This document shows positions 1-64,000 of a stretch of DNA of 64,000 bases, piece after piece. How positions within the stretch are numbered: position 1 is the first letter of the stretch; the number at the start of each line of letters is the position of its first letter. Origin of the DNA: Zhihengliuella sp. Its GTDB lineage: Bacteria > Actinomycetota > Actinomycetes > Actinomycetales > Micrococcaceae. The stretch is taken from the NCBI RefSeq assembly GCF_031178195.1, contig NZ_JAPSJL010000005.1, positions 1 through 64,000 of the forward strand, written 5' to 3'. A program made the position numbers and the translations under genes. Under the pieces are notes generated by a model, which saw nothing but the letters and a program-made list of their open reading frames with translations, ran no database searches and was not told where the DNA came from.

Positions 1-264
1 CTCAGCACCCCCGCAGAGCCCAGCACCCCCGCAGAGCCCAGCACCCCCGCAGAGCCCAGCACCCCCGCAGAGCCCAGCACCCCCGCAGAGCCCAGCACCC
101 CCGCAGAGCCCAGCGAAAATGTCGAGACGGACGGGCCGCGCTCCGGCCTGGCTGTAACGGGCGTTAGTGGACCCACACTATGGATCCTCGGTTCTGCGGG
201 CGCCCTCAGTATCCTCGCCGGCTCGATACTCGTCATTCGTGCGATTCGCCGTCGGGCTGAGTGA
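1..264 (+). CDS. C-terminal end of an LAxTG sortase-anchored surface protein (5' partial)
   Basis: Reading frame 1 is open from the window edge to a TGA at 262-264 and needs no start inside the window. It encodes the STPAEP repeat stalk, a short linker, the sorting motif LAVTG, a hydrophobic segment of about 20 residues rich in Leu, Ile, Ala and Gly, and a basic tail (RAIRRRAE). This is the classic cell-wall sorting signal. The LAxTG form is the one associated with class E sortases of high-GC Gram-positives. The protein would be exported, cleaved after Thr and linked to peptidoglycan. Its N-terminal functional domain lies outside the window, so adhesin, enzyme or other role cannot be decided. 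Confidence 0.85.
   Translation, partial: LSTPAEPSTPAEPSTPAEPSTPAEPSTPAEPSTPAEPSENVETDGPRSGLAVTGVSGPTLWILGSAGALSILAGSILVIRAIRRRAE
3..110 (+). repeat. Six tandem 18-bp repeats encoding a Ser/Pro/Glu hexapeptide
   Basis: Six perfect head-to-tail copies of an 18-bp unit (CAGCACCCCCGCAGAGCC) fill positions 3-110. In frame with the surface-protein end that follows they encode repeated STPAEP hexapeptides, a typical wall-spanning stalk. The array runs off the left edge, so the true copy number is unknown. Identical copies suggest recent slippage or expansion. Confidence 0.9.
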
Positions 265-888
265 CCGCACGACGGAGAGCAGCACGATTGACCGCGGACG
301 GCCCCACGAACCGCCTTCGTTTGCTTACGTGGAGCTGCTCGAGCGTTGCACGCACGCCGAGCGCTAGACAGTAGGCGCATGGCGACGGAGCTCAAGCTAC
401 GAGGAGGCACTGTCTCCCTCGCAGCGGCCCGTAAGGAGGGCGGCGAGCATGCGGGGGCCTCGCCGCCCTCTGCCGTGCCCGGTAGCGCATGGTTCGGGGG
501 ACGATTCGCCGCAGCACGGTGAAAGCCGTGCGGCCCCGGATGGAGAGTTGGTTCCGATCCACCGCACCCAAGCAACACTCGAAGCCATCAGAGCGCCGGT
601 GCGCATGGTCAATCCGCAACCTCCATGTCGCCGTCCTCGCACACCGAGACTCCCGGCATCCCGCTCGGACGGCAGAGTCTCATACTCCGCCCCTGCCTCA
701 TTGGAGTGGGGCGTGACCTCACTGGTTTCCGCACCGGCCCTACCGGAGATAGGCATACCGCTGTCCTCGCCCGAGGCGCATCACGACGTCCGGAGGGCGG
801 GGCGGGTGCCTCTGTGCACGGCTGCAACTGTCACAGACCTGTGGAGGACAAGTGCGGAGGACTGGATCCACACCGCAGCGCTGGGCGG
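265..888. other. Intergenic stretch without a convincing gene
   Basis: No reading frame here has convincing codon bias or a recognisable product on either strand, although several open frames overlap one another. The only clear structure is the hairpin at 437-469. The region separates the end of the surface-protein gene from the 3' end of the convergent dapE. Confidence 0.5.
437..469. terminator. Hairpin, candidate terminator
   Basis: Perfect 11-bp inverted repeat AGGGCGGCGAG / CTCGCCGCCCT with an 11-nt loop. It lies between the convergent surface-protein gene and dapE. There is no T-tract on either side, as is common for high-GC actinobacterial terminators. Confidence 0.5.
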
Positions 889-2016
889 CTACCCGGGGGC
901 GGTGAGCCAGCGGTGCAGCGCCGAGTAGCAGTCGCGGACGGCCTGCGCCGGGACGTGCTCGTCGTCGGTGTGCGCCAGCAGAGCGTCACCCGGTCCGAAG
1001 TTCACGGCCGGGACTCCCGCCTCGGAGAACCTCGAGACGTCCGTCCACCCGTACTTCGGCTTGGGCTCCTGCCCGACCGTCGCGACGAAGGCCGCCGCCG
1101 CCGGGTGGGTCAGGCCCGGCCGCGCCCCGGCGGCCGCGTCCGTGCGCTCGAGCTCGTAGCCGGGCAGGAGCGCGCGGACGTACGCTTCGGCGTCGTCCGG
1201 GCCCTTGTCCGGGGCGAAACGGTAGTTGATCTCCACCTCGCAGTGGTCCGGGATCACGTTGCCGGCGACACCGCCGGAGATGCGCACGGCGTTGAGCGAC
1301 TCGCGGTAGGCCAGCCCGTCGACGTCGACCGTGACCGGTCGGTGCACGGCGAGGCGGGTCAGGACGTCCGCCATGCCGTGGACCGCGTTCTCCCCCATCC
1401 AGGCGCGCGCGGAGTGGGCCGCCTTGCCGTGCGTGGTCACGCGGAAGCGGATGGTGCCGTTGCAGCCGCCCTCCACCGTGCCGTTCGTCGGCTCGAGCAG
1501 GATGGCGAAGTCTCCGCCGAGCAGTTCCGGTGCTTTGCGGTAGAGGCGGCCGAGGCCTGACTTGTAGCCCTCGACCTCCTCGTGGTCGTAGAAGACATAC
1601 GTGACGTCCCGGTTCGGGTCGACGAGGGCCGCCGCCAGCGCGAGCTGGACGGCGACGCCGCCCTTCATGTCCGTCGCGCCCCGACCGTAGAGGACCTCGC
1701 CGCGCTCATCGGAGTCCCAGGTCGCCGGGACGGTGCCCCGGGAGCCCGCGGTGGTGGGCAGGGGGACGGTGTCGAGGTGTCCGGCCAGGATGATCCGCTC
1801 GGGCCGGCCCAGCTCGGTCCGGGCGACCAAGGAGTCCCCGTCGCGGTGGACCCGGAGGTGCGGCAGCGCCGAGAGCGCGGCCTCGACCGCATCGGCCAGC
1901 GGCCGCTCGTCGTCGGAGACCGAGGCGATGTTGATCAGCTGCTCCGTGAGGTGCGCGACGTCGCCGGCCAGGTCGAGTTCTACGGGTGCCGATGCGGCGG
2001 ATTCAGAGTGTGTCAC
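889..2016 (-). CDS. dapE: Succinyl-diaminopimelate desuccinylase
   Basis: This M20-family zinc amidohydrolase hydrolyses N-succinyl-LL-diaminopimelate to LL-DAP and succinate in the succinylase branch of lysine/peptidoglycan synthesis (cytosolic). Visible motifs are GHLDTVP (metal His and Asp), GRGATDMKGG (bridging Asp), YDHEEVEG (catalytic and metal Glu), LLEPTNG and the C-terminal LAHTDDEH (metal His). Length 375 aa is usual for the actinobacterial form. The start is GTG at 2016, chosen because a TAGGCT hexamer sits 6 nt upstream, consistent with a leaderless transcript; there is no Shine-Dalgarno. It is divergent from dapD, and dapC lies about 3.5 kb away, so three genes of the same pathway are clustered. 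Confidence 0.95.
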   Translation of the reverse strand: MTHSESAASAPVELDLAGDVAHLTEQLINIASVSDDERPLADAVEAALSALPHLRVHRDGDSLVARTELGRPERIILAGHLDTVPLPTTAGSRGTVPATWDSDERGEVLYGRGATDMKGGVAVQLALAAALVDPNRDVTYVFYDHEEVEGYKSGLGRLYRKAPELLGGDFAILLEPTNGTVEGGCNGTIRFRVTTHGKAAHSARAWMGENAVHGMADVLTRLAVHRPVTVDVDGLAYRESLNAVRISGGVAGNVIPDHCEVEINYRFAPDKGPDDAEAYVRALLPGYELERTDAAAGARPGLTHPAAAAFVATVGQEPKPKYGWTDVSRFSEAGVPAVNFGPGDALLAHTDDEHVPAQAVRDCYSALHRWLTAPG

Positions 2017-2028
2017 GCATCCAGCCTA
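2017..2028 (-). promoter_or_regulatory. dapE -10 element, leaderless start
   Basis: On the minus strand TAGGCT (2023-2028) is followed by six bases and then the GTG start of dapE, so transcription would begin at or next to the start codon. No ribosome-binding site is present. It is back to back with the dapD promoter within 40 bp. Confidence 0.6.
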
Positions 2029-2044
2029 TCGCTGGGCGCGCCCC

Positions 2045-2050
2045 TAGGAT
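2045..2050 (+). promoter_or_regulatory. dapD -10 element, leaderless start
   Basis: TAGGAT at 2045-2050 followed by six bases and the ATG of dapD. It mirrors the dapE promoter on the other strand, giving a compact divergent promoter pair. No -35 box is obvious. Confidence 0.6.
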
Positions 2051-2056
2051 GGGTGC

Positions 2057-3001
2057 ATGACTTCTGCAGCCACCCCCGCTTCCCCGCGCCACGCCGCCGG
2101 TCACGGCCTCGCGACGGTCGCCGCCGACGGCACCGTCCTCGACGTGTGGTTCCCCGCGCCGGCCCTCGGCGCCCTGGACCACGCCCAGGACCTGACCGCC
2201 GAGCTCTCGGCCGCCGTCGCCGACGACGCCGACCGCGGGACCACCCAGGAGGTCGTCTCGGTCGAGGTCGACCTGGACGCCGCCCCGACCAGCCCGGCCG
2301 ATGTGTGGCTGCGCCTGCACCTCCTCTCGCATCGCCTCGCCGCGCCGAACACCATCAACCTCGACGGCATCTTCGCCCATCTGGCCAACGTGGTCTGGAC
2401 GAACTTCGGCCCCTGCCACGTCCAGGGCTTCGAGACCACACGCCTGAAGCTGCGCCGCCGCGGCGCGGTCACCGTCTACGGGGTCGACAAGTTCCCGCGC
2501 ATGGTCGACTACGTGGTCCCCACCGGTGTGCGCATCGCCGACGCCGACCGCGTCCGCCTGGGCGCCCACCTGGCCGAGGGCACCACGGTCATGCACGAGG
2601 GCTTCGTGAACTTCAACGCCGGCACCCTCGGCACGTCGATGGTCGAGGGACGGATCTCCGCGTCCGTCGTCGTGGGCGACGGGTCCGACGTCGGCGGCGG
2701 CGCCTCCATCATGGGCACCCTCTCCGGCGGCGGCAAGGAGAAGATCGTCATCGGTGAGCGCGTCCTGCTCGGCGCGAACGCCGGCGTGGGCATCTCGATC
2801 GGCGACGACTGCGTCGTCGAGGCGGGCCTCTATGTCACCGCCGGCACCCGCGTGGCCGTCGACGGCAAGGTGGTCAAGGCGCTGGAACTCTCCGGCGTCC
2901 CGAACCTGCTCTTCCGCCGCAACTCCACCACCGGAGCCGTCGAGGCCCTCGCCCGCGCCGGGCAGACCGTGGAGCTGAACTCTGCCCTCCACGCCAACTG
3001 A
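2057..3001 (+). CDS. dapD: Tetrahydrodipicolinate N-succinyltransferase
   Basis: It transfers succinyl from succinyl-CoA to tetrahydrodipicolinate, the step that opens the succinylase branch completed by DapC and DapE. The 314-aa protein has the actinobacterial DapD layout: an N-terminal alpha/beta domain, then a left-handed beta-helix of hexapeptide repeats (about residues 160-270, with Gly/Ile/Val-rich turns such as [20 protein letters not shown]) and a short C-terminal extension. Start ATG at 2057 follows a TAGGAT element by 6 nt with no Shine-Dalgarno, so it is read as leaderless. Confidence 0.95.
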
Positions 3002-3026
3002 CCGCACCCGCGGCCCGCGCAGCACC

Positions 3027-3929
3027 GTGACCCGACGACGGCGACGGCTGGGATCCTGCCTCACGGCGGTCCTGGGCGTCGCCGTCCTCGTTGCCGGTGC
3101 GGTGGCGGCCGTCAACTGGGCCACCGACTCCCGGCAGTTCGTCCGTGAGCGCTGCACCGCCGTCGTGCCGGATCCCGAGCGGCCCGGCGAGATCCTCAAC
3201 CACTCCCTCGCCTCGGATCAGGCGGCCAACGCGGCCCTCATCGCGGGCACGTCCGTCCGGCGCGGCCTGCAGGCGCGTGCCGCCACGATCGGCCTGGCCA
3301 CGGCCATGCAGGAGTCGAAGCTGCGCAACATCGACTACGGGGACGACGCCGGCCCGGACTCGCGGGGGCTCTTCCAGCAGCGGCCGTCGCAGGGGTGGGG
3401 CACGCAGGCCCAGGTCATGGATCCCGTCTACGCGGCGAACCGCTTCTACCAGGAGCTCGCGACATTCGACTACGCGTCGCTGCGCGTGACAGAGGCGGCG
3501 CAGAGGGTCCAGCGCAGCGCCTTCCCCGAGGCATACGCCCAGCACGAGCCCATGGCGCGCGCCTTCGCCTCTGCGCTCACCGGCCACTCCCCCGCCGCCC
3601 TGACGTGCGACCTGCGTCCCGCCGAGGGCGCGGGCGATCCGGGGCGCGTCGCGGCCGCCGTCGGCGCCCACCTGGGCCTGGACGCCCGGTCCGAGCCGGG
3701 TCGCGTGGCGGTCCCCGCAACCGGGCGCACCGTCTGGGTCGTGGCGCACTGGGCGGTCGCGCACGCCGGCGCGGAAAGCATCGTGGCGGTGCAGGCCGAC
3801 GGCCGGGTCTGGGAGCGGGCGACCGGCGAGTGGGTGCCCGCGGCCGAGGCCAGCACGACGGCGGTGGCCGGACGGACGCCCGAGCCGCCGGCCGACGCCG
3901 TCGTCATCACGCTCGCCACCGGCGACTGA
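3027..3929 (+). CDS. Membrane-anchored or secreted lysozyme-fold protein
   Basis: A 300-aa protein with a basic N-terminus (TRRRRRL) and one hydrophobic segment (about residues 10-30) acting as signal or membrane anchor. The next ~170 residues resemble the transglycosylase/lysozyme fold: AMQESKLRN carries the expected catalytic Glu and is followed by DSRGLFQQRPSQGWG. That implies cleavage or sensing of peptidoglycan at the cell surface. The last ~100 residues have no domain I recognise. Start is GTG at 3027, 25 bp after dapD, so co-transcription is likely. It converges on citrate synthase across a strong hairpin. Confidence 0.75.
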   Translation: MTRRRRRLGSCLTAVLGVAVLVAGAVAAVNWATDSRQFVRERCTAVVPDPERPGEILNHSLASDQAANAALIAGTSVRRGLQARAATIGLATAMQESKLRNIDYGDDAGPDSRGLFQQRPSQGWGTQAQVMDPVYAANRFYQELATFDYASLRVTEAAQRVQRSAFPEAYAQHEPMARAFASALTGHSPAALTCDLRPAEGAGDPGRVAAAVGAHLGLDARSEPGRVAVPATGRTVWVVAHWAVAHAGAESIVAVQADGRVWERATGEWVPAAEASTTAVAGRTPEPPADAVVITLATGD

Positions 3930-3979
3930 CGCCCCCGCCCGCGGCCACGCACCCGGCCCAGGCAAGGCGCCCCGACGCA

Positions 3980-4012
3980 GAACGCCGCGGCCCCCGTGGG
4001 GTCGCGGCGTTC
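3980..4012. terminator. Bidirectional terminator hairpin
   Basis: Inverted repeat with outer arms GAACGCCGCG / CGCGGCGTTC and an inner GC stem giving about 15 bp around a 3-nt loop. It sits between the convergent 3027-3929 gene and citrate synthase and could stop transcripts from both sides. Confidence 0.7.
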
Positions 4013-4029
4013 GTGCTGGGCGGTCGCGG

Positions 4030-5313
<1,284 letters not shown>

Positions 5314-5446
5314 GACCTCTCCTTGGTTCGGAGTGAAGGTGGTTCGGCGTGGGCATGGTGCCGCGCCGGCCGTAATCAGGCAACACCGTACCTGTCGGAC
5401 TCACCACATTTCTAATCGGGTTATCTGTCGACCCGCCACAAATCGG

Positions 5447-6556
5447 TCAAGCGGTGGCGCTCAGTCGGCGGACGGCGGCGTCGATCCGCTCGTCCGGAGC
5501 GGTCAGCGCCAGCCGCACGTAGCCCTCCCCTGCGGCACCGTAGAAACTGCCCGGTCCGACGACGATTCCGAGGTCCGCGAGGCGTCCCACCGTGTCCCAG
5601 GTGTCCTCCCCCGCGGTCGCCCAGAGGTACAGCCCGGCCTCCGAGTGCTCGACGCGCAGGCCGAAGGCCGCCAGCGCCGGCTGGAGCCGCTCGCGGCGGC
5701 CCCGGTAGAGATCCTTCTGGGCGGCGACATGGGCGTCGTCCCCGACAGCCACGCGCATGGCCTCCTGCACGGGGAACGGGACGATCATGCCGGCGTGCTT
5801 GCGCGTGTTGACGAGCGTCGGCATCAGGTTCGGCGCGCCGGCGACGAACGAGGCGCGGTACCCCGCCAGGTTGGACTGCTTGGACAGCGAGTAGACGCTG
5901 ATCAGATCGGTCAGGTCGCCGCCGCTGACGGCGTCCTCCAGGATCCCCGGGACCCCGTCCTCCCACTGGCCCCAGCCGAGCTCGGCGTAGCACTCGTCGG
6001 ACGCGACGACGGCGCCGAGGCCCCGGGCGTCGTCAACGATCGCCTTGAGCTCGGCCGCGGTGCGGACGATGCCCGTGGGGTTCCCCGGCGAGTTGACCCA
6101 CACCAGCCTCACCCGGCTCCGGGTGGTCTCGTCCAGGTCGGCGAGCGAGTCGGCCGCGACCGACTCGGCACCGGCCAGCCGGGCGCCGATGTCGTAGGTC
6201 GGGTACGCCACGACCGGGCGGACGACGACGTCGCCGGCGCCCAGTCCGAGCAGCAGCGGCAGCCACGCGACGAGCTCCTTCGAGCCCACCGTCGGCATGA
6301 TGTGCTCCGGGTCCAGCGCGGGGACGCGCCGACGGCGCGCATACCAGCCCGCGATGGCCTCGCGCAGGGCGGCCGTCCCATGGGTCGTCGGGTAGCCCGG
6401 GGCGTCGGCGGCGGTGGCGAGGGCCTCCTGGATCAGGCGGGGCGTCGGGTCGACGGGCGTGCCGATGGACAGGTCGACCGTGCCGTCGGGATGCCGGGCC
6501 GCGCGCTCGCGGAAGGGCCGGAGCGATTCCCAGGGGTAGTCCGGCAGCGTCAGCAC
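5447..6556 (-). CDS. dapC: Succinyldiaminopimelate transaminase
   Basis: Class I/II PLP aminotransferase converting N-succinyl-2-amino-6-ketopimelate to N-succinyl-LL-DAP with glutamate as donor. The 369-aa protein shows WVNSPGNPTG, ASDECYAELGW (Asp for the PLP ring nitrogen, Tyr) and SLSKQSNLAGYR with the Schiff-base Lys. The short actinobacterial DapC type and the nearby dapE/dapD support this over a general aminotransferase. Its start lies 6 bp after the fdxA stop, so fdxA-dapC is one transcriptional unit, an arrangement common in actinobacteria. Confidence 0.92.
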   Translation of the reverse strand: MLTLPDYPWESLRPFRERAARHPDGTVDLSIGTPVDPTPRLIQEALATAADAPGYPTTHGTAALREAIAGWYARRRRVPALDPEHIMPTVGSKELVAWLPLLLGLGAGDVVVRPVVAYPTYDIGARLAGAESVAADSLADLDETTRSRVRLVWVNSPGNPTGIVRTAAELKAIVDDARGLGAVVASDECYAELGWGQWEDGVPGILEDAVSGGDLTDLISVYSLSKQSNLAGYRASFVAGAPNLMPTLVNTRKHAGMIVPFPVQEAMRVAVGDDAHVAAQKDLYRGRRERLQPALAAFGLRVEHSEAGLYLWATAGEDTWDTVGRLADLGIVVGPGSFYGAAGEGYVRLALTAPDERIDAAVRRLSATA

Positions 6557-6562
6557 GCCGCG

Positions 6563-6886
6563 TCAGTCCTGGTTCTGCGGGGGCAGGGCCGCGATGAGCG
6601 TGTGGTCCTTGCCGGTGTTGCCGAGCTTCGCTGCTCCGCCGGGGGAACCGATCTCCTCGAAGAACTCGACGTTCGCCTTGTAGTAGTCGGCCCACTCGTC
6701 CGGGACGTCGTCCTCGTAGTAGATGGCCTCGACGGGGCACACCGGCTCGCAGGCCCCGCAGTCGACGCACTCGTCCGGGTGGATGTACAGGGAGCGCTCG
6801 CCCTCGTAGATGCAGTCGACGGGGCATTCGTCGATGCAGGCCTTGTCCTTAACGTCCACGCACGGCTGGGCGATGATGTAGGTCAC
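6563..6886 (-). CDS. fdxA: Seven-iron ferredoxin FdxA
   Basis: A 107-aa electron carrier with two cysteine clusters: C-x7-C-x3-CP for the 3Fe-4S side and CVDCGACEPVCP for the 4Fe-4S cluster, plus the usual acidic C-terminal extension. The frame is open further upstream, but GTG at 6886 (protein beginning VTYIIAQPCVDV) matches the family N-terminus and has AGGAAGG about 12 nt upstream, so that start is chosen. It leads the operon with dapC. It probably donates electrons to cytochrome P450s or other oxidoreductases; the partner is not visible. Confidence 0.95.
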   Translation of the reverse strand: MTYIIAQPCVDVKDKACIDECPVDCIYEGERSLYIHPDECVDCGACEPVCPVEAIYYEDDVPDEWADYYKANVEFFEEIGSPGGAAKLGNTGKDHTLIAALPPQNQD

Positions 6887-7043
6887 GGAACCCGGTGCCT
6901 TCCTAACTGAGATCGAGAGCTTCTGGCCACGCCCGTCCGGCGCCCCCGCGTGGAGGCGCCGGACGGGCGCGATGACACTGCCTCCCAGCTTAGACCTTTT
7001 CCCCTCTCGCCGAGCAGTGGGCGTCCCGAGGCACACATGACGT

Positions 7044-7049
7044 TAAACT
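7044..7049 (+). promoter_or_regulatory. -10 element of the 7056 gene, leaderless
   Basis: TAAACT followed by six bases and the ATG at 7056; no Shine-Dalgarno. Same geometry as the dap promoters. Confidence 0.5.
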
Positions 7050-7055
7050 CGTGAC

Positions 7056-7301
7056 ATGCAGATCCGTTCATTACGCGACGTTGCCGTGGGTGAACGGCTC
7101 GTGGTGCGCTACCGGCTGGCGCAGCCGGGGCCCGGTGGCTCGACGCTCTCCGACGCGCTGGGCCTCTGCCGAGGCGTCGTCGAGGACGCCCCGGAGGGGG
7201 CCGTGATCAGGATCGAGACGCGCCATGGCGTCGTCGCCGTCCCGCTCGACGCCGTCACGCACGCCAAGCTGGTCCCGCCGCCTCCCCCGCGCCGGCGATG
7301 A
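7056..7301 (+). CDS. Small SH3-like domain protein (Rv0428c N-terminal type)
   Basis: An 81-aa protein with the pattern G-x-R-L-V-V-R-Y-R-L ... SDALG ... IRIETRHGVVAVPLDAV ... LVPPPPPRR. This is the N-terminal SH3-like barrel found ahead of the GNAT domain in Rv0428c-type acetyltransferases and as stand-alone proteins in Micrococcales. No acetyltransferase domain follows here. Function is unknown; a nucleic-acid or protein-binding role is inference. It is divergent from fdxA. Confidence 0.7.
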   Translation: MQIRSLRDVAVGERLVVRYRLAQPGPGGSTLSDALGLCRGVVEDAPEGAVIRIETRHGVVAVPLDAVTHAKLVPPPPPRRR

Positions 7302-7364
7302 CCGCACGCCGGGCCCGGCCCGCCGTCCGGTTTGAGAAAACCAATCACTGACCGCTTCCTCCCG

Positions 7365-7370
7365 TATGCT
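7365..7370 (+). promoter_or_regulatory. -10 element of the 7378 regulator, leaderless
   Basis: TATGCT lies 7 nt before the ATG at 7378. The TTG-containing upstream ATG at about 7366 overlaps this hexamer, which argues that the downstream ATG is the true start. Confidence 0.5.
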
Positions 7371-7377
7371 TGACGGC

Positions 7378-7884
7378 ATGTCTTCCGCCAAGGGAACCGA
7401 TGAGGAGATGCAGGCCCGCGCCCGCGCCCTGAGCTCACCCCTGCGATTGCGCATCCTGCGGCTGTGCCTGCACAAGGCCCGCACCAACAAGGAGATCGCG
7501 GACCTCCTCGACATCAACCCGGCGACCTCCCTGCACCACGTGCGGACGCTGCTGGCCAACGGATTCCTCGAGGCCGAGGAGCCACGCCGCGGCAAGCGGG
7601 GCGCCAAGGAGGTCCCGTACCGGGCGACCCGGATGTCCTGGGGCACGAAGATCCCCGATGCGGCTCCGGTCCTGGTGGACACCTTCCTCCAGGAGATCGA
7701 CGGCCTCACGCCGGACGAGATCCAGATCATGCGCATCGGGTTGAAGCTCAGCCCGGAGAACCAGCGCGAGCTCATCGAGAAGATCACCGCCCTCGTCGCC
7801 GACTACGCGATGCGACAGCCCGACGAGGACGGTGTGGCGACGTCGTTGTTCATCGCCCACCACCTGGACCAGACGGCGGGCTGA
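7378..7884 (+). CDS. ArsR-type winged-helix transcriptional regulator
   Basis: A 168-aa cytosolic regulator. Residues about 10-80 form a winged HTH (RARALSSPLRLRILRLCL, then NKEIADLLDINPATSLHHVRTLL as the recognition helix) followed by a basic wing. The C-terminal half is helical and probably dimerises. No metal-binding Cys/His cluster is seen, so it is not an obvious metal sensor. The target is unknown; the neighbour genes are convergent membrane protein and typA. Confidence 0.8.
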   Translation: MSSAKGTDEEMQARARALSSPLRLRILRLCLHKARTNKEIADLLDINPATSLHHVRTLLANGFLEAEEPRRGKRGAKEVPYRATRMSWGTKIPDAAPVLVDTFLQEIDGLTPDEIQIMRIGLKLSPENQRELIEKITALVADYAMRQPDEDGVATSLFIAHHLDQTAG

Positions 7885-7891
7885 CCGCCTC

Positions 7892-8347
7892 CTACGCGCG
7901 GTCCCCGCGCAGTGAGCGGGCCGCGATCAGGAGCGCCGCGACCGTGGAGGCCACCAGGCCGTAGACCCAGACGGCACCGGCCAGCGCCGGGCCGGGCATG
8001 ACCTCGCGCTGCGCCCAGGCGACGATGAACCAGTTGCTGGTGTCGAGCGTGATGAGCGCGACCGCGCCGTAGGTCAGCGCCCCGGTGAGCGCGGCGGCCC
8101 ACAGCCGGCCCGAGTAGGTCGCGGCCGCGACCGCGGCGGCGCCGGCGAGGACCAGCGCGGCCACGGCACCCCACGGGACGGGTGCGTCCTGGACGTAGAG
8201 GACCTGGGCGTGCAGGAGGGTGCCCAGGACCGCGGCGAGGGCGGCGGCCACCACCGAGCAGACGATCGCGGAGACGGTGCCGGTCAGGCGCCGCCCGGCG
8301 GACCGGGCAGACCTCGGATCCGATTCGTCGGCGTGCAGTGCGGACAT
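7892..8347 (-). CDS. Four-helix membrane protein of unknown function
   Basis: A 151-aa protein with about four hydrophobic segments (roughly residues 25-47, 59-80, 84-105 and 122-145) and a short charged N-terminus. It converges on the ArsR-type gene with 7 bp between stops and lies downstream of typA after two hairpins. The position next to typA and the size resemble a conserved actinobacterial family (possibly DUF6113), but that family assignment is uncertain. Confidence 0.6.
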   Translation of the reverse strand: MSALHADESDPRSARSAGRRLTGTVSAIVCSVVAAALAAVLGTLLHAQVLYVQDAPVPWGAVAALVLAGAAAVAAATYSGRLWAAALTGALTYGAVALITLDTSNWFIVAWAQREVMPGPALAGAVWVYGLVASTVAALLIAARSLRGDRA

Positions 8348-8425
8348 GGGTTCCTTCTGTCGTAGAGGCTCGGCGCGATTCTACGCCGTCCCGCCCGCCG
8401 GCGCCCGCAGGCCTCCGCCGACGAC

Positions 8426-8463
8426 CGACGCCCTGCCGCCGCGGGTGCGGCGACAGGGCGTCG
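8426..8463 (-). terminator. Hairpin downstream of typA
   Basis: Arms CGACGCCCTG / CAGGGCGTCG separated by 18 nt that can form a further short GC stem. It is the second of two hairpins after typA and is followed by short imperfect repeats of GTGCGGTGCGTC (8463-8505). Confidence 0.55.
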
Positions 8464-8520
8464 GTGCGGTGCGTCCGTGCGGTGTGTCGGTGCGGTGCGT
8501 CGGTGAAGGGCCTCGGCACG

Positions 8521-8554
8521 GCACCGGCCGCCGTCGTACGACGGCGGCCGGTGC
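8521..8554 (-). terminator. 34-bp perfect palindrome, typA terminator
   Basis: A perfect 34-bp palindrome (17-bp arms, no unpaired loop) lies 36 bp after the typA stop on the minus strand. It would form a very stable RNA hairpin and is the main candidate terminator of typA. Confidence 0.65.
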
Positions 8555-8589
8555 GGCGCTGGTGCTCCCGGCGGGGCCGGGCGCGGGGG

Positions 8590-10497
8590 TCAGACGCGGG
8601 CGCGGGAGCGAGCGGCCTTGGCGCGCTCGCTGGCGTTGAGGATGACCTTGCGGATGCGGATGGCCTCCGGGGTCACCTCGACGCACTCGTCCTCGCGGGC
8701 GAACTCGAGGGACTCCTCGAGGGTGAGGATGCGCGGCGGGGTCAGGTTCTCGAAGGTGTCAGCGGCCGCCGAACGCATGTTCGTCAGCTTCTTCTCCTTC
8801 GTGATGTTGACCTCCATGTCGTCGGCGCGCGAGTTCTCGCCGACGATCATGCCCTCGTAGACCTCGGAGGTCGGCTTCACGAAGAACTTGCCGCGCTCCT
8901 GCAGGTTGATCATCGCGAACGGCGTCACGACGCCCGCCCGGTCGGCCACCATCGAGCCGTTGGTGCGGTACTCGATCGGGCCGGCCCAGGGCTCGTAGCC
9001 CTCGGAGTAGGAGCTGGCGATGCCGGCGCCTCGGGTCTCCGTGAGGAACTTGGTGCGGAAGCCGATCAGGCCACGGGCCGGGACCACGAACTCCATCCGG
9101 ACCCAGCCGGTGCCGTGGTTCGTCATGCCCTCCATGCGGCCCTTGCGGCCGGCCATGAGCTGGGTGACGGCGCCGAGGAACTCCTCGGGGACGTCGATGA
9201 TCATGTGCTCCATCGGCTCGTGGATCTTGCCGTCGACCTCGCGGGTGACGACCTGCGGCTTGCCGACGGTCAGCTCGAAGCCCTCGCGGCGCATCTGCTC
9301 CACGAGGATGGCCAGGGCCAGCTCGCCGCGGCCCTGGACCTCCCAGGCATCGGGACGCTCGGTCGGGAGCACGCGCAGCGACACGTTGCCGACGAGCTCC
9401 TTGTCGAGGCGGTCCTTCACCTGGCGAGCGGTGACCTTGGCGCCCTTGACCTTGCCGGCCAGCGGCGAGGTGTTGATGCCGATGGTCATGGAGATCGCGG
9501 GCGGGTCCACGGTGATGCGCGGCAGCGGCTTCGGGTTGTCGTAGTCGGTGAGCGTCTCGCCGATCATGATGTCCTCGATGCCGGCCACGGCGACGATCTC
9601 GCCGGGCCCGGCCTCCTCGGCCGGAACGCGGGTCAGGCCCTTGGTGGCCAGGAGCTCGGTGATCTTCACGTGGGACATGGAGCCGTCCGACTTGGCCCAG
9701 GCGACCTGCTGGCCCTTGCGCAGCGTGCCGTTGAAGATGCGCAGCAGCGCCAGGCGGCCGAGGAACGGCGAGGCGTCGAGGTTGGTCACGTGCGCCTGCA
9801 GGACCTCGCCCGGCGTGTAGGTCGGAGCCGGGACATGCTTGAGGATCGTCTCGAAGAGCGGCTCGAGATCCTCGCTGTCCGGCAGGTCGCCGTCTCCCGG
9901 CTGGACGGTCGACGCGCGGCCGGCCTTGCCGGACGCGTAGACGACGGGCAGGTCGAGGACGGAGTCCAGATCGAGGTCGGGGACCTCGTCAGCCAGGTCC
10001 GAGGCGAGGCCGAGGAGCAGGTCCATGGTGTCGGAGACGACGCCGTCGATGCGGGCATCCGGGCGGTCGGTCTTGTTGACCACGAGGATCACGGGCAGCT
10101 TGGCGGCCAGGGCCTTGCCGAGGACGAAGCGCGTCTGCGGCAGCGGGCCCTCGGACGCGTCGACGAGCAGGACGACGCCGTCGACCATGGACAGGCCGCG
10201 CTCGACCTCTCCGCCGAAGTCGGCGTGGCCGGGCGTGTCGATGACGTTGATGAGGATCTCCTCGCCCTTGGCCGCGGGGCCGGAGTAGAACACCGTGGTG
10301 TTCTTGGCGAGGATCGTGATGCCCTTCTCGCGTTCGAGCTCGCCCGAATCCATCACGCGGTCCTCGGTCTCGCCATGGGACGAGAAGGCACCGGTCTGGC
10401 CGAGCATCGCGTCGACGAGCGTGGTCTTTCCGTGGTCGACGTGCGCCACGATGGCGACGTTGCGAAGATTATCGCGCCGGGTGATGGTTTCAGTCAT
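8590..10497 (-). CDS. typA: Ribosome-associated GTPase TypA/BipA
   Basis: A translational GTPase of the EF-G superfamily that binds 70S ribosomes and acts in stress and ribosome assembly. The 635-aa protein shows G1 AHVDHGKTTLVDAML, switch II DTPGHADFGGEVERGL, G4 NKTDRPDAR, domain II, an EF-G-like domain V and the BipA-specific C-terminal domain with the YEGMIVGE motif. Upstream on the minus strand TATTTT lies about 22 nt before the ATG and is the likely -10 box. It is followed by two hairpins. Confidence 0.97.
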   Translation of the reverse strand: MTETITRRDNLRNVAIVAHVDHGKTTLVDAMLGQTGAFSSHGETEDRVMDSGELEREKGITILAKNTTVFYSGPAAKGEEILINVIDTPGHADFGGEVERGLSMVDGVVLLVDASEGPLPQTRFVLGKALAAKLPVILVVNKTDRPDARIDGVVSDTMDLLLGLASDLADEVPDLDLDSVLDLPVVYASGKAGRASTVQPGDGDLPDSEDLEPLFETILKHVPAPTYTPGEVLQAHVTNLDASPFLGRLALLRIFNGTLRKGQQVAWAKSDGSMSHVKITELLATKGLTRVPAEEAGPGEIVAVAGIEDIMIGETLTDYDNPKPLPRITVDPPAISMTIGINTSPLAGKVKGAKVTARQVKDRLDKELVGNVSLRVLPTERPDAWEVQGRGELALAILVEQMRREGFELTVGKPQVVTREVDGKIHEPMEHMIIDVPEEFLGAVTQLMAGRKGRMEGMTNHGTGWVRMEFVVPARGLIGFRTKFLTETRGAGIASSYSEGYEPWAGPIEYRTNGSMVADRAGVVTPFAMINLQERGKFFVKPTSEVYEGMIVGENSRADDMEVNITKEKKLTNMRSAAADTFENLTPPRILTLEESLEFAREDECVEVTPEAIRIRKVILNASERAKAARSRARV

Positions 10498-10571
10498 GCG
10501 TAGAGGACTCGCTTAAAATAGAGGGAGCGGGCGCGCGGAGGGCCCAGACATCTCCATTCTAGTCGAAGATG

Positions 10572-10626
10572 CACGACGGCGGCGCGCCGGGTGCCGTTCG
10601 GCGTTCCCCGGCGCCCCGCCGTCGTG
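10572..10626 (-). terminator. Terminator of the opp operon
   Basis: Arms CACGACGGCGG / CCGCCGTCGTG (11 bp) enclosing further self-complementary GC sequence, 38 bp after the stop of the fused ATPase on the minus strand. Confidence 0.6.
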
Positions 10627-10663
10627 TCCTCCCCCGCTTCCCGACCCGCTCTCGCGGGACCGG

Positions 10664-12358
10664 TCAGGGCTGCCCCAGCAACTCCCGTCGGGCCTCGCGG
10701 CGCTCCCGCTGCTCGCCGGGCTCGGGCACCGGTGCCGCGGCGAGGAGGCGCCGGGTGTAGTCGTTCTGCGGGTGGTGCAGGACGTAGTTGGTGCTCCCCC
10801 GCTCCACCGCGTGGCCGTCCTTCATGACGACGACGTGGTCGGCGAGCATGTCCACCACGGCGAGGTCGTGGCTCACGAAGAGGCACGCGAACTCGTACTG
10901 GGCCTGGAGCTCCTTGATCATCTCCAGCACGGCGGCCTGCACCGAGACGTCGAGGGCCGACGTCGGCTCGTCGGCGATCAGCAGTTCGGGCTGCAGCGTC
11001 AGCGCGCGTGCGATGGAGACGCGCTGGCGCTGGCCGCCGGAGAGCTCGTGCGGGTACCGGTTGACGACGTCGCGTGGCAGGCGCACGGCGTCGAGGAGCT
11101 CCTGGGCGCGCTCCATCCGGCTCTTCCGGTCGCCCTCCTTGTGGATCACCATCGGCTCGATGATGCAGTCGCCGATCGGGAAGCGCGGGTTCAACGACGC
11201 CGCCGGGTCCTGGAAGACCACTCCGATCTTCCGCCGGACCTCCTTGGCCTCCCGCGGGCGCAGCTTGGCCAGGTCGCGACCGCGCACGGCCAGCGTGCCG
11301 CTGGCGATCGGCAGCAGGCCCAGGACGGCCTTGGCGATGGTGGACTTGCCGGAACCGGACTCGCCCACGACGCCGAGGATCTCCTGCCGGCCCACGGAGA
11401 AGGACACGTCCTCCACGGCGCGGAACCGCTTGCCCCGCATCTCGTACTCGAGGACCAGGTTGTTGGCCTCCAGCACGAGGTCCCGGAAGGGATCCTCGGG
11501 CGCATCCGAGTAGGCCTCGTGGAGATCCACGTGGCTCAGCTTCGGGACCGATTCGAGGAGCTTGCGCGTGTACGGGTGCTCCGGCCGGTTCAGGACGTCG
11601 TCCACGGTGCCGGTCTCGACCAATCGGCCGCGGAACATCACGGCCACGCGGTCGGCGAGGTCGGCGACCACGCCCATGTTGTGCGTGATGAGGAGGATGC
11701 CGACGTCGAGGTCGTCCTTGAGCCGGCGGAGCAGGTCCAGGATGTCGGCCTGGACCGTCACGTCGAGGGCCGTGGTCGGCTCGTCGGCGATGATCACCTC
11801 TGGCTCGCAGGAGATGGCCATCGCGATGACGATGCGCTGGCGCTGCCCACCGGAGAACTGGTGCGGGTACTGCTTGATCCGCCGCTCGGGGTCCGGGATG
11901 CCGACCAGGCGCAGGAGCTCGACCGCCCGGGCCGTGGCGTCCTGGCCGTAGGCGAGGTCGTGCAGCTCGAGCGCCTCGGTCATCTGGCGCTCGATGCTCA
12001 GCACCGGGTTCAGTGCGGTCATCGGCTCCTGGAAGATCATGGCGATCTTCGTGGCGCGCATCCTGCGCACCTTCTCCGGGTCCAGTCCGACGACGTCGAT
12101 GCCGCCCACGCGCGCCTCGCCGGCGACCGTGGCGTTCTCCGGCAGCAGGCCCATGGCCGCCGTCGAGGTGACGGACTTGCCGGATCCGGACTCGCCGACG
12201 AGGGCGACGACCTCGCCGCGGGCTACCTCCAGCGAGAGCCCCTTGACGGCATGGACTCCGCCGAACTCGGTGGCGAAGCGGACGTCCAGGTCGGTGAAGC
12301 CGAGGGCGGGCTCGCCGCGCCGCTCGTGGCCCGTGTCGGGTGACGATTTGCTGTTCAT
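10664..12358 (-). CDS. Oligopeptide ABC transporter, fused OppD-OppF ATPase
   Basis: A 564-aa protein containing two complete ABC ATPase domains in tandem, corresponding to OppD and OppF of the peptide/nickel family. Each half has Walker A (GESGSGKSV and GESGSGKST), the signature (SGGQRQRIVIA and LSGGQRQRVSIA) and Walker B (IIADEPTTALD and LIADEPTSALD). After the first half a C-terminal oligopeptide-transporter tail is present. The true start is ATG at 12358, 2 bp after the oppC stop; a longer open frame upstream is an artefact overlapping oppC. It powers uptake of peptides delivered by the lipoprotein at 15050-16789. Confidence 0.93.
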   Translation of the reverse strand: MNSKSSPDTGHERRGEPALGFTDLDVRFATEFGGVHAVKGLSLEVARGEVVALVGESGSGKSVTSTAAMGLLPENATVAGEARVGGIDVVGLDPEKVRRMRATKIAMIFQEPMTALNPVLSIERQMTEALELHDLAYGQDATARAVELLRLVGIPDPERRIKQYPHQFSGGQRQRIVIAMAISCEPEVIIADEPTTALDVTVQADILDLLRRLKDDLDVGILLITHNMGVVADLADRVAVMFRGRLVETGTVDDVLNRPEHPYTRKLLESVPKLSHVDLHEAYSDAPEDPFRDLVLEANNLVLEYEMRGKRFRAVEDVSFSVGRQEILGVVGESGSGKSTIAKAVLGLLPIASGTLAVRGRDLAKLRPREAKEVRRKIGVVFQDPAASLNPRFPIGDCIIEPMVIHKEGDRKSRMERAQELLDAVRLPRDVVNRYPHELSGGQRQRVSIARALTLQPELLIADEPTSALDVSVQAAVLEMIKELQAQYEFACLFVSHDLAVVDMLADHVVVMKDGHAVERGSTNYVLHHPQNDYTRRLLAAAPVPEPGEQRERREARRELLGQP

Positions 12359-12360
12359 GG

Positions 12361-13413
12361 TCAGCCCTTCGCTTTCGTGAGGCCGAAGAGGCCGCGCTTG
12401 TGCTTGCGGCTCTGGCGGGGGTCGAACGCGTCGCGGAGGCCGTCGCCGATGAAGTTCACGGAGAGGGCGATGGCCAGGATGATCATCCCCGGCCACCAGA
12501 AGAGCCACGGCCGGTTGGTGAACGCGTTCTGGTACTGGCTGATGAGCAAGCCCAACGACGACTCGGGGGGCTGGACGCCGAAACCGAGGAAGCTCAGCGA
12601 GCTCTCGAGCAGGATGGCGCTGGCGATCGCGAAGGTCGCGTTGACGACGATCACGCCGATCGTGTTGGGCAGCAGGTGCTTGAAGATGATGCGTCCGGAG
12701 CCGGCGCCCATCGCCTGGGCGGCGGAGACGAACTCGCGTTCGCGGAGCGAGAGGACCTCGCCCCGCACCAGGCGGGCCAGGCCCGTCCAGGTCACCAGGC
12801 CCAGGACCACGGCGAGCGTGATGATCGATCCGCCCAGGTTGCCGGCCATCTGGCCGAGGACAGCGGCCAGGACCAGGAGCGGGATGACGATGAAGAGGTC
12901 GGTGAGGCGCATCAGGATCGAGTCGACCCAGCCGCGGAAGTAGCCCGCGACAGCGCCGATGATCGCTCCGATGGCCGTGGCCACGATGCCCACGACGACG
13001 CCGATGATGATCGATTTCTGCGTTCCGCGCATCACGAGCGCGAAGTAGTCCTTGCCCGTGTTCTCCTGCCCGAACGGGTGATCGCCCCAGGCGATGCCCG
13101 AGCCGCCGAGCCACTGCGGGATCAGGCTCAGGGTGGGCCGGCCGCCGTCCACGGTGGTCGCCGCGTCGAGGTAGCTCTTGCCCCACCAGCCGGGGACCCC
13201 GGCAAATCCGACGGAGGTATAGGCGAAGAGGGTGATGAAGACGAGGACCCCGAGCGAGATCATCGCTCCCTTGTGGGCGACGAACCGCCGCCGGACGAGC
13301 TGGCCCTGCGAGAGGGACTGGGTGTCCTTCGCCAGGAGCGCGGCGTCCTCGGCCTCGGCCAGCGAGTAGACGTCCCCGCTCCCGGGCGTGTTCATGTTCT
13401 TGTCGATGCTCAT
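12361..13413 (-). CDS. Peptide ABC transporter permease (OppC type)
   Basis: A 350-aa inner-membrane permease with an OppC-type N-terminal extension, a first TM at about 52-75, a long extracytoplasmic loop and five further TM helices. The EAA-like coupling motif is visible around REFVSAAQAMGAGSGRIIFKH. Its ATG overlaps the oppB stop by 4 nt, so translation is coupled. Confidence 0.92.
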   Translation of the reverse strand: MSIDKNMNTPGSGDVYSLAEAEDAALLAKDTQSLSQGQLVRRRFVAHKGAMISLGVLVFITLFAYTSVGFAGVPGWWGKSYLDAATTVDGGRPTLSLIPQWLGGSGIAWGDHPFGQENTGKDYFALVMRGTQKSIIIGVVVGIVATAIGAIIGAVAGYFRGWVDSILMRLTDLFIVIPLLVLAAVLGQMAGNLGGSIITLAVVLGLVTWTGLARLVRGEVLSLREREFVSAAQAMGAGSGRIIFKHLLPNTIGVIVVNATFAIASAILLESSLSFLGFGVQPPESSLGLLISQYQNAFTNRPWLFWWPGMIILAIALSVNFIGDGLRDAFDPRQSRKHKRGLFGLTKAKG

Positions 13414-14930
13414 ACCCTGATCCTCGGGTCCAGAATTGCGTAGAAGATGTCGGCCAGCAGGTTGAAGAGGATGGCCGCGGTGCCGGTGACGAGGAAGAAC
13501 GCCATCACGGGTGCCGGGTCCACCTGGTCGAGGCCGGTGATGAAGAGCTCACCCATTCCCTTCCAGCCGAACACGGTCTCCGTGATCACCGCGCCGCCGA
13601 TGAGGGCCGCGAAATCGAAGGCCGCGATCGTGGCGATGGGGATCAGCGCGTTGCGGAAGGCGTGCCGGAAGATGACCGTGCGCTCGGGCAGCCCCTTGGA
13701 GCGGGCCGTGCGGATGTAGTCCTGACGGCTGACCTCGAGCATGGAGGCCCGGGTGTAGCGGCTGTAGCTCGCCAGCGAGATGACGGTCAGCAGGATCGTC
13801 GGCAGGATCAGCTGGGTGCCGTAGTCGAGCGCGGTCTCCCAGAATCCGCCGGCGAAGTTCGGCGTCTGCGAGCCGATGGTCGAGATCGGCCGCGGCTTCA
13901 GGTCCAGGAACCCGGGCCAGCTGCGGAAGAAGTGGTCCAGCACGGTCAGGCCGGCGCCCACGACGCCGGTGGTCATGCTGACCCCCGCAGCCGTGCCCTT
14001 GTAGCGACCGCCCATGGAATGGCCGATGAACCACGGGATCACGAAGGCCAGAGCCAGGCCGGCGGCCATGATCCACCAGTTCATGTAGTAGACGAACACG
14101 TTGACGAGCACGATCTGGAGGACGCTGACCAGCGCTGCCGTGATGAGCGCGGGGTAGAGCACCTTCCGGGTCTTGAGCCCGACGCTCATCGCCGTGGCGC
14201 TGAGCGCGACGGCGAAGGTCAGGAGGGCGACGCCGACGTAGCCGAGGCGGGGCTCGCGGAAGTAGCCGAGCGCCAGGAGCGTGGGCAGCGCGGCTCCGAT
14301 GAAGACCGCGGTCACCGCGAACGTGAGGATGCGGCGCCGCAGGCTGCCGGCAAGGAAGACCTGCATGAGGAATCCGGCGATCGCCGCGATCACGAGGATC
14401 TGCCCGAGCGTGAAGTCGGGATCGCGCAGCCAGTCGTTGTAGCCGATGGCCATGTACTCCTTGAGGAGCACGGCAGCCCAGAAGACCGGCAGCGAGAAGA
14501 ACAGGAAGGTGGCGAACGTGACGCCGTAATCGAGCCCGGAGTACTGCCGGATGGCGGTCAGGATGCCGATCGCGATGCCGATGATGAGCGCGAGGACCGT
14601 CGCCAGCAGGACCAGGCGCAGCGTGGAGCTGGCGGCCAGGGCCAGCAGGCTGTCCACCGAGACGCCGGAGCGGTTCGTTCCGAGGTCGCACTGGAGGGCG
14701 AAGCACTTGCCGACCCCGGCGAGCCAGTCCCAGTAGCGCTGATACCAGGGCACGTCGAGGTTCATGAACTCGATGCGCTGCTGGATCAGATACTCGCGGT
14801 TCTCGGCGTTGCTCTCCCGCAGGTCTTCCAGGGGATCGCCCGAGTTGATGACCAGTACGTAGAGCAGGAGGGAGGCGCCGAACAGGATGCCTATCGCGGC
14901 GCCGACCCTCCGGATGATGAATTTGAGCAC
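13410..14930 (-). CDS. Peptide ABC transporter permease (OppB type) with large internal insert
   Basis: A 506-aa permease. N-terminal (RRVGAAIGILFGASLLLYVL) and C-terminal halves match OppB, including the coupling motif YIRTARSKGLPERTVIFRHAFRNA. Usual OppB is about 310 aa; here roughly 170 extra residues carrying several additional hydrophobic segments lie between about 190 and 350. Similar long OppB proteins occur in actinobacteria, so this is not necessarily a fusion artefact. It overlaps oppC by 4 nt and follows oppA after two hairpins. Confidence 0.9.
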   Translation of the reverse strand: MLKFIIRRVGAAIGILFGASLLLYVLVINSGDPLEDLRESNAENREYLIQQRIEFMNLDVPWYQRYWDWLAGVGKCFALQCDLGTNRSGVSVDSLLALAASSTLRLVLLATVLALIIGIAIGILTAIRQYSGLDYGVTFATFLFFSLPVFWAAVLLKEYMAIGYNDWLRDPDFTLGQILVIAAIAGFLMQVFLAGSLRRRILTFAVTAVFIGAALPTLLALGYFREPRLGYVGVALLTFAVALSATAMSVGLKTRKVLYPALITAALVSVLQIVLVNVFVYYMNWWIMAAGLALAFVIPWFIGHSMGGRYKGTAAGVSMTTGVVGAGLTVLDHFFRSWPGFLDLKPRPISTIGSQTPNFAGGFWETALDYGTQLILPTILLTVISLASYSRYTRASMLEVSRQDYIRTARSKGLPERTVIFRHAFRNALIPIATIAAFDFAALIGGAVITETVFGWKGMGELFITGLDQVDPAPVMAFFLVTGTAAILFNLLADIFYAILDPRIRV

Positions 14931-14955
14931 TTGAAGTCGTCCCTTTCATACCCGC

Positions 14956-14977
14956 GGGGCCGTTCGTGAACGGCCCC
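14956..14977 (-). terminator. Intercistronic hairpin between oppA and oppB
   Basis: GGGGCCGTTC / GAACGGCCCC with a 2-nt loop, 26 bp before the oppB start. With the neighbouring hairpin it probably lowers transcription into oppBC-DF relative to oppA or stabilises the oppA transcript end. Confidence 0.55.
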
Positions 14978-14984
14978 GGACGGG

Positions 14985-15023
14985 CGTGTGGGGCCCGGCG
15001 CGCTGTGCGCCGCGCCCCACACG
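14985..15023 (-). terminator. Terminator or attenuator after oppA
   Basis: CGTGTGGGGC / GCCCCACACG arms with an inner GGCGC / GCGCC stem, 26 bp after the oppA stop. It is a good candidate for partial termination that makes binding protein more abundant than permease. Confidence 0.65.
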
Positions 15024-15049
15024 TCTATTTCGTGAGCACTAACCGCGGA

Positions 15050-16789
15050 CTACTCGGCCCGGTGCCACTCGTGGGCGTTCCAGACGATCTGGTCCTGGGT
15101 CGCCGTGCCCTCGACGTTCTCGATGTCGGAGGCCGAGGCATCGAGGCCCGGGTGGGCGAACAGCGGGATGCCGAACAGGTCGTCCCACAGCAGCTTCTCG
15201 ATGTTCTTCGTCTCCTCGAGGTGGACCGACTCGTCGAGCGACGTAGTCAGACGGCCCCAGGCCTCGTCGACCTCCGGGTTCGAGTACTCGCCGTAGTTCT
15301 GCGGCTTGCCCGTGGCGTAGATGTTCTCGCCGGAGGTGATCTGGCCGGAGCCGGCCCAGGCGAACAGGGCGACCTCGTAGTCGCCGCGCTCCTGCGTGCC
15401 GCCCGGCTGGAAGAAGTCGGCGTTGCCGGCGTCGACGATCTTGAATCCGGCCTGGTCACAGGACGACTTGATCATGGCGACCTGGTCGGTGCGGCGGGGG
15501 TTCGGTGCGGAGTAGCCGATCCGGACCTCGGTGCCCGCGGCGCCCTGCTCGTCGACGATCGCCTTGGCGCCCTCGATGTCGACCTCGTCGTACTGGCCCT
15601 CGTAGGAGGCGGAGACGACCTCCTCGTAGTTCTCCTGGAACGGGAACACCTCGCGTGCGTTGAGCACCTGAGCCTCGGGGTTGATCGGCTGGATCAGGTT
15701 CTCGACGATCTGCTGGCGCGGCACGCACATGGCGAAGGCCTTGCGCAGCTCCAGGTTGTCGGCGAAGAGCGCCCCGTCGACGAAGTTGAAGTCGAGGTGC
15801 TCCCAGGTCAGCGTGTCGCGCTGGTGGATGTTCACGGCATCGCCGAGGCCCTCGAGCTGGCTCAGCGTGTCAACGGTCGGCTGCGGCGCGATGACGTCGA
15901 GGTCGCCGTTGTCCAGGGCCTGGACCATAGCGCCCTGGTCGACGAAGCGGAAGACCAGCTCGTCGTTGGCCGCCTGCTCGCCGTAGTAGTTCTCGTTCGG
16001 CACGAGTGTCAGGGACTGGCCGGCCTCCCAGGATCCGAACTTGTACGGGCCGCTGACCGGCACCTGGGCCTCGTCCGGGAGCGTGCCCGGGTTGGTGTGC
16101 CACCCGGTGTTCCAGAACTCGGCCGCGGGAGCGAGCGCCTCGGCGTCGCCGTCGCGGGCGGCCTGGACGAACTCCTCGATGCTCATCCCGGCCTGCTCGG
16201 CCACGACGTGCGCCGGGTGGAGCATCCAGACCTGGATCTCCCAGTCCGGGTTCGGCTCGGCGAACTCGACGGTGAACTTCTTGCCGGCCGGGTCGCCCTG
16301 CGGGCCCTCGGGGACGTCGTCGCCCAGGTCCTGCGAGACCGAGTTGAAGAGCGGCGAGTCGCCGCTCGTGAGCTTCGCGTTCTGCACCGTCCACGCCAGG
16401 ACGGCGTCGGCCACGGTGATCGGCGTCCCATCGGACCAGACGGCGTCGTCGGAGATGGTGTACTCGACGACCATCGGGTCCTCGCTCACCATCTCGTAGG
16501 AGCCGAGGTCCTCGTTCGGGATGATCTCGCCCTCGGTGCCGAAGTTGTAGAAGCCCGCCTGCATCCGGTCGACGATGCCCGAGTTGTAGGTGCTGTAGGA
16601 CTCCGGCGTGAAGCCGTTGTAGCTGACGAAGTCGTTCGGCCCGATCGAGACCGCGATGGACTGGTCCGCGCTGCCGCCGTTGGCCTCGCCGTTCCCGCCG
16701 TCGCCGGCGTCGGTGGGTGCACAGGCGCTCAGCGCGAGACCCAGCGCGGCACCTGCTGCAACTGCCATGGAAATACGCTTCAGACGCAT
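15050..16789 (-). CDS. Peptide-binding lipoprotein (SBP family 5, OppA type)
   Basis: A 579-aa extracytoplasmic solute-binding protein. The N-terminus has a basic start (MRLKRISM), a hydrophobic stretch and lipobox LSAC, so Cys about 23 is lipidated. A Gly/Asn-rich linker then leads to the family 5 binding fold. The start at 16789 is preferred over an upstream in-frame ATG because AAGGAGG lies 4-5 nt before it and it gives a clean signal peptide. It is first gene of the opp operon and would hand oligopeptides to OppB/OppC. Confidence 0.93.
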   Translation of the reverse strand: MRLKRISMAVAAGAALGLALSACAPTDAGDGGNGEANGGSADQSIAVSIGPNDFVSYNGFTPESYSTYNSGIVDRMQAGFYNFGTEGEIIPNEDLGSYEMVSEDPMVVEYTISDDAVWSDGTPITVADAVLAWTVQNAKLTSGDSPLFNSVSQDLGDDVPEGPQGDPAGKKFTVEFAEPNPDWEIQVWMLHPAHVVAEQAGMSIEEFVQAARDGDAEALAPAAEFWNTGWHTNPGTLPDEAQVPVSGPYKFGSWEAGQSLTLVPNENYYGEQAANDELVFRFVDQGAMVQALDNGDLDVIAPQPTVDTLSQLEGLGDAVNIHQRDTLTWEHLDFNFVDGALFADNLELRKAFAMCVPRQQIVENLIQPINPEAQVLNAREVFPFQENYEEVVSASYEGQYDEVDIEGAKAIVDEQGAAGTEVRIGYSAPNPRRTDQVAMIKSSCDQAGFKIVDAGNADFFQPGGTQERGDYEVALFAWAGSGQITSGENIYATGKPQNYGEYSNPEVDEAWGRLTTSLDESVHLEETKNIEKLLWDDLFGIPLFAHPGLDASASDIENVEGTATQDQIVWNAHEWHRAE

Positions 16790-17143
16790 TCCGCCTCCTT
16801 GTGTTTCATGGTGGATGGCCCCGGCACGGGGCCGGACCCGGCAAACCACCCAACGTGGTCTACCTCACACGAGACACCTTAGCCCCTGAAGCGGTTCTTG
16901 AATATGGGATTCATCAGGACCCTTTGAAAGTTATCCAGTCGCAACAATCGCCCCCTCGGAGTCCCTCCGAAGATGCCGCGCGATCCGAGCCCCCGGGAGC
17001 CGCGGAAACTCAAGGGAGTCTTTCAGATTGGCTGTTTTCAATCACTCCCCCGCGGTCTGCCGCGGTTGGCGCGGGGTGTCACAAGAAATTCTCAATCGGT
17101 CGCTTCGTGACGCGGCGTGGCGCGCGGCCGGAGCCGCCACGCC
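16790..17143 (-). promoter_or_regulatory. oppA upstream region with locally AT-rich promoter DNA
   Basis: About 350 bp without a gene. Bases 16885-16945 are clearly richer in A/T than the surroundings and probably hold the oppA promoter, but I cannot fix its boxes. A 9-bp hairpin (GGCGTGGCG at 17114-17122 with CGCCACGCC at 17135-17143) abuts the end of the next gene and is a plausible terminator for it. Confidence 0.45.
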
Positions 17144-17716
17144 TCATCCAGCCAGGTCGAGGCCGGCGCGCTCGGCGATCTCGCGGTAGTCCCGCGCGAG
17201 GGTGGCGGTGGTCGCGTGGGCGTTCAGCCCGCTGGGGTTCGGCGCCACCCAGAGCTCGACGCCGGGCCACCGCTCCTCCTGCTTCCCGGTCGTGGCCCGC
17301 GGAGTGCGGAAGGCGACCCGGTAGGCCGTCACGCCGAGCATCGCGACCACGGAGGGCCGGCGTTCGGCGACGAGCGCGTCGAGCCGGTCGGCGCCGTCGC
17401 GCAGTTCCTCCGGGCTGAGCTCGTCGGCGCGCGCCGTGGCCCGGCGGGAGAGATTGGTGATCCCGATGCCGCGGCCGAGGAGCTCCGTGACGTCGGCGGT
17501 CGAGTACCCCGCGGAAGCATCGATGCGGTAGGCGGTGATCCCGGCGGCGTGCAGGGCCGGATAGAAGCGGTTGCCCGGGTGGGCGAACGGCGCGCCGGTC
17601 GCTGCCGTCCAGAGGCTCGGGTTGATCCCGACCAGCAGCAGCCGCAGGTCCTCCGGGAGCAGGTCCGGCACCTCCGTGTCCCTCAGGGCCTCCAGTTCGC
17701 TCCGGCTGAATCCCAT
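17144..17716 (-). CDS. mug: G/U mismatch-specific DNA glycosylase (MUG family)
   Basis: A 190-aa base-excision repair enzyme removing U or T mispaired with G. It has the MUG/UDG fold motifs: LLLVGINPSLWTAATGAPFAHPGNRFYPAL (water-positioning Asn in GINPS) and the DNA-intercalating WVAPNPSGLNAH near the C-terminus. Start ATG at 17716 is chosen for the GAGGAGG site just upstream; the frame is open for another 67 codons but without family similarity. Confidence 0.9.
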   Translation of the reverse strand: MGFSRSELEALRDTEVPDLLPEDLRLLLVGINPSLWTAATGAPFAHPGNRFYPALHAAGITAYRIDASAGYSTADVTELLGRGIGITNLSRRATARADELSPEELRDGADRLDALVAERRPSVVAMLGVTAYRVAFRTPRATTGKQEERWPGVELWVAPNPSGLNAHATTATLARDYREIAERAGLDLAG

Positions 17717-17829
17717 GCGCGCCTCCTCTGCTCGTGCTCCGTCCCCGCCTCGCCGTCGGACGTTCCCCTGCCCATCGTGGCAGAGCACGGCGCCCGAGCA
17801 CGACGGCCGAGCACGATGGCCGAGCACGA

Positions 17830-17880
17830 CGACGGCGGCGCGTGCCGCCCGGGTCTCCGGGTCGATGCGCGCCGCCGTCG
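17830..17880 (-). terminator. Long GC hairpin after the MscS-type gene
   Basis: 13-bp arms (17830-17842 and 17868-17880) with an inner CCCGG / CCGGG stem. It lies between the MscS-type gene and mug, both on the minus strand, and is preceded by three short GAGCACGAYGGC-like direct repeats (17797-17838). Confidence 0.55.
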
Positions 17881-17892
17881 CTGCGGTGGTTC

Positions 17893-17918
17893 GGTGCGGG
17901 TGACGGATCACCCGCACC
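17893..17918 (-). terminator. Terminator hairpin of the MscS-type gene
   Basis: Perfect 11-bp stem GGTGCGGGTGA / TCACCCGCACC with a 4-nt loop, 33 bp downstream of the stop codon at 17951. Confidence 0.6.
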
Positions 17919-17950
17919 GCGGGGTCGTGCGGTCGGTTCGACCGCTGTGG

Positions 17951-19318
17951 TCAGATCACCGGGCCGGCCTGGCCCGGGGTGGAGTCCGGCCCGCCGGGGC
18001 GGCGCGTCGGATTCGTGCCGGCACTCGGGCCGGCACTCGGGGCGGCCGGGGGCGTCGGCGGAGCCGTGGGCGAGCCATCGGCGTGCCGCGCGGTTGCCTC
18101 GGCCTTCTCACCGGCCTTCTGCGCGGACTCCTCCGCCTTGGTGCCGAGCTCCTCGACGTCGACCTTCTTCAGCACCCGGGCTGCGGCCTCGCGGCCGCCC
18201 AGGCCGAAGGCCAGCGCCGCGGCCAGCGCCGCGCCGACCACGATGGCGCCGAAGGCGAGGTTGATGATCGAGTCGGCGATGCCCATGTAGCGCAGGCCCA
18301 TGGCGATGAACAGGGCGATCGTCGCGTAGCGGAGGATCCCGCTGGCGGCCTTGTTGGTGACGAACCGGCCGATGATGCTGGCGATGAGGAAACCGGCTGC
18401 GATGATGACGCCGCCGAAGAGGACCGCGCCGCCGAGCTCGAGGATCTCCTCGAGCATGCGGGTGACCTCGGGGAAGTTCAGCAGGCGGGCCGCCATGACC
18501 GCGAAGAACACCATGATGGCGAACTGCACGATGCGGGTGATGACGGTGGAGGCGCTGGTGCCCTCGGGGACGACCCCGAGCTCACGCAGCGAACGGTCGG
18601 TGCCGAGGCCGCGCAGCAGGTCCTCGAGCAGGTTGCCCAGGAACTTGGAGATCACGTAGCCGATCGCCAGCAGGATGGCCGCACCGATGATGGCCGGGAT
18701 CGCGTTGAGGAACATGTTCAGCATGTCCTGCGCGGGGTTGGAGATGGCCTCGATCCCGAGCACCTGCAGGGCCGCGATGGAGACCACGATCATGATGATG
18801 CCGAAGACCAGGTTGCCCACGAGGGAGGCGACCTTGTTGTTCTGCTCGACGGACTCGACGGGGTCGACGGGCTCGTCGCGCTTCTTGAACTTGCTGGTTA
18901 GCTTGCTCAGGTCGACGGCGCCCAGCGCGGCCTCGATGAGCTGGCGGACGATCTTGGCCAGCACGTAGCCGATGATGAAGAGGACGGCCGCGCCGATGAG
19001 GTTCGGAAGGAAGCCCAGCACGCCGTTGAGCAGGCCCTGGATCGGTGCGAGCACCTGCTGGAGGGCGAACAGCTGGAGGATGGCCATCAGGCCGAACAGC
19101 CAGACCAGCAGCGACGCGATCTGACCGAGTGATTCACCGACCTGCCGGCCGTCGCCGCCCTGCTTCTGAAGCGCTGGGATCTTGGTTACGAGTTTGGCGA
19201 CGGCCCATTTGACCGCCTTGGCGATGATCCAGGTGACCAACAAGATCACGATGGCCAAAGCCACCTTCATGGCCATACTGGGCCAATCGATGTTTCCCCA
19301 CGTTCCTGTGTCCTGCAT
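17951..19318 (-). CDS. Mechanosensitive-channel TM-helix-repeat membrane protein
   Basis: A 455-aa integral membrane protein with repeated pairs of TM helices containing the conserved IGAAVLFIIGYVLAKIVRQLIE-type motif (seen about residues 110-130 and again at 210-230 and later). This marks the MscS TM-helix-repeat family (CmpX-like). These proteins lack the full MscS beta domain and probably act in membrane or osmotic stress. The C-terminal 90 residues are cytoplasmic, charged and then Pro/Gly-rich. Start ATG at 19318 has AAGGAG upstream; the longer open frame is not used. Confidence 0.8.
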   Translation of the reverse strand: MQDTGTWGNIDWPSMAMKVALAIVILLVTWIIAKAVKWAVAKLVTKIPALQKQGGDGRQVGESLGQIASLLVWLFGLMAILQLFALQQVLAPIQGLLNGVLGFLPNLIGAAVLFIIGYVLAKIVRQLIEAALGAVDLSKLTSKFKKRDEPVDPVESVEQNNKVASLVGNLVFGIIMIVVSIAALQVLGIEAISNPAQDMLNMFLNAIPAIIGAAILLAIGYVISKFLGNLLEDLLRGLGTDRSLRELGVVPEGTSASTVITRIVQFAIMVFFAVMAARLLNFPEVTRMLEEILELGGAVLFGGVIIAAGFLIASIIGRFVTNKAASGILRYATIALFIAMGLRYMGIADSIINLAFGAIVVGAALAAALAFGLGGREAAARVLKKVDVEELGTKAEESAQKAGEKAEATARHADGSPTAPPTPPAAPSAGPSAGTNPTRRPGGPDSTPGQAGPVI

Positions 19319-19488
19319 CGTCGGGCTCCTTCGTTGTGTCTTCGATTCCCGCCGACTGTGAGCCGGCTCATCCCCCATTCGTCACACTAGAACGCTTACA
19401 TTCGTATGACTAGGGCTCTTGCGAACAAATACTGTCGATCTTGAGCCGTTCCGCGCGGGAGTTGAGGCGGGCTTGATGGCGGCGGGAG

Positions 19489-19542
19489 CCGGAGACGCAC
19501 AGGAGCCCCGCCCGGTCGGGCGGGGCTCCTGTGCGTCTCCGG
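19489..19542. terminator. 26-bp-arm inverted repeat, bidirectional terminator
   Basis: Perfect 26-bp arms (19489-19514 and 19517-19542) around a 2-nt loop. The right half is partly duplicated again at 19541-19558, giving a second copy of the GGGCGGGGCTCCTG arm. It is located just after the MDR gene on the minus strand and before the MscS promoter region. Confidence 0.7.
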
Positions 19543-19579
19543 TCGGGCGGGGCTCCTGCGGTCCGGGTGCTCTCCCGGC

Positions 19580-20500
19580 TCAGCGCGTGGCGTCGATGAT
19601 GATCTTCCCGGAGGAGCCGGACTGGTTCGCCTCCATCGCCGCGGCGGCCTCCTCGAGCGGGAACTCGCGGTCGACGACCACGCGCAGGGCGCCGGCCTCG
19701 ACCTTCTGCAGCAGCGCCTGCAGGCGCGCCCCGTCGGGGCGGACCCACACCCAGTGCCCGCCGGACTCCTCCACCGTGGGATCGGCGATGGAGATGTGCC
19801 GCCCGCCCTCGGCGAGGACGGCGAGCGTGGTGTCGAGGACTCCGCCGACGAAGTCCGCGACGGCGTTCACGCCGCCGGGGGCGGCGTCGAGGACCCGCTC
19901 CGCCAGCCCGTCGCCGTAGGTCACGGGGATCACGCCGATCTCGCGGAGCCGCTCGTGGTTCCGCTCCGACGCCGTGCCGATCACGGTCGCACCGATCTCG
20001 ACGGCGAGCTGCGCCGCGGCGAAGCCCACGCCGCCGGACGCCGCATGGATGAGGAGCGTGTCCTCCTCGGTCAGCTCGAGCGTCTCGAGGGACCGCAGCG
20101 CGGTGAGGCCGACGAGCGGCAGGCCGGCCGCGACGTCGTACCCGACGCCCTCGGGGATGCGGGCGATGCTCGTGGCCGGCACGGACACGTACTCGGCGTA
20201 CGTGCCGCCGGAGACCACGTCCTTGCGGGCGTAGGACGCCACGCGGTCGCCCACCGAGAACTCCGGGGTGTCGGGTCCGACCGCCTCGACGACGCCGGAG
20301 ACGTCCCAGCCGGGGACCACGGGGAAGGCCACGTCGAGCAGGCCGCCCAGACCGCGGGCCATGAGTTTCCAGTCGACGGGGTTGACGGAGGCGCGCTCGA
20401 CCTTGATGAGCACGTTGCCGGGGCCCACCTTGGGGGCGGGCAGATCGGTCAGGGTCAGGGTGTGGGGCTCGCCGTATTCGGCGTACGTCATGGCTCGCAT
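19580..20500 (-). CDS. NADP-dependent MDR oxidoreductase (quinone oxidoreductase-like)
   Basis: A 306-aa zinc-independent medium-chain dehydrogenase/reductase. An N-terminal GroES-like domain (ERASVNPVDWKL, PGWDVSGVVEAVG, VGDRVASY) precedes a Rossmann domain with HAASGGVGFAAAQLA for cofactor binding. There are no catalytic zinc ligands, which points to quinone or enone reduction. The substrate is unknown. It begins with ATG at 20500 and has no clear Shine-Dalgarno. Confidence 0.88.
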   Translation of the reverse strand: MRAMTYAEYGEPHTLTLTDLPAPKVGPGNVLIKVERASVNPVDWKLMARGLGGLLDVAFPVVPGWDVSGVVEAVGPDTPEFSVGDRVASYARKDVVSGGTYAEYVSVPATSIARIPEGVGYDVAAGLPLVGLTALRSLETLELTEEDTLLIHAASGGVGFAAAQLAVEIGATVIGTASERNHERLREIGVIPVTYGDGLAERVLDAAPGGVNAVADFVGGVLDTTLAVLAEGGRHISIADPTVEESGGHWVWVRPDGARLQALLQKVEAGALRVVVDREFPLEEAAAAMEANQSGSSGKIIIDATR

Positions 20501-20633
20501 ACCGGCGTCAACTCCCCCGGACCGGGACGCATTCCCCGGGTGGGGCGACCTCCGCCGAGTTCACCGACTGTTCAACTCGACCTGTTCAGCTCGACAGGGT
20601 CCGCTCGGCGCTGCCCAGCACCGCTCGGCCCGG

Positions 20634-21491
20634 CTACTCGCTCGACTCCCGCTCCAGGTCCTCGAGCGAGATGCGCCCGGTGCGCAGCGCCTTCAGGACG
20701 CGGCGGGTGCGGGCCACCCGCGGCAGGGCGATGATGACCAGGCCCCCGAGCATGTTGAACGGGATGACGACGGCGAACCAGGCGAGGAAGTCGGTGACGG
20801 AGATGTCCGCGCCCGCGAGCATCGCGGCGAAGATGACGATCGCGTTGAGCGCCCCGTGGAGCATCCCGAGCCCGATGACCAGCAGCCCCGAGATCATGCA
20901 CGTCAGCGCCGCGACGACGTCGTCGGACGTGCCCTGCTGCATCCGGGTCGAGAGCGTGATGGTGGCGCCGGCCAGCAGCGAGAGCGCGATCATGACCGGC
21001 AGCGACGGCTGGTCGAGGTAGCCGACCGCGGAGTCGATGATCGTGCCGTGGTAGTCGGGCAGCCCGACGACGATCAGCCAGCCGAACCCCAGGCCGCCCA
21101 GGAGATTGGTCACGAGGCTCACGGACCACAGGCGCAGGACCTGCAGCCACGTGCCCTGGCCGGCGATGACCGCGTTGAGCGGGAGCAGGAACTCCTCGGT
21201 GAAGAGCTCGGAATGGGCGAGCTTGAGCGCGAGCAGGCCGACGCCGAAGGCCATGCCGGCCAGGATGTCCGATCCGGTCGCCTGCTTGACCAGGACCATG
21301 GCCAGGATGCCCAGTCCGACGTCGACGCCGCCGAAGAAGCCGGTCACGATGAGCTCGGGCCACCGGCGGTTCAGCCGCTCGGCGCCGGTGACGACGGTGT
21401 TCACGGCCTCGTCGAGCAGCGCATCCTCGATGTCCAGATCGCTGTGGCCGAGTCGTTCGCGCTGTGCTTCCTCGTTCATGCCGTCGTTCAT
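20634..21491 (-). CDS. Formate/nitrite transporter family protein
   Basis: A 285-aa membrane protein of the FNT family, with an acidic cytoplasmic N-terminus and six TM helices. It has the family-like repeats with Gly-rich half-helices (FGVGLLALKLAHSELFTEEFLLP and the second LLGGLGFGWL). FNT pores conduct small monovalent anions such as formate or nitrite; the true substrate here is unknown. The start at 21491 is chosen because TATGCT lies exactly 6 nt upstream, so it is leaderless; the open frame extends further but without support. Confidence 0.85.
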   Translation of the reverse strand: MNDGMNEEAQRERLGHSDLDIEDALLDEAVNTVVTGAERLNRRWPELIVTGFFGGVDVGLGILAMVLVKQATGSDILAGMAFGVGLLALKLAHSELFTEEFLLPLNAVIAGQGTWLQVLRLWSVSLVTNLLGGLGFGWLIVVGLPDYHGTIIDSAVGYLDQPSLPVMIALSLLAGATITLSTRMQQGTSDDVVAALTCMISGLLVIGLGMLHGALNAIVIFAAMLAGADISVTDFLAWFAVVIPFNMLGGLVIIALPRVARTRRVLKALRTGRISLEDLERESSE

Positions 21492-21497
21492 GCGCAC

Positions 21498-21503
21498 AGC
21501 ATA
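21498..21503 (-). promoter_or_regulatory. -10 element of the FNT gene, leaderless
   Basis: On the minus strand TATGCT, six bases, then ATG (21491). No Shine-Dalgarno. Confidence 0.55.
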
Positions 21504-21591
21504 CGGCCGCCCGGTCGGCTCCGGCGGCGGATTCTGGGTCCACGCCGCGCGCCGCAGAGCGCTCGGGCCCCGGAGTCCGTATGGTTCCGGG

Positions 21592-21614
21592 GTGACCCGG
21601 ATCATCCGGGTCAC
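21592..21614 (+). promoter_or_regulatory. Palindrome at the predicted gltS transcription start
   Basis: Perfect 11-1-11 inverted repeat (arms GTGACCCGGAT / ATCCGGGTCAC). A TATGGT hexamer at 21580-21585 would place +1 at its left edge. It may be an operator or a 5' mRNA hairpin for the gltS transcript, 85 bp upstream of the gene. Confidence 0.45.
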
Positions 21615-21698
21615 GTCCGCCGGGAGCCCGCGCGGCGCCGTGATCCGGAGTCAGCCCGCGGCCCGGCAGAGATCGAGAACTGCAAGGAGAACTCACAC

Positions 21699-23159
21699 AT
21701 GTCCCCTGCCCAGATCGGGTTCGCCATCCTGGTGCTCGGTGCCTTCCTCATCATCGGGAAGCTCGTCCGCGTCAAGGTCAGATGGGTGCAGCGGCTCTTC
21801 CTGCCCAGCTCGATCGTCGCCGGAGCGCTGCTCCTGGTGCTCGGGCCGCAGGTGCTGGGCAAGCTGGCGGGCGGTCCGCTGGCCGAGGCCGGGATCTTCA
21901 CGCCGCAGATCCTCGAGGTCTGGGGTGCGCTGCCGGGGCTGCTGATCAGCGTCGTCTTCGCGACGATGTTCCTGGGGCAGGATCTGCCGAGGCTCTCCCG
22001 CGCGGTCACGCTGGTCGGCCCGCAGCTCAGCCTCGGAGTCGCTCTCGGGTCGGGGCAGTACGTCGTGGGCCTGCTGCTGGCGATCCTCGTCCTGGTCCCC
22101 TTCTTCTCGGCGACGCCCATGGTGGGAGCGCTCATCGAGGTGGGCTTCGAAGGAGGCCACGGCACCGCGGCGGGCATGCGCGAGACCTTCCAGTCGCTCG
22201 GCTTCGACTCCGGCGCGGACCTCGCCGTCGGCCTGGCGACGGTGGGCATCGTCGGCGGCATCGTCATCGGGATCGGTCTGATCAACTGGGGCGCCCGCAC
22301 GGGCCGGACCGAGTTCCTCAGCGGGCAGGTCTCCGCGTCCGTCGAGGAGCAGCGCGGGCTCTTCCGCCGCGACGAGTACTACCCGGCCGCCACCATGACG
22401 TCCCGGCCCGCCTCCGTCGAGCCGCTCGCCCTGCACGTGGCCATCTGCGCCATCGCCATCCTGGTCGGCTGGGCGATCCTCGAGGCGCTGCGCTGGATCG
22501 AGTCGGCCACCTACGGCACCACGGAGATCCGGGACGGCGTCACGCTGGAGATCTTCGGCAGCGTGCCCCTCTTCCCCCTCGCGCTGCTCGGCGGCGTGAT
22601 CGTCCAGGCCGCGGCCAAGGCGCTCAAGGTCGACCACCTGATCGACCACCAGATGATGCTGCGGATCCAGGGCCTGGCACTGGACTTCCTGATCGTCTCG
22701 GCGATCGCCACGCTGTCCATCACCGCGATCGGCGAGAACCTGGCGACCTTCCTGCTCCTGGCGGCCGCCGGCATCGCCTTCACGGTATCGGTCTTCTACT
22801 TCTTCGCCCCGAAGGTGATCGGCCGGTTCTGGTTCGAGCGCGCGATCGGCGACTTCGGCCAGTCCATGGGCGTCACGGCGACCGGCCTGATCCTCATGCG
22901 CATCGTCGACCCGGAGGCGAAGTCCCCGGCCTTCGAGGCGTTCGGGTACAAGCAGCTGGTCTTCGAGCCGTTCTTCGGCGGCGGGCTGGTGACGGCCATG
23001 GCCGTGCCGATCATCTTCTTCGTGGGTCCCTGGCCGCTGCTGATCGGCATGGGGATCCTGTTCCTGGTCTCCACCGTCGGCGGGATCCTGGCCTTCGGCC
23101 CGACGGCCAGGCGGGAGCACCGGGAGCGGGCGGCGGAGCTCCAGCGCACGCCGGCGTGA
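21699..23159 (+). CDS. gltS: Sodium/glutamate symporter (GltS family)
   Basis: A 486-aa membrane carrier coupling Na+ to glutamate uptake. It shows the ESS family's two inverted repeats, with the Gly-rich re-entrant loops GFEGGHGTAAGM and FGQSMGVTATGL. The length is slightly above the ~400 aa of E. coli GltS because of a ~60-residue cytoplasmic insert around residues 205-265. Start ATG at 21699 has AAGGAGA 8 nt upstream; the frame is open far upstream but overlaps the divergent FNT gene. Confidence 0.9.
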   Translation: MSPAQIGFAILVLGAFLIIGKLVRVKVRWVQRLFLPSSIVAGALLLVLGPQVLGKLAGGPLAEAGIFTPQILEVWGALPGLLISVVFATMFLGQDLPRLSRAVTLVGPQLSLGVALGSGQYVVGLLLAILVLVPFFSATPMVGALIEVGFEGGHGTAAGMRETFQSLGFDSGADLAVGLATVGIVGGIVIGIGLINWGARTGRTEFLSGQVSASVEEQRGLFRRDEYYPAATMTSRPASVEPLALHVAICAIAILVGWAILEALRWIESATYGTTEIRDGVTLEIFGSVPLFPLALLGGVIVQAAAKALKVDHLIDHQMMLRIQGLALDFLIVSAIATLSITAIGENLATFLLLAAAGIAFTVSVFYFFAPKVIGRFWFERAIGDFGQSMGVTATGLILMRIVDPEAKSPAFEAFGYKQLVFEPFFGGGLVTAMAVPIIFFVGPWPLLIGMGILFLVSTVGGILAFGPTARREHRERAAELQRTPA

Positions 23160-23181
23160 TGCCGGCGGGGCCGCGGCGCTC

Positions 23182-24507
23182 CTAGCCGACCCGGCCGACG
23201 TCGTCCGTCAGGTGCGCGCGCAGGGTGCTGCCCGCGTATCCGTCGCGGAACCGGCCGCGCTCCCGCAGCACCGGGACCACGTGCTCGACGAAGTCGTCGA
23301 TCCCCTCCGGAAGGGCCGGCGGCATCAGGTTGAACCCGTCGGCGGCGCCGGCGTCCACCCAGCGCTCGATCTCGTCGGCGATCGACTCCGGCGTGCCGAC
23401 GAACGTGGCGTGCCCGCCCCCGGCGGCCAGGTAGCCGAGGAGCTCGCGGACCGTCGGCCGCTTGGACTCGATGATCCGCAGCACGGTGGCGTAGCGCCCC
23501 TGCGGCCCGGTGAACTCCTCGAGCGGCGGCAGCGGCGGCACCGGTCCGTCGAGGTCCCAGCTCGAGGTGTCGGCTCCGACGAAGAACGCGAGCTGGCGCA
23601 GCGAGTCCTCCACGGGCAGCAGCTCGTTGAGGGCGCGCTGGCGCTCGCGGGCCTCGCGCTCGGTGGAGCCGATGAAGGTGACGAGCCCGGGCATGACGAC
23701 GACGGCGTCGGGGTCCCGTCCGCAGCGCGACGCGCGCGCCCGGATGTCCTCTCGGTAGGCGCGCGCCGACTCGAGGTCCCAGGCGACGGCGTAGATGCCC
23801 TCCGCGTACCGGGCGGCGAGGTCGCGGCCCGGCTCGGAGGCGCCCGCCTGGAACAGCACCGGACGGCCCTGCGGCGGCTGGGGCACGTTGAGCGGGCCGG
23901 CGACGTCGAACCACTCGCCGTGGTGGTCCACGGGCCGCAGCTGTGCCGTGTCGACGTAGGCGCCGTCCGCATCGGCGAGGATCGACTCGCGTGGCCACGA
24001 GTCCCAGAGTGCGGTCATCGCGGTGACGAATTCCTCGGCCCGGCCGTACCGCTCCGCGTGGCCGGGGAGGCCGGGCAGGGAGTGGTTGCGGGCCTCCTCG
24101 TCGGTCATCGAGGTCACCACGTTGACGCCGGCGCGGCCCCCGGAGATGTGGTCGAGGCCGGCCAGCTGCCGGGCGGCATGGAAGGGAGTCCAGAAGGTGC
24201 TGGAGACGGTGGTGACCAGGCCGATCCGCTCGGTCGCCCGGGCCAGCGCGGTGAGCGTGGTGATCGGCTCGAGGAACCAGCGCGGGCCGCGGTCGATGCC
24301 GTCGAGGCCCACGGACTGGCCGTCGGCCAGGAAGATCGCGTCGAGTCCGCCGCGCTCGGCCGTGCGGGCCAGCTCCTCCCAGTAGGCGATGTCGCCCAGC
24401 CGGTCGACGCTCGAGTCGGGGGCGCGCCAGGCGGCCGCGTGGTGCCCGCACCCGAACGCGAAGAGGTTCAGGTGCAGGGCCCGGCGTGCGACGGCGTCGT
24501 CCCCCAT
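23182..24507 (-). CDS. FMN-dependent monooxygenase of the NtaA/SnaA/DmoA type
   Basis: A 441-aa luciferase-fold flavin monooxygenase needing FMNH2 from a separate reductase. Family motifs are LNLFAFGCGHHAAAWR, YWEELARTAERGGLDAIFLADG, GLVTTVSSTFWTPFHAAR, GRAGVNVVTS and LFQAGASEPGRDLAAR. The family oxidises C-N or C-S containing substrates. Start ATG at 24507 overlaps the upstream SDR stop by 1 nt (TGATG), so the two genes are coupled. The operon lies behind a TPP riboswitch, which suggests a substrate related to thiamine or its precursors; this is inference. Confidence 0.88.
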   Translation of the reverse strand: MGDDAVARRALHLNLFAFGCGHHAAAWRAPDSSVDRLGDIAYWEELARTAERGGLDAIFLADGQSVGLDGIDRGPRWFLEPITTLTALARATERIGLVTTVSSTFWTPFHAARQLAGLDHISGGRAGVNVVTSMTDEEARNHSLPGLPGHAERYGRAEEFVTAMTALWDSWPRESILADADGAYVDTAQLRPVDHHGEWFDVAGPLNVPQPPQGRPVLFQAGASEPGRDLAARYAEGIYAVAWDLESARAYREDIRARASRCGRDPDAVVVMPGLVTFIGSTEREARERQRALNELLPVEDSLRQLAFFVGADTSSWDLDGPVPPLPPLEEFTGPQGRYATVLRIIESKRPTVRELLGYLAAGGGHATFVGTPESIADEIERWVDAGAADGFNLMPPALPEGIDDFVEHVVPVLRERGRFRDGYAGSTLRAHLTDDVGRVG

Positions 24508-25331
24508 CAGTTCTTCACCAGCCCACCGTCGACCACCAGGTTCTGCCCGGTGGCCGCGCGGGACCACGGGGACGCGAAGAAGAGGACCGTGTCCGCGAAC
24601 TCCTCGGGGGTCGTCACCGAGCCCAGCGGGGTGCCGGCCGCGATCGCATCGAACACGGCCTCGGGGGTGGCGGCGCTGGCGTCCGTGGTGCGCAGCAGCC
24701 CGCCGCTGACCATGTTGACCCGGACGCCGCGCGGGCCGAGATCCGCCGCGAACGTGCGCGTCAGCGAGAGCAGGGCGGCCTTGGCGGCCGTGTAGTCGTG
24801 GTACGGGACCACCGGGTTCTGGAAGAGGTTGGTGCCGATGTTGACCACCCGGCCGGAGCCGAGCGCGTCGAAGTCCGGCAGTGCGGCCTGGATGACGTTC
24901 ACCGCCCCCTCGATGGCGCCGGAGAACTGTCCGGCGAAGGCGTCGTAGCCGATCTCGTGCGCCTGGGCCCGGGCGTCGCCGTTGAAGGAGAAGTCGACCA
25001 GGGCGTTGTTGACGACGGTGGCGACCGGGGACCCGAAGGCCGCGCCGCCGCGTGCGATGAGCGCGTCGACCTGCTCGCGGTCCCGCACGTCGGCCCGGAC
25101 CGCCACCGCTTGCCCGGGGTGGGCGGCGACGATCTCCTCGGCCGCGTCGCGGCTGGAGCGGTAGCCGATGACGACGCGGGCGCCGTGGCGCAGGAAGGCC
25201 TCGGTGATGCTCCGGCCGAGTCCGCGCGCGCCGCCGGTGACGACGACGACCTGCTCGGCGATCGGCGGTGCGCTGGTGGGGGCGGCGGAGGCGTCCTCGT
25301 GGACTGCGGTACCGGCTTGGGTGGTCGTCAT
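24507..25331 (-). CDS. Short-chain dehydrogenase/reductase under TPP riboswitch
   Basis: A 274-aa SDR. A ~25-residue variable N-terminus is followed by VVVVTGGARGLGRSITEAF (cofactor-binding TGxxxGxG), the NNALVDF motif (NNAG position), and YHDYTAAKAALLSLTR carrying the catalytic Tyr and Lys; the usual Ser is in the VNIGTN region and less clear. The C-terminal VNMVSGGLL and VVDGG are typical of FabG-like members. The substrate is unknown. It is the first gene after the riboswitch; start ATG at 25331 with AGAAGGG upstream. Confidence 0.88.
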   Translation of the reverse strand: MTTTQAGTAVHEDASAAPTSAPPIAEQVVVVTGGARGLGRSITEAFLRHGARVVIGYRSSRDAAEEIVAAHPGQAVAVRADVRDREQVDALIARGGAAFGSPVATVVNNALVDFSFNGDARAQAHEIGYDAFAGQFSGAIEGAVNVIQAALPDFDALGSGRVVNIGTNLFQNPVVPYHDYTAAKAALLSLTRTFAADLGPRGVRVNMVSGGLLRTTDASAATPEAVFDAIAAGTPLGSVTTPEEFADTVLFFASPWSRAATGQNLVVDGGLVKN

Positions 25332-25430
25332 GTGCGGGCCCTTCTGCTGGCGGCGAGGGCGCATGCGGACGCTCGGCGGCGCCGCCCGTGGCGTCACGCG
25401 ACGGGCGACCCGCGGAGGATCGCTGCAGAC

Positions 25431-25506
25431 ATCCCTACGCCAGTGCTAACTGGATCAGGTTCGACGGGTTCTCTCTCAGCCACCGCTGGTGGCGCCCCGA
25501 GTCATT
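25431..25506 (-). promoter_or_regulatory. TPP riboswitch (THI element)
   Basis: On the minus strand the conserved order is present: GGGGCGCC stem segment, GGCTGAGA core, then GAACCTGATCCAGTTAGCAC and CTGGCGTAGGGA closing the second arm. These are the diagnostic pyrimidine- and pyrophosphate-sensing segments of the TPP aptamer. The SDR start lies 100 nt downstream; within that interval GCCCGT (25384-25389) and ACGGGC (25401-25406) can pair and may form part of the expression platform. TPP binding would be expected to switch the SDR-monooxygenase operon off. Confidence 0.93.
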
Positions 25507-25627
25507 GCCTGAGGACCGTACCACGAGCGCCCGGTCCACCGAGACGCGGCTCACGACGACGGCGCCCGCGTGACGGGCAGTCCACCGTGACGCTCAGCCG
25601 ACGGTGCAGCTCGGGCCACCGTGACGC

Positions 25628-27303
25628 TCAGGCCTCGGTCACCGTGCCGGCGTCGACGCGCCAGTGCCGGTCCGTCCGGACGGTGGCGAGCATGCGCCGG
25701 TCGTGCGTGACCAGCAGCAGCGTGCCCTCGTAGCCCTCGAGCGCTTGCTCCAGCTGCTCGATCGCCGGCAGGTCCAGGTGGTTGGTCGGCTCGTCGAGAA
25801 CCAGCAGGTTGACGCCCTGCGCCTGCAGCACGGCCAACCCGGCCCTGGTCCGCTCCCCCGGCGACAGCTCTCCGGCGGGACGGTTCACGTGCTCGGCCCT
25901 GAGGCCGAACTTCGCCAGCAGCGTGCGCACCTCGCCGGACGCCAGCTCCGGGACCACGCGCTCGAACGCGGCGGCCAGTGGCTCCGGGCCGGCCAGCAGC
26001 GAGCGCGCCTGGTCGATCTCCCCGATCTGCACGCTCGGGCCCAGGCTCGCGGTCCCCTCGTCCGGACGACGGCGGCCGAGCAGCGTGCGCAGCAGCGTGG
26101 ACTTCCCGGCGCCGTTGGGGCCGGTGATCCCGATCCGCTCCCCGGCGTTGACCTGCAGCGACACCGGGCCGAGCGTGAACTCGCCCTGCCGGACCACGGC
26201 ACCGCTGAGCGTGGAGACCACGGAGCTGGAGCGCGGCGCCGCACCGATGGTGAAGACCAGCTGCCACTCCTTGCGCGGCTCCTCGACCTCCTCCAGCCGC
26301 GCGATCCGGCTCTCCATCTGCCGGACCTTCTGCGCCTGCTTCTCGCTGGACTCGGTGGACGCCTTGCGCTTGATCTTGTCGTTGTCCGGCGACTTCTTCA
26401 TCGCGTTGCGCACGCCCTGGCTGGACCACTCGCGCTGCGTCCGCGCCCGGGAGACCAGGTCGGCCTTCTTCTCGGCGAACTCGTCGTACTTCTCCCGCAG
26501 GTGACGCCGGACGGTCGCCCGCTCCTCCAGGTAGGCGTCGTACCCGCCGCCGTACACGCGGTTGGCGCCCTGCGCCAGGTCCAGCTCGAGCACCCGGGTG
26601 ACGCTCCGGGCCAGGAACTCGCGGTCGTGGCTGACCAGCACCACTCCCCCGCGCAGTCCGCGCACGAACTCCTCCAGCCGCTCGAGCCCGTCGAGATCCA
26701 GATCGTTCGTCGGCTCGTCCAGCAGGACGACGTCGAACCGCGAGAGCAGGAGCGCGGCCAGCCCCACGCGCGCGGCCTGCCCGCCGGAGAGCGACGTCAT
26801 GAGCGTCTGCTCGGCGCGGTCGGCGGTGAGCGGCCCGTCCAGGTCCAGGCCGAGCTCGGCGAGCACCACCGGGAGCCGCTCGTCGAGGTCGGCGGCGCCG
26901 CTGGCGAGCCACCGGTCGAGCGCCGTGGCGTACACGTCGCCGGGGTCCGCACCGCCGGCCGCCGCCTCAGGGTCGGCGAGTGCCAGCGCGGCGGCCTCCA
27001 TCCTGCGCGTGGCCTCGGCGCAGCCGGTCCGCCGGCCGATGTACTCGGCGACAGTCTCGCCCGGGACGCGCTCGTGCTCCTGCGGCAGCCAGCCGACGAA
27101 CGCGTCGGCCGGCGACAGGGTGACGTTCCCGGCCTGGGGCTCCTCGACGCCGGCGAGGAGCTTGAGCAGGGTGGACTTGCCGGCGCCGTTGGCGCCCACC
27201 ACGCCGACGACGTCGCCGGGGCGACCGTGAGGTCCAGGGAGTCGAACAGCGTGCGGTGGCCGTAGCCGCCGGCGAGGCCGTGGGCGACGAGAGTTGCGGT
27301 CAT
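25628..27303 (-). pseudogene. ABC-F family ATPase with a single-base frameshift near the N-terminus
   Basis: A duplicated ABC ATPase without membrane domain, of the ABC-F type acting on ribosomes (antibiotic protection or translation control). Motifs are VGANGAGKSTLLKLLAG, SLSGGQAARVGLA, LLDEPTNDLD, an arginine/lysine-rich linker, then GPNGAGKSTLLRTLLG, LSPGERTRAGLA and LVLDEPTNHLD. The natural N-terminus (MTATLVAHGLAGGYGHRTLF, start 27303) is in a different frame from the rest. The frames join at a four-G run (27218-27221) where one more G would restore GDVVGVVG. Either a real disruption or a homopolymer sequencing error; otherwise the 560-aa gene is intact. Confidence 0.85.
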
Positions 27304-27340
27304 CCGGCCATTCTCCCACCGGCGGGGCGCAGTTCGGCCG

Positions 27341-27883
27341 TCAGCCGGTGCCGGGCCGTTCCCTGTCGCCGTCGTGCGGGAGCTCGAGCCCCTGCAGCGC
27401 GGAGGCGTCGCCCCAGTCCTGCGCGCCGATCACGCTGAGCGTCCCGTTGGTCTCGAGGACGACGGCGGCGACGTCGCCGAGGGCGCCGCGGCCGGTTTGG
27501 CGGACCGCCTGGCGGACTTCGCTCTCGGTCATCCGGTGCCGGCGCAGCGCGGCCGGGTCCATCCGCCCGTGCAGGAGCAGGACCTCGGGCTCGGCCGTGA
27601 CCGCCCTCCTGAAGCGTGGCCAGTGTGACGCGATGACGGCGACGAGGAGCTGCAGCGCGGCGAGCACCCCGAAGGCGACCGCTCCCTCGGCCCAGGAGAC
27701 GTCGGCGCTGAGCAGGATCGTCGCCAGTGTGGAGCCGAACGCCACGGTGACCACGAAGTCGAAGGCGTTGAGCTGGGCGAGGGTCCGCTTCCCGGTGAGC
27801 CGCAGGACGAGGACGAGCGTGAAGTAGGCGGCGCCGCCGACCAGCACGGTACGCAAGAGGTCTGGCCAGGAATCGAACCACAT
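27341..27883 (-). CDS. DUF421/YetF-like membrane protein
   Basis: A 180-aa protein with three N-terminal TM helices (about residues 8-28, 37-57, 62-82), including KRTLAQLNAFDFVVTVAFGSTLA, and a soluble C-terminal domain (EVLLLHGRMDPAALRRHRMTESEV), the layout of DUF421/YetF proteins. The function is unknown; B. subtilis members are linked to the membrane and spore or stress physiology. ATG at 27883 is preferred to an upstream in-frame ATG because it gives the canonical N-terminus. Confidence 0.8.
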   Translation of the reverse strand: MWFDSWPDLLRTVLVGGAAYFTLVLVLRLTGKRTLAQLNAFDFVVTVAFGSTLATILLSADVSWAEGAVAFGVLAALQLLVAVIASHWPRFRRAVTAEPEVLLLHGRMDPAALRRHRMTESEVRQAVRQTGRGALGDVAAVVLETNGTLSVIGAQDWGDASALQGLELPHDGDRERPGTG

Positions 27884-27954
27884 GGGCACAGCGTGCCGCA
27901 GCCGGGCGCCTCCGTCCACCCGGCCCGCGTCGCCCGGGGCCGGCCGGTGTGCGG

Positions 27955-27960
27955 CACACT
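27955..27960 (+). promoter_or_regulatory. -10-like element of the ArfB-type gene
   Basis: CACACT followed by six bases and GTG at 27967, a weak version of the leaderless pattern seen elsewhere in the window. Confidence 0.35.
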
Positions 27961-27966
27961 GGTGCT

Positions 27967-28407
27967 GTGGACGATGTACGCGTACCCCCGGGGCCCGGCG
28001 CGCCGCACGGGCTCAGGATCCCGGCGGCGGAGCTCGTCGAGCAGTTCTCGCGCTCCTCCGGGCCGGGCGGCCAGGGGGTGAACACCGCGGACTCCCGGGT
28101 CCAGCTGAGTCTGGACCTGGGCAGGACGACGGCGCTCGACGCCGTGCAGCGCCGGAGGGTGCTGGACCGGCTCGCCGAGCGGTGCACCGGGAGCGTCCTG
28201 ACCATCGACGCCTCCGAGCACCGGTCCCAGTGGCGGAACCGGGCGGCCGCGCGGCAGCGGCTGGCCGAGCTCCTGCGCGACGCCGTCGTGCCCGTCCCAC
28301 CGCGGCGGGCCACCCGCCCCACGCGCGGGTCGCAGCGGCGCCGGATCGAGGCCAAGCGCCAGCGGTCCGAGGTCAAGCGCTACCGCCGGAGCCCCGGGCC
28401 CGAATGA
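27967..28407 (+). CDS. arfB: Alternative ribosome-rescue factor ArfB-like peptidyl-tRNA hydrolase
   Basis: A 146-aa release-factor homologue with only the catalytic domain: SRSSGPGGQGVNTADSRVQL carries the GGQ motif that hydrolyses peptidyl-tRNA. A strongly basic C-terminal tail (RRRIEAKRQRSEVKRYRR) would sit in the mRNA channel of stalled ribosomes, as in ArfB/YaeJ. There are no stop-codon recognition domains. Start GTG at 27967 is favoured by the -10-like box 6 nt upstream. Confidence 0.88.
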   Translation: MDDVRVPPGPGAPHGLRIPAAELVEQFSRSSGPGGQGVNTADSRVQLSLDLGRTTALDAVQRRRVLDRLAERCTGSVLTIDASEHRSQWRNRAAARQRLAELLRDAVVPVPPRRATRPTRGSQRRRIEAKRQRSEVKRYRRSPGPE

Positions 28408-28424
28408 CCCCGGAGAAGCCGGGG
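28408..28424 (+). terminator. Small hairpin after arfB
   Basis: CCCCGG / CCGGGG with a 5-nt loop beginning directly after the stop codon; short but well placed. Confidence 0.45.
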
Positions 28425-28470
28425 CCGATTCGCCCCTGCGCGTGCAACATCGCATGAAGGACGCCGGTCT

Positions 28471-29313
28471 TCAGCCCCGGTCTCGCTGAAGCTCGCGCCT
28501 CACCAGTTGGAAGAGCCTCGTAGGATCGCTCGTAGCACCTGCACATCCCCGGCTCAATGCTTCTTGCTCGTGCTCCGGCCGGTCCGACCCGGAGTACACG
28601 ATGACCGGCGTTCGATGGCGTTGATCCTGCATCGCTTCGAGCAGCACGTACCCTTCGCGCGGCCCTTCCCTGCGACCCATGTCGGTGATCACGGCTCCGA
28701 ACTCATTGCCGTCCAGGAGATCCAGCGCACGAGAAGTGCTGTCGACCCATACGGTGGCGATACCTGCCGCTCGCAATGCAGCCCGTTCCAGAACTATCGA
28801 TGCAGGATCGTCGTCGACCCAGAGAACTGGAGCAACCTTGTCCGCCACCATTGACGACAGGCTCTCGGTGACTTCGGAGGCCCGCGAGGGGTTCATGTCA
28901 TGCCCGGTGCGGTTCCGCTGCGCCTCGTTGAGGTACCTCAGGATTTCGTCGGTATTGGTATGGGCAGATCTCGCACTCTCGGCAGCGGCGGATGACGTCC
29001 CCTTGATCTCGACCAAGAGGGCGCTGTGACGCTCCCTGTCGGAAACGGCCTCTTCCGCTTGCCTGCGGTAGATCGCTGCCGCCAGCCCAATCGCGAAAGC
29101 GGTAGCCGCGAAGGAGATCAAGAACGTGGGATTCAGACCGACGCTTATCGTCCACGACTCTAAACCTGAGGCCAAAATGCCGGCTACCCACACAATTGCA
29201 AGGACGAACGCAATAACTGCGACGCCGTACGCACACCACTTAATGGCTCTCCAGGATGTCCCCTCGGGCCGGGCTGTCCCAGTAACGTCATCTCGAGCTT
29301 CACTGGATGTCAT
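28471..29313 (-). CDS. Membrane-anchored protein with C-terminal response-regulator receiver domain
   Basis: A 280-aa protein. Two TM helices (about 26-50 and 61-82) are followed by a helical linker (90-160) and a REC-like domain from 161. VLWVDDDP supplies the acidic pocket (D167-D169), ITDMG the phospho-acceptor position (D211), and VYSGS the switch Ser (S241). At the place of the conserved Lys the sequence reads TSDP, so that residue appears replaced, which may change phosphorylation. No output DNA-binding domain and no kinase next door are present. Codon use is less GC-biased than in the core genes before it. The function is unknown; a membrane-tethered sensor or adaptor is possible. Confidence 0.75.
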   Translation of the reverse strand: MTSSEARDDVTGTARPEGTSWRAIKWCAYGVAVIAFVLAIVWVAGILASGLESWTISVGLNPTFLISFAATAFAIGLAAAIYRRQAEEAVSDRERHSALLVEIKGTSSAAAESARSAHTNTDEILRYLNEAQRNRTGHDMNPSRASEVTESLSSMVADKVAPVLWVDDDPASIVLERAALRAAGIATVWVDSTSRALDLLDGNEFGAVITDMGRREGPREGYVLLEAMQDQRHRTPVIVYSGSDRPEHEQEALSRGCAGATSDPTRLFQLVRRELQRDRG

Positions 29314-29670
29314 CTCAACTCACCCGATTCTCGGCACGGACACTGGAACCGAATTCAACCACCTCCGTCGTTCGAGAGGAATATCGGGCCGCACGAGCGC
29401 CCGCGTCAGCAGCTGGCCGGTGAAGGCCCAAAGTTGTTCGGGGTGAGTCCGCCGCGTTCGAAAACGCGCCATGATCTGGCCACCGGACACGGACCGGGAT
29501 TCGCCAGCTGGCCAGCGTGGTAGGCGCATTCGGGCCGACGTGGCGACAGCCGTCCGACGAGGTTCATAGGGCGTTCGCCGCACCAGCACGAGTGCCGTCG
29601 GACGGGCCGCATCCTCACGGAGGGTGAGCCCTGAGCCGCTCAGCCTCGAACCTCCTGCGGGCGTGGACTC
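29314..29670. other. Intergenic stretch without a convincing gene
   Basis: About 350 bp between the REC-protein start and the CGNR gene end. Two overlapping minus-strand open frames have no family resemblance and poor codon bias. I see no RNA gene or clear terminator. Confidence 0.4.
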
Positions 29671-30258
29671 CTACACACCGCTTCCGACGCGCTTACGGGC
29701 ATAGGCGCGTGCGGCGCGGACCCTGTCCCCGCAACGGTTCGAGCACCACTGCCGTCGGGCATGAGTGCGCAGGAAGAACCGTTGGCACGACCCCGCCTCG
29801 CACTCGGCGAGTTGCGGGGCCTCCGCCCCCGTGAGCAACGAAGCGGCGTCCTCGGCGATCGTGGCCATGGCGTGCTCCACGACCTGGGTCGCCGGGTGAT
29901 CGGCCTCGCGCCTGAATCCCGCCACAGGATCGTGGCGGAGCAGGCGGGCGCCGGGAACGCTCGTCAGGGCGTCGTTGAGGGCCTGGATCGCTCCTGCCGG
30001 AGGAGCCTCGCAGGAGACGCGTGCCGCGAAGAGGGCCCGCAGGTCCGCGCGCAGCCCGACGAGCCTGCCGCGGCACAGTTCGTAGAGCACTGCGTCCGGA
30101 GAGATCAGCTCGCGGGCCGCCAACCAGGCCATGGCGGACTCCGCGTCTGCGAGCTCGTCGTAGCCCTTGGCGCCGGGCAGATCATTGACGCTCCCTGCCA
30201 ACGCGAGGCTGGGGTGCTCGACGAAGCCCGGGGCGGGCGGCTGGTTGATCTCGGACAT
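29671..30258 (-). CDS. CGNR zinc-finger (ABATE-domain) transcriptional regulator
   Basis: A 195-aa putative regulator. The N-terminal ~140 residues are the ABATE-type domain (LAGSVNDLPGAKGYDELADAESAMAWLA, LRADLRALFAARV). The C-terminus is the CGNR zinc finger: CEAGSCQRFFLRTHARRQWCSNRCGDRVRAARAYARKR, with four cysteines and the CGNR-like NRCGDR. It is divergent from the flavin oxidoreductase with a dyad between them, so it probably controls that gene. TACCAT lies 7 nt before the ATG on the minus strand (30266-30271), consistent with a leaderless start. Confidence 0.88.
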   Translation of the reverse strand: MSEINQPPAPGFVEHPSLALAGSVNDLPGAKGYDELADAESAMAWLAARELISPDAVLYELCRGRLVGLRADLRALFAARVSCEAPPAGAIQALNDALTSVPGARLLRHDPVAGFRREADHPATQVVEHAMATIAEDAASLLTGAEAPQLAECEAGSCQRFFLRTHARRQWCSNRCGDRVRAARAYARKRVGSGV

Positions 30259-30280
30259 GAATCACATGGTATCAGTTGCA

Positions 30281-30319
30281 TTTTGCCGTGAGAGTCCTGC
30301 TAGTCTCAATCACGCAAAA
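30281..30319. promoter_or_regulatory. Inverted repeat in the divergent CGNR / flavin-oxidoreductase promoter
   Basis: TTTTGCCGTGA (30281-30291) and TCACGCAAAA (30310-30319) form an imperfect dyad (one extra C) with an inner TGAGA/TCTCA pair. The stretch is AT-rich and central to the intergenic region; candidate operator for the CGNR regulator. Confidence 0.5.
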
Positions 30320-30352
30320 GACGATCTTTTCCCATGAGAATCGAGTTCCCGC

Positions 30353-31582
30353 ATGCCTCCACTCCCCGCCTCGGGCTCCGCACCCTTCGCCCTGTCCGTA
30401 CTGGCCGCCGGGGGAACCGGCGTGGGCGCCACGGCCAGCCAAGGCTTGACGAATACGATCTCGCTGGCCCGGGCGGCGGACGCGCGCGGCTACCACCGCT
30501 TCTGGATGTCCGAACATCACGCCATGGCGGCGACGTCGGTCTCCTCGCCGGCCCTGATGGTCGCCCGACTCATCCCCGAGACGGCGCGTATCCGCCTCGG
30601 CGCGGGCGGGGTGATGCTGCCGAACCATGCGCCACTGCTGGTCTCCGAGCAGTTCGGCATGCTGGAGGCGCTGGCCCCCGGCCGGATCGATCTGGGGCTG
30701 GGACGAGCCCCCGGCACCGACGGGGCGACGGCCGCCGCCCTCCGCCGCGGCGCGGATGCCAACGAGGGGTTCGCGCAGCAGGTCCTCGATCTGCTCGGCT
30801 TCCTGCGGGGCGAGTTTCCACCCGGTCACGCCTATCAGAACGTCCACGCCGTGCCCGGCCCGTGGCAGGCGGAACAGAACCGGGTCACGGACGCGGCGAT
30901 GGGGCCCGAACCCTGGATCCTCGGCTCGTCGCTGTACTCGGCACGGCTGGCCGCGCAACTGGGTCGCCCCTACGCTTTCGCCCTGCAGTTCGGCGACGCT
31001 GACGTCGACACGGCGCTGCGTCTCTATCGGGAGGCGTTCCAGCCCTCCGAGGCCCTCGCCGAGCCGCGCACGCTGATCAGCGTGCCCGCCGCCATCAGCG
31101 ACGACGCCGCCGCGGCCGGGCGCCAGGCGGCGACGTCCGCGATGGCAATGCTCCGCATGTTCAAGCGGGAGGGCTGCCTGCTCCTGCCGCCCGAGGAGGT
31201 GGAGGCATACAAGGCCACCGCGCAGGAGCGCCAGATCCTGGACGCCTACACCGCTCGTACCTTCCATGGCGCCCCCGCGACCGTCGCCGCCCGCCTCGAG
31301 GCGCTGCAGGCGCGGACCGGCGCGGACGAGCTCATGCTCGTCGTCGGCAGGCACTCGGCCGCCCTCGACGAGCGCGGCATCGGGCTCATCGCCGACCACT
31401 ACGGCCTCCCCCGCAACTGCCCGACCAGACCAATCCCACCTCAACCCACCATCGAATGGAGCACCACATGTCCGCACCACGCCGCGCCCTCATCGTCATC
31501 GACGCCCAGCAGGAGTACTTCGAGGGCCTCCTCCCGATCCAGTACCCGGTCCGCGACGAATCGATCGCCCGCATTCGCGTAG
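30353..31582 (+). CDS. Luciferase-like (LLM, MsnO8-type) flavin oxidoreductase with read-through tail
   Basis: A 409-aa ORF. Residues 10-350 match LLM flavin oxidoreductases of about 340 aa: SVLAAGGTGVGATASQGL, FWMSEHHAMAATSVSSPA, ARIRLGAGGVMLPNHAPL, RIDLGLGRAPGTD and a C-terminal ADELMLVVGRHS. After LPRN (about residue 352) the frame lacks the expected stop and runs on for ~57 Ser/Arg/Pro-rich residues that overlap the next gene by 115 bp in another frame. The extension looks like shadow translation, so a stop was probably lost here. The substrate is unknown; the neighbour hydrolase suggests a detoxification pair. Confidence 0.85.
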   Translation: MPPLPASGSAPFALSVLAAGGTGVGATASQGLTNTISLARAADARGYHRFWMSEHHAMAATSVSSPALMVARLIPETARIRLGAGGVMLPNHAPLLVSEQFGMLEALAPGRIDLGLGRAPGTDGATAAALRRGADANEGFAQQVLDLLGFLRGEFPPGHAYQNVHAVPGPWQAEQNRVTDAAMGPEPWILGSSLYSARLAAQLGRPYAFALQFGDADVDTALRLYREAFQPSEALAEPRTLISVPAAISDDAAAAGRQAATSAMAMLRMFKREGCLLLPPEEVEAYKATAQERQILDAYTARTFHGAPATVAARLEALQARTGADELMLVVGRHSAALDERGIGLIADHYGLPRNCPTRPIPPQPTIEWSTTCPHHAAPSSSSTPSRSTSRASSRSSTRSATNRSPAFA

Positions 31583-32097
31583 CGATCGAGTCCGCCGAGC
31601 AGGCGGGCGCGCCGATCGTGCTCGTCCAGCACGAGCTCCCCGCGGAGGCCCCGGTCTTCGCCGCCGAGTCGGCGACCTGGCGGAACCACCCGAACGTCGC
31701 CGCCTACGAGGAGCAGGCGGCCAAGCGCATCCGCAAGGAGTTCTCGAGCATCTTCGCCGGCACTGGTCTCGAGGATTGGCTGCACGAGCAAGGCGTCGAC
31801 ACCATCACCCTCGTCGGCTACATGACTAACAACTGCGTTCTCGCATCCGCGGCCGCCGCCGAGCCGCTGGGCATCGCCGTCGAAGTCCTCTCCGACGCCA
31901 CGGGCGCCATCGACCTCGCGAACGACGCCGGCAGGGTGCCCGCCCGCGAAGTCCACGAGACGCTCATGGCTCTGCTCCACTCGAACTGGGCGGCCGTAGC
32001 GGACACCCAGACCTGGTCCGGCGCACTGCGAGCAGGCGAGCCGCTGCCCAAGAGCGATCTCGTCAGTTCGGCCGCGCAGGGACGCGCCAACGACTGA
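31468..32097 (+). CDS. Isochorismatase-family cysteine hydrolase
   Basis: A 209-aa hydrolase with the family catalytic triad visible as D12 (LIVIDAQQEYF), K90 (RIRKEF) and C123 (TNNCVLASA), plus the cis-peptide region GYMTNN before the Cys. Members cleave isochorismate, nicotinamide or other amides; the substrate is undetermined. Of two possible ATGs the one at 31468 is preferred because GGAG sits 6 nt before it. It overlaps the tail of the flavin oxidoreductase ORF, so the two are probably co-expressed. Confidence 0.88.
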   Translation: MSAPRRALIVIDAQQEYFEGLLPIQYPVRDESIARIRVAIESAEQAGAPIVLVQHELPAEAPVFAAESATWRNHPNVAAYEEQAAKRIRKEFSSIFAGTGLEDWLHEQGVDTITLVGYMTNNCVLASAAAAEPLGIAVEVLSDATGAIDLANDAGRVPAREVHETLMALLHSNWAAVADTQTWSGALRAGEPLPKSDLVSSAAQGRAND

Positions 32098-32182
32098 ACC
32101 CCTCGCCACCCTCGACCAACGTCGGGCCGGGCGCGGTGCCCGTGGCGGCCCGACGGACCTCGACTCGGGCACGTTCGACACC

Positions 32183-32201
32183 TATACCCCCTATGGGTAT
32201 A
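32183..32201 (+). promoter_or_regulatory. CsoR/CstR-like palindrome upstream of the efflux gene
   Basis: TATACCC-N5-GGGTATA, a perfect 7-5-7 inverted repeat in an otherwise GC-rich leader. The A/T flanks with a C-run/G-run core resemble operators of the CsoR/CstR/FrmR repressor family. No such repressor gene lies in the window. It is 115 bp upstream of the transporter start. Confidence 0.5.
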
Positions 32202-32244
32202 TTCTCCTCTCGGCGTGCCAGGACTGAACGGCACCCGCGAGCGC

Positions 32245-32290
32245 CGCATACGTCGTCGGACGGGCCCCGCATACGTCGTCGGACGGGCCC
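32245..32290 (+). repeat. Two perfect tandem 23-bp repeats in the efflux-gene leader
   Basis: Positions 32245-32267 and 32268-32290 are identical 23-bp units, each containing CATACGTCGTCGGACGGG. They lie between the palindrome at 32183 and the ribosome-binding site. Either a recent slippage duplication or a two-site binding region. Confidence 0.85.
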
Positions 32291-32315
32291 CGCCCGTGCG
32301 AAGAAGGAGAAGAGA

Positions 32316-33746
32316 ATGACAGCACCGACAATGACCCGCCGAGGTCTCGTACCCCTGCTGGTGATTGCGACGGCCCAGCTGATGCTGGTGCTCGACGACT
32401 CGATCGTGAACATCGCCCTGCCCAGCATCCAGACCGAGCTCGAGGTCCAGCCCGTGCACCTGCCGTGGGTGGTCAACGCCTACATCCTCGCGTTCGGCTC
32501 ACTGCTGCTGCTCGGCGGTCGCGTCGGCGACCTGTGGGGACGCAAGCGCATCCTGCAGATCGGTATCGCGGTCTTCGTCGTGGCCTCCCTGTTCGGAGGC
32601 CTCGGACAGAGCACTGCCATGCTGGTCGTCGCGCGCGCCCTTCAGGGCGTGGGTGCGGCGATGGCCGCCCCCAATGCCCTCGCGCTGATCACGACGACGT
32701 TCGAGAGCCGGAAGATGCGCGACGCCGCGCTGTCGCTCTACGGGGCGATGTCGGGGATCGGCATCGTCATCGGGCTCGTCCTCGGCGGAGTGCTCACCGA
32801 CCTGCTCGATTGGCGCTGGGTGTTCTTCATCAACGTCCCGATCGGTCTGTTGGTGCTGGCCGGCAGCCGCACGCTGGTCGCGGCCGAACGCCACACTGGA
32901 CGGCTGGGCGCTCTCGGCGCTGTCCTCGGCACCGCCGGAATGGTGTCCCTGGTGTACGCGGTCACGCGCTTCGGTGAGGGCGGCTTCACGGATCCCCTCG
33001 CTTACGCGCTGCTGGGCGCGGCGATGGTTCTCCTCGTCGGCTTCGTCGCCTCCCAGCGCTCGAGCCGCAGCCCGCTGGTACCGCTGAGCCTGTTCGCCGA
33101 CCGGAACCGGGCCGGCGCCTACCTGGCCATGCTGGGCCTCGCGATCGGCCCGATGGGCACGTTCTACGTCATCACGCTCTACCTGCAGCAGGTCCGCGAG
33201 TACAGCCCGCTGCTGACCGGCCTCGCGTGGCTCCCCTTCGCGATCGGCATAGTCCTCGGCGCCGGTGTCGCGCCCAAGCTGCTGCTGAAGGTCGCCCCGC
33301 GCCGGGTGGCCGCCCTCGGCGCCCTGCTCGGCGCGGCCGGCGCCTTCTGGTTCTCCCGGATCACCGTCGACACGGCCTACTGGACGGGAATGGCGCCGGC
33401 GATGCTCGTCATCGCCTTCGGTTTCGGGCTCGGCGTCATCGCGCTCACGCAGGCTGCCGTGTACGACGTCGACGGAGACAAGGCCGGCATCGCCTCGGCC
33501 TTGCTCAACTCGGCACAGCAGCTCGGCGTCGCGCTCGGTCTGGCAGTTCTGGCCGGAGTCGCCGCAGGCGTCACGGCGAGGGCGGACAGCACGACGCCGC
33601 AGACCCTCGTGGAGGGATACGGCACGGCGCTGCTCGTCGGCGCCGGGATCCTGCTCGGGGCAGCCGTCCTGGCCACCCTCACTCTCAGCGATCGCGTGGA
33701 ACCGGGAGAGCTCACGACCGAAATTCCCGGCCAGGCATCGTCCTGA
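32316..33746 (+). CDS. DHA2-family MFS multidrug efflux transporter
   Basis: A 476-aa, 14-TM major facilitator of the EmrB/QacA type. It has LDDSIVNIALPSIQ in TM1 (DHA2 motif D1), the loop GGRVGDLWGRKR (motif A) and the GxxxGPxxGG-like motif C region (GIVIGLVLGGVL). It exports drugs or toxic metabolites by proton antiport. Start ATG at 32316 has AGAAGGAGAAGAG upstream; the frame is open upstream but through the repeat leader. It is followed after 51 bp by an AhpD-like gene, likely one operon. Confidence 0.9.
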   Translation: MTAPTMTRRGLVPLLVIATAQLMLVLDDSIVNIALPSIQTELEVQPVHLPWVVNAYILAFGSLLLLGGRVGDLWGRKRILQIGIAVFVVASLFGGLGQSTAMLVVARALQGVGAAMAAPNALALITTTFESRKMRDAALSLYGAMSGIGIVIGLVLGGVLTDLLDWRWVFFINVPIGLLVLAGSRTLVAAERHTGRLGALGAVLGTAGMVSLVYAVTRFGEGGFTDPLAYALLGAAMVLLVGFVASQRSSRSPLVPLSLFADRNRAGAYLAMLGLAIGPMGTFYVITLYLQQVREYSPLLTGLAWLPFAIGIVLGAGVAPKLLLKVAPRRVAALGALLGAAGAFWFSRITVDTAYWTGMAPAMLVIAFGFGLGVIALTQAAVYDVDGDKAGIASALLNSAQQLGVALGLAVLAGVAAGVTARADSTTPQTLVEGYGTALLVGAGILLGAAVLATLTLSDRVEPGELTTEIPGQASS

Positions 33747-33797
33747 TACTCGGCCCAACAGCCTGACAGCGCACACTCGAAGAAAGGGAAGACAGAC

Positions 33798-34127
33798 ATG
33801 CACACTCACAACGACGAGGCCGCGTTCATGGCCGACATCAAGGACGCCGCCCCGGAGATGGTCGCGGCCATGTTCGAGTTCGACAAGGCGGTGTTCAGAA
33901 AGGACACCGGGAACCTCGATGTGGCCACACGGGAACTGATCGCGATCGGCGTCGCGGTGACAACGCAGTGCTCCTTCTGCATCGAGGACCACGCCAAGCG
34001 GGCCATCAAGGCCGGCGCGTCCAAGGCCGACGTCGCAGAAGCGGTCATGGTCGCCGCGGCGCTGCGGGCCGGCGGTGGCGTGACCCATGGCTGGAAGGCG
34101 ATGAAGAGCATCTCCGAGATGGATTAG
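33798..34127 (+). CDS. Carboxymuconolactone-decarboxylase-family AhpD-like protein
   Basis: A 109-aa protein with the thiol motif C58-S-F-C61-x3-H65 (CSFCIEDHAKRA) within the conserved helical fold of AhpD/CMD proteins, which act as thiol peroxidase partners or small-molecule decarboxylases. AGGGAAG precedes the start. Pairing with the efflux pump suggests a response to an electrophile or oxidant; this is inference. Confidence 0.88.
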   Translation: MHTHNDEAAFMADIKDAAPEMVAAMFEFDKAVFRKDTGNLDVATRELIAIGVAVTTQCSFCIEDHAKRAIKAGASKADVAEAVMVAAALRAGGGVTHGWKAMKSISEMD

Positions 34128-34134
34128 CCGACCG

Positions 34135-34326
34135 GTGGCTGCGCAAGAACGTTCGAGGGTCGGGCGCGAGCTCTTCCGCCGAGCGTTCGGGCCGTTCGAC
34201 GACGTACGCCAGAAACTGCTCCTCACCGACGATGAGCCGCGCCAGAGGGCGTTCTACGAGGCGATGGGCTTCACCGAGATCCGCGACTTGAAGCACCCGA
34301 CACGCGCGTTCGCCAAGTTCGGTTGA
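34135..34326 (+). pseudogene. C-terminal remnant of a GNAT acetyltransferase
   Basis: A 63-codon frame whose last ~35 residues (LLTDDEPRQRAFYEAMGFTE) match the acetyl-CoA-binding C-terminus of GNAT enzymes. The upstream half of the domain is absent, so this is a truncated remnant rather than a functional enzyme. It begins 7 bp after the AhpD-like gene. Confidence 0.6.
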
Positions 34327-34374
34327 ATCGTCGAACCAGGGAACGGAGGAGCGTGGATCCCGACCGCCTCTGCG

Positions 34375-35358
34375 CTAGCAATCCGTCACCTCGCCCGACT
34401 CAAGGGAGCTGCGTTCCCGGTCCCACCAGCCGAGCACGCGGAGCGCGTGGAACGTCACCCACTTCGAGGGCTCCCCGGCCGGCACGTCCACGTGCGCCCA
34501 CACGGCGCCGGCCAGGCGATGTCCTTGCAGCCACGTGCCCTCCGGCTGGCGTTTGCCGCGGATGATCTCGATCGCCTCGGACATGCGCTCATCCGGGGCC
34601 GTTCCGTCGGCGATCCCGGCGGCCCGAAAGTAATCGGCGGCGGCGAGGATGTTGTAGTACGCGCGCCGGGGATGGGCCAGACTCAGCGCGTGCTCGGAGA
34701 ACGGCTCGCCGGTCGAGAGGCGGCGGAAGAGCGAGCGCGCCAGCAGGTACTCCTCCCCGCGGCGTCGCGCATCCCGCACCCGATCCGCGTCGCCCGTGGC
34801 GAGCTGGTAGTCGAGCAACCCGATGAGCGCGTTGAGCGTGGAGTGGAACGACGACCGGTCCGAGCCGTCCGTCCACTCGCAGTTCCATCCGCCGTCGGGC
34901 AGCTGATGGCCCAGGAACCACGTCACGATCCCGTCGACGTCGGCTCCCAGCCACAGGCCGTTGGAGAGCGTCCACGAGTTGATGCAGCAATCCACTTCGC
35001 CCTGCCAGTAGGGCAGATCGTCGTACTCCCACACGACCTTGTCCAGCTTTTCTGCGGTGCCGTGCACGACGCGGGCGTCGAGGCCCCACTCACGCAGGTC
35101 CTTGAGCACCCAGGTGGTGGCGGTCCATGGCTGCGGCTCATCCTCGCGGAACTCCCAGCTCGACGGGAAGAAGGCCCCTCCGGCCCAGGTTCCCTCTGGG
35201 TCCTGGTGGGAGAGCAGCTCGGCGCCGATCCCCTCCGTCGCGACTCTGGCTCGGGTCGCCTCCCAGACAGCAGGCGGTGCGCCGAGCAGGTCCCGCTCGA
35301 CCTGCCATCGCAGTGCGGGATCCGCGTCGACCAGCCATGCCTCGACCTTCCCGTCCAC
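34375..35358 (-). CDS. Squalene-cyclase/prenyltransferase-fold protein
   Basis: A 327-aa soluble protein built of QDPEGTWAGG, QLPDGGWNCEW and RQPEGTWLQGH repeats, the QxxDGxW-type motifs of the alpha/alpha toroid of squalene/hopene cyclases and prenyltransferases. No DXDD cyclase motif is visible, so catalysis as a terpene cyclase is unlikely; homologues are annotated only as squalene cyclase-like. Start GTG at 35358 is preferred over a TTG four codons upstream because AGGAG precedes it by 4 nt, with TAGGCT further upstream as a probable -10. Confidence 0.7.
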   Translation of the reverse strand: MDGKVEAWLVDADPALRWQVERDLLGAPPAVWEATRARVATEGIGAELLSHQDPEGTWAGGAFFPSSWEFREDEPQPWTATTWVLKDLREWGLDARVVHGTAEKLDKVVWEYDDLPYWQGEVDCCINSWTLSNGLWLGADVDGIVTWFLGHQLPDGGWNCEWTDGSDRSSFHSTLNALIGLLDYQLATGDADRVRDARRRGEEYLLARSLFRRLSTGEPFSEHALSLAHPRRAYYNILAAADYFRAAGIADGTAPDERMSEAIEIIRGKRQPEGTWLQGHRLAGAVWAHVDVPAGEPSKWVTFHALRVLGWWDRERSSLESGEVTDC

Positions 35359-35464
35359 GGTGCTCCTCAAGTCTGGGTCGTGGAGGCGAGCCTAACTCGG
35401 GCAGCTCGGGTTCGACCAGATTGTCCACAGACCGCAGCCTCGTCGACTCCGTGATGGCTGACCG

Positions 35465-36325
35465 CTACACCCCTAGGTGCTGCCCTCCCGACTGCACGTG
35501 GCCGGCCAACGCCGGAACCACGGTCTCCCATAGCGAGGGCGGTGGGGCTTCGTGGCCCATGCCGTCGACGCGAAGCAGAACGGAGTCCGGAATCATGCGG
35601 GCAAGCGCCTCGCCGTGCGGCAGGGGGAACAACGGGTCCGTGTCACTGTGCAGGACGAGCGTGGGTGCCGAGATCGACGTCGGGTCGGGCTCGGTACCGG
35701 CGGCGACGAGGAAATGATTGGTCATCGACGCCTCCATGTCCTGACCCCGGCCGAATTCCACAGTCGCGATCGCCCGGCAACGCTCCTCGTCGAAACCGTG
35801 CGAACCGGCGTAGGGCCGCTCGGCCTCGACACGGTATTCGACGACGGCCGAGGCGTCGGTCCAGTCCTCCACGCCGGGGAGGCTGCCCTCCGCCAGTCCG
35901 AGCCTCGCGGCCGGCGGCGGCAGTTCCCCTGCATCTCCCCCGGCCGGCGACGATTCGATCAGCGTGAGCGTCCGTACACGCCCCGGCGCGTGGACCGCGA
36001 GGTACTGCGCGACCCCGCCGCCCATCGACAGTCCCACGAAGTGCGCCGAATCGACGCCGAGCCCGTCGAGGATCCGCAGCGGATCAGTCGCCAAGTCGAC
36101 GCCGGTGTAGTCCGGTCGGCCAGCCGGGCCGGTCGTCGACTGCCCGGTGTCCCGTTGGTCGTATCTGAGGACGTGCAGTCCCTGCGCGGCGAGTGCCTGG
36201 CAGAAATCCGGGGTCCACCAGTCCATGGACTGAGTGGCCCCGGCGATGAGCACAACGAGAGGGGCGCTCGAATCGCCGAATTCGTCGACGGCCAGGGAGA
36301 CGCCTTCGCACTGGATGGTCTTCAC
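35465..36325 (-). CDS. Alpha/beta hydrolase (esterase-like)
   Basis: A 286-aa alpha/beta hydrolase. LIAGATQSMDWW forms the oxyanion region, VGLSMGGGVAQ the nucleophile elbow (Ser), HSDTDPLFP the acid Asp and MGHEAPP the catalytic His. It resembles aclacinomycin methylesterase/RdmC-type and related hydrolases. GTG at 36325 is chosen because it opens the conserved domain and has GGAGGAGG 9 nt upstream; the frame continues further but antisense to the next gene. Confidence 0.82.
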   Translation of the reverse strand: MKTIQCEGVSLAVDEFGDSSAPLVVLIAGATQSMDWWTPDFCQALAAQGLHVLRYDQRDTGQSTTGPAGRPDYTGVDLATDPLRILDGLGVDSAHFVGLSMGGGVAQYLAVHAPGRVRTLTLIESSPAGGDAGELPPPAARLGLAEGSLPGVEDWTDASAVVEYRVEAERPYAGSHGFDEERCRAIATVEFGRGQDMEASMTNHFLVAAGTEPDPTSISAPTLVLHSDTDPLFPLPHGEALARMIPDSVLLRVDGMGHEAPPPSLWETVVPALAGHVQSGGQHLGV

Positions 36326-36427
36326 CTCCCGGATCCTCCTCCGCCGAGGGCGGTCCGTCAACGGCCGGGGCACGTTCGCAGGAGCCCGCCCTCCGATCCG
36401 AACGAGGCGGAGAAGATCCGCAACCGC

Positions 36428-36955
36428 GTGGAAGACGACGACGTCGTCATCGGCGTGCGGATGGGAACGCTGTTCGATGCCGCACGGTGGGCGGTCGACC
36501 TGCCGCAAAAGGAGCTCGAGACGCTGTTCGAGCATCCGGCCTACGAGGCGCGCCTGTCAGCATTCTGCGTCCTGGATTTTCGTGCCCGCCGAAAACTCGC
36601 GGACCGCGAGCGTGCCGCGCTGGCGACGATCTATTTGGAGCGGCACGACGCCATCACCTCTTGGGACATGGTGGACCGGGCGGCTCCACGAGTTCTCGGT
36701 TGGCCGATTCTCATCGGAGCCATCGACGGCGGCGTACTCGACGATCTCGCGGCCGCGGCCGATCCACTCCGACGCCGATCGGCCATCACTGCCCCGCTCT
36801 GGTTCATCAAGAAGGGCACCCCGGAGGACGTCGTCCGCGGACTCGCGATCGCAGACTCGCTCGCCGGCGACGAGCACCCGCGCGTCCGCTCCGCAGTACA
36901 GATCTTCCGGAAGCACGCCGACCAACGCCTGCGGAATGACGGGGAAGGCGGATGA
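36428..36955 (+). CDS. DNA alkylation repair (AlkD-like) protein, N-terminus uncertain
   Basis: HEAT-repeat protein of the AlkC/AlkD-like superfamily: ARLSAFCVLDFRARRKLADRE, then LERHDAITSWDMVDRAAPRVLG, a hallmark of the family (the Trp-Asp pair binds damaged DNA). From GTG 36428 it is 175 aa, beginning in EDDDVVIGVRMG, a typical early motif, so only a few N-terminal residues may be missing. No good ribosome-binding site is visible and the family start could not be placed. It is divergent from the hydrolase with only ~100 bp between them. Confidence 0.65.
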   Translation: MEDDDVVIGVRMGTLFDAARWAVDLPQKELETLFEHPAYEARLSAFCVLDFRARRKLADRERAALATIYLERHDAITSWDMVDRAAPRVLGWPILIGAIDGGVLDDLAAAADPLRRRSAITAPLWFIKKGTPEDVVRGLAIADSLAGDEHPRVRSAVQIFRKHADQRLRNDGEGG

Positions 36956-37060
36956 CCCATCCGAACACGTCGGCACGTCGGGTCCCCGCTCCTGGGCGGC
37001 GAGTGGACTCATGCTGGGCCTCGTCGTGACTGTGAACCCTCCAGGGTTCAGCTCCTGGGT

Positions 37061-37726
37061 TCAGCTCCGGGGCGGCTCCGGAAGACCGAGCTCGGCACCG
37101 AGTGCCACGAGTTCGGACGCAACCAGGCCGGGGTCGGTCAGAAACTCCAGATGCGCCCCGGGGACCTCTCGCACACGCCACCCTGAGTCGGTCGCCCAGG
37201 CGCGCTCCACCGCATACGTCTGGCCGAAGGCCAGATAGGCGCGCCGTCCCGTCGCCCACCCAACTGGTACCGGCAACCGGCTCGTGAAGTAGGACATCGA
37301 GAGACGTGGTGCCGCCGCCACGGATCGCTCGAATGAAGCGGCGTCGGGATAGAGCGGTTCGACGTCCTCCCGCGCCCACCACTCGGGCCATGGGGGAAGC
37401 CGGCCGGCGTCGTCCTTCGGGAGACCTGTCAGGAAATCCCTGAGCTCGACCGGAGCCAGCAGCGTGTCCGTGCCGTCCCCGGTCGGGAGCGCGGCGTCCA
37501 TCGCGACGGCCGCGATATCCCGGACCTGCGCCAGCGCCGGCAGGTAGTACCCGGCGTTGCTGTGAGCGATGAGCAGGTCGGTGGAGTCGCAGACCGCATT
37601 CCCGAACGCCGTGAGCACTTCGTGCGGATCCGAGGGGTCGCGTGGAAGGTTTGCCACGGCGACGTGCCAACCGGCAGTAGCCGCAAGGACGGATACCAAT
37701 GGCTCGTAAGGGGCCTGGCCCAGCAT
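37061..37726 (-). CDS. Alpha/beta-hydrolase-fold protein, 5' end uncertain
   Basis: A 221-aa protein from ATG 37726. HSNAGYYLPAL provides a Ser nucleophile elbow (S-N-A-G, not the strict GxSxG) and VPGAHLEFLTDP the likely His. The preceding beta-strand LALLLPSP is encoded in frame upstream of this ATG, but that part has no start codon before the methyltransferase stop; the gene may begin at a rare CTG or have lost its first codons. It lies directly downstream of the methyltransferase. Confidence 0.6.
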   Translation of the reverse strand: MLGQAPYEPLVSVLAATAGWHVAVANLPRDPSDPHEVLTAFGNAVCDSTDLLIAHSNAGYYLPALAQVRDIAAVAMDAALPTGDGTDTLLAPVELRDFLTGLPKDDAGRLPPWPEWWAREDVEPLYPDAASFERSVAAAPRLSMSYFTSRLPVPVGWATGRRAYLAFGQTYAVERAWATDSGWRVREVPGAHLEFLTDPGLVASELVALGAELGLPEPPRS

Positions 37727-37761
37727 CGGGCTGGGAAGGAGCAGCGCGAGACCATGCGGTC

Positions 37762-38361
37762 CTACGCGTACCGCAGGATGGTGACGGCGAAGTCGGCGTC
37801 GTCGTGCCAGGCCTTGAGGTCCCAGGTCGAGAACCGATGCTCGACCCGCAATCCGGCCTCCGCCGCATAGCGGTCGAATTCGGCGAGCGCCAGGTGCCGG
37901 TTCACATGGAGGCCGACGGCGATGAACCCCTCCGGGCTGACGCAGGCCCGCACTCGGCGCAGGACCTCGGTCTCTGTGCCCGGCGCGACGAAGACGATCA
38001 CGTTGCCGGCCATGAGCACGGCGTCGAAGGGGTCCGCCCGCTCGAGCGTCTCCAGATCCAGCTCGGTCAGGTCGACGACGGCGTAGGACGGGCCCGGGTG
38101 GTCCTGCCGTGCGGCGTCGATCAGCTCGGGGTCCGCGTCGACGCCGACGACGTCGTGGCCGCGGGTGTGAAGCTCGCCGGCATGCCGGCCCGGGCCGCAT
38201 CCGGCGTCAAGGATCCGAGCCCGCCGCGGGACCATGGCGTCGATCAGCCGCGCCTCCCCCACGAGATCCTGGCCCTCGGCCGCCATTCCGCGGAAACGGT
38301 CGATGTACCACTGCGAGTGGCCGTCCTTGGTCTCGGTCGCCCAGCGCGTCGGTTCTGCCAT
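37762..38361 (-). CDS. Class I SAM-dependent methyltransferase
   Basis: A 199-aa enzyme with a Rossmann methyltransferase fold: motif I ILDAGCGPGRHAGEL binds SAM, GVDADPELIDAAR is motif II, and PFDAVLMAGNVIVF the post-II region. The acceptor substrate is unknown. Start ATG at 38361 sits 6 nt after TAGCAT, a leaderless arrangement. It is co-directional with the hydrolase-like gene 35 bp downstream. Confidence 0.88.
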   Translation of the reverse strand: MAEPTRWATETKDGHSQWYIDRFRGMAAEGQDLVGEARLIDAMVPRRARILDAGCGPGRHAGELHTRGHDVVGVDADPELIDAARQDHPGPSYAVVDLTELDLETLERADPFDAVLMAGNVIVFVAPGTETEVLRRVRACVSPEGFIAVGLHVNRHLALAEFDRYAAEAGLRVEHRFSTWDLKAWHDDADFAVTILRYA

Positions 38362-38367
38362 GGCTCC

Positions 38368-38373
38368 ATGCTA
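38368..38373 (-). promoter_or_regulatory. -10 element of the methyltransferase gene, leaderless
   Basis: Minus-strand TAGCAT, six bases, ATG. No Shine-Dalgarno. Confidence 0.5.
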
Positions 38374-38447
38374 GAGCCCCAGGAGCGATGCGCCTCTCGC
38401 CGGTCCAGCCGTGGTGCCTAGGATCGGAGAGCTAGGTCGACTACCGA

Positions 38448-38657
38448 TTGACTGATACCGGCTCGAGCCTGACCCACCTCGTCAAGGCGTTGGCCGATTG
38501 GTCGCTCGAGCACCCGGACACCATCGCCTGGGCTCGCCAGGAGTACGACGTGCAGCATCCCGACAACGAGATCCAAGGATTTCCGGCGACAACAACGGTT
38601 GAGGGGCGCGGCCTTCGACTCACCCGTTACACCGACATCATCGGTTCATCGGCGTAG
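38448..38657 (+). CDS. Small hypothetical protein
   Basis: A 69-aa frame starting at TTG with an acidic, tryptophan-containing sequence (ALADWSLEHPDTIAWARQ, then GRGLRLTRYTDIIG). The amino-acid composition looks protein-like and the C-terminal 31 bp overlap the convergent aminotransferase gene. No domain is recognised and no ribosome-binding site is clear; it may be a remnant. Confidence 0.35.
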   Translation: MTDTGSSLTHLVKALADWSLEHPDTIAWARQEYDVQHPDNEIQGFPATTTVEGRGLRLTRYTDIIGSSA

Positions 38658-39430
38658 GCCCCCTGCAGTTGGCGCACGAACTCGGGGTCCTGACCGAGCG
38701 GCGCGTCGCCGATCCGTGCGACCGGGATGCCAGGACTCCATGTGTTCATCACTACAGCGGAAAGACGCGCCCCGAGCTCCGAGGGGCTCACATCCCGACT
38801 CTGCTGCGGGATGCCGAGCGCGCGGAGGCGACGGACAAGGATCTGCATGGTGACGCCGGGGAGGACCTCGGCTCCCGGGCAGATCACGGACTCACCGCCC
38901 CAGAAGGCAAGGTTCCAAATCGTCGCCTCGCTGAGTCGACCCGAGCGATCCGTGAACGCGGCGTCGTCGAAGCCGCGTGCGTTCGCGCGCCGGAGCAGGA
39001 GCGTCTTGGAGACCTCGCGGACGTGCTTGACGAGGGGGAGATGCCTCTCGTGCTCGACTACGTCGAGGAAGAGAGGGCCGGTAGGCGGCTCGGCGGGGCC
39101 GGTGACCTTAACCAGCACGTCGAGGTCGAGGCTGTCGCCGGCAGGTGCGAACTCTCCAGGTCGCGAATTGATGAAGCAGGTCAGCGATACCTCGGGCGGA
39201 GCGACAGCCAGAGCGTTGCGCAGGTAGCCACGAATCACTCCTTCGGACAGGTGCTGGCCGAAGAGCGAGTCGCTGGCGGACCGGAGACGCTCCAGGTGCA
39301 GGTCCAGGCCCCGCACCCGATGATCGCGGACCTGAATCGCGGTGAAGTGAGCGAACCCGGCGAAGGCCAGCGGCGCGAGGTCCGCCGCGTCGGCCGATTT
39401 ACCGTTGAACTGAGTGATCGAAGTGGTCAT
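38627..39430 (-). CDS. Class IV aminotransferase (PabC/Ilv-like)
   Basis: A 267-aa PLP enzyme of fold type IV: RGLDLHLERLRSASDSLF at the N-terminus, VKHVREVSKTLLLRRAN (Lys candidate), FTDRSGRLSEATIWNLAFW (the conserved Glu of fold type IV) and PGVTMQILVRRL. Members are branched-chain transaminases, D-amino-acid transaminases or aminodeoxychorismate lyases; the exact one is unclear. ATG at 39430 lies 7 nt from TACCGT on the minus strand. Divergent from a MerR-type regulator. Confidence 0.83.
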   Translation of the reverse strand: MTTSITQFNGKSADAADLAPLAFAGFAHFTAIQVRDHRVRGLDLHLERLRSASDSLFGQHLSEGVIRGYLRNALAVAPPEVSLTCFINSRPGEFAPAGDSLDLDVLVKVTGPAEPPTGPLFLDVVEHERHLPLVKHVREVSKTLLLRRANARGFDDAAFTDRSGRLSEATIWNLAFWGGESVICPGAEVLPGVTMQILVRRLRALGIPQQSRDVSPSELGARLSAVVMNTWSPGIPVARIGDAPLGQDPEFVRQLQGAYADEPMMSV

Positions 39431-39456
39431 GGAACTGACGGTAGGAGTTGACACCA
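39431..39456. promoter_or_regulatory. Short divergent promoter with imperfect dyad
   Basis: Only 26 bp separate the two start codons. ACTGACGGT on the left and ACACCAGT on the right form an imperfect inverted repeat spanning the minus-strand -10 (TACCGT) and the plus-strand GGAG. A MerR-type protein encoded next door could bind here. Confidence 0.4.
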
Positions 39457-39837
39457 GTGGCAGAGGCAAGTCGCGAAGCCGTGGACCAACGGCTCCGGAT
39501 CGGGGATCTCGCCGCACTCACCTCCACGACGCCTCGGATGCTCCGGCACTACGAGAACCAGGGGCTCATCGAGGCGGAGCGATCCTCGACGGATCAGCGC
39601 CTGTTCTCGCCCGCGATCATCGAGCAGGTCCACTCGATCCGCAGGCTCCTCGGGGCGGGGCTGCCCGTCGACGCTATCCGGGAGCTGCTCGAATGCATCC
39701 ACGACACAGACCGGCTGGAACCATGCGCTGTGCCGCTGCTCGTCGACCACCTCCACGCCCATGACGGCCGCATCGCCGAGCTCACCAGCACCCGGGACGC
39801 GCTTCAAGGGCTGATCGACTCGTCAGGAGGTAGGTAG
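39457..39837 (+). CDS. MerR-family transcriptional regulator
   Basis: A 126-aa protein with the MerR winged HTH (RLRIGDLAALTSTTPRMLRHYENQGLI) and a helical dimerisation segment ending in ALQGLIDS. There is no Cys-rich metal site, so the ligand is probably organic or absent. GTG at 39457 is chosen for the GGAG 9 nt before it; an alternative TTG lies three codons upstream. Probable autoregulator and regulator of the divergent aminotransferase. Confidence 0.85.
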   Translation: MAEASREAVDQRLRIGDLAALTSTTPRMLRHYENQGLIEAERSSTDQRLFSPAIIEQVHSIRRLLGAGLPVDAIRELLECIHDTDRLEPCAVPLLVDHLHAHDGRIAELTSTRDALQGLIDSSGGR

Positions 39838-39844
39838 TTCTTGG

Positions 39845-40255
39845 CTATTCCGGCGGCTGTCCTTGGACGCCAATTGTGTGTCCCTGGAGGGCCAGACCGG
39901 TTCGGTAAAGCTCGATCAGCAGAGGACGGAGCTCTCGGCCGCGGTCGGTGATCCGATACGCGGTCCGACGTGGGAAGTCGTTCATGACAGTCCTCTCCAC
40001 GAGCCCTGCGGAGACGAGCTCGCTCAGCCTGTCGGACAGGACTTTGTCGCTGAGCTGCGGCAGCGCCTGGGCCAGTTCGGAGTAGGAGAGGGGGCGTCCA
40101 GGCATGAGGTCGCGCAACACGAGCGTCGTCCAGCGTCCGGCGATCGCAGTCAGGGAGATTTCGACCGGGCAGTCCGGCGACGGGGCTCGCGTACGCCCGT
40201 CGGCGGTCAGCACGAGCTCCTCGTCCCACCGCGTGCTTACCGCTTGGTGAGCCAC
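39845..40255 (-). CDS. HxlR-family winged-helix regulator
   Basis: A 136-aa regulator: CPVEISLTAIAGRWTTLVLRDLM is the HxlR signature (conserved Cys and the GxW motif), followed by the winged HTH (SYSELAQALPQLSDKVLSDRL) and a dimerisation helix. The conserved Cys may sense electrophiles or oxidants. GTG at 40255 with AGGAGG just upstream is preferred to an upstream ATG that would clash with the divergent gene. Confidence 0.85.
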   Translation of the reverse strand: MAHQAVSTRWDEELVLTADGRTRAPSPDCPVEISLTAIAGRWTTLVLRDLMPGRPLSYSELAQALPQLSDKVLSDRLSELVSAGLVERTVMNDFPRRTAYRITDRGRELRPLLIELYRTGLALQGHTIGVQGQPPE

Positions 40256-40280
40256 GAGACCTCCTGATTCGCTGGACGGC

Positions 40281-40700
40281 ATGACCGAGAACATTGTCCC
40301 ATCCGTCAGTGACTTTCCGCTGGCCACCAGCCCCGAGCAGCAGCCGCACGTATTCGCCGCAGCGTTCAACACCGGCGACCCTGACGTCGTCGAGCGCGTG
40401 TACGAGCAAGCGGGAGTCTTCATCAGCAGCCCCGGTCAGATCACGACCGGCGCGGACCGCCGCGAGGCCAATGCCCGCATGGCGTCCCTCGGACTTCCCA
40501 TCGAAGTCCGGCCGCGCCACGTCTACGTGGCGGACGACATCGCGCTACTCATCGTGGACTGGACGATCGCCGGCACCGCACCGGATGGCGAACAGGTCGA
40601 TATCCGGGGGACAGCGACGGACGTAGCGCGCCGCGGCGTGGACGGCACCTGGCGCTACATCATCGACAACCCTTGGGGAACTGCGACGCAGGCGCCGTAG
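40281..40700 (+). CDS. SnoaL/NTF2-like small protein
   Basis: A 139-aa protein with an NTF2-like cone fold pattern: VFAAAFNTGDPDVVERVYEQAGVFIS, GADRREANARMASL, then paired strands ending in DGTWRYIIDNPWG. Homologues are ketosteroid-isomerase-like or DUF4440 proteins of varied function. It is divergent from the HxlR regulator with 25 bp between starts, suggesting regulation by it. Confidence 0.78.
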   Translation: MTENIVPSVSDFPLATSPEQQPHVFAAAFNTGDPDVVERVYEQAGVFISSPGQITTGADRREANARMASLGLPIEVRPRHVYVADDIALLIVDWTIAGTAPDGEQVDIRGTATDVARRGVDGTWRYIIDNPWGTATQAP

Positions 40701-40934
40701 TTGGAGAGCCCTGAGGCGCGGCCGCGAAGGCGAGACGTGCTTTGGCCAAGACTCTGCGCTCGCCGGCTCACTTGCGGGTCTCGTCGACGGTCGCCACAGC
40801 ATCGAGGCCGATCGGAGCCGATCAGGTCTCGCAAGCCCGATCGAGGCCTCGAGCTGCTGCCGCCGCGAGCCCCAGGTTGCCGTGCGACAGACCGATGCAT
40901 AGCGGTCTGTACCTTTGCAACCACGTTCGGTTGG

Positions 40935-41756
40935 CTAGGCGGGGAGCGTGACGTTGCCTTCGAGGTATCGCACGCACCGCCCTGACAAGTGGACGCGATC
41001 GCCGTGCAGACGGATCGCGACCGTCCCTCCTCGCGATGACATTTGGCGAGCCGTCATGGCGTCCGTGCCCAGATGTTCTGCCCACAATGGGGCCAGTTGG
41101 CAGTGGGCTGAACCGGTCACCGGATCCTCAGGAACTCCGGCTTGGGCACCGAACCAGCGCGAGACGAAGTCGAACTCTGTGCCGTCGCCGTTCGCGGTGA
41201 CCGCAATGCCACGCACCGGCAGCGACGCCAGGTACGTCAGGTCCGGGCTGAGTTCTCGAACCGTCTGGGCATCTGCGACGGTGTAGATCAAGTCGGTCGC
41301 GCGATGCGCGTCCAACACCTCAGCTCCGAGCGCTCGCGCAATCAGTGGGTCGACGTCGACAGGGGTCGGTGGCTGGGCGGGGAAGTCCATGGTGATCAGA
41401 CCATCCGGCGATCGGGTCACAGTAAGCCAGCCGCTGCGCGTGGAGAACTGGAGCGCGTCGGCATCGTCGTGCACGTCGTCGAACAGATAGGAGGATGCGG
41501 CCATCGTGGCGTGGCCGCACAGATCGACCTCAGTCGCGGGGGTGAACCAGCGCAGATCGTAGGCAGGCCGGGCCGAGTCGGGCGCGTCGTCGGCATGACG
41601 TTCGACCAGATACGCGGTCTCGGAGAGATTGTTCTCGAGGGCCAGTTGCTGGAGTACATCGTCCGGAAGCCAGTGCTCCAGCGGCATGACCGCTGCAGGG
41701 TTGCCTTCGAAGAGCGTTTCGGCGAACGCATCAACCTGCACCAATGGAATTTTCAC
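40935..41756 (-). CDS. PhzF-family isomerase/epimerase-like protein
   Basis: A 273-aa two-domain protein of the PhzF/DAP-epimerase fold. The N-terminal motif VDAFAETLFEGNPAAV and NNLSETAYLV (catalytic Glu) are present, followed by RWFTPATEVDLCGHATMAAS and the second-domain GVPEDPVTGSAHCQLAP. Phenazine genes are absent, so it is a stand-alone family member of unknown substrate. Confidence 0.88.
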   Translation of the reverse strand: MKIPLVQVDAFAETLFEGNPAAVMPLEHWLPDDVLQQLALENNLSETAYLVERHADDAPDSARPAYDLRWFTPATEVDLCGHATMAASSYLFDDVHDDADALQFSTRSGWLTVTRSPDGLITMDFPAQPPTPVDVDPLIARALGAEVLDAHRATDLIYTVADAQTVRELSPDLTYLASLPVRGIAVTANGDGTEFDFVSRWFGAQAGVPEDPVTGSAHCQLAPLWAEHLGTDAMTARQMSSRGGTVAIRLHGDRVHLSGRCVRYLEGNVTLPA

Positions 41757-41792
41757 AACGACCTCTCGACGTACTGACTATCCAAGATGAGT

Positions 41793-42770
41793 CTATGTGT
41801 CGCCGGAGATCAGTTCGTGAGCCGTCAAGCCCTCTGGAAGCCCTGAACGCTCTGAGTGATCTCGGCTGACAGCTGCACTCGCGACGGAGAGCCGACTGCG
41901 CCGTTGGTCGACAACGCCGTACACGCACACGAGGAGGACCAGGAGGGCGAGCAGGGTCCACGAGGCGATGCCGTGCGACCAGCCGAACCACGTCGTCTCA
42001 GTGAGGAAGCTGATTGCCGGAACGCTGGCCATGAGGATCGCCGTCAGGGTCGGATCGGTGCGCATCATGCCCGACTGGATCAGGAACAACGGCAACGCCA
42101 CCGCGGCGAGCCCCAGGGGCACGATCCAGGACAGGTCATGCAGTAGGACTGCGATGTCGCCCTCGAACCCGTAGTCGCGAGCAGCCAATCCGAACGCGAC
42201 GATGTAGGCGAGGTGGTAGCGGACAGCCAGAATGCTCGAGGCGTCCACCCCACGCTCCCCGAGCGAGCGTGACAGGATCGCGAGGATCGCCATGCCGGCA
42301 CCGGCGACCAGGGCGAGCAGCACGCCGACGACGTACTGGTTACCGGCCGGCGATGACTGCGCCTGCGTCGCGCCGAACGCGATCGAACAAGCAAAGACGC
42401 TGAGTGCGAGCAACCAGACACTCCACGGCGCTCGCTTCTTGCGCCAGAGCGCCAACAGGAGGGTGGCCAGAGGTGCGAACGCGGCCTCCACGCCGGCGGC
42501 GAGCGATGCCGGGATCCACGCCAGCGCCAGATAGAAGGCCCCGAACGTCATCAGGGTGGCAAGATTCAGTGCGGCGACGTGTGACCAGTCCAGCTGAGGG
42601 AGCAGCCGTCCGGCGCGGGCGCAGTGGGATGCCTGGCCGGCCAGAGACGCGCACAAGAACGCGACTCCCATGAAGAGGAAGACGGTCTCCGTGCCGATCA
42701 CGGCACCGACCACGGCGTTGGCCACACCCATGCTGAGGCAGCCGAGAATGATCATCAGCATCGGCACCAC
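41793..42770 (-). CDS. EamA/DMT-family permease
   Basis: A 325-aa protein with ten hydrophobic helices arranged as two EamA-like halves, typical of drug/metabolite transporters exporting amino acids or other small molecules. Start GTG at 42770 (VPMLMIILG). Co-directional with PhzF 36 bp downstream. Confidence 0.78.
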   Translation of the reverse strand: MVPMLMIILGCLSMGVANAVVGAVIGTETVFLFMGVAFLCASLAGQASHCARAGRLLPQLDWSHVAALNLATLMTFGAFYLALAWIPASLAAGVEAAFAPLATLLLALWRKKRAPWSVWLLALSVFACSIAFGATQAQSSPAGNQYVVGVLLALVAGAGMAILAILSRSLGERGVDASSILAVRYHLAYIVAFGLAARDYGFEGDIAVLLHDLSWIVPLGLAAVALPLFLIQSGMMRTDPTLTAILMASVPAISFLTETTWFGWSHGIASWTLLALLVLLVCVYGVVDQRRSRLSVASAAVSRDHSERSGLPEGLTAHELISGDT

Positions 42771-43061
42771 TCTATCGGCCAGGACTCCTGATCAGATGCC
42801 TTCCAAGCTGCCAGTACCTCCGGGTGACACCGCTAGGTGCTACGTGCCGTCTAGATCAGTCCGTAGGTCAGCAGGGCGGCGATGAACCATCGCTATCCGC
42901 TATGAACACCGCTGCCACAGAACGAAACGCCAACGCGGTCACTGGCAGCGCCACGACCGTGGCGCGGGCCCATCACAAGGCGCGTCTGCTCAACTGTGGA
43001 TTCCCCGATACCTCGCTCGGGCCTAATGTCGTCAACACGTCGCAACTTTCTCGCTCTGGAC
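42771..43061. other. Intergenic stretch without a convincing gene
   Basis: About 290 bp of lower-GC sequence between the EamA start and the 3' end of the FAD oxidoreductase. No ORF with family resemblance, hairpin or RNA gene is evident. Confidence 0.4.
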
Positions 43062-44228
43062 TCATGTCGCATCGTTGGCGTAGATGTCGCGGTAAAGACG
43101 CAAAGCGCTGTCCTTGAGCATAGCGGCGTCAGTGCCAGCGAATCGCGCCGGGTCGAGTTCCTGGACAATTTCCAGCCCGTCGAGCATTGCTTCTGTGAGC
43201 ATCCGGGATGCCCCCGCAGCGTGGGTGACCCAGAGGGCCTGAGCGATCCAGACCCCCTCCATGCTCGGGTGCCTGCCCAAGAACGGGAGGTTGTCCGGGG
43301 TCATCGCGAAGACGCCGTTGATCCGGCGCTCAGGCGTGAACCTGGCCTCGGGCCGCAGGAGGCCCTGGGCCGCCTCGACAGCAGGATCGAACTCCGCTGA
43401 CCACTCCAGTCCAGCCCCGGCCGCGAGCCCATCCTGGTTGACAGGGACCGGGTGGTGGTCGTAGGTGCCGATGCCCAGCCGGTCCCCATGGATCCGGGAG
43501 TAGACGTGGTGTTCCGGCCAACGCACGAACGGCCCTGTGCTCCAGGCCGCAGCCGGGCCGTCGTACACGTAGGGGTGGGCGACGGGGAACAGCGGCAGGT
43601 CGAGGCCAGTCAGTGCCGTGAGGTCTGGGCCCCACACGCCGCCAGCGAGCACGACGTCGTCGGCCGAGAAGCAGTCCCCGGCTGCAGTGACGACGGCGAT
43701 TCCTGAACCCTGTCGCTCGCAACCGACGACCTCCTGACCGCTGAGGAATTTCGCCCCACGGGCTAGAGCCTCCGCACGGAGGGCAGGACCAATAACGCCC
43801 ACGTCTGCAGATGCGTCGTCGAGGAAGTGGCCTGCAACGCGAACCTGTCCGGCATCCACGTATGAAGTCACCGTGTCCGGAAGGCCGGACGCCGGGAGCA
43901 GGTCGGCACGCAACCCTGCCGAGCGGGCTGTCTCGACACGGCGCTCGACTTCGGCGGCTCCGGCATCCGAAGTCGCCAGCTCCAGCCCGCCGGTCCGGCG
44001 GAAGCCATCGCCGATGGTGTCGTAGAGCGACGCAGTGTCCCGCGCCAACTCCGTCAGCAACGCGACGTCGTTGTAGAGGCCGATGAAGCCGGGTGCGAAG
44101 GCGGTTGAGCCACGTGGCGTGCCTCGGTCGCGGTCGAGGACCGTGACGCTCAGGCCCTTGGCTGCCAGAGCATGAGCCAACGAGATCCCGACGATCCCTG
44201 AACCAACGATGACGACTTCGCGCCCCAT
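43062..44228 (-). CDS. FAD-dependent amine/D-amino-acid oxidoreductase (DAO family)
   Basis: A 388-aa flavoenzyme. The N-terminal Rossmann motif REVVIVGSGIVGISLAHALA binds FAD; VLDRDRGTPRGSTAFAPGF and ADDVVLAGGVWGPDL are typical DAO-family segments; the C-terminal GVWIAQALWVTHAAG closes the FAD site. It probably oxidises an amino acid or N-methyl amine. ATG at 44228 has AGGAGAT 6-7 nt upstream; an in-frame ATG two codons earlier is less well placed. Downstream of the arginase-family gene in the same direction. Confidence 0.87.
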   Translation of the reverse strand: MGREVVIVGSGIVGISLAHALAAKGLSVTVLDRDRGTPRGSTAFAPGFIGLYNDVALLTELARDTASLYDTIGDGFRRTGGLELATSDAGAAEVERRVETARSAGLRADLLPASGLPDTVTSYVDAGQVRVAGHFLDDASADVGVIGPALRAEALARGAKFLSGQEVVGCERQGSGIAVVTAAGDCFSADDVVLAGGVWGPDLTALTGLDLPLFPVAHPYVYDGPAAAWSTGPFVRWPEHHVYSRIHGDRLGIGTYDHHPVPVNQDGLAAGAGLEWSAEFDPAVEAAQGLLRPEARFTPERRINGVFAMTPDNLPFLGRHPSMEGVWIAQALWVTHAAGASRMLTEAMLDGLEIVQELDPARFAGTDAAMLKDSALRLYRDIYANDAT

Positions 44229-44311
44229 GACCAATCTCCTTCGTTTCTCTGTTCTCCAATCTCAATTTCATGGTCGCGTAGGACCACAGAGATCAGGGAA
44301 ATGCCTCCCGT

Positions 44312-45151
44312 TCAATTCCGGACGGCGTCAACAATTCCCGTGACCGCTCGTTGGAGCAGTTCTTCATCCTGTCCGGCCTCGTCGGCTCGTTCGTACTCAG
44401 TAATTCCGACGCCCGCGGGAGTGAACTCTTCCGCAAGCGCGTGCACTGCCTGCAGGAGCGCCTCGACCGTGAGGCCGCCGGGTTCAGGAGAGCCGACGGC
44501 TGGGAAGACCCCCGGATCGAGCACATCGAGGTCGATGTGGATGTACACCGCCTCAGCACCGGTCGCGCGCACAGCAGACAGGAGCGCGTCCGGTTCATTC
44601 AGCTGAGCGACGCTGAGGTGGCTAATCCCGTGGCGGCCCACGAAATCCTGTTCGCCGGGGTCCAGGGCACGCGCCCCTGCCAGGACCACTCGATTCGCCG
44701 GAAGGGCCCTGGTCGGCTTCAACGCGTCGGGACTGTCACCTGTCAGAGCGCGCAGCACCATGCCGTGGAACGCTCCGGAGGGAGATGTTTCCGGCGAATT
44801 GAGATCCGCATGCGCGTCGAACCACACCACCGCCAGACGGTCCCGGTGGGCAGAAAGTGCAGCCTCGACCGGGGCGAGTTCGATCGCGCAGTCACCACCG
44901 ACAGACACCACGAGATCACCCGCCGGGAGTGCTGCCATTGCCGCGCGCACCGCGTGGAGCTGTTCTACCAGCACGTCGGCGTTCTGCACACCGTCCCGCG
45001 CCCCGCTGACGGCGTTGCCGAGCGTCACTACCTGGCGGTTTTCCGCGGGAACCATTTCCGCGAGGCGGGTGGCTCCGTCGCGCAGCCTACGAGCCGTCGG
45101 GGCTCCGGATCCCTGCCACTGGCCAGCTTCCAGTACTGACAGACCAGCCAT
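44312..45151 (-). CDS. Arginase/agmatinase-family ureohydrolase
   Basis: A 279-aa member of the ureohydrolase superfamily with the binuclear manganese site: VSVGGDCAIEL (His of GGDH replaced by Cys), VVWFDAHADLNSP and YIHIDLDVLDPGVFPAVGSPEPGGL. It would hydrolyse a guanidino or formimidoyl compound such as arginine or agmatine. The GGDC variant replaces a canonical metal-ligand His, so activity may differ. The third ATG (45151) has the best spacing to AAGGAG. Likely operon with the FAD oxidoreductase 83 bp downstream. Confidence 0.85.
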   Translation of the reverse strand: MAGLSVLEAGQWQGSGAPTARRLRDGATRLAEMVPAENRQVVTLGNAVSGARDGVQNADVLVEQLHAVRAAMAALPAGDLVVSVGGDCAIELAPVEAALSAHRDRLAVVWFDAHADLNSPETSPSGAFHGMVLRALTGDSPDALKPTRALPANRVVLAGARALDPGEQDFVGRHGISHLSVAQLNEPDALLSAVRATGAEAVYIHIDLDVLDPGVFPAVGSPEPGGLTVEALLQAVHALAEEFTPAGVGITEYERADEAGQDEELLQRAVTGIVDAVRN

Positions 45152-45217
45152 CATCACTCCTTCGTCACCGTTTCGAGGGCGGACGGGAGCCCCCTATTGC
45201 ACAATTCCAACACGTCC

Positions 45218-45583
45218 TCAGCGTTGCCGAGGGTGCCAGCCCCCGTGCAGGTGGATGGCAACCAGCCTGTGCAGTACGTGGCCGGTGCCGCTACGGAGTC
45301 GCTGATAGCACAGTCCTGCGGGAATACCTTAAGCGCGTAAAATCGCTACGAGAAGGTGCGCCTTCGCGTAGCAGAGCCCGACTCGCTCGCGCAGCACCTC
45401 GCTCGACGTCAGGGCGACGCGCGACGATTCCTGAACCGGATGGTCAGATCGCCCACCGCCGCAAGCGCCGCGGCCGCCCGATAGATTTCGGCAACGAGCA
45501 GTGGCGGCACGCCGCGGAGGGAGTGAATCCTTCGCAGTCCAGCACATACCATCACTGGAGCGGCATCCAAGGAGCGCGAACAC
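45218..45583 (-). pseudogene. Transglutaminase-like protein remnant
   Basis: On the minus strand SSEVLRERVGLCYAKAHLLV is the active-site Cys region of the transglutaminase-like superfamily. After LRA an in-frame TAA (45329-45331) interrupts the normal continuation, and the same frame resumes with GIPAGLCYQRLRSG and the His region HRLVAIHLHGGWH before a second stop at 45218. The N-terminal part is out of frame. The gene is broken and non-functional. Confidence 0.65.
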
Positions 45584-45590
45584 GGGCCAA

Positions 45591-45989
45591 GTGGACGAGG
45601 CATACGCGGTATTGCGTCATTTCATCGGACGCATGCATCAGTGGGAAGTCACGTAGTGGCAGGCGATCGCAGAGCAGGGCCGAGGTGCAGTGAGCTCCGA
45701 CATGAAGCGCGACCTCGATGTGATCTTCGAGTCCTCGTGCACAACCAAGGAACGCAAGACCGGCCGTCAGGTCTCACTCCATTGTGGGCACCCGCCCGAG
45801 TACCACGTGGATGAGAAGTTCGTCGCGGGCGCTCTCGTGAAGAAGGCGGTCGTCATCGAAACGCTGCAGCACCACATCCTCGCGAACTGTTTTCGCTACA
45901 CGATGCGACTCTAGGGCGGTGAGTGGAAGGTAGACCGGAAGGAGCGGTACGACTCCTTCGACGAGCGATGGGTCAGGCATGAGCTCTAG
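45591..45989 (+). pseudogene. NTF2-fold immunity-like protein interrupted by two in-frame TAG codons
   Basis: From GTG 45591 a single frame encodes VDEAYAVLRHFIGRMHQWEV, then TAG (45654-45656), WQAIAEQG ... DLDVIFESSCTT ... GHPPEYHVDE ... HHILANCFRYTMRL, then TAG (45912-45914), and GGEWKVDRKERYDSFDERWV to a final TAG (45987-45989). The overall pattern resembles NTF2-fold immunity proteins of polymorphic toxin systems. Without the two TAGs it would be a ~132-aa protein. No indels disturb the frame. Most simply a recent pseudogene; no toxin gene remains beside it. Confidence 0.6.
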
Positions 45990-46226
45990 CGACGCGGCTC
46001 AGGGTGACCCCGCACTGGTGAAGGCCGTCAGCGATGCGACCAGGGACGCGGTGACGCGGTTTCAGGCCGAGCATGCTGGAACGACAGCCAGTACCTCGAC
46101 CCGCCCGACTGGATCGTCGTCACGAGCGACGGGGCCGTCCGATCTAAGGCGGAGGAGTTTGGGCTGACGGTGCGCACCAACGACGAGTTCGCAGAGTTCA
46201 TCGACGGAGCCGAAACAGAGCGGTAG
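45979..46226 (+). pseudogene. Small gene overlapping the immunity-like gene, frameshifted
   Basis: ATG 45979 overlaps the end of the preceding gene. The first ~32 codons (MSSSDAAQGDPALVKAVSDA) are in one frame; the convincing continuation (WNDSQYLDPPDWIVVTSDGA ... NDEFAEFIDGAETER, stop 46224-46226) is one base off, with the break near 46074-46077. Restored, it would be about 82 aa. The family is unknown; the overlap suggests the pair was one operon. Confidence 0.5.
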
Positions 46227-46247
46227 TCACGGCTAGATCTCCTCCAC

Positions 46248-47399
46248 TCACGAGTCCAACCCGGCGAACCGGCGAGCATCATCACGCATCGCCTCAAGGA
46301 CGGCGTAGTTGCTCAGGACAATATCCGGCTCGTAGGTACCCGTTGCCTGTAGCTCCCGCATCCGCCTGAGTATCTCCTGATCGGACAGGCTCTCGAGCCA
46401 CGCCGAGATCTGCTCCGAACTAGGTGCGTCGTCCATCTGGCTGAGCGTCTCGGTCATGTCCCGGCGCACCGTCGACGCGCCCAGCCGGTCGTTGTGCACC
46501 TGCGCCGCGGAGAGCGTCGCTCCCTCCGCCAGAGCACGACGCTCGTCGTCGTGCCCGACTGTGATCTCGTATCGAGGCGGGAGCGCCGGGGCCGGTGGAT
46601 CGTTACCAGTAATCAGGCGTGGGATCGCCTGTGCACGGACCCATGTGGAGAGCTCATCGAGCTCCTTCATCAGCACCGGCCAGCGCTCGGTGCCGGGCCG
46701 GTTTATCCCGATGGTCGGGAAAAGGGCTACGGGGACCTGAACACCACGCGGAGTTTCCGCGATGACATCGCCCACCTCCACCGGTGTCTCCGGACGGCGC
46801 TCGAAGAGAGCCATGAACGGCGGCGTCCGGTCCTCTCGGTGGATCCCGGCGAGACCAACGGCGGTGATCGCTGGCGCGCGATGCTTCGAGTGGTTGGTAT
46901 GCAGAGCCAACAGCGCCAGAGGATGATTCTGCGGGTCCTTGGTCCGATGGAAGGGCTGCAGGCCGTCGATGCGCCTGAGCAGGTCACTCCCCTGCTGCAG
47001 CGACGGAGGTCCATTCTTCGCGCGACCCTTCACCCACTTCTGGAAGTCCTCGTAGGTCTTCGCGCTCGGCATCTCAACGAGCTTCGCGGCCCTCTCCCCC
47101 AGCACGCCGTCTCGGTGCTCGACCTCGGCGAAAAGCGTGTGCTCGATCGCGTTGCGCAGGGCCACCAGCGCATCGGCCACCAAGAGCGGCACTTTACGCG
47201 GGATCGGAGCCATGCCGGTGACGACCGTCTGACTGTGGGTCACCATCGGCACCTCGCGTAAGGCAATGATGCCCGCCGGCTGTGTCTGGTACTCGAAGAG
47301 GATGTCGGCCACCTGGGCGATCACTTCGTCAGTGTGAGCCAAGGTCGCAGCGACGCTGAGGTGATGGTCAGGCAGCCAGGCGTGACTCGAGCTCGTCAA
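46248..47399 (-). CDS. 383-aa orphan protein of unknown function
   Basis: A soluble, mixed alpha/beta protein with no domain I recognise. Features: an N-terminal helical part (SVAATLAHTDEVIAQVADIL), a central WVKGRAKNGPPSLQQGSDLL, a region rich in Pro and Arg (GIHREDRTPPFMALFERRPE) and a charged C-terminal helix (SDQEILRRMRELQ). The start is probably TTG 47399, which overlaps the TGA of a short upstream ORF. Codon use is less GC-biased than core genes. It sits alone between pseudogenes in the defence/decay island. Confidence 0.6.
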   Translation of the reverse strand: MTSSSHAWLPDHHLSVAATLAHTDEVIAQVADILFEYQTQPAGIIALREVPMVTHSQTVVTGMAPIPRKVPLLVADALVALRNAIEHTLFAEVEHRDGVLGERAAKLVEMPSAKTYEDFQKWVKGRAKNGPPSLQQGSDLLRRIDGLQPFHRTKDPQNHPLALLALHTNHSKHRAPAITAVGLAGIHREDRTPPFMALFERRPETPVEVGDVIAETPRGVQVPVALFPTIGINRPGTERWPVLMKELDELSTWVRAQAIPRLITGNDPPAPALPPRYEITVGHDDERRALAEGATLSAAQVHNDRLGASTVRRDMTETLSQMDDAPSSEQISAWLESLSDQEILRRMRELQATGTYEPDIVLSNYAVLEAMRDDARRFAGLDS

Positions 47400-47455
47400 A
47401 CCAGCACCTCTGGGTTTGTGAGCTCTCCAGCAAGACCGTCGGGCCCCGTGATCAT
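47396..47455 (-). CDS. 19-codon ORF with strong ribosome-binding site, overlapping the next start
   Basis: ATG 47455 is preceded by AAGGAG at ideal spacing and encodes MITGPDGLAGELTNPEVLV before a TGA that overlaps the TTG start of the 383-aa gene (TTGA). Either a leader peptide providing translational coupling, or the true 5' end of the large gene separated by a one-base frameshift. Confidence 0.4.
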   Translation of the reverse strand: MITGPDGLAGELTNPEVLV

Positions 47456-47573
47456 GGGGTCTCCTTCGCAGTACAGCCTACGTTCCGGCACTGATTTGAC
47501 GACCGTCCAGCCAAGACTCGGTACGAGGTATCCGCGCTGTGCCGGGAGCACCCGATCGGGGGTACTGGGGTGA

Positions 47574-47852
47574 TTAAAAAACCTCCAGGACACCCTCCCG
47601 CCCGACGCCACACCGCTGCGGAAGATCTCCGCCGCTGCGCAATGGGGCGACGACGCCTTGCTGAAGCAGTACGTCGCTGAGGCCCGCGCCGCGGGCATCC
47701 GCAGTAGCCTGGTGGAGTACGCCCGCGACTCCTCGCTGGGGAAGGCCGACTTCGACCTGTTCCTCTGGCAGGACGCCCCGGCGACGATGAACGCGGATGC
47801 GCGGGCCACCGCGGTCGCGGCAATGGAACCGGTATTCACCACTTCAGCGTGA
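47574..47852 (+). pseudogene. 3' fragment of an unidentified gene
   Basis: An open frame with good codon bias (TPLRKISAAAQWGDDALLKQ, YARDSSLGKADFDLF, MNADARATAVAAMEPVF) but no ATG or GTG start at its left end, where a stop and an A-rich stretch (ATTAAAAAAC at 47573-47582) occur. It looks like the C-terminal end of a larger protein whose 5' part was replaced. Confidence 0.45.
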
Positions 47853-47982
47853 CCACCACCGTCTCCGGATCGATGGTCTCCTTCCCGCGCACACGCGAGA
47901 CCGTCGGCGATCAGGACGCGACGCGACCAGCGCTGCTGTCTCAATCCCGCCCCCCAGATGACCCATCTGTGACGGTCCTCCT

Positions 47983-48030
47983 CTACACGTTAAATCTGAA
48001 TTCCACCGAGTCCCGGCACATAGGTACATC
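47983..48030 (-). other. C-terminal coding remnant ending in VEFRFNV
   Basis: On the minus strand the stop TAG (47983-47985) is preceded by DVPMCRDSVEFRFNV. A closely similar end (EVGMYRNAVEFRFNN) occurs at 50528-50580, and a third ending GDVVEFRFNV at 51893-51930. The intact gene family is not identified. The rest of 47853-48228 holds no gene I can support. Confidence 0.4.
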
Positions 48031-48228
48031 TGAACACGGGGTTCACATGCGCCCTCTCCCCACGGTCAGTGCTCGCTACTGAGCAGGGGACACAGGCTCA
48101 CCCTCGACGTGGGTCAGCCTGCAGGACGCCACGAAGGCGGTAGCGCGCCATCACGGCGGCAGGGAACCCGGCTGAGACGCCACATACTAGGGATCTGAAG
48201 AGGGCTCGACCATGCCAGCGGTCGGCCC

Positions 48229-50175
48229 CTATTCCTTCGCGAGCACGGCGTTATCCGTCAGGCAGAAGTCATCGTTGATCTTGATGACCAGCGCAACGAG
48301 TAGGCGGAGCGCTGTTAAATACGTGTGGCGGTGAACGCGGTCGTCGTCACCGTCTGCCTGTGATCCATGGAGGTAGCGGTTGCGCAGGCTAGGTCCGTTG
48401 CTGAACTCCTTATCGTTAAGGAAGTAGTTGAAGTAGCTGACCTCCGCGGCGCTGAGCAGCGTTGATCGATGCGCCAGCCATCCGGCGCTCACCATCTCGT
48501 CAATGGCTTTCTGGCCGGCAGCCGAGTGATGGAGACAGCTCGTCACCTCGCACTCCCAGAGTTCCTTGAGCACATGCAATTGTGGCGCGCTCGCGAACGC
48601 AATTCGGTCACGATCTCCGGTCAGGATGCCCTTCTCGACCAGGAAGTCGATGTTGCGCTGTTGGTACTCGTGGAACTGGTCGTAGGCGATGTCATTGGCG
48701 ACGACCAAGTGGAGGAAGCTCTCTGCCTCCAGATCTCTGCTGATGTACGCCAATCCGGATTGGTCCGAGAAGAGCAGGTGCTGAATTCCTTGGATGTCTG
48801 CGTTGTTGGCAACGTAGGCGTACTTATCCACGACCTGACTCGGGATGTCGCCGTAGGAAAGCTGCTCCGATGTGATTGTCAGCAGCTCCGGGTCAACCTC
48901 GCCGTAGTCGACATGCAGCGTGAACTGCTTGAGGACGCTCTCCATCTCTGAGAACAGGTGGCGGCTCTTCTCAAGGTAGGTAGCGGTCGGGCTGGAGGCG
49001 CGGTACTTCAGCCCCTTGGCACCGAACTCCTGCTCAAGGTAGTCCGTGAAGAACCAAGCGATGACCGACTCGAGCTCTATACCTTCGGAGCTGAGGAAGC
49101 GCTCGTACATCAAGGTCTGGAGCAAGGACGCCTGGTCCTGGAGCCTGAACGCCGCCCCCGTCCGGTAGTCGCCCTTGCCCGGCGTACCCATGAACCGCTC
49201 GAAGACGCCAAGTTGCGCTTCGTAGGAAGGGAGTTCCAGGAGCATGTGGTCGTTGGCGAACTGGAACAGGTGAACGAAGTTATTCAGGATAGTCGGGTAG
49301 TCGAGGTTCTCCGTGAGCCAGGTTCGGCTGTAGGAGTACTTGCCAACCATGCCGTCCAAAGACTGGACGACCTCTTCGACCTGATCGGCCGAGATGCCCA
49401 CTTCGCAGCCGGATTTGATCCCCTCCGTGGACTCGAACATCTTCTTCGTGAGCGCATCTGCCTTGCGACGAGCCTTTAGCTTCAGTCGTGCATCGACGCC
49501 GGTGTTCTTGTCAGCTCGTGCGGATGCGATCAGCTTGACGAAGTTGAGGTTGGGCTCTTCCTCATCGAGGTAGCGGTCAAACAGGCCACGCTGATCCGCG
49601 GGGGTGAAGCTCTTCGGGAGATGGATTGGATCCCGCCCCTCGGACTGGAGGAACTTCCGCGCAAGCAGCTCAGCATTGCGCGGCCCAGCGAGTAGCAGGG
49701 CCCGAATCTCCTGGTCGTAGGCACGCACGAGTGCCTGGCATGAGAGCAGATCGTGCGGGTGGAAACTCTGCTCTTGAAGTGCAGCAAGCACGATCGAGTC
49801 AGTGCAGCGCTCGAAGACCTTGTTCTTTCCGAGGAGATCGAGGACGTCTGTGCGGTACTGAAAGTCAACGTCCTGAACGAGCGTTGAGAAGGTGGCGTCA
49901 GTCACTTTGCCGAAAAACCTGCCGATGACTTTCCGGATCTCGGGGACGTGCGCCAGAGGCGCGTCTCGCTCTGCTTCGGCCAGGTCCTTCGGGAGAACTT
50001 TGTGTTCTAGGAACAACGCGAGATGATGCAACTCAACGATGTCGTTTATGCCTTGATCGCCACGAGTAGCATCGAATTCACGGACGAGCTCTAGGAAGCG
50101 GTCGGCCTGCCAGAAGGTTCCGTAGTCGCTGAGGCCGAAGAACTTCAGTCTCTTCTCTGGTCCGCTTTCCGACAC
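48229..50175 (-). CDS. 648-aa protein with C-terminal HEPN-like motif, candidate defence protein
   Basis: A large soluble, mostly helical protein. The only motif I can name is SLRNRYLHG near the C-terminus (R598-x4-H603), the RxxxxH arrangement of HEPN ribonuclease domains and DUF4209-like proteins. The first 550 residues show no ATPase, nuclease or methylase motif. GTG 50175 is preferred as start because AGGAGGGGG lies 6 nt upstream; the frame is open 19 codons more. It is solitary, in a region rich in pseudogenes and next to an Abi gene, and its codon use is less GC-rich than core genes. A role in phage or plasmid defence is inference. Confidence 0.6.
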   Translation of the reverse strand: MSESGPEKRLKFFGLSDYGTFWQADRFLELVREFDATRGDQGINDIVELHHLALFLEHKVLPKDLAEAERDAPLAHVPEIRKVIGRFFGKVTDATFSTLVQDVDFQYRTDVLDLLGKNKVFERCTDSIVLAALQEQSFHPHDLLSCQALVRAYDQEIRALLLAGPRNAELLARKFLQSEGRDPIHLPKSFTPADQRGLFDRYLDEEEPNLNFVKLIASARADKNTGVDARLKLKARRKADALTKKMFESTEGIKSGCEVGISADQVEEVVQSLDGMVGKYSYSRTWLTENLDYPTILNNFVHLFQFANDHMLLELPSYEAQLGVFERFMGTPGKGDYRTGAAFRLQDQASLLQTLMYERFLSSEGIELESVIAWFFTDYLEQEFGAKGLKYRASSPTATYLEKSRHLFSEMESVLKQFTLHVDYGEVDPELLTITSEQLSYGDIPSQVVDKYAYVANNADIQGIQHLLFSDQSGLAYISRDLEAESFLHLVVANDIAYDQFHEYQQRNIDFLVEKGILTGDRDRIAFASAPQLHVLKELWECEVTSCLHHSAAGQKAIDEMVSAGWLAHRSTLLSAAEVSYFNYFLNDKEFSNGPSLRNRYLHGSQADGDDDRVHRHTYLTALRLLVALVIKINDDFCLTDNAVLAKE

Positions 50176-51096
50176 TCGAATCCCCCTCCTGGTAGGCGTC
50201 ACTCTATACAGTTCGGGGGCGCCTAGTGGCACGAATTTGAAGTTGTTACCTGATCGTGCAGCAGTCCCCCTGGGCGGAGCCGTCGTCCACGTCGATCGTT
50301 GCGCCGGCTCCTCGTTCTGTCGTGGAAGCGAGCCGAACTAGCGGCGCATCACCCCGAGGCGGACACGACCTACATCTCCATGGGCATAATCCCGCGCCCC
50401 ATCGGGCTCCTCCCCACCGCGGAGCGGCGCACGACGGACGATGCACAACTACGCGGGTAGGTCCCTTGCAAAAGCGCCGGGCACTAGTCCTGACTCAACA
50501 CTCGACAAGAATCATCAACGAATCTCACTAGTTATTGAAACGGAACTCCACCGCGTTCCGGTACATACCAACCTCTGGATCGACAGGTCGACCCGAGGCG
50601 TCATCTTGGCAAGCTAAGGCCCCTGACCTGCGGCTTGAGTGCGAAGGTGCACTGCACAGGGATCGGATTGGGGCGAGGTGGAACCTTGGAGAACACGCCA
50701 GCAACAGGGGTCCATCGGATCATCGTGGGGCCTGATCAGGGATGGGATTGGACAGGTTGGGCCTCTCGTGGAGCACGCCGGGCACATTCTTCGACGTCGG
50801 CCTAGCGCATCCCGTTCGTCCGGCAGGATGCGGGGACCCCGAGGCCCTTCGCGACCGTCGAGAGCTTCTGATCTCGTTCACGGCTCCTCGTGACACGAAC
50901 GACGTCGTCACAAAACCCTTGGAGGCACAGAGCGGGCATGATCCACAATCTTACCTGCGACGTCTCCTCAGCGCCTCAGATCTTGTGACACCAACCTGCT
51001 CACCAGTCCCACGATCCATTTCACACAACTCGAACGCCTCTCAGACAGTGACCACAAGGTGCCGTGCCTAGATCGCGCCGTGGGATACTGAACCGT
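50176..51096. other. Non-coding stretch with a short coding remnant
   Basis: About 920 bp with no convincing gene. On the minus strand a remnant ends at the TAG at 50528-50530 with ASGRPVDPEVGMYRNAVEFR, homologous to the end at 47983. Otherwise only short overlapping open frames with poor bias are seen. Confidence 0.4.
51084..51089 (+). promoter_or_regulatory. -10-like element of the GNAT gene
   Basis: GATACT lies 7 nt before the ATG at 51097; no Shine-Dalgarno. Leaderless geometry as elsewhere in the window. Confidence 0.4.
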
Positions 51097-51585
51097 ATGA
51101 GTTCGAGTAGCATTGCGTGCCGACGGACGGACATGCCGACCGATGACGATATTGACGCTATGGCTCGCGTGTGGTCTGCAGCTTCAGCGCGACGCGATGG
51201 CCTCGAGAGACCAATCGCGTGGCAGGCGAAGCGTGCTGGAGTTCTTCGGCGGTTAAAACTACCTAGCCCCACTGCATTGCTTCTCGAACGGGCCGGGTCT
51301 CTAGACGCATTTGCACTCGCCGCAGAGGGCGATAGCGGACCGGAGCTCTTTTACCTCGCTGTAGATCCGAATGCGTGGGGTTCCGGGCTGGCAGGCCACC
51401 TCCTTGCGGAGGTCGAGAGCTGGGCGACAGAAAATGGCTGCACGTCCCTACGCCTATGGGTGATTGATTCCAATAATCGAGCACAATACGTCTACCAGCG
51501 CGCCGGATGGAAGCGAACGGAGCAGATCCATACTGAGGGCGAGGGGGCGAAACCTGAGCGTCTATATATCCGGGATTTCGAGTGA
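51097..51585 (+). CDS. GNAT family N-acetyltransferase
   Basis: A 162-aa acetyltransferase. ELFYLAVDPNAWGSGLAGHL forms motif A (acetyl-CoA pyrophosphate loop), followed by SLRLWVIDSNNRAQYVYQRAGW, the motif B region, and a C-terminal strand. The substrate is unknown. ATG 51097 is preferred over one 11 codons upstream because the -10-like GATACT would overlap the latter. The sequence is visibly richer in A/T than core genes, consistent with recent acquisition. Confidence 0.82.
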   Translation: MSSSSIACRRTDMPTDDDIDAMARVWSAASARRDGLERPIAWQAKRAGVLRRLKLPSPTALLLERAGSLDAFALAAEGDSGPELFYLAVDPNAWGSGLAGHLLAEVESWATENGCTSLRLWVIDSNNRAQYVYQRAGWKRTEQIHTEGEGAKPERLYIRDFE

Positions 51586-51950
51586 CTTCGCCGTTCGACG
51601 GAATAACGGCTCATCACCCAGGGTTGCCAGCCGACAGGTTTTAACCTCTAGTGGATCTCCTGCAGGGTGAATCTAGCCATAGTATCTGGCATATCGACAC
51701 CTGTTTTGGAGAATGGTCTGCGCATACCTGACCCGAGCGACAGCCCCGCAAGGATGGCACCGGGGTGCGTGCTAGACGGGCAAGTATCCCAGACGGGCCG
51801 GGCCAAACGCTGAGCAACTCATGGCAGACCGGAAATCATCCATCGGACCTGCCTGAAGCTGGGAGGATGAAACCCCTGGTCAGAGGTGACTTTTAGACGT
51901 TGAACCTAAATTCAACCACGTCGCCGCGGTTAGCGAAGGTCTGAAGCCTG
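51586..51950. other. Intergenic stretch with VEFRFNV remnant
   Basis: About 365 bp. The only coding trace is on the minus strand, a frame ending at TAA 51893-51895 with RLQTFANRGDVVEFRFNV, which overlaps the end of the small ORF at 51951. No promoter, hairpin or RNA gene is clear. Confidence 0.4.
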
Positions 51951-52115
51951 TCACCTGGATGTGCTGGTCACGCGCTCGGGCGCGACGCCGCCGCCGATGG
52001 CCTCGAGGTCGCCGTACGGCTGTCCTTGGCTTCGTCCAGCGCCTTCCTCCATCTCGACCCGAGCCAGCTCGCGGATGCGGTCTTCGTGCCCCGGCACTCC
52101 GACACGTAGGGTCAC
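51951..52115 (-). CDS. 54-aa protein translationally coupled to the Abi gene
   Basis: GTG 52115 overlaps the stop of the Abi-type gene by 4 nt (GTGA). The frame encodes 54 residues with good codon bias (VTLRVGVPGHEDRIRELARV, then EMEEGAGRSQGQPYGDLEAI) and ends at TGA 51951-51953. No domain is recognised. The overlap argues for co-translation, as expected of a small partner or antitoxin of the upstream protein, or it is a truncated downstream gene. Confidence 0.5.
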   Translation of the reverse strand: MTLRVGVPGHEDRIRELARVEMEEGAGRSQGQPYGDLEAIGGGVAPERVTSTSR

Positions 52116-53659
52116 TCGCACGCCTTGCCCTGGTCAAGGTCGTGCGGCATGACGAAGCTGCGCATGGCGTCCGCCTCGTCGATCGCCGCGGTGAACTCCT
52201 CCTCGGTGACCGAGTTCAGCAGGTCGAGGGGCGATCGGTCCGAGCCGTCCGCGTTCTGCGGCAGATCCTGGTGCGGCGTTTGCCACCAGTCCAGGAGCGC
52301 CCTGGCGACGTCGGTCGGATCTGAGCCTCCGCAGGATCGGGCGAGTGCTTGGTTGATCTCGGCAAGCGCGTCGACGATCTTCCCGTCGCGGAACTGGAAG
52401 GCCGGGTAGAACTTCGTCTCTCCGAGCTCGACCTCGATCACGACGTCGTGCTTGAGGTAGGTCCGCAGCAGGCTGCGCTGAGCTGCCTTCTTCGCTCGCG
52501 CGGCCTGAGCCGGGGTCCGAGTCCGTTCTGATTCGATCACTTCCGCTTCCGTCAGCGACGCACGGGTCTCGGCGGCGGTCATGCACTCGGCCCGGTCGAG
52601 CAGGCTCGCGGCCGCCATCGGCGACCGGTCGAGCGCGAAGGCCCGGTCCCAGATCGGGCTGCTCCGCCAGTCGTCCGGGAATCCGAGCTGCGCCATGCCG
52701 AAGCCGACGGCGCGGGACTGGCCCTCGATGAAGTCGACCAGGTTCACGACGTCGCGCTTCTCCGGCGCGATGCTCAGCAGGAGGTGGCGCATGACGAGCA
52801 GCACGCCGTAGAGCCTGTTGCTCGTCCCGCCGTCCGCGAGCGGCGCGAGCAGGTCGTCAGCGTCTTTTCGAGCCTGTCCCGGCGCGTCGATGATCACGTC
52901 GAACGCGCGGTTCCACAGGCGGCCGTAGTGCGCGCAGATGTTCCGCACGTTCCTGAGGTTGTTCAGCCAGTTCCCGAGAGCGCCGCGGTCTCCGTGGCCG
53001 TCGGCGGTTCGGACCTGGAACCGGGCTGCGAGGATCTCCTGGTCGGACTGCAGCATCAGGTCGTAGAGGCTGCTCAGCACTCCGAAGGACATCACTTCTG
53101 TTGCGACCCAGATGGGCAGGTGGGGGCCGTACTGCTGGCGGAAGTGCACGACGAAGTCGCCCCGGGCGCGCTGTTCGTGGCGGTCGTACTCCTCGAGCCA
53201 CTCGCGGTAGGCGGTGGTCGGCTCGGGCGGGGCGCTGGGATCTTCCTGCCTCGTCGCGCCGAGCGCCCAGGGGTGCCTGTGTGCGAACGCGTCGACCCTG
53301 CCGAGTCGATGGCCGATGAAGAAGCGGAAGGTCGTCTCGATGGTGCTGAGGATGTCGCTGAGACGCATGCGGAGCTCGTGGTCGAACTCGTACAGGGAGA
53401 CCACGTGCGCCAGGCCGGTCCCTGGCACGAACGTGTCCAGGCGGATCTCTCGTCCTTCGTCGTCGAACCGGGGCGCAGGAGGCGCAGGCCGGTCGCGGTA
53501 GAGGTGCCAGTAGCCCGACAGCCGGTAGTAGCCGTAGCGCTGCAGGACGGCGGCCGCGTAGGCGTCGTCGCCGCAGTCCATGCCCCGCCCGCGCAGCCGG
53601 CGGATCTGTTCGGGGACCGTGAGGAACGGCTTCGCGTAGGTGCTGTTCGGGGTTGTCAC
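52112..53659 (-). CDS. Abi_2-type HEPN protein fused to an Xre/MbcA-like antitoxin domain
   Basis: A 515-aa protein. Residues 10-260 match Abi-like (AbiD/AbiF, Abi_2) abortive-infection proteins: QIRRLRGRGMDCGDD, YYRLSGYWHLYRD, then the HEPN catalytic motif LRNVRNICAHYGRLWNR (R239-x4-H244). A middle region (260-400) follows. Residues 405-500 (ETKFYPAFQFRDGKIVDALA, then WWQTPHQDLPQ and SPLDLLN) resemble the toxin-binding C-terminus of Xre/MbcA/ParS antitoxins. A HEPN RNase toxin and an antitoxin-like module in one chain would be unusual. Start GTG at 53659; only weak ribosome-binding site. It overlaps a 54-aa ORF downstream. Confidence 0.75.
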   Translation of the reverse strand: MTTPNSTYAKPFLTVPEQIRRLRGRGMDCGDDAYAAAVLQRYGYYRLSGYWHLYRDRPAPPAPRFDDEGREIRLDTFVPGTGLAHVVSLYEFDHELRMRLSDILSTIETTFRFFIGHRLGRVDAFAHRHPWALGATRQEDPSAPPEPTTAYREWLEEYDRHEQRARGDFVVHFRQQYGPHLPIWVATEVMSFGVLSSLYDLMLQSDQEILAARFQVRTADGHGDRGALGNWLNNLRNVRNICAHYGRLWNRAFDVIIDAPGQARKDADDLLAPLADGGTSNRLYGVLLVMRHLLLSIAPEKRDVVNLVDFIEGQSRAVGFGMAQLGFPDDWRSSPIWDRAFALDRSPMAAASLLDRAECMTAAETRASLTEAEVIESERTRTPAQAARAKKAAQRSLLRTYLKHDVVIEVELGETKFYPAFQFRDGKIVDALAEINQALARSCGGSDPTDVARALLDWWQTPHQDLPQNADGSDRSPLDLLNSVTEEEFTAAIDEADAMRSFVMPHDLDQGKACE

Positions 53660-53927
53660 GTGTGCATCGTCCTGGCGTCCCCGGCACCCGGGGGTAGAAA
53701 GAGAACAGGCCCGCGTCTCATCTAGAGAAGCGAGCCTGTCGTGTTACTTCGATACTACACAAGTGCCACCCTCGCAGCAACGCCGACGACCCTGGCCGGT
53801 GAGCCTTCGCTACCTGCAATACGCGGCTCGTCTGTCGGCAGACGATGAATCGCGCGTGCCGCCACTCGCAGACGTCGCCAGCCGTAGTGACCAGCACGGA
53901 TGCGGCCCGCCGCGAACGTATTCGAGG

Positions 53928-54513
53928 TCAGCGGTCCGCGCCGAGCAAGCGCTCCAGACGCCGTTCGGTGAAGGCCAGCCCCAGGTCAGCCTGAGACATC
54001 TCATGCTCGCTGCTCCGCACGCGCTGGTGCAGCAGCTGTGCCGGCATGGCATCGGCTTCCCGGAGCGCCAGCTCGCCGAGGTCGGCGCGGGCACCCCCGG
54101 CCTGGTCCTCGAAGAACGTGGATCGGATCTCGAGGCGGATGACCTGCTCCTTTGCCCAGCCGACCCTGGCTGCATGGTCAAGTGTGGTCCTCCCCTCCAG
54201 CCATGCGCGCAGCTCGGGCTGCTCGAGGTTCTCCGTGACGCCGGTCGCGAGCGAACCCGCGCCTGGATGGTCGAGCGGGATGTGCGAGAGCAGCACTGCC
54301 GGCGTCACTTCCAGCGCAGCGGCGATGGCGGCGAGGTCGTCGACCGTCGCGGCGCTTATGCCGCGCTCGATCGCACCCAGGTCGGCGTCGAGGTCGTGCC
54401 CGAGGCCGGAGAGGGCGTAGGAGGGGCTCGTCGACCGTGAGCTGAGCGATCTGCCTGTAGTACGTGACTGCGTCGGCGACGGCGCGGGAGGTCGGAGGAA
54501 GGTGCGGGGCCAC
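53928..54513 (-). pseudogene. XRE-type regulator with one-base frameshift
   Basis: From GTG 54513 the frame encodes RAVADAVTYYRQIAQLTVDE, then must shift at the G-run 54423-54426 to continue SYALSGLGHDLDADLGAIER and DDLAAIAAALEVTPAVLLSH, a lambda-repressor-like HTH. A ~110-residue C-terminal part (LEGRTTLDHAARVGWAKEQV, EIRSTFFEDQ) follows. Deleting one base restores a ~194-aa protein. True mutation or sequencing error cannot be told apart. Confidence 0.6.
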
Positions 54514-54654
54514 GCCTTCGAGGCGTGGGCCGCGGCAGCGAGGCGGCGGGTGGTGACAGGCGTTGGGTGCGTGCGAAGGCCCGGCCTCCGGCCGGCGCGC
54601 GACGAACTTGGTCAGCCAGAGGGGCGATGGGGAGGATCTCGGGCGCGGTATCGG

Positions 54655-54972
54655 TGAGGCAGCGACGAGCCGTACCGGCGCTGCCTCACGCGCTGCCTCA
54701 TTCGCTGCCTCAGGCAAAACCCCAGGTCATATGTACACATCTACCTACTTGAGGCAGTGAGGCAGTGATATCAACGATTTTTCACAAGCGCACTCGCGCA
54801 CGCACACACGCACAGAGAAAATTCGCGAACTGCTGCCTCCTGCCTCACCTCGCCTTGATTGGCAGCCTGACCAGGCATTTCGCGTGAGGCAGCGTGCGAT
54901 CCAGCCCCGACTCAAAGCAGCCACTGCCTCACTTCCACGACCGAGCGGAGGGCCGGTGAACGACGTGAGGCA
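54655..54972. repeat. Cluster of TGAGGCAG repeats, candidate replication origin / iterons
   Basis: The octamer TGAGGCAG, in either orientation, occurs exactly at 54655, 54681, 54693, 54705, 54750, 54758, 54840, 54885 and 54924, with 7/8 matches at 54833 and 54966. Two copies are directly adjacent (54750-54765). Between 54722 and 54835 the DNA is unusually A/T-rich. A repeat array plus AT-rich segment next to replication genes is the layout of a plasmid or ICE origin, or of partition or repressor sites. Confidence 0.75.
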
Positions 54973-54973
54973 C

Positions 54974-55357
54974 TCAGCCGCCGTCGGCCTCGATCTGGTC
55001 GATCTCCTGCTCGATGGCAACCATCGCCGCCTGCGCTTGGCGGAACTCGGCCTCGGCCTCGGCCGCTCGGTTCTGCTGCAGCTCGAGCCCTCGGCGCAGC
55101 TCGTCGACCCGAGCCTCCGTGGGCGACTTGCCGCTCACCAGCACGGCGAGCGGCACTCCCAGCGCCTGCGCCGCCGCGACGGCCTCCTCGAGCTTGAACG
55201 ACCGCCCCTGATTCTCGATCCGCGTGATCGCCGAACCGTCGACAACGATGCCCAGGCGTTCGGAGATGCGCCGCGCCAGTTCGGCCTGGGACACCCTGGC
55301 CGCGACCCTCTCCTGGCGTAGCCGACGGGCGAACACCGCCTTGAGCGACTCGGGCAT
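54974..55357 (-). CDS. XRE-family repressor-like protein with coiled-coil tail
   Basis: A 127-aa protein. Residues 8-75 form a HTH (RLRQERVAARVSQAELARRI, then DGSAITRIENQGRSFKLEEA). Residues 80-125 are an acidic/Gln-rich coiled coil (ELRRGLELQQNRAAEAEAEF). ATG 55357 has AGGAGA 8 nt upstream. It lies between the repeat cluster and a divergent excisionase-like gene and may control both copy number and excision; this is inference. Confidence 0.8.
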   Translation of the reverse strand: MPESLKAVFARRLRQERVAARVSQAELARRISERLGIVVDGSAITRIENQGRSFKLEEAVAAAQALGVPLAVLVSGKSPTEARVDELRRGLELQQNRAAEAEAEFRQAQAAMVAIEQEIDQIEADGG

Positions 55358-55572
55358 GACGGATCTCCTGGTATCTGAGCGAAGTGATGCGATTCCAACA
55401 CTATCTGGTCGCCATGCTGTCAGATTCACATGCTTTCTGCTAGACTGGCAGCAGGCGCATCCCAGGATGCGACCGCGACGACTGGCGACAGAGACCCAGG
55501 GCTGGCGGAGACCGACCGTGCACCACGCACGCAGTAGTCGGGACACCGAGGCTCGACGAAAGGTCTCCCGCC

Positions 55573-55890
55573 ATGGCCACCGCGACGACGCTTGAGCGTC
55601 TCTATCCCCTGCGCGAGCTGCAGGACGCCAACTACGGCGACCGCACCACCCTGATGAAGCGCATCCACGACGGCACTCTGCCGGCAGTGAAGGTGGGCAA
55701 TGCCTACAGGATCCGTGAGAGCGACCTGCACCTGATCGCCAAGCCGATCGGCGATGCGACGCGCACCGCACCCGAATCCGCCGCCGACCTCGACGACCTG
55801 GCCGCGCTTGCTGCACGGATCGTCTCGACCTGGCCGTGCCTGTCGACTGAGCGAAAGGCCGAGCTCGGCCGCCTCCTCGCCGCCGCCTGA
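55573..55890 (+). CDS. Excisionase-like HTH (MerR/HTH_17) DNA-binding protein
   Basis: A 105-aa protein whose N-terminal ~60 residues (YPLRELQDANYGDRTTLMKR, DGTLPAVKVGNAYRIRESDL) match the winged HTH of excisionases and related AlpA/HTH_17 proteins. The tail is helical. CTAGACT about 115 bp upstream is a plausible -10. A strong terminator follows. Such proteins regulate element excision or replication. Confidence 0.75.
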   Translation: MATATTLERLYPLRELQDANYGDRTTLMKRIHDGTLPAVKVGNAYRIRESDLHLIAKPIGDATRTAPESAADLDDLAALAARIVSTWPCLSTERKAELGRLLAAA

Positions 55891-55900
55891 CGACATGAAG

Positions 55901-55924
55901 AGAGCCCCGCCGAAGCGGGGCTCT
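55901..55924 (+). terminator. Terminator after the excisionase-like gene
   Basis: Perfect 10-bp stem AGAGCCCCGC / GCGGGGCTCT with CGAA loop, 10 bp after the stop. A second, weaker hairpin (GTCCGGCC 55939-55946 / GGCCGGAC 55963-55970) precedes the primase gene. Confidence 0.75.
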
Positions 55925-55992
55925 GCAACAAGACATTCGTCCGGCCGAGCGCCAAACTCGATGGCCGGACCTAGAAGACGGGAACTCTTCCT

Positions 55993-57938
55993 ATGTCCAT
56001 TTTGCCAGATGATCACAGCCAGAGCAATGAGCCGCACGACGATGTGTCGGAGTTCGAGGACGACCTCACCGAAGGCTCCTCGAAGGTCGCCAACCCCGTG
56101 GCCGACGCCTTCACCCGCGCCATGGACCACTTCAGCGACGGCGGCGAGATCGCCCCGCTGAACGAGGTGGTCAAGGTCTGCACCCGCGAATACCTCGACG
56201 CTATCCTTCCCGACCAGCCGCCCACCCCCGACGAGATCGAGAAGCAGCTGCTCGCGATGGTCAACGGTGTCTGCAAGGTCGAGAACAGGAAGACCAGGAT
56301 CGACAGGGAGAAGCTCCAGTTGCTCAAGGCCCTCATGCCGGTCCAGGTCGCCATGATCGTCGACCACCTCTTTCACGTGGCGGAGGTGACGCCGGGCGGC
56401 ACCCAACAGGACGACGGCCTCGGCGTCCTTTCGATCTACCAGGACTCAGGCGAGTTCGTGGGCCTCCACCGTCGAGTCGACCTCGGCCTCCTCGACGAGT
56501 TGGCCCGCCAGTACAACTTCGGCCACGACGGCAAGTGGCTCGTCGAGTTCGAACGGGCCCTGCGCGGGTTCGCGCGCAAGGTTCCGGAGAACCAGAACAC
56601 GGACCTCGTCGTGATGGGCAACCTCATCTACGACTACCGGAACGACGAACGGATCCCGTTCTCGCCGAACTACGTGTTCCTCGCCGCCACTCGGAGACCG
56701 ATCTGATCGACCGGCAGCACCCGGGCTCCGCCGTCACGATCACGCGTGAGGACGGCACGACCTGGAACTACGACGAGTGGTGGGCCGGGACGGTCCCCGA
56801 CGAGGGCACTAGGTCCTACATCCAGCACGTGGTCGGCGCTGCGTTCCGGCCTGCCCATGACTGGCAGAAGATGCCGTGCCTCTTCTCCGAGACGGGGTCT
56901 AACGGCAAGGGCACGATCCTGGCGCACATCCGCGCGATGATCGGCTCCCGCAACTGCCGGAGCGTGCCGCTGAAGCGTTACGGGTCGCAGTTCGGCAAGT
57001 CGCAGCTGATCGGCGCGCGCCTGAACATCCCCGATGAGACCCCGGTGGGCGAGTTCATCAAGGATGCCACGGACCTGAAGTCGATCATCACGAACGATCC
57101 GATCGAGATCGACCGGAAGCACAAGGACCCGATCACCTACAAGCCGGCGCTCCTCACCATCCTGACCCTGAACGGCGACCTGAACTTCCGCGACAAGACC
57201 AAGTCGATGGACCGCCGCGTCGCGATCGTCCCGATGACACAGCGCTTCGACGACGGCGTCAAGGACAAGGCGATCAAGGACGACTATCTCCAGCGCCGCG
57301 AGGTGTGCGAGTACATGGCGTACAAGGTGCTCGTCGAGATGCCAAAGTTCTGGGAGCTCGACGAGCCGTCCAGCGTCAAGCAGGCGCTGCAGGAGCACCG
57401 GACCAGGACCAATACCGTGCTCGCGTTCTTCGAGGAGTACAAGGAAGAGTTCCTCCGCCCGTTCGTCCCGTTCCCGATGGTCCGGGCGCTCTACGTGGCG
57501 TGGCTGAAGGAGAACCGCGAAGGCTCCAATCCGGTGGGGGCCGAGCAGTTCACGAAGGACATCAAGGAGTGCTTCGACGCCAACATCTGGGCCGTCCCGC
57601 AGACCTCCGACGGCGCTGACCGCAAGCTCAGCACGCGCACCTGGCTCACCGAGCGCGAGCCCGTGCTCGACGAGTTCCACTACGCCGACGACGTGAACAA
57701 GTGGCAGTACGAGGCCGAGCGCGGTCGCTTCGGGGGCGACGCGCTGGCGAAGTCCGCTCCCCGCCAGGTGCGGGGGTTCATGCGCCGCGACGTCTACGAG
57801 GCCTGGATGGCCGCGGGCGGTGCGAGCGGCCCGGACGCCGCCGCCAAGGCCGTGCGTGAGGCGCAGCAGCGGAGGGCGCGGGCCGCGATCCCCGGTGCTG
57901 ACAACGACTGCGCTGACACGATTGGAGATGCAGCATGA
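55993..57938 (+). pseudogene. P4/D5-type primase-helicase of the element, with one-base frameshift
   Basis: The first frame (55993-56706) encodes an acidic N-terminus, a helical region and GKWLVEFERALRGFARKVPE, ending NYVFLAATRRPI. The second frame picks up from about 56690 with ETDLIDRQHPGSAVTI and continues to 57938, carrying Walker A SETGSNGKGTILAH, SQFGKSQLIGARLNIPDE, and the SF3/D5 sensor region LTLNGDLNFRDKTKSMDRR. This is the DUF5906/D5 helicase C-terminal domain of plasmid and phage primases. One base is missing near 56688-56691. Restored length is about 647 aa. Its stop overlaps the next start (ATGA). Confidence 0.8.
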
Positions 57939-58517
57939 ATCGCGCCGTCATCCGCGCCACAAGGATGCCTCGTGGCACCACGGTCGAGTACCTCAGGTAC
58001 TTCCGGGAGTCGGCCGCCGAATACCATGCGCGCGCTGATCGCCTGGAGCAGCGCCTTCTCGCCGGCGGGACGATCAAGGGCTCCCCCGACCTTCGGGTCC
58101 AGATGCCGTCGTGGGAGGTGGGCGACGTCTGCTGCTTCACGGATGTCACGAAGGCCGAGCTGCAGGAGGTGCTCCCGCCGCTGTTCGACGCGCTGCGCTG
58201 CCTCGAGCGCGCAAGCCGCCGCTATGGCCGCCCGGGACTTCAGGCGCGGGAGCAGGCTGGGGCTGGGCACCCAGGGCGTAGACGCGATGCTCAGCCAGTA
58301 CCTGGCGGACCGTCCAGGCCATGCTGCCGCCACCGAGCAGAAGATCGACGGCTGGTTGGGCCAGATGCTCGGCCCGTGCACGTGGAGCGCCCACGAGCAC
58401 TTCGGCAGCCGGTGCCAGAAGCCGGTCCCTTGGACGAAAGTGGACATGGGCGGCGGCCGCTCCGAGGGTGCATCGGCCCGGACCCTCTACGCGGTGAAGG
58501 CCGGGGACAGGCGATGA
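57935..58517 (+). pseudogene. Element protein of unknown function, apparently frameshifted
   Basis: ATG 57935 overlaps the primase stop. For about 95 codons the frame has good bias (RGTTVEYLRYFRESAAEYHA, FTDVTKAELQEVLPPLFDAL). From about 58220 the coding signal moves to another frame (DFRRGSRLGLGTQGVDAMLS ... FGSRCQKPVPWTKVDMGGGR) and ends at TGA 58515-58517. An ATG at 58224 could alternatively start a separate 97-aa gene. The original frame has no stop until 58894, which argues for an indel. The family is not recognised. Confidence 0.45.
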
Positions 58518-58894
58518 CCTCCGCCGCCGGCCGCAGCGCCGTTGCCCTCCGCGTCTGGGCACGAGGCGACCTCGCCCTGGAGGCGACCGTCGCGCTACTG
58601 CTCGGTGGCGGCGGCAGCCTCGTCGAAGGCCCCTGGGTTCGCCCAGGGAGCTTCGGCGCGTTCTGGTTTGACGCCGACACCGCTTCGGCCGAGTGCGGCC
58701 ATCTGAGCGGCGGGGAGCGCCGCGTGCTGGCGATCGCGGCTTCCCTCGCCAGCGCCAATCATCCGGTCGACCTGGGCGACGCCGTCACGGGCCTCGACCC
58801 TGCCGCGCTGCGGTGCGTGCTCGACGCAATGGCTCACGCCGGAGGGCTCCGCGACCTCCGAAGCGCCACGAGGGACCATCATGAGCCCCGCTGA
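58514..58894 (+). CDS. Small hypothetical protein of the element
   Basis: A 126-aa protein starting at ATG 58514, overlapping the previous stop by 4 nt. It has a GSFGAFWFDADTASAECGHL segment and an Ala/Leu-rich C-terminal half (LSGGERRVLAIAASLASANH, LDPAALRCVLDAMAHA) that is probably helical. The SGGERR run resembles an ABC signature only by chance, as no Walker motifs exist. It is in a tightly overlapping operon with the primase. Confidence 0.55.
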   Translation: MTSAAGRSAVALRVWARGDLALEATVALLLGGGGSLVEGPWVRPGSFGAFWFDADTASAECGHLSGGERRVLAIAASLASANHPVDLGDAVTGLDPAALRCVLDAMAHAGGLRDLRSATRDHHEPR

Positions 58895-59368
58895 GGCCCT
58901 CTTCGGGACCGCATGGGGACCGGGGCGGGGCGCGTCCTGCCCGAGCCCTGAATCGGCCCCTTTGGGGACCATTGGACGCCGCTCTGAAGACCGCGCTGAG
59001 ACCTCGGAAGGGCCAGGGCTCCGAGCACCCGGGACAAGCTCCAATCGAAACCCTGCAGCGCCCTTCGGAGGTCCAGGACGCGACCATAAGGAGCCCTCGA
59101 AGAGGCCAGCGTCTCACGGGACCGGAGCCGGCCCAGGTCGAGACCGCTGTAGGACCGTCGCGAGACCCGCAATGGTCCATGTCGGTCAGAGCCTCAACGT
59201 TGCGCGCGGTCGTGGCGGCCTCAGGTCTGCCCTCGAGTTCGTCGGCGCGGAGACCTTCGCAGACGTGGCCACGGCGCGCCGTGAGCCGTCCCAGTTGGGC
59301 GGCGAGCGAAGCCCGCGCGTTCCGCGCTCAGGCAGGCTGCCCGGGCAGCGGCCCCCGGAGGGCCCCGG
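58895..59368. other. Gene-poor leader of the mobilisation region
   Basis: About 470 bp of very GC-rich sequence with several overlapping open frames of ambiguous bias and repeated GGGGACC words near 58905-58975. I cannot support a gene. It leads into the hairpin cluster at 59369-59493 and may be part of the transfer origin. Confidence 0.4.
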
Positions 59369-59493
59369 ACATTCAGGAGCGAAGCGAGTGAATGTCATAC
59401 GGGGCTATGACATTCCTTGTCTCGGGGTGCCAGAGGCTCCAACAACTGGGTGCAGGGGCCCGGTTGTCGGAGAGCACCCCGAGACAAGGAATG
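59369..59493. repeat. Nested inverted repeats, candidate origin of transfer (oriT)
   Basis: Three interlocking dyads: GACATTC (59369-59375) with GAATGTC; GAATGTCATA (59390-59399) with TATGACATTC (59406-59415); and perfect 20-bp arms 59411-59430 and 59474-59493 whose 43-nt interval holds a further 12/15 dyad (about 59436-59472). The arrangement allows alternative hairpins and lies 132 bp upstream of the relaxase start, the usual place of oriT. Confidence 0.7.
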
Positions 59494-59624
59494 GCGCGCT
59501 CCAGCGATGGTCGAGGCCGCGGAGCGGTAGGGGTCCCCGTCCGTCGTTGGAGCGCTGCCGAGCGGTCCAGCCAGGGACCGATTGGCGTCCGAAGACCTCA
59601 CCAAACTGAAAGCGAGGAATCCCC

Positions 59625-60986
59625 ATGGGCGAGCAGACCGGACACGCTGCCTTCCACCTCAAGAACGTCCCCCATGGAGCGAGCGGCAACCGCGCCGACA
59701 GGCGCGCCATCCTCCACGAGTCGATGCGGCACCTGGACGCGAAGGACGTCAAGCGTCACGCAGCGAGGAACCCCTCCATCGTGCCCGCCAAGGCGCGTTT
59801 GAACGCTGCCTTCGTCAACGACGGCGCTGGCGGGTTCCGCGCCCCGAAGAGCATCAAGGAGGTCCTTGACTACGGCGATGCCCGAGCGAAGCGGGTACGC
59901 CGGAAGATCAACGAGAAGCAGGTGGCGACGAACCTCTTCGTGGTCCACCTCCCGAAGACGATGTGCGTGGAGATCCGCGACTACTACCCGAGGCTGAACG
60001 CCGACGGGTCCGAGCGCCTGGATCCGGTCACGGGCCAGCCGATGTCCAGGTCGCGCTGGGTCGCACGGGATCACGACGAGGCCATGCGCTACTTCAACGA
60101 CGCGGTCGACCGCCTAAGTGGTCACGTCGTCCCAGGCGGTCCGGAAGCGATCCACGGCTGGGCGACGAACTTCGACGAGTCGACGCCTCACATCCAGATC
60201 ATGGCCGACCCGTTCGCGCCGGACCCCAAGGCTCCCGAGGATCGACCCAATGCGCTGCGGACGGAGCACAACCAGGCGTATGGCTCTCACCGAGAAGTGA
60301 CGGACGACCGCGGCCGCCAGATCAGCGGACCGGCGAAGATGCGGGATCATCAGGCTGGTTTCCGGCAGCACATGGTCGCGCTCGGCTGGCCCGTGCAGGA
60401 GGAGGTCTCCGAGCGGCACGGCAAGGAGCTGTCGAAGCCCGAGTTCGAGGCGGCGATGGACGCCGCCGCCGAGGCGAAGGCCGCACTGGAGGGCGCTCGG
60501 TCCCGGGCGGAGGTCAACAGCGCGAAGGTCGCGGAGTTCAACGAGAAGGTGGCCGAGATCCGAAGCGAGTTCGACGCGCGCTCCGCCGAGCTCGACGAGC
60601 GAGAGGCGGCGCTGCCGCGGATGCGCCGGCGCATCATCGAGGAGACGCGGGACGAAGTGCGCACGGAGTGCTACGAGGCCGAGCGGGCCGCGGCGAAGCT
60701 GCGCGCCGATGAGGCGCTCAAGACCTACCTCGAGCGGCTCCGGGCCCAGCCGGTCCCCCGCCTCGTCGAGGAGTACCTCGACCGGACGGATCCGAGCGGG
60801 CGCTCCTACCGTCGCAGCTTCGAGCGCTTCGTCGATCAGCGCCTGGCGCAGTTCGAGGCGGAGCATGGCGTGACCGGTGACCTCGAGCTCGAGCCCGGCG
60901 ACAGGGAGCGGTTCGTCGAAGACGGCGGGGAGCGCCTCGGTGCCGAAGTCACGCAGTTGCATCGAGAGCGCGGGTACGGCGAATGA
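59625..60986 (+). CDS. MobV-like (Pre/Mob) relaxase
   Basis: A 453-aa protein. The N-terminal ~240 residues contain AFHLKNVPHGASGNRADRR (motif I-like), a DHDEAMRYFNDAVDRL helix and HGWATNFDESTPHIQIMADP, the His-hydrophobe-Asp-Glu-x-x-Pro-His motif of MobV relaxases with metal His. Residues 285-390 are a charged coiled coil (Ala/Glu/Arg-rich), and the tail is helical. It would nick the adjacent oriT and lead the DNA strand into the transfer channel. The GGAAT-rich sequence just upstream has no strong Shine-Dalgarno. Tyrosine versus Asn/His nucleophile is not decided. Confidence 0.78.
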   Translation: MGEQTGHAAFHLKNVPHGASGNRADRRAILHESMRHLDAKDVKRHAARNPSIVPAKARLNAAFVNDGAGGFRAPKSIKEVLDYGDARAKRVRRKINEKQVATNLFVVHLPKTMCVEIRDYYPRLNADGSERLDPVTGQPMSRSRWVARDHDEAMRYFNDAVDRLSGHVVPGGPEAIHGWATNFDESTPHIQIMADPFAPDPKAPEDRPNALRTEHNQAYGSHREVTDDRGRQISGPAKMRDHQAGFRQHMVALGWPVQEEVSERHGKELSKPEFEAAMDAAAEAKAALEGARSRAEVNSAKVAEFNEKVAEIRSEFDARSAELDEREAALPRMRRRIIEETRDEVRTECYEAERAAAKLRADEALKTYLERLRAQPVPRLVEEYLDRTDPSGRSYRRSFERFVDQRLAQFEAEHGVTGDLELEPGDRERFVEDGGERLGAEVTQLHRERGYGE

Positions 60987-61214
60987 GCTGAACTATTTTT
61001 CTTCCTGGTATCCGAGCCAGAACGTGCCGTTGTGGCCGTTGCAGCCTGGAACAGCGGTCAACGCCCAAGTACAATTGAACACACGAAGGGCGACCCTCCG
61101 TGGGGTAGTCCGCCGGACGATGAGCTTCTCTGAGATCCCCTCCTGTCGAGGAAGGGAGCCGCTCTCGTCGAAGCGTCTTGGCGTAATAGCCTGCGCTACC
61201 AGGTAACGCCGGGC
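60987..61214 (+). promoter_or_regulatory. Intergenic promoter region ahead of the transfer genes
   Basis: About 230 bp with mixed composition. TACAAT at 61069-61074 with TGGAAC 17 bp upstream is a plausible promoter for the downstream transfer operon. No gene is supported. Confidence 0.4.
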
Positions 61215-61241
61215 CTGGACTTGATGATCATCCAAGTCCAG
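61215..61241 (+). promoter_or_regulatory. Palindrome overlapping the ribosome-binding site of the HTH gene
   Basis: CTGGACTTG (61215-61223) and CAAGTCCAG (61233-61241) flank ATGATCATC, itself nearly palindromic, and the right arm runs into GGAG (61241-61244), the Shine-Dalgarno of the gene at 61252. Candidate operator for autoregulation by that HTH protein or an RNA hairpin masking the ribosome-binding site. Confidence 0.6.
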
Positions 61242-61251
61242 GAGACCGGCT

Positions 61252-61503
61252 TTGACCTTCACGACGACCATTCGCGAGAAAATTCGCGCCGACGCCCGCC
61301 ACGAGGGCCGCGACTTCACTAACTCCGCTTCCGCTGCTGACTATCTCGGCGTTACCGACGGCACCTTGCGCAAGTGGCGCATGCGCCGATACGGCCCCCG
61401 TTTCCAGAAGATCGGCGGCGAGGTCCGCTACTACCTCTCCGATCTCGACGCATGGTTGGACGCACAGTTCGTCGACTCGTCCGACGGCGGTGAGGCGCGA
61501 TGA
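61252..61503 (+). CDS. Small MerR/AlpA-type HTH DNA-binding protein
   Basis: An 83-aa protein with a HTH_17-type domain (NSASAADYLGVTDGTLRKWR, MRRYGPRFQKIGGEVRYYLS, then DLDAWLDAQ). The TTG start at 61252 has GGAG 7 nt upstream. Its stop overlaps the ATG of the large membrane protein by 4 nt, so it heads the transfer operon and may regulate it through the palindrome at 61215-61241. Confidence 0.82.
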   Translation: MTFTTTIREKIRADARHEGRDFTNSASAADYLGVTDGTLRKWRMRRYGPRFQKIGGEVRYYLSDLDAWLDAQFVDSSDGGEAR

Positions 61504-64000
61504 ACGCCGCGATCACTGCCGGCGGCCGCTTCGCCCCACTGCGCCTGCTCGGCGTCGCGCTGCTCGCCGCGCTCATCGTGCCGCTGCTCATGACGTCCTT
61601 CGCGCCGGCGGCTCACGCGGACGGAGAGGACGAGCGCGCCAACTACTCCCTTTACCAGCTCGCCTCGAACGCCTCGACCTACTTCGGGGAGAAGAACTCG
61701 CCCGACGGCGGCGACGGCCTGCACGAGGACTGGAACGCGATCACGCGCAGTCCCGCCACGGGCGGCGACATGCTCGGCTACGCCGACCCGGATTTCAGCA
61801 TGGGCGACGTGATCGGGTGGCTCTTCGCCGAGGCCACGGGCTCGACGCAGACGATCACGTACGACACCCTCAGGACGTCCAGCGGCGAGGACGGGAACGC
61901 GTACGCGGGCATGCTCGACTACGCCCACTTCGGCGCGGCGAACGCGGACCTCGGCCTGGACACCATGTCCTCGGGCATCGGCGGGCAGATCATGTCCATG
62001 ATCGGCGGGTCCGTCATCTGGGTCCTCTACCTCCTGGCCCTCGCCGTGGGCACCGTCTTCTACGTGATCATCCAGCTGCTCAAGGCGATCAACCCCTTCA
62101 TGTGGTTCTACCAGGCGGTCGCCGGGGTGGCGGACGCGAGCGGCAGCACCGACAGCGCGCACCAGCAGGAGCTGGCCGACGGCATGACCGGCGACGACGC
62201 CGGAGGCGGGGCCCTGGCGGGCCTGCAGCACTGGATCTCGAGCTGGTACGGACTGCTGCAGTCCATCGCTTGGGAGGCGCTGGTCCCGCTGTTCATCGGC
62301 TTCCTGCTCATCGGCCTGGTCCTGTTCAAGAAGATGGACCGCGGCTCGGCGATCAAGAAGCTGATCGTCCGCATCGTCTTCATCGGCGTGGGCCTGCCGC
62401 TGCTGGGCTCGATGTACACCGGCGTCCTCGACAAGTTCGACGACTCGCTGCTCGGACAGCACTCGGGTCCGACCCGCGTGGTCCTCTCCACCTACGTGGA
62501 CTTCGAGGCCTGGATGATGAACGACCGCCTCTCCGTGCCCGACCAGGCGACGATCTCCTGGGAGGACGGCCAGGCGGGATCCGAGTCCTTGATGTCGGTC
62601 CGCAACTCCGCACTGGCGATCAATGCCCAGGCGAACAGCGACTTCGGCGGAATCTCGGTCGGCACGAAGACGAGCGACGCCGAGGCCGCGTGGCGCGCAG
62701 GCACCGTCGACGTCGGCGGCTCGGCGGGAGACGACGTCGAGGCAGTTTTCTCTACCTTCGGGATCCTGAACAAGTACATCTCTGGCCAGATCACCTCGGC
62801 GTCGGACTTCGAGTCGGGCATCAAGAGCGCGATCACGGACCTGGACGTCGCCGACGGCGAGAAGAAGGAGTGGTTCGTCGACGACCGCAGCTACGGCGAC
62901 GTGAAGGAGTTCGGCGAGCAGGACGGCCCCGCGCCGAGTGAGCACCCCGTCCTCGCGACCGCGGGCACGGAAGGCCTGGCCTCGTCGAACCCTGGCGGGA
63001 GCTCGACGACGTTCACGACCCCAGGCAGCAAGCAGGACTGCGGGTTCAGCGTCATGGACGCGGACGGGAACCTCGCCTCGTGCAATCTGTCGGCTCTCTC
63101 GGCCTACAACTACCTGAACACCGGGTTCGGACCCGACTCGCTGACGATGTACAGCTCGAACAACGTCACCAGCGGCCTGACCCGCGAGGACCACATGGCC
63201 GTGAGCCAGGTCGGAACCGGCCCGGCGAAGTTCATGTACTGGCACAACGCCGTGACGGTCCTGGGGTGCATCGTGCTGCTCGGCTTCTGGTACGCCATCG
63301 GGATGCTGGCTGGAGCGGTCAAGCGCACCTTCAGCCTCGTGGCTGCGATCCCGTTCGCCACGCTCGGAGCCCTCTCCGCCATCGCGAAGGTGGTGGTCTA
63401 TTCGACCGCGCTGATCCTCGAGGTCATCGTCACGCTGTTCGTCTACCAGTTCGTCTCGGAGCTGCTGATCTCCATCCCGGACATCATCGCCGGACCCGTC
63501 TCGAGCATGGTGGAGCCCGGCGGCCTGTTCGGCAGCCCGGTGCTCGGAGGGATCATCGTCGTGCTCCTGACCATCGTCTCTTCGCTGCTGGTCATGGGCG
63601 TGACCTTCGCCCTCCTGCGGGTGCGCAAGGTCGTGCTGCAGGCGATGGACGAGGTGTTCACCAAGCTCGCGGACAAGTTCCTCGAGACGGGAACCCCGTC
63701 CAAGGCGGACAAGGCTGGATCGATGCCGTCGCCGGCGCAGGCGCTGGGCACCGGTGCCGGAGCTGCGGCCGGGCAGAAGCTCGCATCGGGCATCGGTGGC
63801 AAGGTCGGCGGCGGTTCGAAGGGCCCGAAGCCCACGGGGCAGCCGACGGGCAAGAACCAGTCGACGAACGCGGGCGGCCTCAACGGCCAGCGGGGCCTCC
63901 CGCCTGCCGGACAGAAGCTCGCGATCGGTCCCGGCGGCGGCGACTCCAGCCAGGCTGGCGAAGGCCCTCGCGGCGGTGACCAGGGTGGTCGCGCGATCGA
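61500..64000 (+). CDS. TrbL/VirB6-like conjugal-transfer membrane protein (3' partial)
   Basis: A frame open from ATG 61500 to the window end (at least 833 codons). A signal peptide (RLLGVALLAALIVPLLMTSF, then APAAHA) is followed by a soluble domain to about 165, TM helices near 170-205 (MSMIGGSVIWVLYLLALAVG), 255-280 and 290-310, a large extracytoplasmic region (about 315-575), TM helices near 580-600, 610-635 and 640-665 and 680-710, and a Gly/Pro/Gln-rich cytoplasmic tail. This is the organisation of TrbL/VirB6-type channel proteins of actinobacterial conjugation systems. It overlaps the HTH gene (ATGA). The C-terminus is cut by the window edge. Confidence 0.78.
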   Translation, partial: MNAAITAGGRFAPLRLLGVALLAALIVPLLMTSFAPAAHADGEDERANYSLYQLASNASTYFGEKNSPDGGDGLHEDWNAITRSPATGGDMLGYADPDFSMGDVIGWLFAEATGSTQTITYDTLRTSSGEDGNAYAGMLDYAHFGAANADLGLDTMSSGIGGQIMSMIGGSVIWVLYLLALAVGTVFYVIIQLLKAINPFMWFYQAVAGVADASGSTDSAHQQELADGMTGDDAGGGALAGLQHWISSWYGLLQSIAWEALVPLFIGFLLIGLVLFKKMDRGSAIKKLIVRIVFIGVGLPLLGSMYTGVLDKFDDSLLGQHSGPTRVVLSTYVDFEAWMMNDRLSVPDQATISWEDGQAGSESLMSVRNSALAINAQANSDFGGISVGTKTSDAEAAWRAGTVDVGGSAGDDVEAVFSTFGILNKYISGQITSASDFESGIKSAITDLDVADGEKKEWFVDDRSYGDVKEFGEQDGPAPSEHPVLATAGTEGLASSNPGGSSTTFTTPGSKQDCGFSVMDADGNLASCNLSALSAYNYLNTGFGPDSLTMYSSNNVTSGLTREDHMAVSQVGTGPAKFMYWHNAVTVLGCIVLLGFWYAIGMLAGAVKRTFSLVAAIPFATLGALSAIAKVVVYSTALILEVIVTLFVYQFVSELLISIPDIIAGPVSSMVEPGGLFGSPVLGGIIVVLLTIVSSLLVMGVTFALLRVRKVVLQAMDEVFTKLADKFLETGTPSKADKAGSMPSPAQALGTGAGAAAGQKLASGIGGKVGGGSKGPKPTGQPTGKNQSTNAGGLNGQRGLPPAGQKLAIGPGGGDSSQAGEGPRGGDQGGRAI

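What the first reader, a model, noticed from the sequence alone, without database searches (positions are those of the whole stretch)
25431..25506. TPP riboswitch in front of an SDR plus NtaA-type flavin monooxygenase, not classical thiamine genes
Seen: the TPP aptamer core (GGCTGAGA ... GAACCTGATC ... GGCGTAGGGA) on the minus strand, 100 nt before an SDR gene whose stop overlaps the start of an FMN monooxygenase. Known: TPP riboswitches normally control thiamine synthesis or uptake, and NtaA/DmoA-type enzymes oxidise C-N or C-S bonds. Inference: the pair may salvage or modify a thiamine precursor or degradation product, for example opening or oxidising a thiazole or pyrimidine derivative. I do not recall an assigned step for this gene pair, so it is a candidate undescribed thiamine-related pathway.
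Basis: partly seen in the sequence, partly recalled or inferred. Interest (0 to 1): 0.78.

Follow-up and report, generated by a model that had tools for sequence, protein, structure and literature searches.

The report
TPP-switched vitamin B1 salvage gene pair
A vitamin B1-sensing RNA switch sits in front of two enzyme genes that relatives in three bacterial phyla keep under the same switch, in some cases inside B1-recycling operons, which points to a B1 recycling step whose chemistry I could not find assigned.

Summary
Window 25415-25509 (-) is a TPP riboswitch (RF00059, 71.3 bits, gathering 54.3), 83 nt before an SDR gene (NF006393) whose stop overlaps the start of an NtaA/DmoA-family monooxygenase (MO; TIGR03860).

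A TPP model built from elements away from the pair finds one upstream of 46 of 47 distinct orthologous loci, 38 of 40 further family loci and 30 of 30 staphylococcal loci. Homologues outside the clade: 0 of 11 and 0 of 20.

Most loci hold only the two genes, but some embed them in salvage operons: TPP-thiM-thiE-(thiD)-SDR-MO, TPP-NMT1/THI5-type ABC transporter-SDR-MO, and, on three plasmids, TPP-thiM-thiE-thiD-SDR. Where the genes lie apart, each keeps its own TPP element.

Best reading: oxidative salvage of a thiamin pyrimidine. MO hydroxylates the CH2 next to N, releasing a pyrimidine aldehyde; SDR reduces it to HMP for ThiD. The salvage role is strongly supported; the reaction is inferred. 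Against it: no association with ThiC loss (p=0.61).

The parts
25415..25509 (-). TPP riboswitch aptamer (THI element, RF00059)
   Evidence: cmscan 71.3 bits, gathering 54.3, E 4.8e-12, full length; found also by model R1 (71.5 bits), built from 22 TPP elements chosen away from this gene pair
24507..25331 (-). SDR oxidoreductase, 274 aa, NF006393 (PRK08642, named 3-oxoacyl-ACP reductase); Thr167-Tyr180-Lys184 in place of the usual Ser-Tyr-Lys
   Evidence: NCBIfam 410.2 bits, cut-off 292; T167, Y180 and K184 identical in 134 of 134 aligned rows, not de-duplicated; predicted SDR fold, pLDDT 81.5, best PDB match 4nbu at 29% identity
23182..24507 (-). NtaA/DmoA-family FMN-dependent monooxygenase (MO), 441 aa, TIGR03860
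   Evidence: NCBIfam 509.4 bits, cut-off 279.7; Pfam Bac_luciferase; predicted fold pLDDT 88.7; PDB matches include CmoJ/YtnJ 6ask, BdsA 5xkc, 3sdo and riboflavin lyase RcaE 5w48

Best explanation
The unit is a TPP-repressed thiamin-salvage module. SHOWN by comparison: the riboswitch, the two enzymes, their repeated regulatory link, and, in a minority of loci, a shared operon with salvage kinases (ThiM, ThiD), the coupling enzyme (ThiE) or precursor-type transporters. INFERRED: when TPP is low, the two enzymes are made. MO, a reduced-flavin (FMNH2) and O2 enzyme fed by a general flavin reductase, hydroxylates the carbon next to nitrogen in a compound of the type pyrimidine-CH2-N. Candidates are amino-HMP, N-formyl-amino-HMP, or a damaged thiamin that still carries the bridge. 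The carbinolamine falls apart to 4-amino-2-methylpyrimidine-5-carbaldehyde plus the amine or thiazole half. SDR reduces the aldehyde with NAD(P)H to HMP. ThiD phosphorylates HMP; if a thiazole is freed, ThiM takes it; ThiE joins the halves. Where SDR follows thiM-thiE-thiD with no MO alongside, it would reduce aldehyde that arrives otherwise. Confidence in a thiamin-salvage role is about 0.9; in the pyrimidine side about 0.55; in this exact two-step reaction about 0.35. The figure given covers the statement as a whole.
For: Regulation: TPP element upstream in 46 of 47 distinct orthologous loci (48 of 49 rows), 43 of 46 family-sample loci, i.e. 38 of the 40 not already in the first set, and 30 of 30 staphylococcal SDR loci, the best-scoring 30 of 54 matches. 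Rfam itself confirms 10 of 10 sampled loci and 3 of 3 SDR-MO plasmid loci. Specificity: no element at 11 of 11 distant homologues or at 20 of 20 paralogues of 42-49% identity. In a sampled tree the 54 rows of the TPP-linked group form one clade, SH-aLRT 100. Operons: thiM-thiE-SDR-MO (L012, L029, L154), thiM-thiE-thiD-SDR-MO (L159), SDR-MO-thiM-thiE (L007), SDR-thiM-thiE-thiD with MO separately TPP-controlled (L155), SDR-MO then TPP-thiD-MFS-thiM-thiE (L160); NMT1/THI5-like binding protein + permease + ATPase-SDR-MO (L014); thiM-thiE-thiD-SDR on Neorhizobium, Gemmobacter and Rhizobium plasmids. Three Dietzia genomes hold MO and SDR apart, each with a TPP element. Side of the molecule: 42 of 84 genomes with the MO orthologue lack ThiM and 30 lack both ThiM and full-length ThiC, so thiazole alcohol as sole product would be useless there; the own genome lacks ThiC but has ThiG. 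Chemistry: the same family holds riboflavin monooxygenase RcaE, which oxidatively cuts the ribityl chain off the isoalloxazine (PMC12746152, passages; PDB match).
Against: No substrate was tested. In 41 of 45 first-set loci (L005-L046, L048-L050) none of the thi genes queried (ThiM, ThiE, ThiD, ThiX/Y/Z, ThiO, YkoE) lies in the stretch held (ThiC, ThiG and TenA were not queried); most family-sample operons were picked because one search placed ThiM near MO. MO carriage is not associated with ThiC loss in 345 genomes of the family: ThiC in 31 of 84 carriers, 105 of 261 others, Fisher p=0.61. TenA, recalled as turning amino-HMP into HMP, is present in 40 of 46 genomes examined, 39 of the 45 carriers, so amino-HMP alone is a weak candidate. 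thiM and thiE are the commonest thi neighbours, and ThiM is somewhat enriched among carriers (42 of 84 against 86 of 261, p=0.006, not corrected for descent), which favours a thiazole or whole-thiamin substrate. No flavin reductase is among the five window neighbours scanned; other loci were not searched for one. SDR carries Thr at the usual Ser position. Three Caballeronia plasmid SDRs have no TPP element or thi neighbour of the kinds queried. L104 has SDR-MO with no TPP element in the bases before SDR.
Confidence: 0.45

Rival explanations
1. Thiazole-side salvage: MO and SDR restore hydroxyethylthiazole (HET) from an oxidised or substituted thiazole, which ThiM then phosphorylates.
For: thiM shares the operon or cluster in L007, L012, L029, L154, L155, L159, L160, L161 and in the three thiM-thiE-thiD-SDR plasmid loci. 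ThiM in 42 of 84 carriers against 86 of 261 others, p=0.006.
Against: 42 of 84 carriers have no ThiM (over 170 bits), so HET would be a dead end. Four Kocuria genomes lack ThiM and an intact ThiC but have ThiG and TenA, so they need pyrimidine rather than thiazole (genomes matched between samples by contig coordinates). The L014 transporter has an NMT1/THI5-type binding protein, recalled as a pyrimidine type.
Confidence: 0.2
2. Removal of a damaged vitamin or antivitamin (for example an oxidised thiamin or a toxic pyrimidine). Low TPP signals the poisoning and the pair destroys or recycles the agent.
For: Sporadic carriage: 84 of 345 family genomes, staphylococcal sequences nested in the actinobacterial clade and plasmid copies in three phyla, as for an optional protective trait. 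Carriage is independent of ThiC.
Against: Where thi neighbours exist they are ThiM, ThiE and ThiD, which fits recovery of the halves rather than plain destruction. SDR occurs with no MO alongside in TPP-thiM-thiE-thiD-SDR operons.
Confidence: 0.15
3. Sulfur, nitrogen or carbon scavenging unrelated to thiamin, with the riboswitch acquired by chance or hitch-hiking.
For: Family members with solved structures act on S-alkyl cysteine, DBT sulfone, DMS, EDTA (reactions recalled). 17 of 20 group B paralogues sit beside ABC-transporter-like genes without TPP. Most loci have no thi neighbour.
Against: TPP element in 48 of 49, 43 of 46 and 30 of 30 loci rows against 0 of 31 outside the clade; thi operons in several lineages; separately kept TPP elements when the genes are apart.
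Confidence: 0.05
4. SDR is the flavin reductase partner of MO rather than an aldehyde reductase.
For: MO family enzymes need reduced flavin (recalled), and no flavin reductase was found among the window neighbours scanned.
Against: SDR occurs with no MO alongside in TPP-thiM-thiE-thiD-SDR operons and apart from MO in Dietzia and L155.
Confidence: 0.04

Closest known systems
TPP-riboswitch thiamin salvage operons (thiM-thiE-thiD, tenA, ThiXYZ, YkoEDC)
   Same: Same riboswitch family (RF00059), shared operons in several relatives, same predicted on-at-low-TPP logic.
   Different: Adds two oxidoreductases with no step in that pathway that I could find assigned.
Riboflavin monooxygenase/lyase RcaE (NtaA/DmoA fold, PDB 5w48)
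   Same: Same family fold (33% identity); oxidatively cuts the ribityl chain off a vitamin ring (PMC12746152, passages).
   Different: RcaE breaks riboflavin down; this MO is wired to thiamin shortage and in some relatives sits with salvage genes.
CmoJ (YtnJ), BdsA, NtaA-like 3sdo, EmoA, DmoA monooxygenases
   Same: Solved relatives of MO, 31-39% identity in the fold search.
   Different: Roles in S-alkyl cysteine, DBT sulfone, NTA, EDTA or DMS use (recalled); their genes were not examined for TPP elements here. The TPP clade has fixed residues that 20 paralogues lack, e.g. F106, M135, H143, Y240.
TenA/YlmB salvage of amino-HMP and formylamino-HMP (recalled)
   Same: Same proposed end product, HMP.
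   Different: Hydrolytic, not oxidative; TenA coexists with the pair in 39 of 45 carrier genomes tested.
'oarX' of Rodionov et al. 2002 (recalled, not seen)
   Same: A THI-element gene named after 3-oxoacyl-ACP reductase; probably this SDR family.
   Different: As far as I recall no reaction was assigned and no monooxygenase partner was discussed; could not be checked.

Membership tests
TPP riboswitch (RF00059) | Covariance-model score above gathering, full-length aptamer | tested here: met
   71.3 against 54.3 bits, model positions 1-105
TPP riboswitch (RF00059) | Binds TPP and represses the genes | not testable with these tools
   No binding or expression assay; expression platform unresolved
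NtaA/DmoA FMN-dependent monooxygenase (TIGR03860) | Score above curated cut-off and luciferase-like fold | tested here: met
   509.4 against 279.7 bits; Foldseek to 6ask, 3sdo, 5w48
NtaA/DmoA FMN-dependent monooxygenase (TIGR03860) | FMNH2- and O2-dependent cleavage next to N or S | not testable with these tools
   No substrate known
SDR NF006393 (PRK08642) | Score above curated cut-off, Tyr-x-x-x-Lys | tested here: met
   410.2 against 292 bits; Y180, K184 in 134 of 134 rows
3-oxoacyl-ACP reductase (FabG) | Classical Ser-Tyr-Lys active site and FabG model scores | tested here: not met
   Thr at the Ser position in 134 of 134 rows; FabG models TIGR01830 (115.3 against 297.75) and PRK05653 (153.5 against 296) below cut-off
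Thiamin salvage gene | Co-regulation by TPP element across lineages | tested here: met
   46 of 47 distinct, 38 of 40 further, 30 of 30 staphylococcal loci
Thiamin salvage gene | In operons with thiM/thiE/thiD or precursor-type transporter | tested here: met
   In several lineages but a minority of loci: L007, L012, L014, L029, L154, L155, L159, L205, L206, L208; 4 of 45 in the first set
Thiamin salvage gene | Demonstrated activity on a thiamin-derived substrate | not testable with these tools
   Needs enzyme assay
ThiC substitute (considered) | Carriage associated with absence of ThiC | tested here: not met
   31 of 84 against 105 of 261 with ThiC, p=0.61

The most novel reading that the evidence does not exclude
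MO is a flavin-dependent oxidative lyase that cuts the pyrimidine methylene-nitrogen bond of thiamin-derived compounds, and SDR completes the recovery of HMP. That would be an oxygen-dependent counterpart of the hydrolytic TenA route, spread by horizontal transfer as a riboswitch-controlled cassette across Actinomycetota, Bacillota and Pseudomonadota.
Probability: 0.3. Interest if true: 0.8.

Novelty: new variant of a known kind. Interest (0 to 1): 0.62.

Why it matters
Salvage of thiamin precursors from degradation products is a recognised way for bacteria to obtain B1 (PMC12442306, passages). Here is a conserved, riboswitch-labelled enzyme pair for which I found no assigned step. Its MO orthologue is in 84 of 345 sampled genomes of the family, and its SDR is in 50 of 81 sampled genomes of the genus of S. 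auricularis. That makes it a directly testable gap in B1 metabolism. Assigning it would name two families now annotated as 3-oxoacyl-ACP reductase and LLM monooxygenase, and could change predictions of which bacteria depend on which B1 precursor.

Tried and rejected
Idea that the pair replaces ThiC: dropped after the background control; the first impression from 46 genomes was only the family's base rate. Idea that the pair always feeds ThiM: half the carriers lack it. A regex for TPP cores missed nearly all relatives and was replaced by covariance models. The structure RNAalifold gave R1 is poor (16 pairs), so R1 is largely a sequence model; Rfam itself was run on samples and on 50 whole genomes (list truncated). 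Leader folding and terminator scan gave no expression platform. Genes beyond the pair are mostly not shared between loci.

Literature. Searches for oarX+thiamin, TPP riboswitch+nitrilotriacetate monooxygenase, and TPP riboswitch+monooxygenase+short-chain dehydrogenase+thiamine gave 0 papers each; nitrilotriacetate monooxygenase+thiamine+Staphylococcus gave 2, not opened, each term there once or twice. Broader listings were scanned by title and abstract start, with at most 20 rows shown each. PMC3766115 (passages) names neither gene in what I saw. PMC3687685 was opened (passages) and was irrelevant.

Rows dropped or merged. MO translations with internal stops or short hits; L044, L046 and other loci left out of the structure alignments. 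The tree used every second or third TPP-linked sequence, and one row labelled TPP-linked (L089) has its contig cut before the element. ThiC fragments or split genes (G004, G132, G143, G190, G380) counted as ThiC-negative. ThiM was counted above 170 bits, which leaves out G222, G333 and G352 at 30-39 bits, two of them carriers. Carriage means an MO orthologue at 533 bits or more plus the partial G087; SDR was not checked in all 84. By coordinates L064 = L005, L066 = L006, L192 = L042, and L087, L089, L092, L094, L095, L097 repeat L007, L015, L016, L025, L023, L021.

Full report
OBSERVATION. Rfam RF00059 matches window 25509-25415 (-), full length, 71.3 bits against gathering 54.3, the only Rfam match over gathering in the window. 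Downstream on the same strand lie an SDR (25331-24507; NF006393, 410.2 bits) and an NtaA/DmoA-family monooxygenase, MO (24507-23182; TIGR03860, 509.4 bits). The stop and start codons overlap as TGATG. The genome holding the window (G000, 3.1 Mb, 99.97% complete) has three more TPP matches, one of them below gathering. They lie before a fused thiM-thiE gene followed by thiD and tenA, before a gene I take by eye for thiO with thiG behind it, and before a YkoE-like permease gene. A same-genus genome, G004, has the coordinates of Zhihengliuella salsuginis L005, so the window is probably from that genus.

IS THE LINK REAL? A scan of named genomes gave 55 loci with an MO relative. SDR lies directly upstream of MO in most of those at 52% identity or more. 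I built a TPP model, R1, from 22 TPP elements chosen away from the pair and searched 60 sources. Of 49 orthologous rows (window, L005-L046, L048-L050, L064-L066; 47 distinct loci, since L064 and L066 repeat L005 and L006), 48 have an element upstream on the coding strand (46 of 47 distinct). In 42 rows it lies before SDR, in 3 (Dietzia) before MO, and in 3 (L012, L014, L029) other genes lie between. The one miss, L015, is a contig that begins inside SDR. Of 11 distant homologues (L047, L051-L059, L061), none has one. In a family sample of 345 genomes, 84 carry a close MO orthologue. Of 46 such loci examined, 43 have the element; leaving out six that repeat the first set, 38 of 40. The misses are L089 (a repeat of L015, contig cut), L106 (the element lies before thiM, seen in the longer L154) and L104 (none in the bases before SDR). 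Of 20 paralogues at 42-49% identity, none has an element or this SDR. In the genus of Staphylococcus auricularis, the SDR family passes its cut-off in 50 of 81 genomes. All of the 30 best-scoring loci fetched have a TPP element before SDR, and 29 have MO after it. Rfam's own model confirms elements in 10 of 10 sampled loci.

EVOLUTION. In a sampled tree of 85 MOs, the 54 rows of the TPP-linked group form one clade (SH-aLRT 100), with Staphylococcus nested among Actinomycetota (quick search, long branches flagged, one labelled row with its contig cut). Plasmids of Pseudochrobactrum, Mesobacillus and Rhodococcus carry TPP-SDR-MO, and an Exiguobacterium plasmid carries TPP-SDR with MO in two frames. 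The cassette therefore appears to move between phyla and keep its switch.

CONTEXT. In most loci the two genes stand alone behind the switch: in 41 of 45 first-set loci none of the thi genes queried lies in the stretch held. The exceptions carry the functional signal: TPP-thiM-thiE-SDR-MO in L012, L029 and L154; TPP-thiM-thiE-thiD-SDR-MO in L159; TPP-SDR-MO-thiM-thiE in L007; TPP-SDR-MO followed by TPP-thiD-MFS transporter-thiM-thiE in L160 (similar in L161, where the gene between was not examined); TPP-NMT1/THI5-like binding protein-permease-ATPase-SDR-MO in L014; and YkoE-like genes beside the pair in L100 and L153. L154, L155, L159, L160 and L161 were opened because one search placed ThiM near MO. 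In L155 MO has its own TPP element and SDR leads a separate TPP-SDR-thiM-thiE-thiD operon. In three Dietzia genomes MO and SDR lie apart and each has its own element. On plasmids of Neorhizobium, Gemmobacter and Rhizobium the operon is TPP-thiM-thiE-thiD-SDR, with no MO in the 12.7-kb stretches examined. Three Caballeronia plasmid SDRs have neither TPP nor thi neighbours of the kinds queried. SDR thus looks like the core salvage enzyme, and MO a partner that supplies it.

WHICH HALF OF THIAMIN? Of the 84 carriers in the family sample, 31 have full-length ThiC and 42 have ThiM (over 170 bits); 30 have neither. Carriage is not associated with ThiC (31 of 84 against 105 of 261, p=0.61), which is against a simple 'replaces ThiC' story. 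It is mildly associated with ThiM (42 of 84 against 86 of 261, p=0.006, not corrected for descent). A product useful only through ThiM cannot serve the half of carriers that lack it. By contig coordinates four Kocuria genomes appear in both samples (G031/G240, G035/G150, G036/G218, G040/G132): no ThiM, no intact ThiC, but ThiG and TenA present. The own genome likewise lacks ThiC and has ThiG, though it has ThiM. These need pyrimidine, so I favour the pyrimidine side, or a whole thiamin derivative that yields both halves. TenA is present in 40 of 46 genomes tested, 39 of the 45 carriers, so amino-HMP alone is unlikely to be the only substrate.

CHEMISTRY (INFERRED). PDB matches of the MO model include CmoJ/YtnJ, BdsA, an NTA-monooxygenase-like protein and riboflavin lyase RcaE. 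RcaE is a precedent for cutting a side chain off a vitamin ring by oxidation (PMC12746152, passages read). Twenty-one positions are at least 95% fixed in 109 TPP-clade MOs and rare in the 20 paralogues, including F106, M135, H143 and Y240. SDR has an invariant Thr-Tyr-Lys set and invariant F114, F116 and H178 in 134 of 134 rows; the Thr is unlike classical FabG. A monooxygenase that makes an aldehyde next to a ring, followed by an aldehyde reductase that gives an alcohol for ThiD, is the simplest chain that fits the genes. It was not tested.

PRIOR KNOWLEDGE. The 2013 survey of TPP regulons (PMC3766115, passages read) names neither gene in the passages seen. From memory, Rodionov et al. 2002 used 'oarX' for a THI-regulated gene named after 3-oxoacyl-ACP reductase; that paper is not held. 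Novelty is therefore claimed for the unassigned step, the partner enzyme and the operon evidence, within the searches listed, not for first sight of a TPP element before this SDR. Rhizobium leguminosarum relies on a salvage route with thiM and thiD (PMC11103875, passages).

Noticed in passing
G000:C9, locus L156 3695-5416: In the window's own genome thiM and thiE are fused in one 573-aa gene behind a TPP element (Pfam HK + TMP-TENI), followed in one open frame by what looks like a thiD-tenA fusion.
   Followed up: partly
window 21699-23159 (+): A 486-aa membrane-protein-like ORF convergent with the pair matches no Pfam or NCBIfam family at 1e-3; it looks like a sodium/solute symporter by eye.
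   Followed up: no
window 30353-31582 and 31456-32097 (+): An MsnO8-type luciferase-like oxidoreductase ORF overlapping an isochorismatase-type hydrolase ORF, about 5 kb from the pair on the other strand; the window has no second TPP match over gathering.
   Followed up: no
L113-L132: Paralogues of MO at 42-49% identity have no TPP element or this SDR, and 17 of 20 lie beside ABC-transporter-like genes: a separate, perhaps uptake-linked monooxygenase group of unknown substrate.
   Followed up: partly
L019/L020 (Brachybacterium massiliense): Two MO+SDR copies in one contig with identical match statistics, each with its own TPP element, suggesting a recent duplication or an assembly repeat.
   Followed up: no
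L204, L209, L210: Caballeronia plasmids carry the same SDR family with no TPP element, MO or queried thi gene in the stretch.
   Followed up: partly
L167 905-971: A guanidine-III riboswitch lies about 1 kb upstream of the TPP element of SDR in a Dietzia genome.
   Followed up: no
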